Assembly: GCA_015039365.1 (NCBI GenBank)
Contig: WION01000285.1
Location: 1 to 64,000, forward strand
Direction of reading: 5' to 3'
Source: Amanita rubescens
Lineage: Eukaryota; Basidiomycota; Agaricomycetes; Agaricales; Amanitaceae
Length of the DNA: 64,000 bases
Position numbers and translations under genes: made by a program. The notes under the pieces are model-generated. The model saw only the letters and a list, made by a program, of their open reading frames with translations, searched no databases and was not told where the DNA came from. Of this stretch, positions 1-64,000 are shown one piece after another (the stretch's first letter is position 1; each line of letters opens with the position of its first letter).

Positions 1-1178
1 ATCTTAAAATTGCTGATTTTGGTCTTGCCCGGTCCTATGACCCTAATGTGTCCCGAACTGGTCTTGACTCGCGCGGCCGAGAACGGCGATATACTAATTG
101 TGTCGTCACGCGATGGTATCGCCCTCCAGAGCTCTTGCTCGGTGCTCGACATTATGGCGGTGAAGTCGATATATGGGGTATTGGGTGTGTCCTTGGCGAG
201 ATGTTCTCTCGGCGGCCTATTATTCCTGGTACATCAGACTTGGATCAGCTGGAGAAAATTTGGCAGCTCTGTGGAACGCCAAACCAACATTCATGGCCAA
301 ATTTCGATGCGTTGCCAGGGTTGTGAAGGTGTCAAGAGGTTTTCGACGTATCTCAGGAGGATCAAGCAGGCTTATGAGAGCGTAGGGCCTGAAACGTGCG
401 ATTTGTTGGATAAGCTATTGACGTGCAATCCGCGAGAGAGGATTACGGCTGCACAGGCTTTGGATCATGAATACTTTTGGACAGATCCATTACCTGCTGA
501 TCCAAAGACGTGAGTGCCATCTCCCTCCAGACCTTTGAATCACAAAACTGATAACCTACAGTTTACCGTCGTACGAAGCTTCTCATGAATTTGACAAGCG
601 CGGGCACCGGAGTCAACATCCACCTCCTGGACCTCCCATACCACCCCATGGACCTCCTCACCCAGTCCCACCACCTCACGGTCCACACGGACACCCGCCT
701 CACGGTCCACACGGACCCCCACCCCACCACCACCACCACCATCCGCATCCACCACCACCCCACCACATGCCACCCGGTTCGTATCGTCCACCACCTGTAC
801 CTGGCCGTACCTCCCGGCGGAGGTCCACCACACCATTATCCACCCGGTCCCGGCCGCCCACCTCCAATTCCGCCTCCAGGGTACGGAGGAGGACCACCCG
901 GCGCGGGGAGAGGTCCACGAAGACCTCCTGTATTGCCGCCGGGTGGAGGAGGAGGAGGAGGACCGTTACCGCGCCCGCCGTCGCATTTACCGCCTAAGCC
1001 TCCTCCGCTGGCAGGGAGGGACGATGGGGATAATAGAGACAGGGACAGAGATAGAGAGCGAGATAGAGATAGAGATGGAAGAGAGAGAAGAGATGGACGG
1101 GAGAGGGATGGAAGGAGGGATAGAAATGGATATGCGGACGATGGTGGTGGTGGTGGTGGAGAGTTAAATTATGGTTGA
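1..1178 (+). pseudogene. BUR1: BUR1/CDK9-like protein kinase, copy 1 (partial, frameshifted)
   Basis: C-terminal part of a cyclin-dependent kinase of the BUR1/CDK9 type, which phosphorylates the RNA polymerase II tail in the nucleus. The 5' part lies outside the window. Visible are the [10 protein letters not shown] (DFG) element, [12 protein letters not shown], the [11 protein letters not shown] segment, then a Pro/His/Gly-rich tail and an Arg-Asp repeat ending in ELNYG. An intron with donor gtgagt and acceptor ctacag runs 512-561. Compared with the second copy at 4518-5953, one extra base near 317 stops the frame after FDALPGL, and another extra base near 812 shifts the Pro-rich tail. I therefore call it a broken duplicate. 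Sequencing error or an unresolved second haplotype could mimic this. Confidence 0.8.
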
Positions 1179-1497
1179 AAAATCGGTGGACGGATGGATG
1201 GGTGAATAAGTCATATGTTTTTTCTTTCTTTTCCAAGAATGTTTTGGGGTAGCTTTCGTTGCATTTGCATGATCATATAAATAGCATTATTGTATTACTA
1301 TCAGTTGGATGATTAGAGTTCCAATGTTGTGTGTGCGCTATTAGATAGAGTGCGACTAGCAGTAGCCTGTCGCTACGTTGTAAGTGAAAAACGAGTTTTT
1401 ATATATGCTATGGACGTCCTAGACGGCCCGCTAAAAGTCCTGCTAACGATACATGCAGTCAGCGCTATCAAAGCGCCAGTCTATTATATAGTAGCCG
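1179..1497. other. Duplicated intergenic spacer
   Basis: No gene seen. This spacer is nearly identical to 5954-6261 and belongs to the segmental duplication. Small indels distinguish the two copies. Confidence 0.7.
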
Positions 1498-1968
1498 TCA
1501 ACAGCTGAGACAGGTTAAAGTTTGAAGAAGCCCCGTTCGTAGGTTGCGCAGCGGGTCCTCCAATACTTGGCTGAGAAGTAAAGGCAAACCCACCGCCTCC
1601 GAGAGGAATGCCATCCGATGGCGGCGACAGGGTTGGTGTCGCGAATGCGCCGTTCTGAGAGATGCTGCGGTTGGAGTGATGGGCGTGACTGTTGGGAAGG
1701 GTGTTTGGGCGTTCCCTACGTTTGACTGGGGGAAAGACGGGGAAATCGTATTAGGTGTCGGTGAAAGATCGGGTGCCGATGGGAAGTTGGTGGGGTTGGT
1801 GTTGCCCTGGCATTCGGAAGCGGTGACGGTGACGGTGGAAACCATGAGGAGAGTAACAGTACTGGCGCCGAAGGTGTTCGGTGTGGTTACTGGAGCACCT
1901 AGCGATGCCCCCCGCGCCAAGTGTCTGCGTTGGGACAGCGGAGCCCGGAGTGGTTGTATCCGGTGGAA
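1498..1968 (-). pseudogene. 3' fragment of CBM19-like secreted protein gene (duplicate)
   Basis: Near-identical to the 3' end of the minus-strand gene at 6262-7678. The homology stops at about 1968, where the sequence jumps directly into a piece of the kinase-like gene of 8.2-9.3 kb. Relative to the second copy it lacks about 20 bases near 1950 and has several 1-nt indels, so the reading frame is not kept. It lacks the signal peptide and the cysteine-containing domain, and cannot make the original product. Confidence 0.75.
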
Positions 1969-2176
1969 GAAGCACGGGCCGATTAGTTTTGATTCGGTTC
2001 GTTCGCCAAGTATGCGGGCACTATTCTGCTTGCCGAAACTGCACCTAGTACCTGGTTTCATAGTTCCCGGCCGATACTTCGGTACATCTGCCACAGCTAC
2101 TCGTAGCCGTGACGCAGCCATTGCGCAGGCACAGTTATACCATTCGGTCGTCGAGGCCGGTTCATATCCGGTTTTC
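1969..2176 (+). pseudogene. Fragment of kinase-like gene (duplicate of about 8592-8811)
   Basis: About 200 bases that match the middle of the kinase-like gene at 8169-9297 (the PISFDSVRSPSM ... EAGSYPV segment), with small deletions. It is joined upstream to the CBM19-like fragment and downstream to the 3' end of the peptidase gene. It cannot be a gene on its own. It shows that copy 1 of the segment lost about 1.85 kb internally. Confidence 0.8.
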
Positions 2177-2177
2177 T

Positions 2178-4480
2178 AGAAGTCGGCGTACTTGAACCTC
2201 TTCTTGATCTGGTCCAGGAAGTACCAGCCAGGGGTGCAATACGTAACGTGGTTGCTGGTCGAGCCGCCTTTGTTGTGTCCAGAGTGGAGTTGGCCAACGA
2301 TGCGAGCTTTACCGTTCGTCATGTGCCAGACAAGGGAGCCCGAGTCTCCCTTGGCGGAGAAGACTTCGGCAGTCTTGTTACCCGAGTTGTAGATACCGAG
2401 CTCGACGGACTCGATGCCGACTTCGTTGAGAGTGAATGAAACTAGGCCGGCGTAGAGTCCGACGGTTAGGTCGGTAGTGTTGCCGTCTTTGCCGACGATA
2501 AGGCAGCGCTGGCCTTCGCTGTCGAACTCTGCAGGGTTGGAGAGGTCCTCTTTCGTGGCGCAGCCCTCGATCCGGAGCTTTCTCCCCTCGGGAAACCTGA
2601 ACGTGGTCGGCCCACCACCTAGAGGATAGAACATTTCTGTAAGTTTTTGAGGAGAATACTTGGATCCTGAATAGGGTTGTTTTCGTTAGATGAGGTAAAT
2701 ACGAGAAAGATAAGTCGAAACGCACCGAGATCAACGACGTTGCCCTCGAACTCATCCTTGACCTTCGCCTCAGCAGCCAAGAACGCAGCCCAGTCCGAGG
2801 TATATAGTGTGCCGCCTTCGACGTCGACCATGATGGCATGCAGCATATTGAACGTGCCCAATGTTGCGGTGGAGCTTGATGTTGGACCAGTATTTCGTGA
2901 CTTCGTCGTAGAAAGCCTCGAGATCGGCGATAGCTTCGTTCTCGTCGTCCAATTTGCGTCGATTCGCCCGGATCTCTCTCGCGTTCTCCACGTCCTGCCT
3001 CTCCTTCGCCTGCAGTTCGACGATCTCTCTGGCCCAAAGGTCAGCGAGAATGCCGTGATCAGAAATGGCCTTCGTGATCTCGTCGAGGCCACGCTGGAAT
3101 CGACGCATTCCGCTAACTCGAACGTGGTCCATGGGTGCGCCGCCTTCTGTGCTCGTAATCGACGGTGGTGTTCTTGCGCAGGACGTGGCAGTTGCTGACT
3201 CCGTAAACCTTGTTGCTGGGGTTGCCGTCCTTGTCTTTGTTCTCGTGGAACCAAAGCGTAAGAGTACCCTGGGCATCCTCCTCCTCCATTTCTTCGGTCG
3301 CAAGGGGAACGCCGAGAAGAGGAGTGAGGAAGCGACGGACATAATGGGTGGCATTGCTGCTGCCGACATGGCGCATAAGGGGGACACCTGCCAGCCTCTG
3401 CGGGACCGCCTCGCGCCATTCCACAACAGCACCCTCGACTCCGTTCTTCAGCAGAAGCGCAAGGATCTCTTGGGAAACTTCGTGGGCGGTATCGGAGGAG
3501 GTAGAACCAGGAATGACGCCGACCCATATGACGACGGGACCGAGACTCCCCTTCGCCTCCTCTCCCGGCGGTCCATGGGTGAAGAAGCGGGCAGGGTCGA
3601 CGGACGACCAGGGGATCTTCCGAGCCTTGATCAGGTCACGAATCTGGGGACCGACAGTGTCCCAGACACTATTAAGCGGGGTGCCGAAGACTCCGCGGAG
3701 CGAACTTGACGGGGATATGGGCGTGTCTGCCGACGGGCTTGGGGAAGAGCGTAGTGTGGAAGTTCGAACGGTAAACGAGTTCCGGGTGGTCGCCGTCCCC
3801 GGTGATGCCGTTATAGTAGGATATCCTCTCGTACTCGTCGGGGCTGTACTCGGAGACTGCGGAGGTGAGGGCGAAGAGATTGGACGACATCGCAGACACG
3901 TCGCTTAGGGTCGGGGAGCCGGGGGAGCGGGGCGAGCTGGGGCCCTTGCGCTGGTGGCCCTGGAGGTTAATACACTCGAGAGTAAAAAGGGAGAGTTCTG
4001 GACGGAAGGGTAAGTGTGGTATAGGCGCGGAAAGAAATTAAAGGACTCGCTTAGCAGCTCCGGGTGCTCTTTCATAGTCTTAACCGCCTGCGCGGCGAGT
4101 TCAGATACTCCTGTAAGGGAGATAGTAAGTATGGTATAGATTTTGCAGTGAGTTAATAGGGAGAAGGACAAGCGAGTCTCCCCCTCTCGGGATGACTAAC
4201 TAGCGCTAACGGCGCTGTAAGGCATGCCCTTGCAACAATAGACGTGTAAAAAGACTAAGGGACTCGCCATCGCCTAGAAGACCGGCTTTGTTTAGTTCAG
4301 CTTCCGTGAATGGCAAAGCTTCAAAAGGTTAGTGTGGAATAGACGAAGGAAAAAACGATAGGACTCACTGGGAGGATCCATAATGAAGTTGTAAACGCAG
4401 TGTTGAGCAAAGTTAGTCTCGCGTTCGGCGACTCGGCGAGACCCGGGAGCGTGGCTCTCATTTCGCCATTAAGAACGAGA
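2178..4480 (-). pseudogene. Trypsin-like peptidase family gene, frameshifted
   Basis: Minus-strand gene for a large protein with a trypsin-like peptidase fold. Near the C-terminus GDSGSLVW carries the catalytic serine. Further upstream VSNCHVLRKN offers a His. Homology continues in pieces: GVFGTPLNSVWDTVGPQIRD, VVEWREAVPQRLAG, a charged helical stretch (LWAREIVELQAK), then LYTSDWAAFLAAEAKV. The last exon (2178-2634) is open. Frame changes that no intron explains occur near 3700, 3148 and 2845. Likely N-terminal exons (ALPFTEAELNKAGLLGDGES, GVSELAAQAVKTMKEHPELL) lie at 4000-4330, and a possible first exon (MRATLPGLAESP...) at 4380-4470. At about 4517 the gene abuts the truncated kinase copy 2. 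Broken gene or error-rich sequence; the role is unknown. Confidence 0.6.
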
Positions 4481-4517
4481 AAGAGATAGACGCTACAGAG
4501 ACGACAATGACGACAGG

Positions 4518-5953
4518 CTTGTATTGTCGACATTCTGGATATGTTTGTTGTACGAAGTACGCCCTAACTTGTTCCACTCGAGAGTCGACATGGTGACAGA
4601 TGCTCACAGTACCTTACAGGTAATCAAAATGATCCACTCTCTGTATAGTATGTGGTTTTCCTCTACATGGATTACGATCTTGCTGGTCTTCTTGAAAACG
4701 AACGCGTCAAGCTACAGCCCAGTCCACATTAAACTATATATGAAGCAGTTATTGGAAGGAACAGAGTATATGCATCGTGTATGCCTTTTCTCTCTCTCGC
4801 TCTACCGCCATATCCTAAAACCATGATCTAGAATCACATCCTCCATCGCGATATGAAGGCCTCCAATCTCCTGATATCTAATAGCGGCAACCTAAAATTG
4901 CTGACTTTGGTCTTGCCCGGTCCTATGACCCTAATGTGTCCCGAACTGGTCTTGACTCGCGCGGCCGAGAACGGCGATATACTAATTGTGTCGTCACGCG
5001 ATGGTATCGCCCTCCAGAGCTCTTGCTCGGTGCTCGACATTATGGCGGTGAAGTCGATATATGGGGTATTGGGTGTGTCCTTGGCGAGATGTTCTCTCGG
5101 CGACCAATTATTCCTGGTACATCCGACTTGGACCAGCTGGAGAAGATTTGGCAGCTCTGTGGAACGCCAAACCAACATTCATGGCCAAATTTCGATGCGT
5201 TGCCGGGTTGTGAAGGTGTCAAGAGGTTTTCGACGTATCTCAGGAGGATCAAGCAGGCTTATGAGAGCGTAGGGCCTGAAACGTGCGATTTGTTGGATAA
5301 GCTATTGACGTGCAATCCGCGAGAGAGGATTACGGCTGCACAGGCTTTGGATCATGAATACTTTTGGACAGATCCATTATTACCTGCTGATCCAAAGACG
5401 TGAGTGCCACCTCCCTCCCGACCTTTGAATCACAAAACTGATAACCTGCAGTTTACCGTCGTACGAAGTTTCTCATGAATTTGACAAGCGCGGGCACCGG
5501 AGTCAACATCCACCTCCTAGACCTCCCATACCACCCCATGGACCTGATCGTCCACCACCTGTACCTGGCCGTCCTCCCGGCGGAGGTCCACCACACCACT
5601 ATCCACCCGGTCCCGGCCGCCCACCTCCAATTCCGCCCCCAGGGTACGGAGGAGGACCACCTGGCGCGGGGAGAGGTCCACGAAGACCCCTTGTATTGCC
5701 GCCGGGTGGAGGAGGAGGAGGACCGCTACCGCGCCCACCGTCGCATTTACCGCCTAAGCCTCCTCCGCTGGCAGGGAGGGACGATGGGGATAATAGAGAC
5801 AGGGACAGAGATAGAGAGCGAGATAGAGATAGAGATGGGAGAGATAGAGATGGAAGAGAGAGAAGAGATGGACGGGAGAGGGATGGAAGGAGGGATAGAA
5901 ATGGATATGCGGACGATGGTGGTGGTGGTGGTGGAGAGTTAAATTATGGTTGA
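4518..5953 (+). CDS. BUR1: BUR1/CDK9-like protein kinase, copy 2 (5'-truncated)
   Basis: Second copy of the BUR1/CDK9-like transcriptional kinase. It begins at IVDILDMFVVRS, about a third of the way into a normal kinase domain, with no ATP-binding lobe upstream because another gene is juxtaposed. HRDMKASNLLI holds the catalytic loop, followed by the DFG region, [12 protein letters not shown] and the CDK-type C-lobe through [19 protein letters not shown]. An intron follows DPKT (about 5400-5450), then the Pro-rich and Arg-Asp tail to ELNYG. From the DFG motif onward the frame is open. Before it, single-base shifts are seen near 4722 (the VKLQPS/HIKLYMKQ junction) and near 4892. The N-terminal truncation makes an active kinase unlikely. 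Confidence 0.7.
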
Positions 5954-6261
5954 AAAATAGGTGGACGGATGGATGGGTGAATAAGTCATGTGTTTTATTT
6001 CTTTTCCAAGAATGTTTTGGGGTAGCTTTCGTTGCATTTGCATGATCATATAAATAGCATTATTGTATTACTATCAGTTGGATGATTAGAGTTCCAAGGT
6101 TGTGTGTGCGCTATTATGAGATAGAGTGCAACTAACAGTAGCCTGTCGCTACGTTTTAAGTGAAAAACGAGTTTTTATATATGCTATGGACGTCCTACTA
6201 GACGCCCGCTAAACGTCCTGCTAACGATACATGCAGTCAGCGCTATCAAAGCGCCAGTCTA
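5954..6261. other. Intergenic spacer between convergent genes
   Basis: 3' untranslated and terminator region shared by the kinase (+) and the CBM19-like gene (-). No ORF. Duplicated at 1179-1497. Confidence 0.6.
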
Positions 6262-7678
6262 TTATATAGTAGCCGTCAACAGCTGAGACAGGTTAAAGTT
6301 TGAAGAAGCCCCGTTCGTAGGTTGCGCAGCGGGTCCTCCAATACTTGGCTGAGAAGTAAAGGCAAACCCACCACCTCCGAGAGGGGTGCCATCCGATGGC
6401 GGCGACAGGGTTGGTGTCGCGAATGCGCCGTTCTGAGAGATGCTCGTGGTCGGAGTGATGGGCGTGACTGTTGGGAAGGGTGTTTGGGCGTTCCCTACAG
6501 TTTGACTGGGGAAAAGACGGGGAATCGTATTAGGTGTCGGTGAAAGATCGGGTGCCGATGGGAAGTTGGTGGGGTTGGTGTTGCCCTGGCATTCGGAAGC
6601 GGTGACGGTGACGGTGGAAATCATAAGTAAAGTAACAGTACTGACGCCGAAGGTGTTCGGTGTGGTTACTGGAGCACCTAGCGATGCCCCCGCGCCAAGT
6701 GTCTGCGTTGGGACAACAGAGCCCGGAGTAAACTGTCGACGATACATTTGGTTGTATCCGGTGGAGGAAGCATACTCTATCGCTGTCGACGCCATCTCAG
6801 ACATTGCACTGTAGATTCCAGAGGTATCTGTGGTAGTATTTGTCGAGTTCCCGCCATTGTAGCCGCCTCCCGCGTTGGAAGAATCACTGGTCGTCGAATT
6901 TCCATTCGACGAGGGAGATCCCTGCGAGCCGCCGCTACAATCACCACCGTTCGAATCGTTTTCGGGTGCCTGTCCGGTAGTGCTATTGGCGTTGCTGTTT
7001 CCATAGGTATCCGTGCTAGAATCTCCGCCTTGTCCAGGGTCGGTCGAGCTATCACCATCACAATCATTACCGCTGGTGTCAGGTGCTCCTCCGCCGGCCG
7101 TGGTGTTAGCATTGCTGTTGCCGGGAGTTCGGGATGCTAGTGGCACTGCCAGCAATGCTTGAGACTGTGACTGAGGAAGGGGTAGAGGTGCTGTTGGTGC
7201 TGCTTCCACTTCCCGTTAACCCACCGCTGGCGCCGGAGGCGCTGATCCGTGCCAGCGCGTCCTCCTTCGTATCGCAAGCAATACTTGTACCAGGAGAGTT
7301 AACGAGAGGAAGAGCGAAGCACGAAAGGCCGCCGGTACATTGAGTCAATGTCCAGTTGCCGCCAACGCATTGAGCAAAGGAGCCTTTCACACAAGCAATA
7401 CTTCCAGCTATTATAACAACATCAATATGCATAATTTAAGCGGCAAGTGTCGATTCACCATCGCAAGAATCTGATGCAGTCAGGGTTGCAAACTGTGCAT
7501 TCAGCTGCTGAGCTTTAATACCGTTTTGTAGTCTGAAGCTAGTCGTTGACGAATTTCCAGCGTCGCGAGCAAATAAAGGAGTGGAAGGCGCAGCAGCCAC
7601 GAGCGTTATGCGCGAGATGAAGACATAAAGAGCGAATAGCGAGACGTGGAAAGTCATGACTGAGTTGGATGTCGGCAC
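6262..7678 (-). CDS. Secreted CBM19-like Ser/Thr-rich protein
   Basis: The start is at 7678, or at the next Met (7657, MTFHVSLFALYVF), which gives a clear signal peptide with cleavage near VAAAPS. The domain reads LQNGIKAQQLNAQFATLTAS, then (across an intron of about 48 nt with donor gtgaat and acceptor aatag) ACVKGSFAQCVGGNWTLTQC ... CFALPLVNSPGTSIACDT. This pattern matches chitin-binding CBM19-like modules of fungal extracellular proteins. A long Ser/Thr/Asn/Gly-rich, low-complexity region follows (6262-7209), suited to O-glycosylation. The frame of the CBM part and that of the Ser-rich part differ by one base near 7130-7200. I found no convincing intron there, so a frameshift is possible. 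A 3' fragment is duplicated at 1498-1968. Confidence 0.65.
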
Positions 7679-8168
7679 CAGGCCAAGATTAACTTTAGCA
7701 AAGAGAAAAGAACGGAGAAAATGGCGAGGTCGTACTGTTTATATACGCAAGGGCGTAGTAACCGCGCTCTCTCTTGTTCGACGTCCATTGTTTTCTTCTC
7801 CACTTTGTTGTTCTATTTTTGGATCTTCATCGTTGTTTGGCTACACGTGAAGACCCAATGATCCTCCTAATTCCACGAGTTACGCCTGCCTTGGCGTGAA
7901 ATGCACCCAAAGAGCTTGAAATGGAATGCCAGCGTGTTCATGGTCTGTCGATAGGCCCATAACAACGGTAAACATCATGGACAGAAAACCATGGATGAAA
8001 TTCACGCTCCGACTCTCGAGAAATGAAATCAACAATTCTATGTTCCTAGTCGAACATCCCCGGTGGACTTTGAATTGATTGCCTTGTCAATTCAGTTATA
8101 CACTCGTGCTCCGGCCTGTGGATACCCGTACCCGAATGAACAAGGTTGTCGTTCATAACGGGTCTAGA
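7679..8168. other. Intergenic, divergent promoter region
   Basis: No gene seen. It separates the start of the CBM19-like gene (-) from the start of the kinase-like gene (+), so it should hold both promoters. No specific element recognised. Confidence 0.5.
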
Positions 8169-9294
8169 ATGGAAAAACTCGGTGACTTAGGATCTGGCAG
8201 AGTTCTGAAGGATCAGCAAGTCAAAGAACCTGTTGCTTCCGAGGTTAGTTTGTGACAACATCCATTATCACAAATAAAGGAATACATTTCTCCCATTGGT
8301 TGCAGGCTCCCAGGTACGTGTATCAACGATTTCTATTTTTGACACGCTTCATCTTTGTGGGACAGGTAGAGTATAAGACAAAATGGGCAGCCCCTCATGA
8401 GAACTTGCCTGCGTATTTTCAACATAGAGCTCAGGAAATCCCTCGGCTGGCGCGACAGTCGATCGACGCTGTCTTCCAACTTTACGGCTACATGACGTTT
8501 AACGAGAACAAATATGGCATACTCAATAATATGGAATATGCTTGGTTTTTCCAACGCGTCGAGACTCCCGAAAGCCGAGGCAAAACCTTGCAGTACTACG
8601 GGCCGATCAGTTTTGATTCGGTTCGTTCGCCAAGTATGCTCAAAGCCTTTGTGGGCACTATTCTGCTTGCCGAAACTGCACTACCTGGTTTCATAGTTCC
8701 CCAATCTCTCCGGCCGATACTTCGGTACATCTGCCATACCCGTGACGCAGCCATTGCGCAGGCACAGTCATACCATTCGGTCCTCGAGGCCGGTTCATAT
8801 CCGGTTTTGCCACTTGACCCTCGTCTTTGCTATTTTGACCGTACTTCCGTGCGTCATGCTCCGCAACGAGGCTGTACATTAAAGGCAACACTTGTGAAAC
8901 GAATCTGGAACCTGGATGTCTTCTGCAAAAGAGGGGAGATGCCATGGATGCGCTCGATACGGAGGTGCGCAATTATCCCACATTGCAGCATCTGCAAGGC
9001 ATAGTTATTCCATGCGTCCGTGGATATTACAATGTTTGGGGACTCTTGAGGCTCCTTGCACTCGAAGATATTGATACCGCAATCCCTGAAGATGGGCCAA
9101 TCAATACCCGGACGAGGAGACGGATGAGATCCGCTCTTGGTCACATCCACTCGGGAGGATATGTTCACGGTGATATTGCACGACGCAACTTCTGCCAGAA
9201 GGATCATGCGATATTCTTGGTCGACTTAGCGACGTTGGCGGTGGGAAGCCCTGTCCAAATGGCAGCTGAATTAGCCCAAATTGATGCATTGTAG
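8169..9294 (+). pseudogene. Small protein kinase-like gene of Agaricomycete type, frameshifted
   Basis: Possible first exon at 8169 (MEKLGDLGSGRVLKDQQ...). The protein runs through QLYGYMTFNENKYGILNNM, FFQRVETPESRGKTLQYYGP, PLDPRLCYFDRTSVRHAPQR, then EVRNYPTLQHLQGIVIPCVR and YVHGDIARRNF. The last carries the HxD...N catalytic loop of kinase-like folds, and FLVDLAT stands where DFG would be. This is a family seen in mushroom genomes; its substrate is unknown to me. A one-base shift near 8935 separates the front (8252 frame) from the catalytic part (8944-9294). The gene is probably decayed, although a sequencing error would also explain it. Part of it is copied to 1969-2176. Confidence 0.6.
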
Positions 9295-9607
9295 ACCAGT
9301 AATTTCACACTTAACTAATTAACGGGATAGTTATCGAGTGCAATGTGATTCGGCGATTATGCAGGCTGTGACGAAAGGTATTTACAATTGAGCCCAAGGC
9401 AAGCAGGCCAAAGGTTTTTTGGCATATATGATACAAGCTCATTTATCGTACCCTACTTAACAGACGCGTCAATCCGTCAGTACGGAATACTCATTTCTCT
9501 TCCAATCTCCTTGGGGGAATCGCGTGCTAGATCTCGAGCATCCATCATGCTCCGCTACGTCACATTGGAGCAAGCGGCTTACATAACATGGTCAGCGCCA
9601 GTCGCCA

Positions 9608-10648
9608 GTGACAGCCCTCACAGCAGCTATGGCCACAGTCAATTTACATGATCTAGCAACCATCCTCCTTCACGAGCGCCTGCTCAGCGAGCCGCGATTC
9701 AAGCATTCGCATCTACGAGAGATCAACGACGGGTCAGCACCACGAATCATACTTCCCCCGGACACTCCGCTTCCTGTCCTCGATGATCTCCCAAAGAACA
9801 TTCCGTATCTGGCTTTCTTCTTGGTAGAGAATGCCAGCGAGATTCCCAAAATCCCGGAACCCATTGGGGTCACACGTAGTGGCGACTATGATGTGTCAGA
9901 GATGGAACTCGAGATGTATTTCTGGGGCATCAGGCACCATAATAGTGGATACACACTGGCGCATGCAATGCAACTCGTGCTCGACGCTCTCCCCACCACT
10001 ACGGAGCTCCAGATCCGCACCTCTCAAGGGGATTCTCTCACTGTACCCGCCTCTTCGTTCTCGATCGTAGAATTGCCCATCAGGGCGCTCACAAACACCT
10101 ACATCTGCAACATGAAACCCCTAGAAAGTTCAGAGTCAGATGGCCACACACGTTTTAGTGTAGTCCAGCACGTCACAGGAGGAAGTGAACCATTTCCGTG
10201 GGTGTATATGTTGTTTCAAGTTGGGGGTGACGGTGTTGCCAACGCAGAACAGCAGAGTTTACAAGTTGTCTTAGATCTTGTATCGCCCATGCTCTGCTTC
10301 CGTGGCCTTGGTGGCGAAATCTTTTCTATGGAATGTCTAGAGGAGTATCATACGAAACTTCTGTCTCAGGGCGCACTTGAAGGCAGACCTTTCAAACACT
10401 CAAATCGCATAAGGTTTCTCCCCAGTGACGTGCCGGAGGATTCCGAGGCTGCCCAATTGTCAGAGAGAGTGCTCACTAGGCTTTCAAAAATCATGGAGGG
10501 CGAAACTTTCTGCATGTACTGTGGGAAGGCGATGGCGAAATCGTTGTGTACTGTTTGTAGGAAAGCGCGGTACTGTGACAAGAAGTGTCAGAAAAAGGGC
10601 TGGAAGTATCATAAGACTTGGTGCAAAATTGACGCTAGATTAGGGTAA
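9608..10648 (+). CDS. MYND zinc-finger protein
   Basis: A single uninterrupted ORF of 346 residues. The C-terminus holds a MYND zinc finger: CMYCGKAMAKSLCTVC, then CDKKCQKKGWKYHKTWC, with all zinc ligands present (residues about 300-338). MYND fingers mediate protein-protein contacts. The first 290 residues match no family I recognise. The start at 9608 (MTALTAAMATVNL) could instead be the Met at 9629. No signal peptide or membrane segment. Function unknown. Confidence 0.8.
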   Translation: MTALTAAMATVNLHDLATILLHERLLSEPRFKHSHLREINDGSAPRIILPPDTPLPVLDDLPKNIPYLAFFLVENASEIPKIPEPIGVTRSGDYDVSEMELEMYFWGIRHHNSGYTLAHAMQLVLDALPTTTELQIRTSQGDSLTVPASSFSIVELPIRALTNTYICNMKPLESSESDGHTRFSVVQHVTGGSEPFPWVYMLFQVGGDGVANAEQQSLQVVLDLVSPMLCFRGLGGEIFSMECLEEYHTKLLSQGALEGRPFKHSNRIRFLPSDVPEDSEAAQLSERVLTRLSKIMEGETFCMYCGKAMAKSLCTVCRKARYCDKKCQKKGWKYHKTWCKIDARLG

Positions 10649-11296
10649 AAGGAAGGCGAAATAATATACTGGTCAGTCCCAGAAGTCCGCAGTATCTAAA
10701 ATGTCTTTCGACACCAACGTATGTAGCTCGAGCAGGGAGGAGGATAGGAAGCATGTCTGAACGCTCGTAAACTGCACATATTGTGCATTATCCTATCAAT
10801 CCCGGTCATTCTACGAACCATAAGTGCATAAGTAAATGAGGGTTGCCGGCCTCCCAAACTGCAGAAACCCGACGTTCCACTATGATTCACCATGTTGACA
10901 ACATTTTGGAGCTGAACAACCGCTACGGTAGCGTTCTTCATCACCCTTCCTCTGCTCGCTCTGCTTGCCACTTGGCGATCAATTTCTGGATTGCTTGCAC
11001 TTTCGGGTCGAGTTCGACTCTGCGGCTCCCGATAGCCCATATTTCTTCCTTCGTGTCGTCCAGATGTAACCGACATTAGACATCGGCAGTGTTGCCCTAT
11101 TATATCCACTACTTGTGGCGCGCGATCACGATCCGAAATATATGTACTCTAAATCTAATGTACCATTAGCCCTTGACTCGTGGTTTGCACGTGGAAAAGG
11201 ATGCAATGCCAAGGTGAAGAATCGAGATTGAAAGCACTATATCTGCAGTTGAGTTGCGGGTAACCGGAAAGGTGGGAGGAAAAGTCTGAAACTCAG
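10649..11296. other. Intergenic, no gene seen
   Basis: Short ORFs on both strands only; none shows a recognisable motif. Confidence 0.5.
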
Positions 11297-12761
11297 GTGT
11301 TCAGAGTTCTTACACCGTTGCGTCACAAAGTTTGCTTCCCCCACTTTGCTTCGACCCCCACTTTGCTTGACCTGGCAACAACCGCTGTCTCTGGAATGAT
11401 GTCCCAAATCACAAGTTATACTTTGGCACTCTTGAAACTAATGGACGAAGGTGATGGTTCCACTGAACAGCCGCCTCTGGGAATCGCCAAACGTTGCGGC
11501 GTAGAATCGTCAGCGTACAACGTACCTGCACATAAAATGTTTCAAGCTCTGATCACCCACGCGCCATCCCCAGAAACTATCGCTAAAGAGTTCTTACTTG
11601 AACTTGGAAAGTGCGGGAATGCACTTGTAGAAACGTTGGGTGTGTTGCTTCGTTGATTTGATTTTCGATCTGAGCCCATCTTGCTGGATGTATTTTAAGC
11701 CGAGGAAGTGTATAACGAGGTTTCCACTTTGGCCGCGGATGAATGGGCAGTTATACTTCTTCAGGAGCTCCAAAAGTTCGCTGGCGACCTTTCGAAAGTT
11801 ACGCAGCTGGGGAGTTACTACTTAACTTATCTGGTGATCGCATGTATGCGGGTCTTTTGCTGCAAGGTGGCCAGCTTGCGTTGACATTCTACTTTTTCGA
11901 GTTCGAAATCCCGGTGGAAAAAAGACACCTCAAGATAGTGTTCCCTTTAGTCCGAATCATAGGCCCATCGAGGATATCGAAGAATTGTTAACAAAAGCTA
12001 AGGGGAGTCAATCGGCTTTAAAGGATCTGGCAAGCTCGACCAGTTGATTCATTGAATACTAGGCTAAGGTCCGTTGTAGGTCATGCTCCGCGATGGCGGC
12101 CACTGTCTGCTCACGGGAATGCCCTTCTTCCATCCGAATTCTGTGCTGGCCCGCTGCGCTCATATCATCCCCTTTTCTGTCAACTCAAAGGTAACTCTAT
12201 CCCTTGGATGATGCTTTCCTTGTTTATATTTCTCTAGACACAAACTTATGCTGCGATTGAAATGTTTACAGGCTCTGTATTGGACGCTCAAACCATACAG
12301 GATGATATAAACCATCCATGCAACGCGCTAAATCTCCAGAATGATGCTCACGATTCGATGGATAAGCACCTGGCCTGGGGAATCGAAGCAATATCTTCTG
12401 GTGATCAAGTAAGTTTTTTCTTCTTTTGGTTGCGATCTTGAATTCGCATATCACATAGTGCAAGTACTATTGCCGAATTGTTCGACCAGATAGGGTGCCA
12501 CCCTTTATACGGCTGAAGGACGGCGATGAAATACATTTTGGGACGGGGACTGGTGGTCGTCTAGTTCCACTCCCCGACCCGAGGATCTGCAACCTCCACC
12601 TGGCGGTCTGTCGAGTGTCTTATGCCTGCGGAGCCTCTGAAATTTTTGATCAATTTCTTGACGATGAAGACGATGATAGATTCCAAGTCCCTGTCTACTT
12701 TGGTGGTCCGTTTGTATCTGACGACGTATTGATGCGCAAGCTTGAGGCATTAGCTTGGTAA
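11297..12761 (+). pseudogene. HNH endonuclease-like gene, fragmentary
   Basis: The exon at about 12080-12190 reads VMLRDGGHCLLTGMPFF then LARCAHIIPFSVNSK, the beginning of the HNH domain typical of Agaricomycete HNH proteins. After an intron (donor gtaact) come CNALNLQNDAHDSMDKHLAWG and, after another intron, the C-terminal PPFIRLKDGDEIHFGTG and RLVPLPDPRICNLHLAV up to 12761. N-terminal pieces lie at 11297-11656 (FQALITHAPSPETIAKEF) and 11715-11880. Between these the frame is broken by stops that I could not resolve with introns. The His-x-His core seems weakened (DAHDS). Probably a degrading copy; I assume it encoded a nuclease-like protein of unknown target. Confidence 0.5.
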
Positions 12762-12764
12762 TAT

Positions 12765-13282
12765 AAGCTACTGCAGTCTAATGTTATTATGATGGGGACT
12801 TCCCCTCATACTCGCGAATCCTGTGTCAGAATCTATCAAGGTGCGACGTGAACCGGCTCGTGTCCACAGCTACAGTCATGTGGTTTTTTGTACGATGAAC
12901 AACATGTAGCAATACCCACTGAAGGACTCGCTTGAATCATTGAATCATGATTAATTACTAGAGGAAGGAGTGGTCTGTATGTCTGGAAAATTGAGTTGTG
13001 TCGGTCCTGTGCCGAGTGAACCTTAGTGAGCTTGTACTTAGGACCGTAGCATCCCTTCATGAGTTCAACGGTCATGATGGTTGGTGCTATTGAGCGGAGG
13101 CATTGACTTTGGCGATCGGCAGCACTGGTATACGCCATCAGCGATCCCCACCTTGTACGTACTTGAAAACAGGTCAATAGTTCGCATTTGATTGCTATTG
13201 TTTAGATATGACTATAAATACATTAACTCGACCATGTTGAGATGTGTCCTCGTCTTGACGTTGAATCTTTTATGCTCCGAGA
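12765..13282. other. Intergenic between convergent genes
   Basis: No gene seen. It lies between the 3' ends of the HNH-like gene and the SHMT gene. Confidence 0.5.
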
Positions 13283-15274
13283 TTATACGTGCTCAACAAT
13301 ACCCTCCGGTTTCTTGAAGTTAGCAACATCTACACCAGGTAGAGGCCACTTCATAGCGAATGCCCGCACTTCATCTCGAAGCTGCTTGACTTGAGCATGT
13401 CCCTGCTTGCCCTCTTCAGGCGTTGTCGCAACACGAACAAAGTCCTTGAGCATCTTTGTGCCGGCCTCCTTTTGCAGAAGGAGAGAGAGCTGAACAGTAC
13501 GGTGCAGGAAGTTGGCAACGACCTTGATATCGTCTTCCTTCATATCACGTGACGTCAACGCGGAAGTACCGAGACGAATACCACCAGGTACTTGAGCAGA
13601 GGCGTCACCAGATACGGCGTTCTCTGTCGCTTCGTGAATCACTTGTTTCTCAAACCAGGCGCGTATCATACTTACTGTTAATGGTGATGCCCATAAGATC
13701 GCAGACTTTCTCGACTTTGCTGCCCGTCAGACCGAGTGGTCGCAAGTCCCACAGGACGAGGTGGCTATCAGTACCGCCTGTCTGGAGCTTGTACCCGTGT
13801 TCAACCAAAGAAGATGCGAGAGTCTTGGCGTTGGCAATGACCTGCTTGGCGTATGCTCGCCACTCAGGATCTGCGACTTGCTTGAGCGCAGTCGCAACAG
13901 CGGCGATAGTCTACTTGGGTTTAGGAATATCCTGGTAAAAGAAAAACGCGCCACAAACTGACGTTATTGTGGGGACCACCCTGGCATGCGGGGAACACCG
14001 CCTCGTTAACACGCTTCTCCAGATCCTTGGTGTTCTCTGTATCTTTCCTGAAAAAGATCAAACCAGCTCGGGGACCACGGAGAGTCTTGTGACTAGTGAC
14101 AAGTCAGCTACTGAAACCCGCGTATAAGCAACTACGTACGTTGTCGTGGTGACGACGTCACAGTATTCGAAGGGGCTACCTAGCTCCTGAGCGGCGACGA
14201 GACCACTCGTGTGAGCGATGTCTGCCATGAGATATGCGCCTTCCTTGTCCGCAATCTGCCTCAAGCTGGCGTAGTTCCAGTCACGAGGGTAAGCAGAGGC
14301 ACCGCAGATGATCAACCTGGGCTTGAAGAGCTTGGCTTGGGCAGCAAGCTTATCGTAGTCGATGAGGTTTGAGTCGGAAGTGATGCCATAAGGGAGGGAC
14401 TGGAAGTAAATAGACGACGCCGTCATTTTCTTTTTAGCGGTCTATAAATAGAACGGATTATCAGCCACAAAAAATCTTTGATGCGCAGCGACCTCACATA
14501 ATAACCATGAGTGAGGTGACCACCATCAGGGAGGCCGAGACCCATAAGCCGGTCCTGGGGTTGGATGAGCGCGGTTAGAGCAGCAAAGCTAGAGCCATCC
14601 AATTAGCATGAAAAAGACTCTCGGACTGGATCTAGAATAATTTACTTTGCAGTCTGAAACGCAGCGTCAGCATTGTGGAATGGCCTATTATTCGAGAAGC
14701 ACTCACGCTACCAGAATAGGGCTGCACATTGACACCCCACTTGGCGGGGTCAAGGTTAAACGCCTCCAATGCCCTCTTACGGCAGAGGACCTCCAGCTCA
14801 TCGATGTATTCATTCCCACCATAGTACCTTGCATTCGGAAGACCCTCAGAGTACTTGTTGGTCAAGATTGACCCATTGGCTTCCATTGTCGCGCGACTTG
14901 TGAGATTCTATGAATACGATTAAAATTTTGTTCAAAAGTATGGCCAAGACAGACATCCACACCTCAGAAGCGATCAGTTCAAGGCCAGTAAATTGTCTCC
15001 ATGTTTCCTTGTCAATAATGTTCTGAACATCTGGATCGATCTCTGCCAGGGGCGCGTAGAGTAGTTTGTTCTGCAAGTAAAATTTTGTCAGTCGTTTGCA
15101 ACCGGATCGTGCATCGTTACGAACGTAGTTTGGGGTATTCGCAGTTGCCATTGTCCTTTGGAGTTGTCCGAAGCGAAAGCAGTGGCTGAAGAGCGAAGGA
15201 GCGGGATTGCTGATGGGCGTACGAAAGAAGGTGGATACTGGTCTAGACAGATGGCGCAACATGTTTGCTATCAA
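13283..15274 (-). CDS. SHMT: Serine hydroxymethyltransferase (glycine hydroxymethyltransferase)
   Basis: PLP enzyme that converts serine and tetrahydrofolate to glycine and 5,10-methylene-THF. Exons on the minus strand: 15274-15125, 15070-14963, 14907-14707, 14653-14646, 14588-14498, 14441-14140, 14092-13963, 13910-13676 and 13623-13283. With these the frame is open from [12 protein letters not shown] to EGIVEHV. Conserved pieces: [60 protein letters not shown] (the lysine binds PLP) and [17 protein letters not shown]. The Arg-rich N-terminus ahead of MATANTPNY suggests a mitochondrial presequence; an internal start there could give a cytosolic form. The fourth exon is only 8 nt, and without it the NFAALTALI segment cannot be joined in frame. 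Confidence 0.95.
14646..14653 (-). other. SHMT: 8-nt micro-exon of the SHMT gene
   Basis: On the minus strand the eight bases ACTGCAAA are preceded by cgtttcag and followed by gtaaat. Joined to the exon ending TCTGGTAGC and the exon starting CTTTGCTGCT they give [15 protein letters not shown], which restores the conserved SHMT sequence. Direct joining of the two large exons would break the frame. Confidence 0.8.
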
Positions 15275-15963
15275 TTTGCGGTCGAAAATCTAGTGCCGTC
15301 ACAGTCACGCATGGCTACCATTATGTAACTCTGTCTCCTTACGTAGTTGCGATCAGAGAGATTGTCAACAACCACTACCAGCTTTTCTTTTCGAGGTAGA
15401 TTTAGCCGAATTGGATGTTGACTAGCGGGCAAGAAAGTTAGAAAATGAAAATGTGCCGAGATCTTAATGATCGATTGATAATCATACTACGGCCATCGGT
15501 AATTAATCCACGAGGAATTCAGACAACTCCTACAGTGTCTCGTTCGTCAATGGGTCCGGGTGATAGGCCATATGATCCATTGTCGCGTATGCAGATACAC
15601 AATGCCCTACCTCGTGAACATATACTTTGACCAAACGTCCGAGTCCTGACTTCGATTGACCAAACACATCAAAATTTGTTATCGGTTGACTATTATTACA
15701 CGTCCGTGCCTGGACTAATCAATCTCGATTCTCGACGATCTCGAGCCCAATCCACCATCTATTGCCTCACGTACTGGTATGTTGAGCCTTACAGACTGTC
15801 TTGCATTTATACCAGCATTCTGATCTATTGATCAAGAGTCTGGATAACCATCCATTGTCATACACACAATTCTTACTTTGGTACCCACTTGCCATCTAGA
15901 TCCACTCAGTACTCCTCTCTCTCCTGAGCTCAACATCACTCTTGCACCACTCCATTGCTAGTA
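15275..15963. other. Intergenic; left edge of a CpG-poor block
   Basis: No gene seen. CpG dinucleotides are common up to about 15780 and become rare beyond it, marking the start of a compositionally distinct block that ends near 23880. Confidence 0.55.
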
Positions 15964-18900
15964 ATGACAGATGCCACCAGTGGACTTCCATCAAGTAATC
16001 TAATATGATGTCCTGGCATCCCCACTGTCTGACTGATACATATCAGGTACAGACGAGACACATGTTAAAATGCTTAGGGAACGATACCTATGCCCACATT
16101 TCTGTATCCTTATCATAGGGAGGGCTAATGCAGGCAAGACAACCATCCTTGAGAAGGTTTGTGGTGTAGCAAAGGGAACAAAGCCCATGGTATATGACGA
16201 AGATGGTAAGTCAGGCTGAACATTGTGCTTCTTCTACATATCAAGTTTCCTGTAGGCCAAGAACTGGAAGTGTCTGAATCTCATCTGATGCCATCATTTG
16301 AGGTGCACTTAATGATAATGAATGGATGTGCCCACTCATATGCATCAATAACAGAGAGGCCTACATGATATTGAACATCAGATTACATACCCTGGGAGTA
16401 ACTTTATCTTCCATGACTCTCAAGGATTTGAATCTGGTTCTACTGATGAATTGGTGGTTGCTTGGAATTTCATTGAGAAGAAGTCTGCAGAAACTGAGCT
16501 GAAAAATCAGTTGCATGCAATTTGGTATCCTGATTTATCCCTTTACATGGCTGGTTGACCAAGCTCTCTGTAGGTACTGCATACCCATGGACAGCTCTCG
16601 TCCCATGCCACCTGCAGAACTTGAATTTTTCAATAAAGGGACAGGCAGAGGTAAGTCCTAATGAATTCATATCTCATCTCACTGGTTTGGAGAGATTGTT
16701 TACCCTTACTATTGTTACTTCCTTGCATACACCAAGTACTAATCTATAGTGTACTGACTAGTAAATATTTCCTTTACAGTTCCTTTGGTGGTTATATTCA
16801 CTAAGTTTGATGGTCAAATAGCCAGTGAATTTGTCAACTTGAGTGATGCAAAGGATGAAGATAAGTGGGAGAGAGCCAGGGAAATTGCTGAAATTAATTT
16901 TCAGAAAGTTTATCTTCCTAAAGTTTTGGATGCCAAATATCCTCCCAAGGCATATGTGCGATTGGAAGGCAAGTGAAGATTTCCTTCCTGAAAAATGGGA
17001 GTAATTTACTCAATGTTATTTCATAGACATGGACTTACCAGAGAAGAATTGTGCTGAATTAACTCAGCAGACTGCTGATGCAATAAATGATGACAGCATA
17101 CATCAGCTGTTTGTTTCAACACAGATGAACAATCTGGACCTTTCTGTTAAATCTGCACTTCAGTGAGGGTCACATTCAAAATGTCACTTACTAACATTGA
17201 CATTGTTCAGACATGTCCTGAAATATAAACATTGGACATGGGATAAGGTCATTGTCATAGTTTTTTCAAAATTTCCACATTTCTGGGTAGGCATTTCTGT
17301 CAAGATGCACATTGGCATAAGAAAATTGAATGGCAATAGGTGGACAGGGAGGTAGGTGGTCTTCATATGAAATGACAAATACTTGCAAAAGGTGCATCAG
17401 GAGGTAAATAACACTCTAATGCCTTTACATGACAATAAGATTAGTCCTGCTTCAGATAGCCAAAAAACAACTGAGTGAAACACAGGTTGGTCATTACCAT
17501 ATTCTTGGTGGCACTGGGATCTGATGTTATTGATATCAGTGGGTAAGTGTCATTGAACATGAACAAGCATAGATCTGATATATTGTCTCATAACAACAGT
17601 TTGTGAGTAATTCTTCCTATTGGGATTAACAATCTTGTCCCATAATCTACAGCAAGTGAGTGATATGATCAATTTTGATTTTTGGTAAATGATCACATGG
17701 CACATCATATGACCAATAGCAAGTGAGTTGATATACCATTATAAGCAGACTTATCAATTCAGTCTCTTGTGGACAGGGAGTGAGTAATACAACACTGCCC
17801 CAGAGCATGTCTGACCTGCTTAAAGAAAGTAAGCAGCAATGATATTTGTGCAGTTTATCGGACTTGTAACTCAATGAACAATAGAAGGTTGGTGACATAA
17901 TGTTATCTAAAAGAAAATCTCTACAAACATCATTGAATTAATAACAACAGAAAGTAAGTGACATTTCCTTTCTGTCTGTTTATAAACATTCCATCTTGTT
18001 GCAAAACAACAGACAGTAAATATTTCTCCTTTTAAAAGCCCCTTCACAAGCTATCACAAAATAAACAGGATGTATGTGATACTTTTGTGGGATGTGAATA
18101 TCATATGAAATCCTATGGCAAAAGGGAGTCAGTGGCATTTTTTTCTTTCTTCCTGGCAACTCATTATGATAATTCCATTCTAAAAGGAAGTGAGTGATCT
18201 GGCCACTCTGCTGTGAGACAAGTTGGGCACATTCCTTTGTTCTACAGATTGTGAGTGATATTGCAAGTCTTGTGAAAAGTGGTGAAATCACCTCTTTTCC
18301 TATGAACATAGAAGGTTAGCAACATCATGGTCATGGTGGTTTAAAATGACCTTATCACTATGGCCAATAGTATGTAAGTAGCATTGCAAATATTTCTGAA
18401 AAGAGGTTCTATGATTTTTTCCTGATGACTCATAGGATGTGAGCAACATGATGTTTGTAGAAGCAGGTTCATCACATCTTTTCTTATGACCAACAGGGGG
18501 TGAGTGACATTCAAGCCCATCTGGTGAAAGGCAGTCTCATCACATCTTTCTTTTCCTATGACCAACAGCAAGTGAGTGGCATTGGACATTTTGTGAAAAG
18601 CCATATCATCACACCTTTTCCTATGACCAACAGTTGGTGAGTGACTCACATGACACAATTTAGTCTCATCAAATCTTATCCTATGATAAACAGTCTGTGA
18701 GTGACATGCACATTTTGTGATCACCACATCTTTTCCTACTAGACCAAAAGTTTGTGAGTGACATTGCACATTTGTGAAAGGCAGTCTCATCATATATTTT
18801 CCTATGAGCAGCAGTTTGTGAGCAACATTGCACATTTTGTGAAAGATCATGGTCACATCACATTTTTTCATATGACCAGCAACCAGTGCGTGACAAGTTT

Positions 18901-21900
18901 GTGAAAGGTACTCACATCACATGTTTTCCAACTCTTATGACCAACAGCCTGTGAGTGACATTGTACATTTTGTGGAAGGCAGTCTAATCACAGCTTTTCC
19001 TATGATGAACAGCCTGTGAGTGACATTGCACATTTTGTGAAAGGCAGCCTCACCACATCTTTTCCTATAACCAACAGGTGGTGAGTGACCTTGCATTTAT
19101 GAAAGGCACTCATGTTCCTATGATCAAAAGTCTGTGAGTGAGATTGCACATTTTGTAAAAGGCAGTCTCATCACATCTTTTCCTGACACAGATTGTGAGT
19201 GACATGACACATTATGTGAGAGGGAGTCTCATTACATGTATGTATGACAAACAGCGAGTGAGCAACACTAGTAGCACATTTGGCTTCATCGCATCTCATA
19301 CAACCAAAAGTCTGTGAGCAACATTGAAGATTTCTATGGAAGGCAGTCTCATCACCTCTTTTCCTATGACCCACAGCTTGTGAGTGACATGGCACATTTT
19401 GTGAAAGGCAGTCTCATTACATGTTTGTATGATGAACAGCGAGTGAGCAACACTAGTAGCACATTTTGTGAAAGGCAGTCTCATTACATTTTTTCCTATT
19501 ACCAACAGCAAGTGAGTGACATTGCACAGTTTGTGAAAGGTAGTCCCACCACATCTTTCCCTATGATCAACAGGTGGTGAGTGACATTACACATTTTGTG
19601 AAAGGGAACAGTCTCATCACATCTTTTCCTATGGCCAACAGGAAGTGAGTGGAATTGCACATTTTGTGCAAGGCAGTCCTATCACATCTTTTCCTATGAC
19701 CAACAGCTGGTGAGTGACATTGCACATTTTGTGAAAGGTATCCGATCATATCTTTTCCTATGACCAACAGGAAGTGAGTGACATTGTGCACTTTGTGAAA
19801 GGTGTCTCATCACATCTTTTTCTATAACCAAACAGTCTGTGAGTGACATTGCACATTGAAAAGCAGTCTCAGAGTCACATCTTGTCCTATGACAAACAGA
19901 GAGTGAATGACATTGCACATTTTGTGAAAGGCAGTCTCACTACAGTTTTTCCAATGACCAACAGCTTGTGAGTGACATGGCACATTTTGTGAAAGTCAGT
20001 CTCATCAGATCTTTTCCTATGTCCAGGAGTGGGTGAGTGACATTGCACATTTTTTGAAAGGCATCCCATCACACTGTTTTCCTATGACCAACAGTTGGTG
20101 AGTGGCATTGCACACTTTGTGGGGGCAGTCTCATTACATCTTTTCCTTTGATCAACAGTTTGTGAGTGACATTACACAGTTTGTGGAAGCAGTCTCATCA
20201 CATCTTTTCCTATGACCAACAGAGAGTGAGTGACATTGCAAATTTTGTGAAAGGTAGTCTCATCACATATTTTCCTATGATCAACAGGGAGTGAGTGACA
20301 CTGCACATGTTGTGAAGGCCACATCTTTTCCTATAACCAACAGGAGGTGAGTGACATTGCACATTTTGTGAAAGTTAGTCTCATCATCTCATCACATCTT
20401 TTCCATGGTCAACAGGTGGTGGGTGACATTGCACATGTTGTGAAAGTTGGTCTGGTCACATTTTTTCCTATAACCAACAGGTGGTGAGTGACATTACACA
20501 TGTTATGAGAGTTCATCTGGTCACATTTTTTCCTATGACCAACAGACAGTGAGTGACATTGCACATTCTGTGAGAGGCAGTTTTATCCCATTTTTTCCTA
20601 TGAAAAGGAAGTGAGTGATGTTGCATATGTTGCAAACAGCAGTCTCACATCTTGTCCTATGAACAACAGAAAGTGAGTGACACTGCACATTTTGTGAAAG
20701 GCTGTCTCACACTCTTGTCCTATGAACAACAGAAAGTGAGTGACACTGCACATTGTGTGAAAGGCAGTCTTTTCCTATAGTATGACCAACAGCAAGTGAG
20801 TTCAGACATTGCTCATTTTCAAGTGCACAGTCTCATCACATCTTTTCCTATGACCAACAGCAAGTGAGTGACATTGCTCATTTTGTGAAAGGTGTCTCAT
20901 CCTATGACCAACAGTCTGTGAGTGACATTGCACATTTTGCAAAAGGCATTCCTATCACATTTTTTCCTCTGGCCAACAGTTGGTGAGCACATTGCACCCT
21001 TTGTGAAGGGTGGTCTTATTACTTTTTTCCTATGATCAACAGTCTGTGAGTGACATTGCACATTTTTTGAAAGCAGTCTCATCACATCTCTTCTTAATCA
21101 ACAGGAAGTGAGTGACATTGCACATTTTGTGAAAGTCAATCTCACCACATCTTTTCCAATGACCAATGGCAGATGGTGAGTGATATTGCATATTTTGTGA
21201 AAGGCAGGTCTCATCACATCTTTTCCGATGACCAATGGCAGATGGTGAGTGACATTGCATATTTTCAAGCAAAAGGCAGTTTTATTACTTTTTTCTTATA
21301 ATCAACAGGAAGTGAGTGACATTGCACATGTCATGAAAGGCAGTCTCGTCACATCTTTTTCTATGACCAACAGGTGGTGAGTGATATTGTACAGTTTGGG
21401 AAAGGTGACCCACATCTTATCCTATGACCAACAGTCTGTGAGTGACATTGCACATTTTGTGAAGGGCAGTCTCATCACATCTATTCCTATGACCAACAGC
21501 GAGTGAGTGATATTGCATATTTTGTGAAAGGCAGTCTCATCACATCTTCTCCTATGAGCAGAAGTTGGTGAGCAACATTGCACATTTTGTGAAAAGCAGT
21601 CACATCATATGAATTTTTTAACCAACAGCAAGTGAGTGACATTGCACATTTTGTGAAAGGCGGTCCCATCACATTTTTTGTATGACCAACAGCAAGTGAG
21701 TGATGTTGCACATTTTGTGAAAGGTAGTCCCAACACATGTTTTCCTACTATAACAGGTGGTGAATGACATTGCACATTTTGTGAAAGGTGTCTTATCACA
21801 TCTTTTCCTGTGACTAACAGGGAGTGAGTGACATTGCACATTTTGTGAAAGGTGGTCTCATCACATATCTATGACCAACAGGAGGTGAGTGACATCACAC

Positions 21901-23148
21901 ATTTTGTGAAAGGCAGTCATAGTATCACATCTTTTCATATGACCAACAGCAAGTGAGTGACATTGCACATTTTGTGAAAGGCAGTCATATCATTTTTTCA
22001 TACTATGACCAACAGCAAGTGAGTGACATTACACATTCTGTAAAAGGCAGTCTCATCACATCTTTTCCTATTACCAATAGTTTGTCAGTGACATTGCACA
22101 TTTCATGAAGATTCTCATCTGAGTCACATCTTTTCTTATGACCAACAGCAAGTGAGTGAAATTGCACATTTTCAAGTGAATTGCAGAGTCACATCACCTC
22201 TTTTCCTATGACCAACAGCAAGTGAGTGACATTGCCATTTTGTGAAAAAGCAGTCTCATTACATTGTTTCCTATGACCAACAGTTTGTGAGTGACATTGC
22301 ACATTTTGTGAAAGGCAGTCTCATCACATCTTTTCCAATGACCAACAGTGTGTGAGTGACATTACACATTTTGTGGAAGGCAACCTCTTCACATCTTTTC
22401 CTTTGATGCAGCTTGTGAGTGACATTGCAATTTTTTTCTGACCTGCATTCTCAGCATACTTCAATTCATGAATGCTTGATGTACATATCATTATATCAGA
22501 AAGTGAGCATCTTGCCATATCTTTTCTATGTCTTCCTTTTACATTTTATCATCATAGATTGTAAGATTCCATTTCAACTGACATGTGATCACTCATCTAA
22601 CTTATATCACTCTACAGGTGAGTGATGCTGGTTCATGAGGTATCAATTTCATATCAGTTTGCATGCTAGTGTGTAGGTCTCATAATACATTGGATGCCTT
22701 ACTATTCTACCTTATGACTAGGATGAACTTTTCTCCATGTTTGGGCATGGGCAAAGGAATTTTGCAGTCAAGGTATTTTTGTACTTTTTTTGGGGGGTGG
22801 TACACAGCTGACTCTGCCATTGCACCAAGCCCACTGATTGCCAAGTCTTAGTTTGTAAATTGCTCTTTTTCATTTACTGCATTTATACTTAAACCTTCAA
22901 GCAATTATCATCATTGCCAAGCTATCCTTTTGGATCAATAAACCATTTCTACCATCAGTCACAGAAGCCTTGGATCAATTTAAGCAAAAAGGCTATGTTC
23001 AGAAGCTGAAGACTCAAATTACACCAGACCTTATGGACTCTGGTCATCAAGATTTTGTCACATTACTGTATAGGAATGTCACTCACATTGATGGTATGTA
23101 GTATGTATCTAGTCATGCACTACTTATGAATAATTTATGGCAGGGTGA
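15964..23148 (+). CDS. P-loop GTPase (GRANAGKTT family) with a giant micro-exon region
   Basis: Exons 15964-15994, 16047-16205, 16256-16302, 16355-16524, 16574-16650, 16780-16968 and 17027-17162 join without a frame break. They encode a G domain: FCILIIGRANAGKTT (G1), RGLHDIEHQ and FHDSQGFESG (G3), QLHAIWYCIPMD, and VVIFTKFD (G4). The exon at 16968 uses a GC donor (gcaagt). Exon boundaries from 17163 to 17400 are uncertain. Then come GAG (17401-17403), a 30-nt exon 17456-17485 (IAKKQLSETQ), about 81 three-base candidate exons (17540-22672), 22722-22772 (DELFSMFGHGQRNFAVK) and 22922-23093 (LSFWINKPFLPSVTEALDQF). A short last exon ends at 23148. The family is common in Agaricomycetes and its cellular role is unknown. 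The central region is discussed as the repeat array. Confidence 0.75.
17540..22672 (+). repeat. Tandem array of about 80 intron-like units separated by exactly 3 nt
   Basis: Each unit is about 45-110 nt, mostly near 60, starts like GTGAGTGACATTGCACA and ends like TTTTCCTATGACCAACAG. Between the AG of one unit and the GT of the next there are exactly three bases. My hand count gives 81 such triplets of 24 kinds: CAA 12, TCT 7, TTT, GTG and GAA 6 each, AAA 5, and so on. None is TAA, TAG or TGA. Units at the left end (17540-18430) and right end (22430-22672) share little sequence with the core, yet keep the GT...AG borders and the 3-nt spacing. The orientation matches the host gene, and exons on both sides are in phase 0. 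I read it as a chain of single-codon micro-exons. Two spots allow another parse: 20027-20032 (GAGTGG or TGG) and 22618, where AG and GT touch. Confidence 0.9.
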
Positions 23149-24916
23149 AACACACAGTACCTGGTATCCAGGTGATTTATTGGCTAAATTGCTTTTGCAT
23201 TGAGATCATATTTACATATGTGTACCATAGATAACTTCTCATATGCATTCCATTGGTTGTTCATGCATCTGTTTCAGAGTCTTGTTCTGATGTAGATATG
23301 TATATACATATGTGGTTATTAGCAACATGTCCAGGGATGGTCCAAGTAAAAGGCTGTTCCATGCAATAGCTCCCTTGCAAGTGCAATGATCATGTAGCCA
23401 CTTCAAGTTGACCTGTGACAAGCTGGTGATGCCATAATGGAGCTGCCATGAACTAGTAATGTTAACCCCCAGTGACTCAAATGGACCTGAGGGAAGTCTG
23501 CTACAAACAGCAACAGCCTGTCATACTTGGATCACATCTGCTCCATTGTCTGATCATCTGCAACACTCTCATCCATTCTACCTCTGTAAATAATATGGTG
23601 TGCAGGTAATCTGTACTCTCACCAATACAACTTTTTCCAGAGTCATATCCAAGTTCATAATTTCATTCAACTCCATTATGCAATCCAGCTGCAGCCTATG
23701 ATGGTAACATGTATGGATTTGGACTCCAACCCCCAAGTTTGGTGACTGTCAACAATGTGCCCATGTGCAGTGAGTGGCATGCCAAAGCCTCCACAACACC
23801 AACCCAAGTGTGCAGACAGACACTCTTAGTCAAACAAAACTAAGAGAACAAACCAAGGAAAATCAAATGCTACTCATAAATGTGAAGTTGCAGTGAATAA
23901 GAAACGAGGAAACACGAGGAAACTCCGAAGCACTGAGATCATGGCAGACTCGGTGATCAAATGTTAAGTTCCCCCTTGAGGATTGAAGTCCACTCAATCA
24001 CCCTTGTCGAGATGCCCACATTTAGTTACGGAACGATCCGAGCGGACTTCCAATCGGAGTCAAAAATTCCGAGAGGATCCTCAGACCGTATTGCTCAAGC
24101 GCTCAAGCACGCTCGGCACTTTCATCACATTATTTTCATTTGTAAACACACGGTATAGATGGCGTGGATGTATATTGCGCTTTTCATGTGCAAAAAGGAT
24201 GTCATTGTTTACCAGATCGGACCGGATCTAGACAGAATATAAATAGAGTCACACCTGACATGCACTCATGGACGTCGCTCTCACAACCCACCGCTGCTTT
24301 TAGATAACTATGAATATATATTGAATACGCTCCTCAAATCAAAGAGTGATAAAAGTTGACAGTGTTCAAGGCAAAGGCAAAGGATAAACATCAAACGGTT
24401 GTCACTGTCACCTTAACGCCGTTTGGACGTGTATTCTCGATACGGAGCATGGGTCTAGATCCGAAACGGAAACGGTACAAGAGCGACGGGCCGAAGCGGG
24501 CAGCGGAGACCGGTGTGGGACAGAAGCAACAGGACCGGCGTCACGAAAAAAAAGAGAAAAAGAAGGGCAAGTTCGCCACGGCGAGTGAAAGAGCATTTAA
24601 AGAGGCGCTATGAAGCGAGCTCTGGAGGGGACTCGATGGGTAACGGAGGAGGAAAAGGTACAAGCGGGTTATAAGCCTCAAGGGCCGCTTCGGCAGAGTG
24701 CGAAGGGTCTGCTATCGCGTCCACAAGCTGTGTCAGGTCAAAACACTCATATTATGCTCGTTTGCTAGCCTTCCTTCCTTTCCCCTCCTACGTCCTGTTC
24801 ATGTATTCACTCTCACCTTTTTCCTCCTTCATCTGACCTTCCTTTCATCTTCCTTTCCTATTCCCTATTCCCTATATAGCTTTCTTCCTCCAACTGCCCT
24901 TCTGTATATTCTCGTA
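23149..24916. other. Long intergenic region; right edge of the CpG-poor block
   Basis: CpG stays rare to about 23880 and is frequent from there on. A possible TATA element (tataaatag) lies near 24239. A small basic ORF at 24356-24613 (Lys/Arg-rich C-terminal half) has no recognisable motif and I do not call it a gene. A pyrimidine-rich tract at about 24770-24900 sits just before the start of the transcription factor gene, as is usual for fungal promoters. Confidence 0.5.
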
Positions 24917-27102
24917 ATGCCAAACAAAGCAACCCCGGACCAAAATCAAACTATCCAAGGCACGCTACAGCGCGGAAAAGCCTGTCTGCGATGCAGGTTC
25001 GTCTCTTTTTATTTATTTATTATATCCCGCACGGCTTATTTTGACCCTTAGGAAGCGTAAAATGGCAAGTACTTCTTATGCCCCACACGATGATATTTTC
25101 AACTCCCGCCTTTGACAGCGATGTGATGGCACTAAGCCAGCGTGCCAACAATGCATAAGATCGAAGAAAGGCGATGTATGCGAGTACGACGATGGCAAGG
25201 GGAAGACCAGAACCCAACTTCTCCGTGAACACATCGTTAGGCTTGAACACAGAATACGAGAGCTAGAGGATCCTGATTATATATCTCCAACCGTGACGCT
25301 CTATAACCCTCATCTACACTCTCGTTCTGGTTCGTCTTCATCGTCCTTTGGCTCTCCCGGCAGTGTCTATCTATCACCCTCTTTCCCGTCAGGTAAGGCC
25401 AAGTATCAGATTAGTGAATCTTGCCAACATTTTCCTACAGATTCGCCTGCTTCACCTGAAAGGTCGTGGAGTGGATTACCGGTTCGTCCATATTAGTCAT
25501 GTGCATCACGTCTCTAAGGCACCAAGTGTAGAATGTACCCTCTCCCTCCAGCTCTCCACTCGTGCCAGAGACGATCTTCAGCGGCCATCGGGTTAGTTCG
25601 CAGGCGCCTGTTGAACTTGCCCAGATGTTGTAAGCGCATCGTTTCTCCCGCATATCTGCTCGTATTTTAACCGTACTTCAGGATGGACATCTTTGCTCCT
25701 CATCGCCATCAATGCGGATTGGATATTCACTTTGGACGGCTTCGAGAGAGTTTGACTCGTCCATTAATTGAACAGAGACACCCGGCATTGATGAACGCCA
25801 TATACTTATGGGCTTGCTTCGTCTCCCGCCCAGAACCCCTGTGCCAACACGAGGACCATTACCTAGAGCTAGCCCTCAAGGAAATACCTGACGCATTACG
25901 ACGAGCGGACAACATCATCGATATCATCCAAGCCTCATGTTTACTCTCTTTATACTTTTTGGCTAACGGGCGATACATAGAAGGCGGTTATCACGCAAGT
26001 GCCGCTGCTTCTCTTGCAATGCAGGGCGGTCTTGGCGGCAGAGAAGCTCATGTTCCCCACATCTATGGTTATGACGATACCGGTGAAAGCTTTGAATTGA
26101 AGCCTCCTAGAAGTGATATCAAAGCGGGTGAAAGGATTTTGACCTTTTGGCAGGTTTACAATCTGGATCGTTGCTGGTCCGTTATCCTGCGCAAGCCAGC
26201 TGTCATACCGGATAACATGCACTCGATTACTTGTCCATGGCCTCAGTCAATTTCCGAATACGAAACGGTATGTATGCACCATCCGTACGCTATACACGCT
26301 TGGTGCTATCGGATTTGTAGGGTCATCTTGATGCTGCTTCGCGCATCCCGACCATTCGAGCATTCCTGCGCGGTGAAGTGGATCCCAACAGTTTCTCCAT
26401 CCAAGCATTGCGTGTCAAGGCATCTACTCTGTTTGCGTGCGCGAGTAACGTTGCAACGAATTGGGAATCAAGTATGTATTTTTACTTGGGTGGCCTCCTA
26501 GAGTTACAATCGTTTTTCTCAAGATGCTAAAATGGTCGACATCCTACACGATGTGCAAGCACTTGAACACAGCATTGCTCATTTTCTGTCAACGCTCGTC
26601 AACTTGGAACAATTGGATGCGGTTTCGGCCGAAGACAAGTTCTCATTGCTGGTTACACATACCCTTGCGCATACATCCATGATTCAATTACATCGCTCAT
26701 TCGCGTCTGATGATGCGGTGTCGTTTGAAAAATGTGCCCGTGCAGCCCGCTCGTGCATTATTATCATCAAACAGATGGCTGATCAAGACTTCGCTTTTCT
26801 TGATCCGATCATCGGAGTGAGTTTTGTGTATCTTTCGAAAATTTTCGTTAACTTCTCTTCCCCGGAAGCCCTGCTGGTCGATTGTTGGAGACTTCTTGAT
26901 TCAGGAAATGGACTCGATAGAATCTACGTGGCCGTTTATGGATACGGGCGACGTGCGGAATGACCTCGGCACGGTATTCTATGCATTAACGTGCCTTAGC
27001 CCTAGATTCCCACTCGTAGGCAAGTATGAAGCAATTGCTGACCCATACCTCACTCATCGTATCGCGCAGCTCCGTACATCGCTCGATTCAGAAAACGCCT
27101 AG
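24917..27102 (+). CDS. Zn(II)2Cys6 fungal transcription factor
   Basis: Starts MPNKATPDQNQTIQGT, followed by the binuclear cluster GKACLRCRKRKM, which an intron splits from RCDGTKPACQQC and GDVCEYDD; all six cysteines are present. A short coiled-coil-like linker follows (LLREHIVRLEHRIRELED). The middle homology region runs MDIFAPHRHQCGLDIHFGRL, AIYLWACFVSRPEPLCQHED, QASCLLSLYFLANGRYIEGG and ERILTFWQVYNLDRCWSVIL. At least six short introns are needed, for example at 26269-26319 (donor gtatgt), after which GHLDAASRIPTIRAFLRG continues. The last exon ends YLTHRIAQLRTSLDSENA. This is a nuclear DNA-binding regulator; the target genes cannot be told from the sequence. Confidence 0.85.
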
Positions 27103-28118
27103 CTCAACCATCATTATCATAATCTGTGGACGATCCACGATCATTTTATCAACGACGGAGGCGCATATGCCTCCACACGGACTCTGCCTTTGGACATTAC
27201 TTATACTTTTCAACGCTCGAGGACACAAGGACTCTGCTAATTTTAGATTTTCGGACTTTTTTTTTCTCGTTTCCGCTCGTCAAGGACATTATTTTATATT
27301 ACAGCGGACTATATCATGACAGACGTTTGGACAATCCGTAATACTGACTTGCTCTTATTTGTGGGACTTGACATTGAAGACTTGGACATTGTACTGTATA
27401 TTCGCGATATAAAATTGGATATTTGTATTATTATATATCTTAGATATTTAATCGTCAGGTCCAACTAGTACTTCGATACCAGGACATGGTGGTACGAACT
27501 TATAGACATTCACACTTGCACTTAGCCCCAACCGTGATTGAACTTGATTGGACAATTGATAATTCACGCGACGCGGCACACCTGCAAGGTATTCACGAAT
27601 AAACAAAACCTACGGAGATATCCATTTTTATGAATGTATCAGGTATAGTTGTCATGGTACTCTAACGTCTGTTTGTTCCACCCCATTCTCCAGCCGAATT
27701 CACTAGTTAACGAAGTGAGCCTTCGGGGACTCTGCGCATCTCAGCTTTGTTTTTCATGCACGCCCTCATTTGCTTTCAACTGTAGTTCCGAAGTTTCAAA
27801 TTCGCCACAAGGCTCGTTTATGGTGTTCAAGTTACTCATATGGTCAACCATTATCGTCAGCGCTCGCGCACGTCCCGAGCTACTTATGCCCCTCCTGCAC
27901 CATGAACCGCGGAGACCTCTATGTATATATTCTGCCGTTCGTGTAAAGGAAAAAAATGCCGAAAGAAAGGAAGGTCACTGGGTTCGGCCGGTGCAGGCGG
28001 GGGTAGGTCTTAATGCGAACTGTGATGGCGGTAATGCTGTGATACCCTTCATCTTTCGGATTGCGGGGAAAAGGCAGCGATCTAGATTATGATTATCGTC
28101 TCTGAAGTCCATCCTGAA
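27103..28118. other. Intergenic, no gene seen
   Basis: AT-rich stretches and short unsupported ORFs. Lies between the 3' ends of the transcription factor and fet3 genes. Confidence 0.5.
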
Positions 28119-30449
28119 TTAAGAACTAATAATTTGGGAAGTCTCTCCTCGATTCTTTGGAATCAAACCCTTGAAGAAATTCTTCCTCTTTTCCTTATTC
28201 TCCCGCTTCGCAAGGACTTCCTGCTCGATCTCCTCATCAGAGATCTGACCTCCCAGCGCATACCAGACGACTATGATCATACCTAACACCGCCGCCAATA
28301 CGCACCCGGCCATGGCCCCAATGGCTCTTGGCTGCCACCCCGTCTTCTGAAGGTAAGGTCCCAAAGGTAGTCCACGAAGGTCTGTCGCAGAGGCATGACC
28401 AGCCGCGTTTCCAGATGCCGGTAATCCAAGCACTTTACACTGCTCTGCAACCGCTGGTGGTAAAGAACCGCTTCGCTGCTGAGCAATCAGTGGCGCCTCT
28501 ATAAATTGAACAGCCAGGCCCGACTCTAGGTGCCATTCAATGTGGCCTGTAATCCAGCGTTAGTTACGGGCCAAGGTAAGCAGAAGCATCCTCTCGTACA
28601 ATGGAAAAACCAAGCTCCTGGATTATCTGCTACGATGCGCAGCGTGGCGGCGCCCAAAGATGGGATCATGATGGTATCCCGACGCATTGGATTTGCCTGA
28701 CCCTCTTTAAGAGGTGGATTAAGCGTCTGGTTACTGGACGTATAGTTCTCTGCTCGATTAACGATCATGAACTTGTGTCCATGGAGATGGCTATGAAATA
28801 GCGTGAACCATTACGGAAGGTAAATTAATTACTTGTCAACTCACAAAGGATGCGCTCCGCTATCGCTGTTGTTGACAATAATGTCAACGACATTGTTATG
28901 TTCTAGGACGAAGCTAGTAGGACCATAAGCCTTTGCTACAGTTGCATTATAGCCTAGGGTAAGTTCCGAAAGAGTTGCGGGAACAAGTGGACTGTTATAT
29001 GTGATATCGTTAAAGAAGCCATGGTTCGTGCCATCCGACATGGTTGCGAATGCTGCTAAAAGTCCGACGGTCGTGCCACGTGGAGGCTGTGGTATAACTT
29101 GTACAGGTACGAGGGACATATCATCCACCATATGGTATGCATCAACGGTTTGTGCTGGCGCAAGAGGGGCCGAAGGGTTGTAAGTCACAGAGGACGTGAT
29201 GTCTAGGAGGGGTTATGTTTCAAATTGTGCAAGGGGGAATGAACACCCACTAGAAACCAGGGTAGACGGGACTTTGTCGAACATACTGGTGTCCATGTTG
29301 GCATGAACGACCCAGTTTGACGTTGTGTCGTTGCGCGCAGTGACTAAAACAGAGTATCTCTGAGCAACGGCAACGTTGACTAGATCGATTGGGGACTGCT
29401 CAACATCCGTCTGAGAAACGTGTGAATGCGTTGCATATAGTCTGAATGAAATGCTTTACCCCGTCAACTTCGATAATTGTCATGTTATGTCCATCAATCC
29501 AAAAGAAGAACGAGCTGAATGCGGACGTGTTTACGATCCTCAGCCGGTAAGTTTTACCAGGCTGGAAAGGAAGCGTTGCATTTTCGTTGAAACCAACGGC
29601 TGAGGTGGGGCCAGTTGGCGAAGTTCCAGGTCTGGGTCCAAGATAAGAACCGTTCTGCGCAAAATATATGAGACCCGAATCTACGAACAAGTTATTTGAC
29701 GTTCTCGATATTCAGGTCCATCAGCATACATACCTGGAATAGGCTCTGCGCCGTCTGGGTTGGCGACGTTGATAAATTGCTTCAGGAGAACGTTATGTTG
29801 TTGGTGATACCAATCTCCAATAACCACGGTATATTCTTCGTCATATGAGTATACCTCCTGTGGTGGATGTATAACTAGCGGAGCCCGTAGCCCATCGACA
29901 TATTGTCCCTTTCAACACACGGCTTAGAAAATGTCGGTAGAGGAAGAGCGAGGACTTACGCCAGCATGTGAGTGCACCCAGTACGTCCCCCATTGGCCTG
30001 ATGAGTTGACAGGAATAACGTAGTCAAATTGTTCCCCCGGTGGTATACCGCTAGAGCGGAGACCGTTAAACGAGTTAACAATTAAAAAGTTCAGTGTTTA
30101 CCATTGAGATACTCCCATGGCACCATCCATCCAAGAGGTCGAATTGAAAAGCATGCCATGATGGTGAAGAGTCGCGGGTGTTGACAGGGAATTATATGCA
30201 TGCACAATAACTATGTCCGTTGATTGTACATCATACGGCGGAGGTCTGAGTTTATCAGGCACAACATAAATGGCGAACTCAAAAAATGACTTACGGCCAC
30301 GTATTGTTCACGCCAATGACTTTGCGCGGAAAGAGACCGTCGGGGTTAGCATTTTCCACGTAGGTGAGATTCCACCAAATCTCCTGCACTCCCGCAAATG
30401 CGTGCGCGGCAAAGAGGAGTAGAATCCAAGAACGACAATTTGGGAACAT
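28119..30449 (-). CDS. FET3: Multicopper ferroxidase Fet3
   Basis: Oxidises Fe(II) to Fe(III) at the cell surface and hands it to the Ftr1 permease. The start MFPNCRSWILLLFAAHAFA is a signal peptide. Copper motifs in order: HHHGMLFNSTSWMDG, GTYWVHSHAG, HPFHLHGHKFMIV (built across an intron, donor gtgagt) and FFHCHIEWHLESGLAV (built across an intron with donor gtacga and acceptor attacag). A single transmembrane helix (AIGAMAGCVLAAVLGMIIVV) precedes a short cytosolic tail, EEIEQEVLAKRENKEKRKNF. This architecture is that of Fet3 rather than a secreted laccase. It is transcribed away from ftr1 at 33444. Two ATCTGATAA sites lie 0.1-0.4 kb upstream, fitting regulation by an iron-sensing GATA repressor. 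Confidence 0.92.
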
Positions 30450-30568
30450 CCGGACTTGCACCTTCCGCGAGGATGGGTGTCCCTGCTTATAAGGAACAAA
30501 CCAACAGCGCCGAAAGTTCTAAATTCTAAATAAAGGCTGTGCTAAGTATAATTCAGGCTGGTTCACTT

Positions 30569-30577
30569 ATCTGATAA
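30569..30577 (+). promoter_or_regulatory. Iron-type GATA site ATCTGATAA, fet3 promoter
   Basis: Exact ATCTGATAA about 120 bases upstream of the fet3 start. ATCWGATAA is the known target of fungal iron-responsive GATA factors (Urbs1/SreA type). Confidence 0.65.
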
Positions 30578-30873
30578 AGTTCCGCCTAAAAGATATGATG
30601 GCACGTTGTGATTGGTCGATCTAAGCGTAAGTGGAATGATCGTGCCGGCATGACATTATTGAAATGTGAAACGATGCATGAAAGAAAGGGCAAGAATTAC
30701 CCTGTGCCCGCGTGTTCCGCTGCCAAGACGTCCCTATACGCCACATCGGCCCCTTTGTGACCCTCATTCGACAGAGTCCGTGGCCACAACAATGACAAGA
30801 GCCGCAAGGCCAAGTCAAATGATGTACGACAAACTCTAATTCCCATCAGATTTATTGACTATGCTGAAATTTT

Positions 30874-30882
30874 ATCTGATAA
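30874..30882 (+). promoter_or_regulatory. Iron-type GATA site ATCTGATAA, fet3 upstream region
   Basis: Second exact copy, about 425 bases upstream of the fet3 start. Preceded by TT, so it also reads as the inverted pair TTATC-T-GATAA. Confidence 0.6.
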
Positions 30883-31115
30883 GATCGGGACTTATTACGT
30901 TGCCAATTAATTGGTTCCATAATAGTAATTACATACGTAGCCTAAGATTAATCTAACTCGATGCTAAAGGCTAAGTATATCGCCCAACGACCGGGCGGCT
31001 TACGAACCGTGCAAAGGGGTTGCAAGCTCCCAAAAAATCACCGTCTTTGAACCTCTCCTAGCGGCGAATAATGTATCGGGAAACTACTGGCACCACTGTG
31101 GCTCGGCTTGGCACG

Positions 31116-32330
31116 TCAAATTGTCACGCGGCGGTCACCCACGCTAACGCCCTCGGACGATAACGTCGCTGGTTGTCCTAATGAAACACCTCCGACATAA
31201 ACAACAACTTCGAGACCTACGGAAAGTTTGTCTTTACGAATCGTGTCGTAACGCGGTTCCTTACCTTCACGTAAAACGTTAACCAGTCGACGTCGACCAT
31301 TAAAGTCAGTGATATGGTAGTCACCACTGCGAAATGTCAGCTCACTTTCACCTTCAGAGGCTTTCTCGGTTTTGGAGCGCCATTTAACTGTTGCTATGAA
31401 TAGTGCAACGCAAGCATTCAACAGATAGGGATATTTATTTCTGGACCGTACGTACCACTGTAAAAGGTCCATATCAAAGATCATGATGGAAGCTATAAGC
31501 TCAAGAAAGGCTTTCGGAGATGAGGAATCAGGAACAGTATTTCATAATTTTGAATGTTTTGCCTGCCCATAGTACCCCAATCTTCGAAAACAGGTCATCT
31601 CCTTTGGTGTACCATAGACCAATGAACTATTCGCTATTAGGGTCGAGCAAGTGGGTTGACAGAAGTCACGTACGCGGCGCCTCGCCAACACGATAACGAA
31701 CCCTATGGCACCACCGACCAAAATCTGGACAAAATGTAAGATTAAGACACGCGTCAAAAAGGCAAACTCGCCCGGATTTTCAGTCTGCGCGCAACACTGA
31801 TTGACTCTCTGTTCTATTCCTCTTTCCGTCTCATATCAGCTCTCATCCTCAGGCTCGGTGTCATCGTTTATCAATTCGCCAGTAGAAGCAGTACCTGAGG
31901 AAAGCATATATCAACAGCCCTTAGACTTTTCATGGCAGTCATAACAACCTGCTCCTAGTCGGTGCTGGATTGTTCAGCAGATCATTCGAATGATTTCAGT
32001 GGCTGAAGTTGCTCGACGTTCGAGAGATGGTCCCAGTACATATCCCGTCCAGGAAACCTGGGAAATGTATGGCACCTCGACTGATGCAATCCCTACGACC
32101 TGATCAATAGTCGAGGCTGGGCTATATCCAACGCAATCCTCGGCTGGACAAATAACGCGACATGTACGCCTTTTCGATCCACATCATACGTTTTCTCAAA
32201 TTCGCATAGACGGTTCTGTGTTATCCTATGTGTTCTATTGGCTCACTGTAATATTCGCGTTAGCATACACGCGATTTAGAGAGGTGAGTTCTCCCAGATA
32301 ATTGCATCATTAACTAAGATCGAATTTTAG
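31116..32330. pseudogene. Ftr1 iron permease pseudogene with internal inversion
   Basis: The left half (31116-31757) codes on the minus strand for the N-terminal and middle parts of an Ftr1-like permease: QILVGGAIGFVIVLA, KWRSKTEKASEGESEL, and VLREG joined across a 5' gtaagg intron to LEVVVYVGGVSLGQPAT. The right half (about 31850-32330) lies on the plus strand and resembles the 3' part of ftr1: VIVYQFASRSS, then GAGLFSRS, and a region like that at 34494-34884. Many stops and indels. Plainly non-functional. Confidence 0.75.
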
Positions 32331-33281
32331 AGACGTGCGCCTCCTCCAGAAAGGATCGCGAGGGTTTATCGACAGACTCTTGACTATCCGAACTATTGCC
32401 ACATGGACTTATTTTTGACGCAGTTTTGGATCCCTGGATACCACATCCTTCAATGTATGCTCGACGAATTACCAGCTATGATTTTTTTTTCGCACCTGAA
32501 CGTACACGGATATTCTTCGATTGGAAAATAATGACACCTGACCCGGTTGAGATCTCCGACGAACCCCAATAATGGTTTAACGCAAAGTGTTAGGTGCCTG
32601 ATGAAATTCTCAAACGCTTACTGAGATCAATGGGCCATCCATGATGCATAGCTAAAGAATCTTTGATATCTCGGAGAATTACAAGCCAGGGACAGGCGGA
32701 GTGGGAATAACGTGGACGAATTAACTTCTGACGCACAGTGGACTTACCGCTTCACAAGAGGCATATTATAGTGAAAATTGTATTCGACATGTTAGAGAAA
32801 GATCATATACAAACCTGTTACTTAAGTCGTTGCCGGCCTTCTTGCAATTGTGAAAAAAGGTGTCCGAGGTAACATCGTCGCGACTGCAGCTATCTCCAGG
32901 CACCAGATAGCTTGCTCAGTAATACGAACCAGTAGCCAAGGAATCAAACGTGAGACAAAGTACTTCCTATACCTGTTCCGGTGGCCGCCTCAGTTTTCGC
33001 GATCAACTTGCACATGGTGACTCATATAATCATGAGGTAACACGAACGTACACGACTCCACATACGTGGGATGACAGAACCCAAAATCATGCGTTGAGAT
33101 CATGGCCATGCTACGGTTGCGTTGCGCGTCCAGGACCCGGGGGCGCTTCCATACTGACGATATGGATGCGCTCTTTGCGAGCTCTTGAGGCCTCCATGTC
33201 GGGCCGCAGATTCACAACATGTTCAGCGGATGGTGACTGTCCGACGAGCAGGTCCGACCTCCGATTATCGGCGGAAACTTT
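32331..33281. other. Intergenic, no gene seen
   Basis: Short unsupported ORFs only. Upstream region of ftr1. Confidence 0.5.
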
Positions 33282-33290
33282 ATCTGATAA
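33282..33290 (+). promoter_or_regulatory. Iron-type GATA site ATCTGATAA, ftr1 promoter
   Basis: Exact ATCTGATAA about 155 bases upstream of the ftr1 start, inside TTATCTGATAAG. Confidence 0.7.
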
Positions 33291-33321
33291 GACCACGGGC
33301 CGCGCGGGAATAGGAAAATTT

Positions 33322-33330
33322 ATCTGATAA
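33322..33330 (+). promoter_or_regulatory. Iron-type GATA site ATCTGATAA, ftr1 promoter
   Basis: Second exact copy, 40 bases after the previous one, in the same orientation and the same TTATCTGATAAG context. Paired sites at this spacing suggest cooperative binding. Confidence 0.7.
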
Positions 33331-33443
33331 GATCAGGGCAAGCTCGGCAACTAGTCGACCCATTGAAACGTCCGATACTTAGATGAACACCCTGGAAATA
33401 CTTGGCGTCAGTACCCTTCAGAACCCCCCTGCTCTGATCATAC

Positions 33444-35083
33444 ATGCCGAAGAATCTGTTCTCCGTTCCCATCTTTTTCATTGTGTTCCGAGAGACCATT
33501 GAGGCTGGAATTATTGTCGCTACCTTACTCGGCCTGGCGAAGCAGATCGCTTATGACACCCAAACCGTGTCGCACAACTCAACATCCTTGAGCGATGATC
33601 CCAGCAAAGATATCCCGGATGGAGCTTCTACCATTCCCCCTGCTGAAGAGAACCAAGCTGTCAGGCGGCTTGCGCGGAAGCTGAAAATTCAGGCAAGTCG
33701 TGCCACATTCAACTTCACAGTTAATAACTTTTCGTTCAGATTTTCGCTGGTGCCGCTACAGGGTTCATAATCGCACTATCAATAGGTGCAGCGTATGTAA
33801 TTTCAATTTATCGATCTACCAACACTTATAACTGGCAGGTTCGTCGCTGTTTGGTTCACCAAGGCAAATGATCTATATTCCAAGGCCGAATTAATATGGG
33901 AAGGTAAAGACGATCATTTTTCATCATTCGTACCCTTTCTCATACCGGAAAGGCTGTTTCGAGCTTATTGCTGCCATCATGATCTATGTCATGGGCCTTT
34001 CGATGATGAAGCTCGATCGTGGTATGTACAGTGGCGGAGAAATCTGTGCTTCTAATTGGAGATGTTCCCAGCAAAAACCAAATGGCGCGTTAAGCTTCAA
34101 AAATCCTTTGAAGGCAAGAGTGAGCACCACATTTATCTATATCGCGACCGTCACCAGATAATTGACGTTGTTTATTCAGACGTCGATAGCTCGACTAGGG
34201 CTGGAAAATGGGTTTTATTTTCCCTTCCTCTCATTACTGTCCTACGTGAAGGTTAGTAACTGCGCTATAGCATAATCCATTGAAATAAAGCATTCCGTAG
34301 GTCTGGAAGCTGTCGTCTTCGTAGGAGGCGTTTCTTTAGGACAACAGGCGACATCTATTCCTATTGCCACCATTACGGGTCTTATAGCAGGCCTCGTGGT
34401 CGGCATCATCGTGTATCAATTCGCCAGCAGAAGCAGTAAGTTGGTATTTAAACGCGTCGAACGGAGCATAATAACTGAGGGGTGTGATGATAGCCTTGAC
34501 AATTTTCATGGTAGTCATGACGAACTTTCTCTTTCTAATTGGTGCAGGATTGTTCAGCAAAGCTGTTTGGGCATTCCAATGGCAGGCATGGGTGAAGTTA
34601 CTTGGGACTCACGGCGACGATACTATCGGCGACGGTCTCGGTACATATCGCGTTCAGGGGAATGTATGGCACCTCGACTGTTGCAATTCCAATAACAGCT
34701 CCGATAGCCAAGGATGGTCTATTTTCAACGCAATCCTAGGTTGGACGAATAATGCAACATGTAAGGGTTTCTCTAAATATTCGATTACCTTGCTCATCCT
34801 GCAAACTTAGATGGCTCTGTATTGTCATATGTATTTTACTGGCTTGCTGTGATCGCGGCATTGGTATACATGAAATTCAAAGAGGTGAGTTATCGCCCCA
34901 TGCTCGTACCATTTTCTAAACGTCATCTTTTAGGGACGTACAACGCTCTTTGGGAAAGAATCCGCAGCTGGTGCTCTCCGTCGTCGCCGCAGGACAGAGA
35001 AAGCAGAAGCTAATGCGGGCTTAGCTGTACAGGAACAAGAAAAGGAGGATTTACCCGAGTCTTCGCAAATATTGCCGCAATGA
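33444..35083 (+). CDS. FTR1: High-affinity iron permease Ftr1
   Basis: Plasma-membrane permease that takes Fe(III) from Fet3. Exons 33444-33692, 33740-33792, 33839-33903, 33953-34021, 34072-34251, 34301-34335, 34494-34760, 34811-34884 and 34934-35083 give an open frame. The first iron-binding motif is FFIVFRETIEAGIIV, and the second, VLREGLEAVVFVGGV, is built across an intron. Several hydrophobic helices are visible (FAGAATGFIIALSIGAA, LIAGLVVGIIVYQFA, IFMVVMTNFLFLIGAGL, LSYVFYWLAVIAALVY). The charged tail ends ESSQILPQ. The first intron uses a GC donor (gcaagt...ttcag). It is divergent to fet3 with two GATA sites in its promoter, so the two genes are probably induced together at low iron. 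Confidence 0.93.
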
Positions 35084-36028
35084 ACTAACTACCAAAGATG
35101 CAAAACTTTGATCGCCTGAGATTATTCGAATTGCTTAGTCGTCGTCAATGCCAAGTTCTTCCTATGAGCCCCGAAGTCTGAGAGCATAAAAAAATTAACG
35201 AGTGATCGTGGAATGTGGTGCTGATGAAGATCCTTACGAGCCAGAATGTGAATTGACCCGAGTCAAACTCAGTATGAAAAACATGAGAGTTGACCCACCT
35301 GCCAGGCCCGCAATAATGTCAGGGCCATATTTAGGAAGGTTTTCTCAGTATCAACAAAGCTTTTCCCACGTCGCTGCGTGAAGGCCATAGGTTGTGTTGT
35401 ACTCTGCTCAGGAACAAGTCATTATGACCACCGTGTTGCACCTCTCAATCTTGTTATCGGAATTTCAACCCACCCTTGATTCCGCACCACCATCCGCCCA
35501 TGGGAACTCCTGCTACTCGACTGAATTGAAAGGATGACCTGGTCGTGTCTCTCCATGGCTGTTGACCCTCCCGTCGATAGGAACAGCGCGAAACGCGCGG
35601 CGCAATAGCCTCAGCATTACGGTTTACCTCCGGCGGGATTAGGATACGAAAAGAGACGACCGCGCTCAGTTCGCCTGTCAAGGGCCTGATCTCCATAGAT
35701 GTGAATGTGACACGCGACCCGTCTTCTACTTGGACAGCCTCAATGTTGAACGACGATAAGGCAATGGTTCCAAGCCCATTCGGACAGATTCATATCATCA
35801 CAGTCAGCCGACGGACGCCGCATATTTCGTTCATCGGTTATCTCGCCGACGCATGATGTACAAAAGAGGTCCCAAACGTGTTTCCGTCATAGACACACTC
35901 AAGTTGCCAATTTCGCGTCTACATTTTATACCACTCGTTTGGCATCGGATTCGGATTTCCTTTTTATCTTTAACATGGTGTTACATACATACTGCGGTTA
36001 ATCATATTGTGGAGCGATTCAGTAACGA
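35084..36028. other. Intergenic, no gene seen
   Basis: Only short unsupported ORFs. It lies between the 3' ends of ftr1 (+) and the MSS51-C-like gene (-). Confidence 0.5.
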
Positions 36029-37466
36029 TCATCCTTCAGTTTCGACGCGTGGGGTAACAATGCACGTAAAGCCATTAATAGCTCTAGGCATAGAATGAGT
36101 CATCGCTGCAATAGGCCCTGGCCGCATGAATGGATTTATTGCAGAGGCTGGCGAATGATCAATCGATTTCACCAGCACCTTTGCCTTCCATCCCAAAAGT
36201 TCAAGCAGTGCGAGATTCCTTGACTTCAAGCTTGCTATCCAGTATGTGTAGGAGTGTTCATCTCCTGCTAGACTCACTCTAGAGAATTCGGTGACAGCGA
36301 AAGGGATGGAAAGTGCACGAGAGGTCAACCAGACTGGTTGCCACGTCTCATACGTGGACATGCCCGCATTGAGCCCAATCAGAACATCTGGGATCATCTT
36401 CCGTGGTATGATCTCCAATGGATCCCAGGTCGGAGACGCTTTGTAGAGCTGAATGCGGATTGAACCTGAACCGCATTGTTCAGGGGCTCGGTATTCGTAT
36501 ACGTATTCTCGAGCGGCAAGAGCGTTGGACTTGGCTTCACGGGCACGATCGTACGGGTATTGTCCAAACGCAATGATATCGAGATCTGTGTAGGGGAAGA
36601 GTAACGCCAATTCGCCAAAGCTACCGTCGAGTCAATGAGTATCAAAAGAGAAGATAAAGAGGAAGAGCATACATCGGGAGGAAATTTGTTTCGACCTGAA
36701 TTGATAATGTCAGTATAGCCGGTTCAGAAGAGGATCGAAGACCATACTACCTCGAGGCCAAGCCAGTGGATAGTTAATTTGCGCCGCTCAGTTCCATCTC
36801 CCAGATCTGTAGGCACAAAACCTAGTAGGTATAACGACCGATATATGCTGAGCGGCCAATGAAGAAGTAGAGCTGCGGGTGATTTGAGCGGTAACCCCCG
36901 CCACTCGTAGTAACTCGTCCAATTTTGCTCGAATGCCGGAGGAAACGATGGCGGCTTTCGATCTTTATTGAACGTGAGCCACGGTGTGTCTTCAGCGGGG
37001 AGTTTCCATCCAGATTCCTCGTCGTAGTTTTTGTTAGAGAGTAAGATTTTCCCCCAAGTATCGCAACTGAGAGGACGATGGGCTCCAAGGGTCTTCTTCA
37101 CCACGCGATCGACATTCAGATCGGGCGGTTCCATAGCCCAAAACCCGAACTTTGGGCCGCTTCCGAGTAACTTGTGCATCGCAAGTCCAAGGTCGTAGTG
37201 AAACAAGCCCTCTTTCTGAGACAATACAGCCCACGGGAATTGCTTCACAATCGCTCGCGCCTCTCCAATTTCCTTCATGTAACCCTGAAAAGTTCAACGT
37301 TTACAATGTGAATTTGAGAAACTGATTACTAGCAACAAACTTGAATTTCTGCACATTCTTCTTTATGGCCTCCCCGATAATATCCTCGACTTTTCCAACC
37401 CAACTTTTGGCAATCGCGGCCACAATACTTGACGCTACGGCAAGCACCGCATTGCAAAGGCTAGAA
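36029..37466 (-). CDS. MSS51 C-terminal-domain-like protein
   Basis: Minus-strand gene. The exon at about 37330-37445 reads AVASSIVAAIAKSWVGKVED then EAIKKNVQKFK. The next (36724-37278) carries WTSYYEWRGLPLKSPAALLL, HWPLSIYRSLYLLG and RRKLTIHWLGLEV. The last (36029-36645) has FGELALLFPYTDLDIIAFGQ and ends ITPRVETEG-like. WRGLPLxSPxALLLHWPLxxYR and ALLxPxTDLD resemble the C-terminal domain of fungal MSS51/MYND proteins. I could not find a MYND finger upstream (37450-37840 gives broken frames), so the 5' end is unresolved and the gene may be truncated. Function beyond the domain similarity is not known. Confidence 0.55.
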
Positions 37467-37974
37467 AGCCGATTGAGGGTCTAAAGGCGCCTATAATGAT
37501 GGTGGAGATGCGTACGGTTTGTATGTGCTTGTGACAACAGGCACAGACATACTGATAGAAAATATCAGACTTGAGGCCCTTCTGAACACGCTGAGCGTCG
37601 AGGTATATTCCAGAAAAATAGGACATTTCTGTAGGATGTGAATCAATGTATCGAATCTCGATCGATCAAAGCGTTTTCGTGTTGTCTCATGACACGTGCG
37701 CACACCATGGCCAAAAACAGGACCTGGGCAGCAATCGATCTCGGCACTGCACACAACTTTCGCCGAAAGACTGCTTGGAAGCATGCCATTAAAACATCTT
37801 TGGCTTTGGTGCCAAATGGAAAACAATTTGTCGCACACGTAAAAACGATGACGAAATACGCGCCACCATCCATTGACATGCCGTGCTAACTGCGTCAGCG
37901 GTCCCTACGTCCCTTTGACTGCTTTAAAATGGTGACGTAAGGATCATATCGCTTTCAACTTCAGAACTTCAACC

Positions 37975-39647
37975 ATGAACATCGCCAGCGCTCTGCGAAG
38001 AAAAGGGCTCGTGAATTGGCCTGGCGTGACACATTCCTCCAAGACTCTTGTTGAGTCACTCCTGGCCAAGGACGCCCATGAACACCACTGCTATTTCAGA
38101 TCTATCGGCCTTCACAACCATTTGAATCATCAGTATGTGCTGCAGACACCAGCTTCTATACTACGATTAACGATGTACACCAAGCTTGCTTGCGGCTTAT
38201 GACCTTGGAGCGCCCACCAGTCTTCTACAGAAGATATACGATGAAGAGGCAAAGAGTCAACGCCCGATCTATGCCGAAGAGCAGGACAGGGAGATTGTGG
38301 TTACCAAAGAAAACTGGACCAAGCATCTGGGCGATCAACAGTAAGTTGCACCGCTGTGGTCTAGATGATTGATTGATGTCTTCGTATAGCGCGTATGCCG
38401 CATACTTCAAGTTTTTCTCTGAGAACGTTCAGGAACTTGGCGTTCTCAAGACCATAGAGGAATACATCTTTGCCGACAGTGCTAATAGGGATGATGCTCA
38501 TATGCTTATACGCCTCCTTGGCGGCGCGTGAGTCTGTCATCATCATCAATGGATTCATGGAATTTATCACTGTGCTTACTAGCGCACACCCTTTCATCGA
38601 GTTAGGGGTAAGAGACATTTTAAAACGCATAGAAGCACATTGGGCTTAATATATGCGTAGTATGGCCTTGAATTTGGTAGCGACGTTGTCGTGGCAGCAG
38701 GCTTAGCAATGGCTGCCATCTCCAAACCTCTTCCGCCCGATGTATATGATCTTAAAGAAGCTGCAAGCGTCAAGAACGATCCGATCGAAGGAGCGCGTTT
38801 GCCATCCCGTGGCCCTTCAGTTCTCGAAATTTTCAGACAGGTCTACGATTCTGGTATTCTCAAACCCGTTATGCCGTATGATCCCGATGCATTGTTCAGT
38901 GCCAGAATCAAAAGCGCAGTCTCCGAGGGCAGAGCCGACGAGATAAAGCGAATCTGTTCGCAATTCAACATCGACACTAGTTCTGGCGACCAAGAATTTG
39001 CTTCGAAGGTGGAAGAGATTATTTGGACTGTAACTCTTCTACTTTGCGCCACGGGCCGTCCTGGACGAAAACCAAGACTTGATTTCTTCCTGATGCACCT
39101 GGTCACATCTTCGCTCTTCTTCCCATCATATTTCAGAGTTTTGCAAAATCCCGCGCATAAAGCTAGCATTCTGCGTGCATATTTGCCGAGTGTGATCGTG
39201 TTATTACTCGCACGTGGCCGCCCGAGAATTAATACAGAGCTCTCGATGTCGTATACTGCGACAGCGAGACCACCGGTATCTCTACCCTCCCCCGGTGAGG
39301 GTGTAATAGGAGATCCGCGCGAGGACGGAGACTATAATCCATGGTCTGCGATAATTGCAAGCACTCTTCATGCGTCTGATTCGCATGTGGTGAAGACGAT
39401 ACGTAGCCTTGCCTACGCAGCTCAGAAATATGGAGATACCCGACCTGGAGGTGCTATCGGTGCTTTTAGCACCAAGGATGGGAAGGAGACCCATAAGGGA
39501 ATGGCCAAGGTGGATGGGTCCATTTTTGTTCGTGCGGCAAGTATGGTGATGGAATACATTGGTTGGACCGGGCATGGCGAAGCAAAGAAAAAGGACTGGG
39601 ATCGAAGTGCATTGGGTTGGGACGATGCCTGGAAGGATGGAGAATAA
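37975..39647 (+). CDS. Questin oxidase-like protein (DUF4243)
   Basis: Starts MNIASALRRKGLVNWPG. HHCYFRSIGLHNHLNHHLLA (built across an intron starting gtatgt near 38134) and AYDLGAPTSLLQKIYDEEAK are the hallmark of the questin-oxidase/AflY family. Further exons: AYAAYFKFFSENVQELGVL, EFGSDVVVAAGLAMAAISKP, and a long last exon to 39647 with GRPGRKPRLDFFLMHLVTSS. Members studied in other fungi open anthraquinone rings by a Baeyer-Villiger-type reaction. No polyketide synthase or other cluster gene is nearby, so a role in secondary metabolism is not supported here. Confidence 0.85.
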
Positions 39648-40502
39648 AGCTAGTAAATGGTTTTTCACGAGAAATCTTGTACTTGTATAATATGCGCACA
39701 TCAATGCAGTTTGAACGAGTGGCGATCGCGAGCAACAGGAGTACTTACATTCACGTGTGCCGATCGCGAATCGCAAGGCTAGCGAGTTGGCGGCAGCATG
39801 AGAAAGACTGCTCCACAACATGCATCATGCCCAACAATCGTTCTGGATGCGCAGCAAACTCTCCCCAATGCACTATCCTTGGAACGAATGGCTGTGGGTT
39901 CTCGTGCCACAGAACATCAACGCAGTCACAAAGCTGCGGTGGAAGCATGGTGGTGATTACGGCGACGCTGCGCACGCCACACGCCGCGCACAGATTTTTC
40001 AGATTCTTCGAAGCTCGAAACGTGAAGATAAGAGTTATGTATCGCTCGGAGGGAGTATGCGGATGAGAATAAGTCGCCAGTTGCATTGTGTTGAAAGTTT
40101 TTTCTTTTTGAACCTTCCACTCCAACGGTAACTGCGCAGCTAGACTGATTCTTATGACAAACACGAACCCTTCTGAACTTCCATCGCTGCACGAGGGATT
40201 CGTGAAGAGTGTTATCTCCAAGAACGTCTGATCGGAGCAACCCACCTCTGTAGGTCGTATTTTAGCTTTGTGTATCTCATATAACCACATTTCTTTTGCT
40301 CAGATCGTGGTCATGATAACGGAACCTTTGAACATGTCGTTCTGCGTATCTTTCCGAACTATCGGCATACCGTTTGGGAAATGTCATACAGTGTGGCAAA
40401 AGATTCATAGAACTTTAACCCTGCCGGAGCTTCTTTAAGTTGGAGCTCTCGGATCCCGGCTGTCACTGGCGAAAAAGACTAACATTTCCTGGCGAACCTC
40501 AG
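39648..40502. other. Intergenic, no gene seen
   Basis: Short ORFs on both strands overlap one another and show no motif. Confidence 0.5.
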
Positions 40503-40510
40503 TATTTAAG
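40503..40510 (+). promoter_or_regulatory. TATA-like element TATTTAAG, VWA gene 1
   Basis: 50 bases upstream of the ATG at 40553. The same octamer stands at nearly the same distance before VWA gene 3. Confidence 0.5.
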
Positions 40511-40552
40511 ATTTCAAAAGAATGCCCAGTTCTTCATTCCCTCACCCTCAAC

Positions 40553-41968
40553 ATGGTTTTTTCGAGCATATTCAGCAATCCCTTGTGAGGTTTGCGCCCT
40601 CAGTTATTCCTTTTACTGATTTTTGTGTTATCCAAGGGACGTGCTTTTCCTGCAAGATTTCACCGGAAGTCAACAACCCTATATTGACGCGGCTCACGCA
40701 GAAATAAGGAATATATGTGCAGCGCTTATGCAACACGGCCACTTCGCCCCCGGCGATCTCAAATTTGGCGTTGCTGCGTTTAGAGATCATCCCCCCCAGG
40801 CCAAGAGTTTCATCACAAAAGCTTTAACGCCCCGTCCTGGTTCCAACCCTGAACAAGTTGCGTTCACCACCGATCCGGGAACCGTGGCATACGTTCTGAG
40901 TACTCTGTCGGCTGATGAGGGCGGTGACGGCCCAGAAGCCGTCGCAGATGCTTTACAAATGGGACTGCTAGCAGACTGGAGGAATGACGCATATAAAGTC
41001 GCTATTCTGATTACTGATGCCCCGCCTCACGGTCTCGGCGAAGACGGGGATACATTTCCGAACGGCTGTCCTCATCGTAAGTGATTCTGTTCTGTTCTGG
41101 AATTGGAATGGGACCCCACTGTCACAGAAATTGATCCATTACGCATGGCGTCTCAAATGGCCAATGCCGGAATTACTCTCGTATGCCATCCCATATCCAC
41201 TCCGTCCAAACGCTGATAAATCGTGCAGTACGTAGTTGCGTGCGAACCTGACCTGAGTCGCTGCTACGATGTGAGTACCTGACCCATTCAGAGTCGGCGG
41301 TGACAGTCAAATCGTATCAGCGAGCTCGCAACTTCTATGAAGGACTTGTGAAAAAGACTGGGTAATCACATCGTCTTCCAAGTTCCCTCGCGACTGACAT
41401 CAGAATAGAGGTCGAGTTCTTGACTTGGGTGACACTAGCAACCTCCCAAACCTCATTCTCGGTACTGTCCTCGAAACCCTTGATCATGAAGCCATCGTAT
41501 CGCAGAACCTCGACACCGTACAATTCTTGGTTGAACAAGATGGCAATGCAACCAACGAAACGATCGCAAAGGAACTACATGCGAAGCTCAAGGCACAAAA
41601 AGTGAAAATGAGAACATTGAATGTCGAACACATCGTTCCGCAGGGTAGTAAAGCGAGTAAGGCTTCGCAGGCTTGGTTCGAGGCAGAGACTCTTGCGGAG
41701 GGAAGAGCGAAAATACAGGATGTGAGTCGGAGTCTGTCAATGAATAACATCATGAGTTATTCAAAACCGTCAGGTCGAGGCTGGCACATTTGTCAGTCGG
41801 TATGTATCTGAAGTTCCTCAGCCTCCCCCGACAATCGAGACAAGAGATATCAGTCTTCCCCAGGTAACTGCCGCTTTTCAATTTTGTCGCTTATGTCTCA
41901 CAGCCTTTTTTTAGGTGGAGGGCATTGTGCAAAAGGCTCGCATGAGATCTAGACCAATTCGAGTATGA
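40553..41968 (+). CDS. VWA-domain protein 1
   Basis: The first exon, MVFSSIFSNPL, is spliced (donor gtgagg) to DVLFLQDFTGSQ. The latter contains the MIDAS metal site D-x-T-G-S of von Willebrand factor A domains. Then EIRNICAALMQHGHFAPGDL, FGVAAFRDHPPQ, STLSADEGGDGPEAVADALQ and ILITDAPPHGLG. A short intron at about 41079-41127 is followed by DPLRMASQMANAGITL. Then VVACEPDLSRCYD, NFYEGLVKKTGGRVLDLGDT, LFxKLK-like segments and the basic C-terminus (RMRSRPIRV). First of three tandem paralogues. No kinase domain, no signal peptide. VWA domains bind protein partners; the partner here is unknown. Confidence 0.85.
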
Positions 41969-42604
41969 GTGCTTTAGTATTGACATCATGCATCCGGAAC
42001 CTCTGTTTTTCGTTCGGTACGATTATATATGGATACAATCAGTTACACATCCGGAGTAACTATGTTTGTTACTCATACTGGACTTTGCCAAGAGGTGAGT
42101 CACCGTACCCATTAAGGAAAGACGGGTGCTGGGTGATTGGAATGATCGGCAAGGTACGTTTAGGTTCATCGATCAGGTACTTGTACAAATCAGAGGATGT
42201 AAGTTCCATTCTGGCACTGCACGAGATCCTATTGCGTTAATCGATGAGTAGCACTCCAGCTTTTTTAATCTCGGTTGTCTCTAGAACCTTCGGATGATCG
42301 GTATCATAAGCACGCATCTTATTCCGCAGCTGTCGAGCGCAGTCAATTTAGCATAAATCTGACCTTGACCATTTGGTGCCTCGTCTACTAGTTGAATTGG
42401 TCGATTGACGTTCTTGAAGGGAATGGTGACATGAAGAAAGGATTCATATCACCTTATCTGCGGGAGAACCCCGGCCTGTGGTGTTTTAGACTGACTCATG
42501 GGGTGAAAGCAGAGAACGTCGCCGAAGAACCCCATATGATGTCGAACTCATGGACCGTCCCATATAAGGTTCAACTGAAGGTCTCAGTTCTTTGCTTTCT
42601 CGAC
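41969..42604. other. Intergenic between VWA genes 1 and 2
   Basis: No gene seen. Presumably promoter of VWA gene 2, without the TATTTAAG octamer found before genes 1 and 3. Confidence 0.5.
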
Positions 42605-44015
42605 ATGACTTCGTCAACAACTCCAGGTAAACCCCTGTAAGATTTCTTCTTACAATTAGCTATTCATCCAACCGATCCTTGTGTTTCCAAGCGACGTTCT
42701 TTTCCTGCAGGATTCCACAGGCAGTCAAGGACCCTACATTGACACAGCTCGCGCAGAAATAAGGAATATATGTGTATCCCTGACGCAACAAGGCAACTTT
42801 GCACCAGGCGATCTCAGATTTGGCGTTGTCGCATTTCGGGATCATCCTCCACAGGATCAATCTTTCGTCACGAAAACTTTAACACCTCGTCCTGGTTCCA
42901 ACCCTGAACAAGTTGGTTTCGTTGCTGACCCCGGTATCGTGGCAAATGTTCTAAGTACTCTGTCGGCATCTGGTGGTGGTGACGGTCCTGAAGCTTCCAC
43001 CGACGCATTACAGACGAGTTTAACAGCTGACTGGAGGGATGGTGCATCTAGAGTCGTAATTCTTATTACCGATGCTCCACCACATGGTCTTGGTGAAAGC
43101 AGTGATGGGTTTCCAAACGGCTGTCCTCTTGGTGAGTAACCTAGCATATTTTGGAGGAGGCTTAACATTCATTGCCACAGGACTTGATCCATTACGCGTT
43201 GTGTCCTCGATGGCCAATATTGGAATCACCCTCGTATGTAGATTGAATCCACTGTGCCTATTCCAGCGCTGATCAAGTTGTAGTATGTAATAGCATGTGA
43301 ACCCTCTCTGAGTCACTACAGTGTGAGTCCTCTACTATCTCAGAACTAACTTTGATTTTCTCATTGTGTCAGCGAGCTCGCAGCTTTTACGACGGACTTG
43401 CCAAAAAGACTGGGTAAAGAGACTTTTTTGTTTCTCGCTATCAGGCTGACGTTGCAATAGTGGCCGCATTCTTGACCTGGGAGGCTCCGGAAATCTCCCA
43501 AACCTCATCCTCGGTAGCATACTCGAAACGATGGATCATGAAGCAATCGTTTCGCGAAACCTCAATGTTGTGCGGTCATTGGTCGAACAAGACAGCAGTG
43601 CAAGCAACGAAACAATCGCAAGAGAACTGCACGCAAAGCTTAAGGCACAGAATGTGCAAATGAGAACATTAAATGTTGAACATGTCGTTCCACAGGACAG
43701 TAGAGTGAGTCAGAATGCACAAGCTTGGTTTGAGGCGGAGACTCTTGCGGAAGGAAGAGCAATGGCATCAAATGTAAGACTCGTCGTTGATGAATAACAT
43801 TGTGGATTATTGACAGTTATCAGGCTCAAGCTGGCAGCCGTTACGTCTCTAGCACCCCTCAGGCTGCCCCAACGATCGAGACAAGAGATATCAGTCTTCC
43901 CCAGGCGGGTATTCCCAATTTTATTGGTGAATTCGTATCTAAGGATGGATATTTTTTTTAGGTCGAGGGAATTGTACAGAAGACCCGCATGAGATCTAGA
44001 CCGACGCGAGCATGA
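42605..44015 (+). CDS. VWA-domain protein 2
   Basis: First exon MTSSTTPGKPL, intron with donor gtaaga, then DVLFLQDSTGSQGPYIDTAR with the MIDAS D-S-T-G-S. The order of segments is the same as in gene 1: FGVVAFRDHPPQ, LSASGGGDGPEASTDALQ, ILITDAPPHGLGESSDGF, DPLRVVSSMANIGITL, RARSFYDGLAKKTG, ILDLGGSGNLPNLILGSI. It ends VEGIVQKTRMRSRPTRA at 44015. Closer in sequence to gene 3 than to gene 1. All introns sit at the same places as in the other two copies. Confidence 0.85.
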
Positions 44016-44455
44016 GCGCTTGAACTGTGACATTAGACATAGTCATTCTGACGTTTGGCCAGTCGGTGATTGTATAGTAGTCCTAAGTTTGGTTCAAATT
44101 GCACGATATGGATGGTCAACTGAACCTGTGTTTTTACAATTATTAACGTGACTGTGACTATGATGGTCACTGCCACCACTCCGCCCAAATTGAACATAAG
44201 CACAACAATCTGGCACTTTGACTCAATGGAAGTTCTAAGTGACGAAGGTACGTCCAGTAACTCAGCGTTGGCGCAGCTTCCCAAAGTTCAGTTGACCAGA
44301 ATGATCTTCAACATGACAACCGTGCACAATTGTCCGCTTGAGAAAGGCAGGAATACAATCTTCCGTAGAACATCAATCGAGAGAGAAGAGGCTGTGTTCG
44401 GTACCGGTGCTTTTTGCTGTCAGATGGTCAAAAAACGCCCTGACTGCGCCGCCCC
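44016..44455. other. Intergenic between VWA genes 2 and 3
   Basis: No gene seen. Presumably the promoter region of VWA gene 3. Confidence 0.5.
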
Positions 44456-44463
44456 TATTTAAG
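44456..44463 (+). promoter_or_regulatory. TATA-like element TATTTAAG, VWA gene 3
   Basis: 62 bases upstream of the ATG at 44518. Identical octamer to that before VWA gene 1. Confidence 0.5.
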
Positions 44464-44517
44464 CCCCTTGGTGAAGATCCCCGGTTCTTTGTTTCTTACC
44501 CCTCAACATGGCTTCCT

Positions 44518-45928
44518 CGAGTACCCCTGGCAAACCCCTGTAAGACTCTTTCATGCAATGATCCATTGGCCCAACTGATCGTCGTGTTTCTTAAAGGGAC
44601 GTGCTTTTCCTGCAGGATTTCACTGGCAGTCAACAGCCCTACATTGACACAGCTCGCGCAGAAATAAGGAATATATGTGTTACCCTAACGCAACAAGGCA
44701 ACTTTGCACAAGGGGATCTCAGATTTGGCGTTGTCGCCTTCCGAGATCATCCTCCACAGGATAATTCTTTCGTCACGGAAACTTTAACACCTCGTCCTGG
44801 TTCCAACCCTGAACAAGTTGGTTTCGTTGCTGACCCCGGTGTCGTGGCACATGTTCTAAACACACTGATGGCATCTGGTGGTGGTGACGGACCCGAAGCT
44901 GCCACAGATGCTTTAGAGACGAGTTTAACGGCGGACTGGAGGGATGGCGCATCTAGAGTCGCAATTCTTATTACCGATGCTCCACCACATGGTCTCGGCG
45001 AGAATGGTGATGGGTTTCCAAATGGCTGTCCTCTTGGTGAGTAACCTAGCATATTTTGGAGTATGCTCAATATCTACTGCCACAGGACTTGATCCATTAC
45101 GCGTTGTGTCCTCGATGGCTAATGTTGGAATTACCCTCGTACGTCGATCTGAGTCTACTGTCGATCTAATCACTGAAATATGACATAGTATGTAATAGCT
45201 TGCGAACCTAGCCTGAGCCACTACAATGTGAGCTATGTAATCTTCCAAATTCAAATTCAACATCCTCATTGCATCAGCGAGCTCGAAGCTTTTACGATGG
45301 AGTTGCCAGAAAGACTGGGTAAAGAAACTCTTATCTTTGTCATGATTAGACTGAAATCTCATTAGCGGTCGCATCCTTGACCTGGGCGGCACCGGCAATC
45401 TCCCAAACCTCATCCTCGGCACGATCCTTGAAACGATTGACCATGAGGCTATCATTTCGGAGAACCTCGAAGTCGTACAGTCATTGGTTGAACAAGACCG
45501 CAGTGCAAGCAACGAAACGATTGCAAAGCAGTTGTTCGCGAAGCTTAAGGCTCGGAGTGTTCAAATGAGAACATTGAATGTTGAGCATGTTGTTCCACAA
45601 GATAAAACGGCGAGCCAAAATGCACAAGCTTGGTTTGAGGCGGAGACCCTTGAGGACGCAAGAGGAAAGGTGATAGATTTAAGTCTTATCGTTGATTATA
45701 CTATAGTTTACTGACTGTTATCAGGTTCAAGCCAACCGGTTTACCAGGCGCAAAACCCGTGGCGCTCCCCAGGCTCAGGCTGCCCCAACGATCGAGACGA
45801 AACATATTAGTCTTTCCCAAGTGAGTATTCCCAAATTTTTGGTGCACTTGTATTCAATCATGCATATCTTTTCCCAGGTCGAGGGAATCGTGCAAAAGAC
45901 TCGCATGAGATCATCTAGACCGACATGA
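44518..45928 (+). CDS. VWA-domain protein 3
   Basis: First exon MASSSTPGKPL, intron with donor gtaaga, then DVLFLQDFTGSQQPYIDTAR with an intact MIDAS (D-F-T-G-S). Then FGVVAFRDHPPQDNSFVTET, MASGGGDGPEAATDALETSL, ILITDAPPHGLGENGDGF, VVSSMANVGITLV, and EAFTMELPERLGSRILDLGG-like exons. The tail QANRFTRRKTRGAPQ is followed by VEGIVQKTRMRSSRPT. Third tandem copy, lying directly upstream of RPT6 in the same orientation. Apart from a diverged basic linker it matches gene 2 closely, so a recent duplication is likely. Confidence 0.85.
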
Positions 45929-46120
45929 GGGTAGCGCTTGAGCGTTGATGTTGAGACGAATGTGAAGAACCATGATTGCGTGCCCTAAATTTGTTTATAC
46001 ATTGTACAATAAGTATGGATGTTGTCGAAAAAAAAAAGAGATAAGCGTGACTGTTAGTGTGACGTGACAACTACGACGCGTATACCTTGACATCGACGCT
46101 TTATTCGTGCACTACCTTCG

Positions 46121-47588
<1,468 letters not shown>

Positions 47589-48235
47589 TCCTTGTTCTTT
47601 TGGAACGGCGTCGTATTCCACGTGTATTCGTAATCTGCAATTTTACATCTCTTTTCTTAATTGGGTTGCGGAACGGCTTCATATGGATCCAAAGTGTGCC
47701 CGTAGAAGCAACGGGTATGTGTTTTTTGCGACGCTACCTAATGGATTAGGTGATGCTGAATATAAAGGTTAATTATATTCTCCCTGTGATTCGCTGATTT
47801 ACCATAGACTCGGGTAGAAGGAAGAATAGAGCTCTTCATTGTTAAGCCTGCCGGACTTACATCGCTTCTTGTCTGCGACCCTGCTTATGCCGCTTTCCGT
47901 CAAATTTGAATGCCATCTTATGCCATGGTAGGCGTTCAGGGCCCAAATACACGTACGCTCAATTCAGCTTCTTCCGTAATCGGGCGCAAATACGAGTCAT
48001 GATTTTGTGGGTGTGTGTATCCTGTTTACCTTATTTAGGTTCCGCAGCGCTTATAGACGCTCGTCTAGTGGGTACGACACGGGGAACTATACATTCCGAC
48101 ATTGTGTTCCATTCTTGATGTGACTCTCCAAAGTGCGGTGCAGCCACGAGGCATTGCTTTTTAAGCTCTGGTCGGCCGTCCGTGATCAATCATCCCCCAG
48201 TCCTTCATCTTGGGTGACTGACTCAGTGGACTAGC
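47589..48235. other. Intergenic, no gene seen
   Basis: Promoter region of the first zinc-finger helicase. No motif recognised. Confidence 0.5.
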
Positions 48236-51200
48236 ATGCCAAATTGTCCAAACGTTCTAGCCCGTGGTACATGCGCTCAGCCCGGCTGTCAATATGAACA
48301 TCATATCCTTGTCTGCGAGCCCTGTGGTTTTCTAGCACCCAACGAAGGGGCGCTAAATTTTCACCGGAATGGACGTCGTCATCATAATCGCGTGTCCGGG
48401 AAAAGTACAATCTATCACTGTTCCCCCTGTGGGACGAACGTCGGCAGCGGATGCTGGAACCAACATATTGCGGGATCCAAACACCAGAAACGCGCCAAAC
48501 GAAACAATGTTGTACCAGACATTGAACCGTTGCAAGGTATTGACGTCGTGGGACAGAAGTATTGCAATACCTGCAAGCAGGCCATGCCGATCGCTTCATG
48601 GGCGATGCATCAGCACACCGCTGCACACAAAATGAGGGAAGTGTACGCCTCGTATAGAGCTGCGCTTGATGAGGCGGAAAAAGACAAGAATGGTATTGTC
48701 GTAGATGGTAACTTCGATTTCAATTTCGTAGATCCCACCCGCGCCTCTCTTGGAGTAGATTCGACTGTTGTATTGAAAACAACAACGCCCAATTTACGGG
48801 TCAAGTTGGTTTCGTTGAACCGTGTATCATCCAGGGCGGGTACAGACACGACGTCAGTTGTGATTCCTTTTCACTTGTTTGTGAAGCTAATCCTAAAACT
48901 CTTTAGCTTTTCCGTTGTTCCAGACGGCAACAATCGAGATATCACCCCTAGATCAAGCGTCAAGCTTATTGTCACGCTCAAGCAAATGTACATCGGCCGC
49001 TACGAGGACCGATTGGAGATGACGTTCGAGGATATTCAACTCAGAAAGCGGTTCTTAATTTCGCGGGCTATCAATGCTGTAGTAGGAAACAAAGAAGAGC
49101 ATGAGAGACTGAAGGCTAAGGCACCATATGTGCCGCGACGTAGAACGGAAAGAAAACCCGAAGCAAGGATCGTTGAAGGTGTCAAGCCGCCCGCTCTCAA
49201 TATTATTCCCTATGTCGGCAAACTCCCGATGGCACCCATTCCCAATGGATTGTTGGCGATGCTATCGGAGGGTTCTGTCAAAGAAACAGTTGATCGCCTT
49301 CGAAGGGCATATTTGCCAGCAACCCTTGATTCTGATTCATTTGCCAGACATTTCCGAACATTGATATGGATTGAAGAACAACGATCGAAGTGAGTAATTT
49401 TGGAACATCTACAAGTGAGCGTAGTTGACTCATGGGTCGTAGCGAGGACCTCCAACATTATGATATAATTGATGCCACGCTTCAAAAACATAACAACTAC
49501 TTCTAGTAAGTTAATTTTACTATCCGCAGCTTGACATACTTACTCATGGTTATAGTGTTGAAGTTCCCGGATTGGCGGAAAAGCGGCCGAGCGTGCTCGT
49601 CGGTAAGTTTAAGTGCATTACTTCTTCCCTGGCCTTATTGGCACTGAAATACGGCAGGAGATCGCATCCTCGTTCAACAACGCGGTGCACCTGAAGGGCA
49701 TTGGTACGAAGGATATGTCCATGTCGTTCGGCAGAAGGAAATCGGACTCCGATTCCACCGCTCCTTCGCTGGATGGAGTGAAGGCGAGCGATATCATGTT
49801 CGATTCAAGCTGAATAGAATTCCCTTCAGGCGACAACACCATGCTCTTGATCTGGTTTTCCAAGAAGATCGTATACTATTTCCTAACGCCAGTCATGCGA
49901 CATCTCTTCCTCGTATTGACTCGACGCTCGCTCTCGCCCCCAGATTCCACAATCCAGATATTGCGTCCAATCCACAACAAGCACGAGCTGTGATGTCAAT
50001 CACAAAGCTTCCACCGGGTTCTCCTGCTTTTGTGATCTTTGGCCCGTGAGTCTCGTACTTCTCTTCTCTTTATTGGTAGACTAATAGTTTTACAGTTTCG
50101 GAACCGGCAAGACAAGTACAATGATAGAAGCCATCCTTCAAGTCCTTAACGCAAAACCCGTAGCCCGCATTCTTGTATGCGCACCAAGCAACTCGGCCGC
50201 AGATCTGATCGTTACGAAATTACGTTCTATCTTGGACAACGAGAAGCTTTTCCGGTTCATGGCTCCCTCACGCTCCAAGAACCAGGTTCCGGACGACGTC
50301 TTTCCGTATACGTACTTGAAGGATGATATCCATTTTGGTGTGCCGATGAACAAGATTAAGCGCTTCAAAGTCATTGTCTCTACCTGTGTTTCTGCCTCAT
50401 TCGCTGCGGGGATCGGACTTCCCCGTGGTCATTTTACGCACATTTTCATCGATGAAGCAGGCCAGGCCACCGAGCCCGAAGCCATGATCAGTATCAAAAC
50501 ACTTGCAGACTCGAATACAAATATTATTCTCGCGGGCGACCCTAAACAGCTTGGGCCCATTATTCGCTCCCCCGTTGCCAGAGAACTTGGGTTACAAAAG
50601 AGTTACTTGGAAAGATTGATGGACCGCGATGTTTATGAAATTGACCACTATTCTGGATTGACGTACGTCTTAGATCTCATTGATAGCTGTTTCTCAAGCC
50701 TTCTCAGTGTTATCAAATTATTACAAAACTATCGTTCACACCCTGCCATTCTCAAGTTCCCGAACGAACAATTCTATCGTGGCAAATTACAAGCCAAAGC
50801 TAGCCCAGCAAAAATCAACAAGTACTTGGGTTCTTCGATATTAGCGTCCCCAACTTTCCCTGTTGTATTCCATGCAGTTTTCGGAAAGGATGACCGAGAG
50901 GCATCGTCACCTTCTTTCTTCAACGTCGATGAGATATTGCAAATTAAACAATATGTTGAAAGGTTACGAGCCGATAGAGAGCACCGTACAAGTAAGCAAC
51001 AAACGTGCCAATATGAGTGATTGTTGTTGCTGACTTTGTTCCTAGCGGAGGACGACATTGGAATAATTGCTCCATATCATGCGCAATGTGTTAAAATTCG
51101 TACTGCTCTCCGAGGATTCGCTGATGGAATCAAAGTCGGCAGCGTAGAGGAGTTCCAAGGACAGGTCAGTTATTGGATACAGTCGTGAAACTGCGCTATA

Positions 51201-51669
51201 TCATGGTTTTAGGAACGGCCAGTCATAATCATATCGACAGTGCGCAGTAGCAAGGATTTCATCGAGTATGATCTTCGTCATACCTTGGGTTTCGTGGCGA
51301 ACCCCCGTCGATTCAATGGTTCGTGGTAACTCTACAATATATATCACAGACATGCCTGACGCGCGATTAGTTGCAGTTACTCGAACTAAAGCACTCCTGA
51401 TTATTATTGGCGACCATCAGGTATTGTCGTTGGACCCTTTGTGGAGGTCTTTTTTGAATTACGTCTATAATAACGGGGGATGGAGGGGTCCATACCCCGA
51501 TTGGGATACAACTGCAGAAGCTGACATCAACGGTGGTTATGACACGGTTGTCCGTGAGCGTGCAAAGGCCAACATGAATGAATTTGCAAGTCGTATGGAA
51601 GCATTGATGAGGGAAGAGACAGATGATAATGGTGCTGGAGTGGATCAGCCTTGGAGAGATGTTGAATAG
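48236..51669 (+). CDS. CCCH/C2H2 zinc-finger SF1 RNA helicase, SDE3/MOV10 type, copy A
   Basis: The N-terminus has a CCCH finger (C-x8-C-x4-C-x3-H in [19 protein letters not shown]) and then three C2H2 fingers: [33 protein letters not shown] and [17 protein letters not shown] beta-rich middle follows ([34 protein letters not shown]). The helicase core has GPFGTGKT (Walker A, built across an intron at about 50046-50094), [13 protein letters not shown] (motif II, DEAG), GDPKQLGP (III), NYRSHPAIL (IV), [13 protein letters not shown] (V) and [10 protein letters not shown] (VI). The ending is [20 protein letters not shown] plus an acidic tail. All frames join by short introns and no damage is seen. 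SDE3/MOV10 relatives act in RNA silencing and defence against transposons or viruses; that role here is inference. Confidence 0.88.
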
Positions 51670-51974
51670 AATCATCTGTAAATGCAATACTGATTAAATT
51701 CTTTACTTTGTCGACGGAGTTTGTCTCAGGTGGAAATGGTCTGGTGGTGTATCGGTCTTTCGCCGCGGATGTTTCTTAGATTGAGAGCACGGGACATACC
51801 TTGCATGCGAATGCGTTCAATCGACCAGGATTGGATAATTGATTATTGAATGCAGCTGGATATATTGTTTAAATACGATATATGGTTTTAATATAATCAT
51901 TCGAGGGCTTGGGCCGGATAGCGACAAATTCAATCATCATCGCATCTGTAAACCACTGTCTTAAGAAAGGTTAG
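51670..51974. other. Intergenic, no gene seen
   Basis: 3' region of helicase copy A and 5' region of the DUF3669-like remnant. Confidence 0.5.
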
Positions 51975-53022
51975 ATGATCGGGACTTGGCTGGAATATGG
52001 TTCATGTTCGCACTGCCACCTTATCGATGATGTCGATAAGCAAGGTAAGAAAGAATTTCTTTTTCTTTTGACAATATGGCAAACTGGCGCAGGACCAAGA
52101 ACACGATGTTACTCCGGAATGGAAGCTCATGACCATCGGCAGGGGTAGCTTTGCCAACGTCTCTCTGTCCTCACGGGTCGTACGATCGATTGCATTCAAG
52201 CACGTTATCGTGTCAGCAAGGAAACAAATTCACGGAGTTTCAAGCGCTTCGCACAATTTATAATCAATATTTCTTCCTGAACCGCATGCTTTCTATGACC
52301 CGGATGATCCACAAAGCTATTCTTCGGCTGACAGACAACGTCAAGCTCCTGAATCAGGCTCGACCTCTCGACGACGAAGCCCCATTGGGCCATCCTTGAT
52401 AAGAAAAGAAGACTTCAAGCTGCTAAGGTTGGAGACGGCTACTTATGCGATGGATCAGGTTCAACCCCTGCCCGTGCGCAACCTTTTCTATCCTGACACT
52501 GCTAAGGCAACGGCCCCTGCCCCATCTCTCTGTAGGATTTACTTTGGAAAAGTTATCTCAGAAGTCGGAAGGGAAGAAAAAGCCCATCGCTTCTTCAATT
52601 CTTCCACTGATTTTCCTTTAGACGTTGGCAGGTATCAGAAGGTTGTGGATGCTGACAAGGCTGGATTCTATCCCGATGTCGAAGACATTGCTTACGGTAT
52701 GGAAGAAATGTTGGGTCGTCTCCATGGGCGTGCTGGGTACGATGGTCGGGACATAGAGTTCGTAGGTTTCAGTGACACAGCATTCTATATTATTGATTTC
52801 AACCAGGTATGTTGTTACTGACTCTCTTTTCTGCTCCTCTTGACGTTCTTTGATAGATGCGGGAATGGAATCGAACGATGGAGCAGATTCCAATTCTTGT
52901 TCAAGCTTTTTTCAGCAATGATCCATATTATCCCTGTCCGATCCCTGTTAACCCGGATACCAGCTGATTTTATCGAACTGGCTCACTGCGATAGAAGCGG
53001 AACAAGCACAACGCAGTCATAG
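51975..53022 (+). pseudogene. DUF3669-like protein, frameshifted
   Basis: Begins MIGTWLEYGSCSHCHLIDDV; after an intron (gtaaga...gcgcag) continues DVTPEWKLMTIGRGSFANVS, a kinase-like Gly-rich loop. The frame then shifts near 52215 (KFTEFQALRTIYN) and near 52280 (AFYDPDDPQSYSS). A long clean stretch follows: RKEDFKLLRLETATYAMDQV, FPLDVGRYQKVVDADKAGFY, GYDGRDIEFVGFSD and FYIIDFNQMREWNRTMEQIP. After SNDPYYPCPIPVNPDTS comes a stop earlier than in the family. DUF3669 proteins are fungal and uncharacterised. I call it a pseudogene because of at least two frameshifts. Confidence 0.55.
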
Positions 53023-53419
53023 AGGTGGTAATTGACGTCAATGAATCGCATCGTCGTTTTTTCATTCCATATTTTCCGTTCGATCTGTCCATGGTGGACA
53101 TTTATGCAATCCCTCTATCGTATTCGATTTCAGCCACCCGGCTCTTTGTTAACATACAACCATAAGTCTATCCACTCGTCCTGTTGTTCTGACTCCATTT
53201 GCAACAATCAGAAATTAGAACAGAAATTTGGGATTTCCAGGGTATGAGAAATTCAAGATGGCGTTATTAATAACTGGATAGCTTTTGATGCTTTAATGAG
53301 CCTAAAACGGGAAACTTTCACTTGTCCATTTGCATCGATAAGGACTGCTGCACACTTCGTCGAAGCCTCCGAGGAACACACAACCGTCACGGTCATAAAA
53401 AGCTTTCTCGATTACGACA
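53023..53419. other. Intergenic, no gene seen
   Basis: Contains overlapping short ORFs without motifs. Likely promoter of the DUF4470-MYND gene. Confidence 0.45.
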
Positions 53420-56400
53420 ATGGCACATTCCGTCTCTTGGCCAAAACCATTTCGCTTTTTCGCGATGGGCAACACACCCGCTGTGTGTCTTACAAGCGAA
53501 CTACCCCCCGATCAATCTGCTGATATCTTATTGCTTGGTTGTGATAATGTCAAAAGCATACTGTACACCGTGTACGCTGATTTGGGCGCGCGTAAGTGGC
53601 CCTCCACATGTGATGAAATCGCGGTTAAATGTTTTATTTAGCTTCAAGGCCTCTCGATTTCACGTGTTGTGACATCGATCCAGCTATATTAGGTCCACCA
53701 TCTTTCCTCGACCATTGTTTTGAGGATTCACCCCCGAGTTAGCTCGCCACATTTTAATTTATACGCTCCTCGACAATTTGCCATCAGAAGGGAGCGATGA
53801 ATACCTCCAGAGGATATGGAATATTTACTACCACTTCTTTGTTGATGAAGAGACCCTTGACATGGTGTTGAAGCAGTGCCAGGTTCTCATCGATCTATCT
53901 CCTGACATTGAGACATGGAACGGCGGAAAATATGGCGCTTTCCTTCGATTTTCGTCCGTGCATTCACTATCTACAATTCGTAAGCACTGGACATTCTATA
54001 TCGGGACAAGGAAAGGTGAATTCAGCTCGCTCCGAGCCGAGTTCTACAACCGGAAGGGCGGCTTCGGACGTAATTTTGGCACTTGGCGCTCTGCAGGTCC
54101 GCTTTGGATGGACTTGATGTTAACTGGATCAGAGCAATTCCAGCATTATTGGGACACAGGTGTTACGTTTGATGAACCGGACAAAGTGGCCAGCGCAACT
54201 CAAATGAACCCTACATTCGCACACTCTGTTGCGGGCTATGCGTTTCCCTACGGATCTGATCCTCTTCTTTCTTTCCACCTTGCAAAATCCATCGCCCCCA
54301 TTATGGGCTCTGGGGCGAATAAAACAGTCACCATCTCCAGTCTCGTCACGGGCGCTGTCGAGGAATTCAAATCCTGGTGCATTGCCTTCAATAAGCGCAT
54401 AAAGGGACAAGCATCCCTGGTGATCCGGTTTTTAGTTGGCAACGCTATCACGGTATGCGCCGCGCTAAAATATTGCGCAACTAATCACTCTGTCGATCCT
54501 GGATTGTACGCTGAGCCCTGGAGCTCCGCCTTGCTAAAGCTAGACGGAGGTGATTACGAAGAAAGCGCCTCGACTCGTGCGCCTCTGCTGTTTGACGCCA
54601 TCGACGCATCTAATCTCACGGAAATCATTGGCTTGTTGAATATTCTGATTCCGTGCAGACCTTTGATGCAACCGAGATCTTCATCTGTCATGTTCACCGA
54701 TACGCAGGTCTCCAACGACGACGGCATAGCTCGAGACGGTTTTTTTGACTTATTATGCGGCGATCTTTCCGTGTTGTCCATGATTCTTGACCTGATCCCG
54801 GTTTCGTACATATCAAACTTTACAAGCCATTGCAATTCCCACGAGGCGGGATTGCTGGCTGCAGATGAACGCGAGAGATCGCTTCACAAACATATCGCCT
54901 GGAGAATTGGGACTTTGTCCGATTCCACAGCTATTCAGGAAAGTGCTCGATTGGGCGAACCTTTAAAGTTTGATGAAGTACAACTGGCGAACTTCTTTCA
55001 CACTGTTTACCAGAACATGTTTTCTAGCGAGGACATGTCCATCATGATGCTGCTTCAATCACGGGACATCTCACATCGGTTCAACAAAAAGTATTCGATA
55101 GTCCATTACAGCAGATTCACATTTGCGTATGTATTGCGACTCATGAAAGACAAGTTGGACGTCAATTGGGAAATCTTTATCAATACTTTATATGGCCTTA
55201 TTTCCCGCGACCAGAAACTCCGGGGAAGCAGTCACCGAGTCCAAGATCTATTTTGTTGCTTTCACCTTCTTGACATGTACAATTTTCTGCCCGACTCCAG
55301 TGCAGGGATAAAAGCAGGTCCTTTGAAGAGGTGGAAAAATGTACCTCCTGTCGTCTGCATAACTCTCCGGGTCCCGAGGAAGAGCTTTGATATACTTGAA
55401 GCCCGCAGCGCGAGCGAGATCGGACTTACGACCCTACAATGCTCCCTCATGGGAACCACGGCCAAGAGTGACTCTCATAATATTTTTCCGTATTTTCAAT
55501 GTTTCTGGGGGGAGTTAAAAGCCGAATACAGCAAGGATTCTTCTCAAGAACCTATGGTTACTTTTGACGAAGACCCCGAAGGATTTCGAGGCTCATCTCC
55601 TGCCATTTTCACTTTCTACGTTCCCGCTTCGATTTTAGAGGTAGACGGACCACAGAAAGCGATCTTGCAACTCCATCCCAATCCGGGCACGGCACGAATA
55701 TTTTATCAACGCTTAGGGAACCTCTTGGCCTTGTTCTCTGCGGAACTTACCGATCGAAGATACGTCCATATTACTCGGGAGCGGCCGGGAAACCCTGGTG
55801 AGCTCCAAAAGCTACGAAATACATCATTCGCCCGGCATAGTGAAGTTGCAGCTGAAGAAACACTACTCTTGAGAGACCCGGTCAAAGTCACTTTGGATAG
55901 CGACTGTAACCAAGCTGCACTCCTCACAGGACGCGCGAACATCGAAGACTTAAACGGAAGGGCTTTCTTGGCCGACGGGGCTACCGTCTCCGTTAATCAA
56001 GTTTCACCTTTAGTCATCCAAGTCACTGTTGGAAGCCATTCACAGACCATTGTATATCCGTTCCCCGTCGATTCAACGAATTGTAAAACTCGGATCGCAA
56101 GGAAATCATCTTACGTCGAAGTAAGTGCACGTATACATCTTTTACGAACCACGTTGATGATATCGTCGCAGATCGACGTAAAGATTTCGGGACCCTCAGA
56201 AAAACTTGGAATAAAACTCCCAATTATACGACAAAATAAGAAACTAAGCTTATGGAACATTCACTACCTCGACCTGGAACGGGTTCCAGCGCTCGATCTC
56301 TCTTCAAACAGACTTTCGTTTTTGGAGCTTCACATAAGATCCTCCTTTTCTTATCGTGAACGCCAGCTCCTCGAAACCGAAAACCCAATTTTTCTCAAGG

Positions 56401-57107
56401 GAGGCCTAGACCTTATCACTCGCGTGAAGCGTAACATTCGTGACTTGGTTGTCATGAGTAGCGGCTTGAAAGAAGAAAGATCTTCTGTCCTCTGCTTGTC
56501 GAATTTCCGGAATGATGTCTATACCTTGATCTTCGTCAACAATGTGCGCCTAGATTTGGCATCTCACGCCGTCACAATAGACGCTTGCGTTCTTCCCCTG
56601 ACTAACGATGTCATGTCACATCTTTCCAATGCTATCAAAGGGGCGGCCAAGGGAGCAAGGTTAATGCAAAAGCCTGACGAAGTCAGGGCGTGGAAGCATC
56701 TTCTCCCCGCATTCACCGAGCGATGCCGCAAGTGGTCTCACACCGCTAACTGCGAGTATCTGTCGAGAGGAATCCCCGTTTCGGAGGAGATCAACCAATC
56801 TCCGTTGTGTAGTTGCGGTCAGGGTAAACATCTTGGATCGTTTACCCAGAATAATAATTGGAAAGAGTTTGCGCCCTACGTTACACGCGCTGCGATTAGC
56901 CCTCTCTTTGCCGGCCCCTTTAGCGATACCATTGGTCCGGACATTATTGATGCGCTCCGTCCCAGCGCCCCGCAGGTGTGCGCCAGATGCCATAACCCGG
57001 AACCAAAGTTGTTGGTATGCGGTGCGTGCAAGAACACTAGTTACTGTTCTAAAGCTTGCCAGAAGGCAGATTGGAAGGTTCACAAAGGGGTTTGTAAAAA
57101 GGTTTGA
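53420..57107 (+). CDS. DUF4470-MYND zinc-finger protein
   Basis: Start MAHSVSWPKPFRFFAMGNTP. The DUF4470 domain (residues 1 to about 110) contains PPDQSADILLLGCDNVKSIL and, after an intron (donor gtaagt, acceptor atttag), RPLDFTCCDIDPAILARHIL, split by a further intron (gtccac...gttag). One very long exon (53778-57107) follows, with no obvious domain until the C-terminal MYND finger: CARCHNPEPKLLVCGACKNT, then YCSKACQKADWKVHKGVC. The protein is about 1180 residues. Such proteins are numerous in Agaricomycetes and their role is unknown. The frame is intact, in contrast to its DUF3669 neighbour. Confidence 0.88.
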
Positions 57108-57561
57108 ACTAGACAAGTATGTACAGAGCCAAAAAGGAAGTTTTCTTCTCGCGATAATGATCTTTATTGGAGGTTTATATGTTACAACATTAAGGAGATT
57201 TAATTAAGCGTTTCTTGTGATTGCTGCCGTTGTATGGCCTTTCCTGTCGGCGCAGGTGCAGGGCCGATTCAATAATTATATTCAATTATAAATTCATTCC
57301 CCATCGAGGTAGTCAGTATCCAACTCAAACTGCGGGTTTAGCTGCACCCACCCACAAGGTGTGGGAGGTGGTTTCACTGCGAAGAAAAGCCGGAATGATT
57401 TCAAGAGAAAAACGTTTAGATTCCACACCACCCCTACCCATTTACGCTTTACTGGTTATTGTGACTGTACATCATGATAGTGCGCAATACTTATTTAGTT
57501 TGGTTCAGATCCTATGTCGCGCTACTTCATTGACTCGCAGCCCAAAATATGAAAGAACAAC
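57108..57561. other. Intergenic between convergent genes
   Basis: No gene seen. Confidence 0.5.
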
Positions 57562-58472
57562 TCACTGCGCAATTTTCTGCCTGACGAGATAGGCGTTAAC
57601 CAGAACACCTAAGGGGGTTGTCCATTTCGGATGAGTACCATCGATCTCGCCATCGTAAACACCAAGTTCTTCCATGAAACTCTCAATCTCTTGGTCTTGG
57701 TAATCTTCCAAGACATCGCCACGGCAGGCACTGACAGCAAGGCACTCTTTAAAATGCAAGCGGAGAAAGCAGTCCCTGGGTCGATCCGATCCATCAACAA
57801 GGGTGAGATGGCTTTATAACGTGTTTAGGCGTTCCGATCCCTCAAATACAATGATACGGTAATTGTCCTGTATGTCGTGAATACAGCTCCAGAAAAAAGG
57901 CATCGACGATCTCTATTGAGAGCTTGTCGGATGATAGAAGACGTCAACAAAGTCTACTCCGCATTAGAGAGTAAAGCGCATTCCAGGTACCTTGGCGGAT
58001 AACGCGGCGCTATTGGCTTTTATAACACCGAAAATGAGCGAGCTGGCTGGAAGAAGTAATACAGTCTTGAATCTCCTATACATTGAGTCAGCCAGCTCGC
58101 AGTAGTACGCGAAGTGTAATTCGTACCTATAGCATATAACCCATAGTCTCCAGGGACAATGATCTCCTGGGATTGTCGGGACAAAGCAGCACCGTTTTTG
58201 TGGACAGAATAGGTCAGCACATCATTAGGTTGAACCTCGACAGGAAAGAGGGTGTACGACTCTGCTTCCTGCCAACTATAACGAAGTTATCCAAGTTATA
58301 CTATCGAAACGGTAGTTGACGAGTCGTTCCCGAGACGCCAGCCTGGATATCATTCGTTAGAGTACGACTTGAGAGGTCGAACGTCGAGATAACTCACCTA
58401 GGGCTGATGCAGTGCACCAATTGAAGACATTACGATGTTGTCGTGGGACAAGACGTGAGTGGGTTCATACAT
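57562..58472 (-). pseudogene. HNH-nuclease-family gene lacking its catalytic core
   Basis: The N-terminal exon MYEPTHVLSHDNIVMSSIGA is followed by WQEAESYTLFPVEVQPNDVL and YSVHKNGAALSRQSQEIIVP, then GDYGLYAIG, the typical front end of Agaricomycete HNH proteins. The C-terminal exon (57562-57813) reads VDGSDRPRDCFLRLHFKECL and then EDYQDQEIESFMEELGVYDG. The roughly 150-residue middle that should carry the HNH motif (about 57815-58100) is missing. The sequence between shows no His/Asn-rich segment. Its family overlaps that of the fragment at 11297-12761. Likely a deletion derivative; it could still be expressed as a truncated protein. Confidence 0.55.
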
Positions 58473-59203
58473 CGTGGGACTTGTGTTATATTGCAAAGCC
58501 ATGGTGAAAAAAAGGGCCCATAGATCGATCATCCTCAAACTCAAAAAGACTCTCCCAGACCTCCTGTCGTCCCCCCGCGCTCATGCATCAATGCATCATT
58601 GGCACACTCCTCACAGACATCTTCTCCCACTCATCATGTGTCCGATCCTTCTCTTCTCCGCACTCACATTATCTTTCACAAATCGCCATCGACTAGTAAC
58701 GCATGTCTGCAAAGCGGAGGCGTAAACACTTCAACGATGGCCTAAGCACAAACAAATAGTTCAGTCCTATCTCTGGAAAACACTATAACGTGCACCTACT
58801 GAAGGAAGGGATATGCATAGATATGAATGCCCGTGGGTGATCTGGCACTTCCCATCAATCCTGCTTTGAAGGTTTGGCTTGAATGCTCATATTAGTCTAT
58901 TTGAATCGCGCGCCTTCGTCATTAAACCAGGGCACTCCGTAGCTTCTACAATCCAAAAAGAAGACTTCTTCGGCTTTCACATGTTTGAGCATTCGGCCGA
59001 CCCAGGTACATTCAGTCAGCTTGTCGACTCATTGACTCGGATCCGCGGGAGCGCGAATTTAGATACCCAAAAATACTGTTTGTATTGCGCCATGCGGCAG
59101 CAACGAGGCTTCCTCATAATCAATAAAGCTTTTGAGTCATCAAACGTAGACATTTCCAACCTTTCTCTGTTCCCCTGTTCAACCCCGTACACAAAGCTTT
59201 GAA
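58473..59203. other. Intergenic, divergent promoter region
   Basis: No supported gene. An ORF at 58879-59202 runs into the start of helicase copy B and may be 5' untranslated sequence. Confidence 0.5.
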
Positions 59204-62200
59204 ATGACGAACTGTCTCAATGTCCTGTCCCGTGGGTCATGCACAGTGCCGAACTGTGCCCACGAGCACAACATTCTGGTTTGCGAACCCTGCGGGTTCA
59301 TAGCAGACGACGCAAACGCATACACTGGCCACTTGACTAGTAATCGACACAAAACCCGTATCGCCGGCCGCGGCATAACGCTATACTGTCCTGTTTGCGA
59401 GATGAATATCGAGAGTGGGACTTGGGCATCCCACAAGGCCGGTAGCAACCACCTCAACCAAGCCATCCGAAAACGAGTCTCACCGGATGTCGACCCCGAA
59501 GAAGGAGCTAACGATCAAGGCCAGAAGTACTGTCAACTTTGTAAGCGGGCCGTTAGGAATTCGGAATGGGCTCGACATCTACGGGGCACGTGGCATTTGA
59601 AGAGGAAAGATTTTGCTGCGTATCAAGCTGCCCTGAACGAAGCCGAAAGAGATAAGAATGGGATTTCTATTGACGGGAAGTTGGACTTTGGCATAGTTGA
59701 CTTCACTAAAACCAAGAAAACCATTACACGCCCTATCGTGCTGAAAGCAACCGCAGCGAATGTACGCGTTAGACTCACCGACTCGAAGCTCGTGTCGTCT
59801 AGGGCGAATATGGACACCGCGTTAGTTTCGTTTATCTTGTTTTTTCTCGCTAATGCTATGTTCATTTTAGTTTTACTTTAGCGCCAGAAGGCAATAATCG
59901 CAACATTTCTTCAGGGACAAGCGTTAAACTTTTTGTAACGTTGAAACAGACATATATCGGACGTTACGAAGACCGTCTTGAAATGTCTTTTCAAGACCTT
60001 CAAACCAAGAAGAAGTTCTTTATTTCCCGCGCCTTGCATGTCATAATTGGAAGTAAAGAGGGCCACGAGCAGTTGAAGGCATCCAAGCCCTATGTAGCAC
60101 GCTCCGCTGCTCCCAAAAAGGCAGAAAGAAAAACAATTAAAGGGATAAAACCACCTGCTTTGACGTCCATTCCATATGTTAAAAAATTAAAACCGGCGCT
60201 CATCCCCAAAAGATTGCAAGACGCAGTTTCAAACGGGCCTATGGCGGAGATCATTGGGAGAATAAGATCCGATTTTCTTCCGCCCACCCTCAATTCACAG
60301 TCTCTCGCTCGGCATTTCAAGACTTTGCTATGGGTTGAAGAACATAGAGCGCAGTATGTTCAATGGTTTTCACCTTTCTTGAGTTCTGATCAAGCACAGA
60401 CAAGACCTTGAGCGGTACGACATACCAGATGCAAGATTGAAAAAAGGCGGCCCTTTCTATTTGTAAGCGGCGCTCCTCTCACAATATTTGGTGTGGCTTA
60501 TGAGGCGCAGCGTTGAAGTTCCCGGCCTTGCGGAGAAAAGACCAAGCGTTTTACTAGGTCTGTCCTAAAATTCCCGTTGCATAGCTCCAATAGTTAAAGA
60601 ATCATGGCAGGTGATCGCATATTAGTGCAGCCGCATGGCGCGCCCGAAGGACATTGGTTTGAAGGCTACGTGCATATTGTCCGCGAAAAAGAAGTCGGAC
60701 TCAGGTTCAACAAGTCATTCAAAACATCTCAACTGTATCACGTACGCTTCAAACTGTGCAGGATCAATTTCAGACGCCAGCATAATGCTCTTGACGAAAA
60801 TTTCCACGAAGATCGCATCTTATTCCCAAATGTTACGCATTCTTCCGCACTCTCTCGCGAAAGAGGTGCTAGTAAGGGGAAGTCACGTTACTATGACCAC
60901 AACATCGCAACAAATCCCCAACAAGAATTGGCTATCCGTTCAATTACAAGACTTCCTCCTGGATCACCGCCTTTTGTTCTCTTCGGACCGTACGTCGATT
61001 CTCGGTACAATTCATCTGTCTCATTAAAGGACTTTACGTAGGTTCGGGACTGGGAAGACTAGCACGATTATTGAAGCAATCCTGCAAATTCTTAAATCAG
61101 ATACTGAAGCACGGATACTTGCATGTGCCCCAAGCAACGCCGCAGCAGACTTGATCGCTACGAAGCTCAGCACCATCCTGAACAACCAGGTGCTATTCCG
61201 ATATAACGCTCCATCACGTAGTATTAAGGGGATATCAGCCGAAGTCTTGAAGCATTCCCACTTCGTACAGGCCGACGACAGTCAACCGTCACATTTCGGG
61301 GTCCCGTCGGATAAAATCAAGCGTTTCAGAGTCATCGTTTCAACTTGTATCTCTTCATCGTTTGCCGACGGTATTGGGATACCACGCGGCCATTTCAGCC
61401 ACATATTCATAGATGAGGCTGGTCAAGCCACCGAGCCTGAGACGCTCGTATCTATAAAGACCCTTGCAGATTCAAGGACCAACATTATACTAACCGGAGA
61501 CCCAAAGCAGTTGGGACCTGTTATCCAATCCCCCATAGCGCGACAACTAGGTTTGCAAATCAGTTATTTGGAACGGTTGATGGAGCGCGAGGTGTACAAC
61601 GTAGAGAATTTCAGTGGTGTAACGTAGGTGCATCCGTTCAATTATGGTTCCATTGCCTCACCTTGCGTGGTCTAGCGTTGTAAAACTGTTGAATAACTAT
61701 CGATGTCATCCAGCTATACTCAAAGTCCCGAACGAGCAGTTCTACAACGGTGAGCTGAAAGCAAAGGCAAACCCCGAAAAAGTTAACAAATATCTGGGGT
61801 CTCCAATCCTCCCGAACGTCAAGTTCCCTATTGTATTCCATGCCGTTTTGGGAAAAGATGAAAAGGAAGCATCATCACCCTCTTACTTCAACGTAGATGA
61901 GGCTTTGCAAGTTAAGCAATATGTTCAGATGTTACAAACCGCCAAGAGATATCATACGAGTGAGTCGCAACACATCCTTTGTTAGCGGTCAGTATAAGAG
62001 TCGCTTTAGGTGAAAAGGATATCGGGATCATTGCGTTATATCACGCCCAATGTCTTAAAATCCGAAAAGCACTTCACGGAATTGCAGAAGAAATCAAGGT
62101 TGGTAGCGTTGAAGAGTTCCAGGGACAGGTTAGTTGCTCGATTCTAGTCGGAATGTTATTTCTCACCCCTTCGTAGGAACGTTCTGTGATCATCATGTCG

Positions 62201-62619
62201 ACAGTCCGCAGTAGCGAGAAGTTTATTGAGTTCGATATTCGTCACAAATTGGGGTTCGTCGCAAACCCTCGGAAGTTTAACGGTATGCAAAGCCTCCACT
62301 GCTTAGAAGTATAGCTGATATCCTATTAGTTGCTATCACTCGAAGCCAGGCCCTACTGATCATTGTCGGGAACCCTCGAGTTTTATCAATAGACCCTATG
62401 TGGAGGTACTTCCTCAACTACGTTTACAATAATGGAGGGTGGAGAGGACCTGTTCCTGATTGGGATACGAATGCCGAGGTTGACTTGAGCGGTGGTTACG
62501 ACAAGGCTATGCATCAACAAGCCCAACTAGACATGAACGAGTTTACTCGTCGAATGGAATCATTGACGATGGGTGGGATTGACGAAGACGGTGCTGGCGT
62601 GCATTTGAGGGAAGAGTAG
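59204..62619 (+). CDS. CCCH/C2H2 zinc-finger SF1 RNA helicase, SDE3/MOV10 type, copy B
   Basis: Paralogue of copy A. CCCH finger in [20 protein letters not shown]2H2 fingers [33 protein letters not shown] and [16 protein letters not shown]. Middle region [18 protein letters not shown]. Helicase motifs: GPFGTGKTS (built across an intron from about 60990 to 61040), [62 protein letters not shown] and [11 protein letters not shown]. The ending [20 protein letters not shown] is conserved. The frame is intact with the same intron positions as copy A. Distinct substitutions throughout show an old duplication kept under selection. Confidence 0.88.
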
Positions 62620-62966
62620 CGTTATATATAATACAGTATAAGTAATGGCGAATCCATCTTCGTGTCGGCTCCAGCCGACGGTGTTATGTATGTATCTGAA
62701 TTTTAGGCTTCAAATTGATGATGGTGTGGGAGGATGTTCGGTTAAGCTCCACCGTGTTACGTGAATTTCTCAATATAGTATAGACGTTGCTAAGCGATTA
62801 GCGCTTGACAAACACGGTGGCTCGCGGCAGGGCCGATGGCCCCATTCTTAAATGAGCCTCTCCATAAAATAATGTGGCCTCATTTCACTCAGTGGGCCTC
62901 ACACCACCTCAAGAGGAGCGAGCGTGCATTTCGTGCATTTACCCCTCCTTCACTGACATACTCGCG
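62620..62966. other. Intergenic between helicase copies B and C
   Basis: No gene seen. Short tandem spacing (about 350 bases) between same-strand copies. Confidence 0.5.
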
Positions 62967-64000
62967 ATGGCGCGAATTTGTCCCAATTTTCTTGCCTATG
63001 GATCGTGTTCCGACGCGTCTTGTAACATGAACCACAACACATTTACGTGTGAGCCGTGTGGTTTTGTCACGTCAAGTGGGGCATACTACAAGTCGCACAT
63101 GGAAGGGAAGAAACACCGAAAGTGCATTGCCTGCCGCAATGTGACACTATTCTGTCCTCTCTGCCAGAGAAACATTCCAAGCGCTGCTTGGACTGCTCAT
63201 GTGGGGGGTCGCCCTCACCGTGAAGAAGCAGCGCGACAAAATGCCTCCTCAGATGTTTCTCCTCAGGAAGGCATAACCTCCGCGACCGAGGTTTACTGCG
63301 ACATGTGCCGTTTTGCGGTCCGCCGGTGGGGATGGGAACGCCATGTTACGAGCCCCCGACATAAGAAGAGAGAAGAATACTTGTCTTTCAAGGCCGCGTT
63401 GGATGAGATGGAGAAGGACAAGAATGGGTTGATGACCGAAGGCGACTTTGACTTTGGCATTGTGGAACCTAATATTGCTGCTTATGGCACGCGTCGCGCC
63501 GCGAAGGTTCGGTTGACTGCACCTTCCTCGAGGATTTGCATGATATCCTGCCGACTTCTATCTTCCAAAGACTCGCAAGACGAAGCTAGTCCTGTGTACG
63601 TGTAATCTCAGTTGTTATGAAGTCAATTAATAAAATTGCTTACTTAGGTTTGAAATAACGTTGGAGGGCGCGAATCGCAATATAACGACTATTACACCGA
63701 TCACTGTGCAGGTGACTTTCAAACAGAAACATATTGGCCGGTACGAAGACAGGATTGAGATGTTGTTCGAGGACATCCAGCTTGATCAGCGATTTATCAT
63801 TTCCAAGCCTTTGTCTGCAATTGTCGGCAGCAAAGCAGACCATGAAGCTCTCAAGCCAATAGCACCCTATACTGTGCAGCCCCGTACAACGCGAGAACCA
63901 GAACTCAAGGTCATTGAGGGCGTCCAACCTCCATCCACTCAGGCAGTCCCTTATATTGGAAGGCTTCCTCTCGCCCTCATTCCTTCTCATCTGTTGTCAA
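62967..64000 (+). CDS. CCCH/C2H2 zinc-finger SF1 RNA helicase, copy C (partial at window end)
   Basis: Starts MARICPNFLAYGSCSDASCN; the CCCH spacing is kept (C-x8-C-x4-C-x3-H). C2H2 fingers: CEPCGFVTSSGAYYKSH, CPLCQRNIPSAAWTAH and CDMCRFAVRRWGWERH. After an intron (gtacgt...acttag) come FEITLEGANRNI and HIGRYEDRIEMLFEDIQLDQ, then EGVQPPSTQAVPYIGRLPLA up to the window edge. The helicase core is beyond 64000. Clearly the third member of the family, and the most diverged at its N-terminus. Confidence 0.85.

Follow-up and report, generated by a model that had tools for sequence, protein, structure and literature searches.

Can a protein segment be encoded one codon at a time, with nearly every codon an exon of its own? 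The question is raised by a gene in a 64,000-nucleotide stretch of the Amanita rubescens genome (contig WION01000285.1, positions 1 to 64,000; hereafter the window), which contains a long array of short repeats. Each repeat unit presents a single triplet between an AG and a GT, and an initial annotation, made from the letters of this one copy, proposed that about 80 of these triplets are consecutive spliced micro-exons. Our overall explanation is that the units are spliced codon cassettes that form a fast-diversifying segment of the protein, and we give this a probability of about 0.93.

The gene and its array

As the initial annotation had counted by hand, the array (17540 to 22672, the last unit starting at 22670; units counted along the window sequence) holds 81 AG-NNN-GT units whose triplets are of 24 kinds, with no stop codon (0 of 81). 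Its further claims that AG precedes and GT follows every triplet (81 of 81 for each) and that the exons at 17456–17485 and 22722–22772 both read in frame 0 also held. Unit spacing ranges from 49 to 112, with 65 the commonest value, and Tandem Repeats Finder reports the region as an ordinary 65-bp array. A generic search for chains of AG-NNN-GT gave the region a score of 402; none of 40 block-shuffled sequences (50-base blocks) scored above 6.7. The outermost units had been described as having lost nearly all similarity to the core except their borders and the 3-nt gap. For most of the first 15 introns, identity to the core intron is within about 0.1 of that of their own interior-shuffled versions; the intron of unit 3 is clearly nearer to the core intron (0.91 versus 0.73 when interior-shuffled).

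The exons of the window gene carry GRANAGKT, DSQG, and TKFD, which we take to be the G1, G3, and G4 motifs of P-loop GTPases. Pfam gave only sub-threshold matches for the five family proteins that we searched (P0001, P0016, P0022, P0121, and P0126), and P-loop GTPases were the best of these (MMR_HSR1 on P0016, 19.3 bits against a cut-off of 21.9). No NACHT or ankyrin match was found in these five. On the best explanation of the sequence, the gene encodes a GTPase-like protein whose G domain is separated from a conserved C-terminal part by a hypervariable segment of roughly 12–75 residues.

A GTPase exon query has 231 matches in the A. rubescens genome. We looked for arrays at a minority of these places, and all 26 of the searched copies of the gene have one. 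The composition and length of the segment vary widely among loci, and in a Mycena model from the family (P0117) FPHVW is, by eye, followed almost directly by the C-terminal part. The conserved block at the 5' end of the array is only mildly more conserved than its own intron interiors (6.25% versus 10.25% nucleotide differences, 14 copies), and its codon differences are mostly nonsynonymous (224 versus 26 pairs, same 14 copies).

Table 1. Exons and array features of the window gene, with the evidence for each.
Feature	Positions	Strand	Evidence
Predicted first coding exon (ATG)	15964..15994	+	Sequence; start codon inferred
GTPase exon with P-loop GRANAGKT	16047..16205	+	Sequence; homologues
GTPase exon	16256..16302	+	Sequence; homologues
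GTPase exon with HDSQG	16355..16524	+	Sequence; homologues
GTPase exon	16574..16650	+	Sequence; homologues
GTPase exon with FTKFD, then predicted GC donor (GCAAGT)	16780..16968	+	Sequence; homologues
GTPase exon ending SAL(Q)	17027..17162	+	26-copy alignment; homologues
Exon HVLKYKHWTWDKVIVIVFSKFPHFW	17211..17286	+	26-copy alignment; similar stretch in P0001, P0004
12-nt exon VDRE	17340..17351	+	26-copy alignment; similar stretch in P0001, P0004
Predicted one-codon exon GAG (E; GTG = V in some copies), outside array	17401..17403	+	26-copy alignment; single residue (V, E) there in P0001, P0004
30-nt exon IAKKQLSETQ	17456..17485	+	Sequence; 26-copy alignment
Conserved block, 15 one-codon exons W F Q Q G K K K T D G E I K Y	17540..18373	+	Spliced counterparts in P0001, P0004, P0072/L039; outside P0121 coverage
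One-codon exons GAT, GGG, CAA (18436, 18497, 18569)	18436..18571	+	Sequence; outside P0121 coverage
Hypervariable core: 60 units of ~65 bp, GTGAGT...CAG introns plus one codon	18634..22414	+	Sequence; P0121
Exon CAGTTT (QF), upstream AG used	18812..18817	+	P0121
6-nt exon CAACCA (QP)	18880..18885	+	P0121
Exon GAGTGG (EW), upstream AG used	20027..20032	+	P0121
Unit AAA, missing from P0121	20733..20735	+	P0121 alignment
Unit CGA, missing from P0121	21500..21502	+	P0121 alignment
Exon CAGAAGTTG (QKL), upstream AG used	21559..21567	+	P0121
One-codon exon AAA (K)	22500..22502	+	P0121
One-codon exon ATT (I)	22558..22560	+	P0121
Exonless AG/GT junction, two intron-like stretches abutting; also in L028, L030, L032, L033	22617..22618	+	Zero-length exon inferred
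One-codon exon TGT (C)	22670..22672	+	P0121
Exon DELFSMFGHGQRNFAVK after array	22722..22772	+	P0121 (DELFSMFGDGQRNFAVK)
Exon PTDCQVLV(S)	22830..22854	+	Sequence; P0121 reads PTDCQVLVS
Last exon (S)IIIIAKLSFW...THIDGM, stop	22902..23101	+	Sequence; P0121; exact stop inferred

Single codons are joined in order in transcript-like proteins

Three proteins from JGI contigs map onto arrays of the A. rubescens genome: P0121 onto the window, P0072 onto locus L039, and P0126 onto L025. At the protein level they are best read as transcripts, given the length of the contigs against their genomic span and frames that run unbroken across introns. For example, 83 residues of P0121 correspond to 4,139 bp in the genome, whereas its JGI contig has a total length of 2,135 bp; the contigs are thus probably cDNA. 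In a spliced alignment of these 83 residues (out of 156) to the window, 81 were identical, as were 56 of 57 one-codon exons, with a score of 346 versus -227 to -191 for five shuffles. In a plain alignment, the peptide joined from the window's array scored 277 against P0121, and the maximum in 1,000 shuffles was 62. Of the 63 units within the covered stretch, P0121 has 61 as exons, in the order of the array, and it runs on into the exon at 22722. The initial annotation had named transcripts that skip the array as the outcome that would count against it, and P0121 is the reverse of this.

P0121 also corrects the list of units. The 81 bordered triplets are there, but the protein shows longer exons at four places, with upstream acceptors used at three of them, and two units are missing from it; the frame is kept throughout. 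The unit that had been read as TGC at 18887 is rejected, as the protein shows the 6-nt exon at 18880–18885 instead.

The other two proteins agree with the spliced reading. For P0072 and L039, 64 of 69 aligned residues were identical (71 of the 285 residues were given) and 38 of 39 one-codon exons matched; the array part scored 195 versus -171 to -130 for 12 shuffles. This fit leaves out two residues and is poor over the short stretch PTKGI. For P0126 and L025, all 32 residues (of 120) and 6 of 6 one-codon exons matched, and the spliced alignment including the downstream exon scored 174 versus -72 to -36 for 10 shuffles; a plain local alignment of P0126 did not rise above shuffles (47 versus 49). 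P0124 matched L040, which uses larger exons, only partly, at 51 of 83 aligned residues. No fetched array matched P0132 or P0134 above shuffles.

Coverage by P0121 begins at 18634, and the 18 window units from 17540 to 18569 are supported by paralogues (P0001, P0004, and P0072/L039). P0001 matched the conserved block of L011 at 19 of 26 residues and that of L028 at 18 of 24 aligned residues; given these mismatches, it comes from a relative rather than from either locus. A protein search with short pieces over the 5' block gave six matches, and the five that we inspected were truncated or read through introns. A search for genomic retrocopies of the spliced gene found none: a 90-nt joined query matched one exon only (31 bases), at five places, and a protein search for retrocopies, run without a positive control, had no match.

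Stop codons are depleted across the family as well. Among 722 triplets at 19 loci, 35.3 stops were expected and one was observed; the minimum among 2,000 permutations was 23. (We counted only AG- and GT-bordered sites, which dropped six sites, and left out seven near-identical copies of the 26.) Stops lie inside the array in L020, L021, and L022, and one in L030. Overall, these data show that the protein segment is encoded codon by codon, with each codon an exon between short GT...AG introns, and that transcript-like sequences carry these codons joined in order.

Uniform introns and variable codons

We compared variation in introns and triplets at 11 loci, using only the 65-bp units after exon 15. 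In L010, L011, L012, L016, and L017, differences in the introns were 0.001–0.016 versus 0.49–0.70 at the triplet positions (with one value of 0.16). Intron columns with as much variation as the least variable triplet position number 1 in L025, 3 in L029, 2 in L032, and 7 in L033. Among pairs of units with identical introns, the triplets differ in 1,388 of 1,688. One exact 62-nt intron has 352 copies (the reversed control has none) and is shared among loci with up to about 11% flank divergence.

Codons differed more than introns in two pairs of near-identical loci. L016 and L019 have 4/3,025 differences in introns versus 4/153 in codons (Fisher, 3e-4), and L016 and L018 have 7/2,948 versus 7/150 (Fisher, 1e-6). 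Across these comparisons, several codons differ by two or three bases at once, with the next intron unchanged. The window and L009 show a small excess of codon change (p = 0.018), and L012 and L014 show no codon change. Some of the codon differences between near-identical loci could be artifacts of misassembled arrays. Among 15 loci (pairs above 93% flank identity), some gene pairs with 1.1-kb flanks that are 98–99% identical have codon orders no more alike than shuffled ones. In an analysis of 10 loci for intron variants and 12 for codon words, 13 of 26 pairs with a common minor intron variant had the same codon before it (4.2 expected), and 10 of 28 had the same codon after it (4.6 expected). 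No 5-codon word was shared between loci (0; shuffled mean 1.3), so the exchange of long blocks between loci is unsupported.

These patterns bear on how the arrays arose. If the array were a neutral minisatellite inside one large intron, with triplets that are never exons, then the ordinary tandem-repeat profile and the intron-like sequence of every unit would be accounted for, but the depletion of stops, the concentration of variation in three bases, and the transcript-like proteins that hold the codons in order would not; we reject this reading as very improbable. It is also improbable that an older contiguous exon was broken up at nearly every codon by mobile introns of the introner type, which would make the codon diversity old and the introns young. 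Introner-like elements are known in fungi (PMC4457414), and both the exact intron shared among diverged loci and codon orders that are unique to each locus at the level of 5-codon words would fit. However, all 20 of the array loci that we tested by their flanks, which cover part of the 352 intron copies, belong to the GTPase gene family; a single codon dominates some residues (CGA for 109 of 118 arginines); intron variants travel with codons; and codon content is wholly different between some genes with 99% identical flanks. Also, insertion exactly every 3 nt is not a known property of introners.

Another possibility, which we consider unlikely, is hypermutation aimed at the codon positions, with the introns kept uniform by ordinary homogenization. 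Between L016 and either L019 or L018, divergence is about 20-fold higher at codon positions than in introns, multi-base codon changes occur beside unchanged introns, and the order and content of codons can turn over fully within about 1% flank divergence. But multi-base changes are equally expected from swapping units that have the same intron, half of the pairs with a common minor intron variant keep the same codon, and no enzyme or template has been identified. The codons could instead be spliced as described into a tolerant linker that accepts any non-stop codon, with no selection for diversity. This has perhaps one chance in four. The wide variation in composition and length and the near-absence of the segment from the Mycena model would be expected of such a linker. 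However, neutral change should affect introns and codons alike, and codons differ more in the two near-identical pairs; units with identical introns also mostly differ in their codon.

More surprising still is that, across the gene family, introns stay identical and codons turn over, a contrast that the initial annotation, with one copy to hand, could not have seen.

Known systems and a possible mechanism

Amanita is ectomycorrhizal, as truffles are. The initial annotation knew of no comparable gene, but the nank genes of truffles were reported in a 2012 study to contain multiple or tens of codon-sized (3-bp) microexons, as related in PMC3689799, PMC4986451, and PMC10197012. In these accounts nank is, like the Amanita genes, an expanded fungal family whose microexons are said to diversify the protein; it consists of ascomycete NLR genes diversified by alternative splicing, whereas the Amanita family is basidiomycete and GTPase-like. 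With no NACHT or ankyrin match in the five proteins searched, the Amanita family does not belong with the Tuber nank (NACHT-ankyrin) genes and only works alike. Also, one long transcript-like Amanita protein, P0121, carries nearly all of the units in its covered stretch, and a further possible difference is that the Amanita introns are homogenized across loci with hypervariable codons between them.

The repeat of the Podospora HNWD proteins is 42 residues long. According to PMC4986451, these NLR repeats have high identity, with concerted evolution and positive selection: they are homogenized both inside single paralogues and among them, and certain codons are diversified, much as in Amanita. 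The Podospora repeat is protein-coding, whereas the Amanita repeat is mostly intron, with one coding codon per unit. The micro-exon genes of Schistosoma also have many very short exons (3–81 bp), but these are of mixed length with long introns (PMC10526429), in contrast to an array of one-codon exons and near-identical 62-nt introns. Introners too are near-identical spliceosomal introns in many copies; as described in PMC4457414 and PMC9860276 they insert in many genes, whereas the Amanita copies are in tandem, one codon apart, and in one family at the 20 loci checked. Among the literature matches listed, which included few subscription papers, we found one-codon exon arrays described neither for Amanita nor for a GTPase gene.

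Fungal introns of about 60 nt are usually spliced by intron definition. If the array introns are spliced this way, then a 3-nt exon would be no obstacle. A codon and its intron could act as a cassette that is copied, lost, or exchanged without damage to the frame, and the near-identical introns may provide the homology for this while being homogenized between units and loci. Codon differences would be kept by diversifying selection or renewed faster by a process aimed at codons. That an active process of either sort (intron-guided exchange of units or codon-aimed mutation) rewrites a string of roughly 12–75 residues across a large GTPase-like family, giving fast-renewing recognition proteins, is a tentative proposal with somewhat less than even odds. 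By analogy with the fast-evolving non-self receptors of fungi, recognition may be the likeliest role of the segment.

A single transcript-like protein that matches 56 one-codon exons is an extreme case of a protein split among exons. Here the codons are replaced and the introns on either side of them stay identical. This reverses what is usually seen and allows a test of whether introns can act as recombination connectors in the building of proteins. If so, the genome would have a device for writing protein segments residue by residue, with hundreds of 62-nt introns as interchangeable connectors. That a second fungal family, after nank, has codon-sized exons suggests that fast diversification may have been reached by this route more than once. 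The array seems to escape standard annotation: the two deposited A. rubescens models from the family that we read, P0006 and P0002, end before it.

A GTPase-like gene family with one-codon exons

The window belongs to contig C207 of an assembly of 75.7 Mb in 786 contigs from the agaric A. rubescens. The GTPase-like part of the window gene contains GRANAGKT, DSQG, and TKFD motifs; in the relatives of this gene that we tested, the Pfam MMR_HSR1 score was under the cut-off. The initial annotation had described an array of 81 triplets of 24 kinds, each preceded by AG and followed by GT and none of them a stop, and our recount gives identical figures. A generic chain search (AG-NNN-GT units spaced 48–82 bp) scored 402 for the window region, whereas 40 sequences shuffled in blocks of 50 bases scored no more than 6.7. 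The outermost units were also said to have kept little similarity to the core beyond their borders and the 3-nt gap. This holds for most of the first 15 introns, which retain AG and GT although their similarity to the core intron (that of the hypervariable units) is about that of their own interior-shuffled versions, but not for unit 3, which is clearly nearer to the core. Near the 3' end of the array, one intron-like stretch directly follows another, without an intervening exon (Table). This junction could be a zero-length exon or a recursive splice site, and may represent a unit whose codon has been lost; similar junctions are present in four other loci (L028, L030, L032, and L033).

The array unit had 140 matches at other places in the genome, and all 19 of the matching loci that we fetched have the GTPase flank, with 83–98% identity to the window (for L014, the flank was assessed on only a 339-bp piece within the fetched stretch). 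Six further GTPase paralogues, which are absent from the list of 140 matches, also have the array. We examined 29 loci overall; the chain search covered 26 of these, the window counted, and found the array in all 26. Among the loci fetched later, L039 has the array, L040 has only a partial array with larger exons, and L038 is a contig end that carries the array and the 3' flank. A GTPase exon query gave 231 genome matches (150 candidates were scored), and the array check covers a minority of these places.

In most copies, the first 15 triplets are near-constant (W F E/Q Q G K K E/K T D R/G E I K/E Y/F). Past the 15th exon, the array varies among loci in sequence and in length, from 12 exons (L015) to 74 (L028), leaving out three loci whose arrays are cut or interrupted (L013, L024, and L027). 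The array chains of L020, L021, and L022, which are apparently decayed copies, contain stops and L030 contains one, as expected of a large family with decaying members. The locus L009 (C278:202500-212400) is a near-allelic copy of the window gene, with flanks 97.6% and 99.6% identical, and may be the other haplotype of a dikaryon. The deposited A. rubescens gene models P0006 and P0002 end upstream of the array and therefore lack the hypervariable segment.

Array codons are joined in transcript-like sequences

Short JGI contigs in the protein database encode proteins that run across the introns of the GTPase gene. We know these contigs from their proteins alone, and we infer that they are cDNA because they are shorter than the genomic spans (83 residues of P0121 correspond to 4,139 bp of genome). 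The proteins P0001 (386 amino acids on a 1,446 bp contig; ...NEQLSETKWFEKGKKESDREIEYDG...) and P0004 (311 amino acids on a 1,903 bp contig; ...NKQLSEAQWFEHGKKDTDKQIVYDG...) contain what the conserved one-codon block encodes in relatives; in this block, P0001 and L011 are identical at 19 of 26 residues.

The protein P0121 (156 amino acids on a 2,135 bp contig; LSFQFQPPPVSIRSLRQVELESRLEWLFRGEVVTEKQQSLSDMMEVSQKLQQVGEQQFQQFCLKICDELFSMFG...) corresponds to the window gene itself. In a plain alignment, the window's array peptide scored 277 against it, and 1000 shuffles gave at most 62. When we aligned the first 83 residues of P0121 to the window with splicing allowed, 81 were identical, across 62 exons at 18634-22772, with a score of 346 versus -227 to -191 for five shuffled peptides. 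Of the 57 one-codon exons in this stretch, 56 match, which supports the proposal that they are spliced. The apparent insertions in P0121 are upstream AG acceptors (QF, EW, and QKL) and one two-codon exon (QP), and the window units at 20733 and 21500 are absent from it. There are two substitutions, and L009 shares one of them (E to D at 21105).

Two other loci have matching proteins. P0072 (285 amino acids on a 1,099 bp contig) and L039 have zero differences over three stretches of GTPase exons (60, 46, and 25 residues). Over the L039 array, 69 of its 71 residues aligned and 64 were identical, with 38 of 39 one-codon exons matching (score 195 for the array part; 12 shuffles gave -171 to -130). 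The alignment skips two residues and is poor over the short part PTKGI. This fit includes a GC donor (GCAAGT) that seems to be used inside the L039 array, at codon CAT. P0126 (120 amino acids on a 993 bp contig) is identical to L025 at 32 of 32 given residues, across six one-codon exons and one two-codon exon, with DQQ accounted for by an upstream AG. Upstream of the matched stretch, part of an intron seems by eye to be retained. Array codons are joined in these transcript-like sequences, and the exceptions are frame-neutral. For P0124 against L040, only 51 of 83 aligned residues fit and the exons are larger, so not all family members are equally split.

Fixed introns and changing codons

Among units, the 62-nt introns of five loci (L010, L011, L012, L016, and L017) differ by 0.1–1.6%, versus 49–70% at the triplet positions (except for the third position of L011, at 16%). 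Of the 1,688 pairs of units whose introns are identical, 1,388 carry different triplets. The introns are more diverged in the window (23%, versus 64–77% for triplets) and in L033 (25%), L025 (10%), L032 (9%), L023 (7%), and L029 (5%); in L025, L029, L032, and L033, 1–7 intron columns are as variable as the least variable triplet position. One exact 62-nt intron has 352 copies in the genome (0 for the reversed sequence). It occurs in 16 of the 26 copies of the gene, among which flank identity goes down to about 0.88–0.89, and has 0 copies in the window.

Codons also differ more than introns in some pairs of closely related loci: introns and codons differ at 4/3,025 and 4/153 positions between L016 and L019 (Fisher 3e-4), at 7/2,948 and 7/150 between L016 and L018 (Fisher 1e-6), and at 159/4,451 and 16/228 between the window and L009 (p 0.018). 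A single whole unit separates L012 from L014, with zero codon differences. Codon order is clearly common to L016, L018, and L019 and to the window and L009. The codon strings are no more alike than shuffled ones for L018/L022 (flank 99.2% identical), L011/L015 (99.1%), and L010/L018 (98.8%).

The triplets show coding constraint. We took 722 triplets from 19 loci, using a profile blind to the triplet to pick them. Column frequencies predict 35.3 stops among these; one was observed (in L021), and no permutation out of 2000 gave fewer than 23. Codons of the conserved block differ mildly less than intron interiors (6.25% versus 10.25%), and nonsynonymous changes predominate among the codon differences (224 versus 26 pairs).

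Units travel together with their codon. Of the pairs of units with the same minor intron variant, 13 of 26 share the preceding codon (4.2 expected) and 10 of 28 the following one (4.6 expected). Within loci, three-codon words are repeated 43 times (24.4 ± 5.2 when shuffled, maximum 41), and adjacent identical codons are in excess (85/513 versus 65.6 ± 7.1). Between loci, three-codon words show at most a mild excess (126 versus 101 ± 13), and five-codon words common to different loci number 0, versus 1.3 when shuffled.

Intron definition would make the spliceosome indifferent to exon length, and each unit would be a frame-neutral cassette. Recombination between identical introns could permit units to be copied and replaced, with codon diversity either kept by selection or replenished by a process directed at codons. 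In P0117, a Mycena member of the wider family, FPHVW is by eye followed almost at once by the C-terminal part. The array may therefore have expanded from the site of an intron, through tandem copying of that intron and its border codon. Given how quickly the segment turns over, how large the family is, and the analogy with repeats of fungal NLRs, the protein might serve in recognition.

Known systems and other features of the window

The initial annotation knew of no comparable gene. The truffle nank genes, however, are described as having multiple or tens of codon-sized (3-bp) microexons, alternatively spliced (PMC4986451, PMC3689799, PMC10197012), so the Amanita array is not a wholly new kind. 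The Amanita array differs in gene family and phylum, in that nearly all units are included in P0121, and in that its introns stay fixed as the codons change. The nearest evolutionary parallel is provided by fungal NLRs, whose repeats evolve in concert and under positive selection (PMC4986451).

Features of the window
Position	Strand	Feature
539-1178; 5429-5953		Duplicated proline/arginine-rich frames (by eye), with minisatellites
4885-5403		Protein kinase frame (PF00069), immediately upstream of the frame at 5429-5953
about 15964-23101	+	Window gene; N-terminal part P-loop GTPase-like
16969		GC donor (GCAAGT) between GTPase exons; seems to be used in the family
22610-22672		Abutting intron-like stretches (CAG/GTGAGT at 22617/22618)
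40620-41084; 42660-43139; 44595-45044		Three alike open frames in tandem (by eye)
42660-43136		Match to von Willebrand factor A domain (PF25106); the one tested of the three tandem frames
46364-47197		AAA ATPase exon (PF00004), resembling a proteasome regulatory subunit
48218-49390		Zinc-finger-like by eye; no Pfam family matched
50088-51017		Match to AAA_11/AAA_12 helicase domains
48218-51669; 59150-61985; 62868-63605		Gene copies, alike and in a row (by eye)
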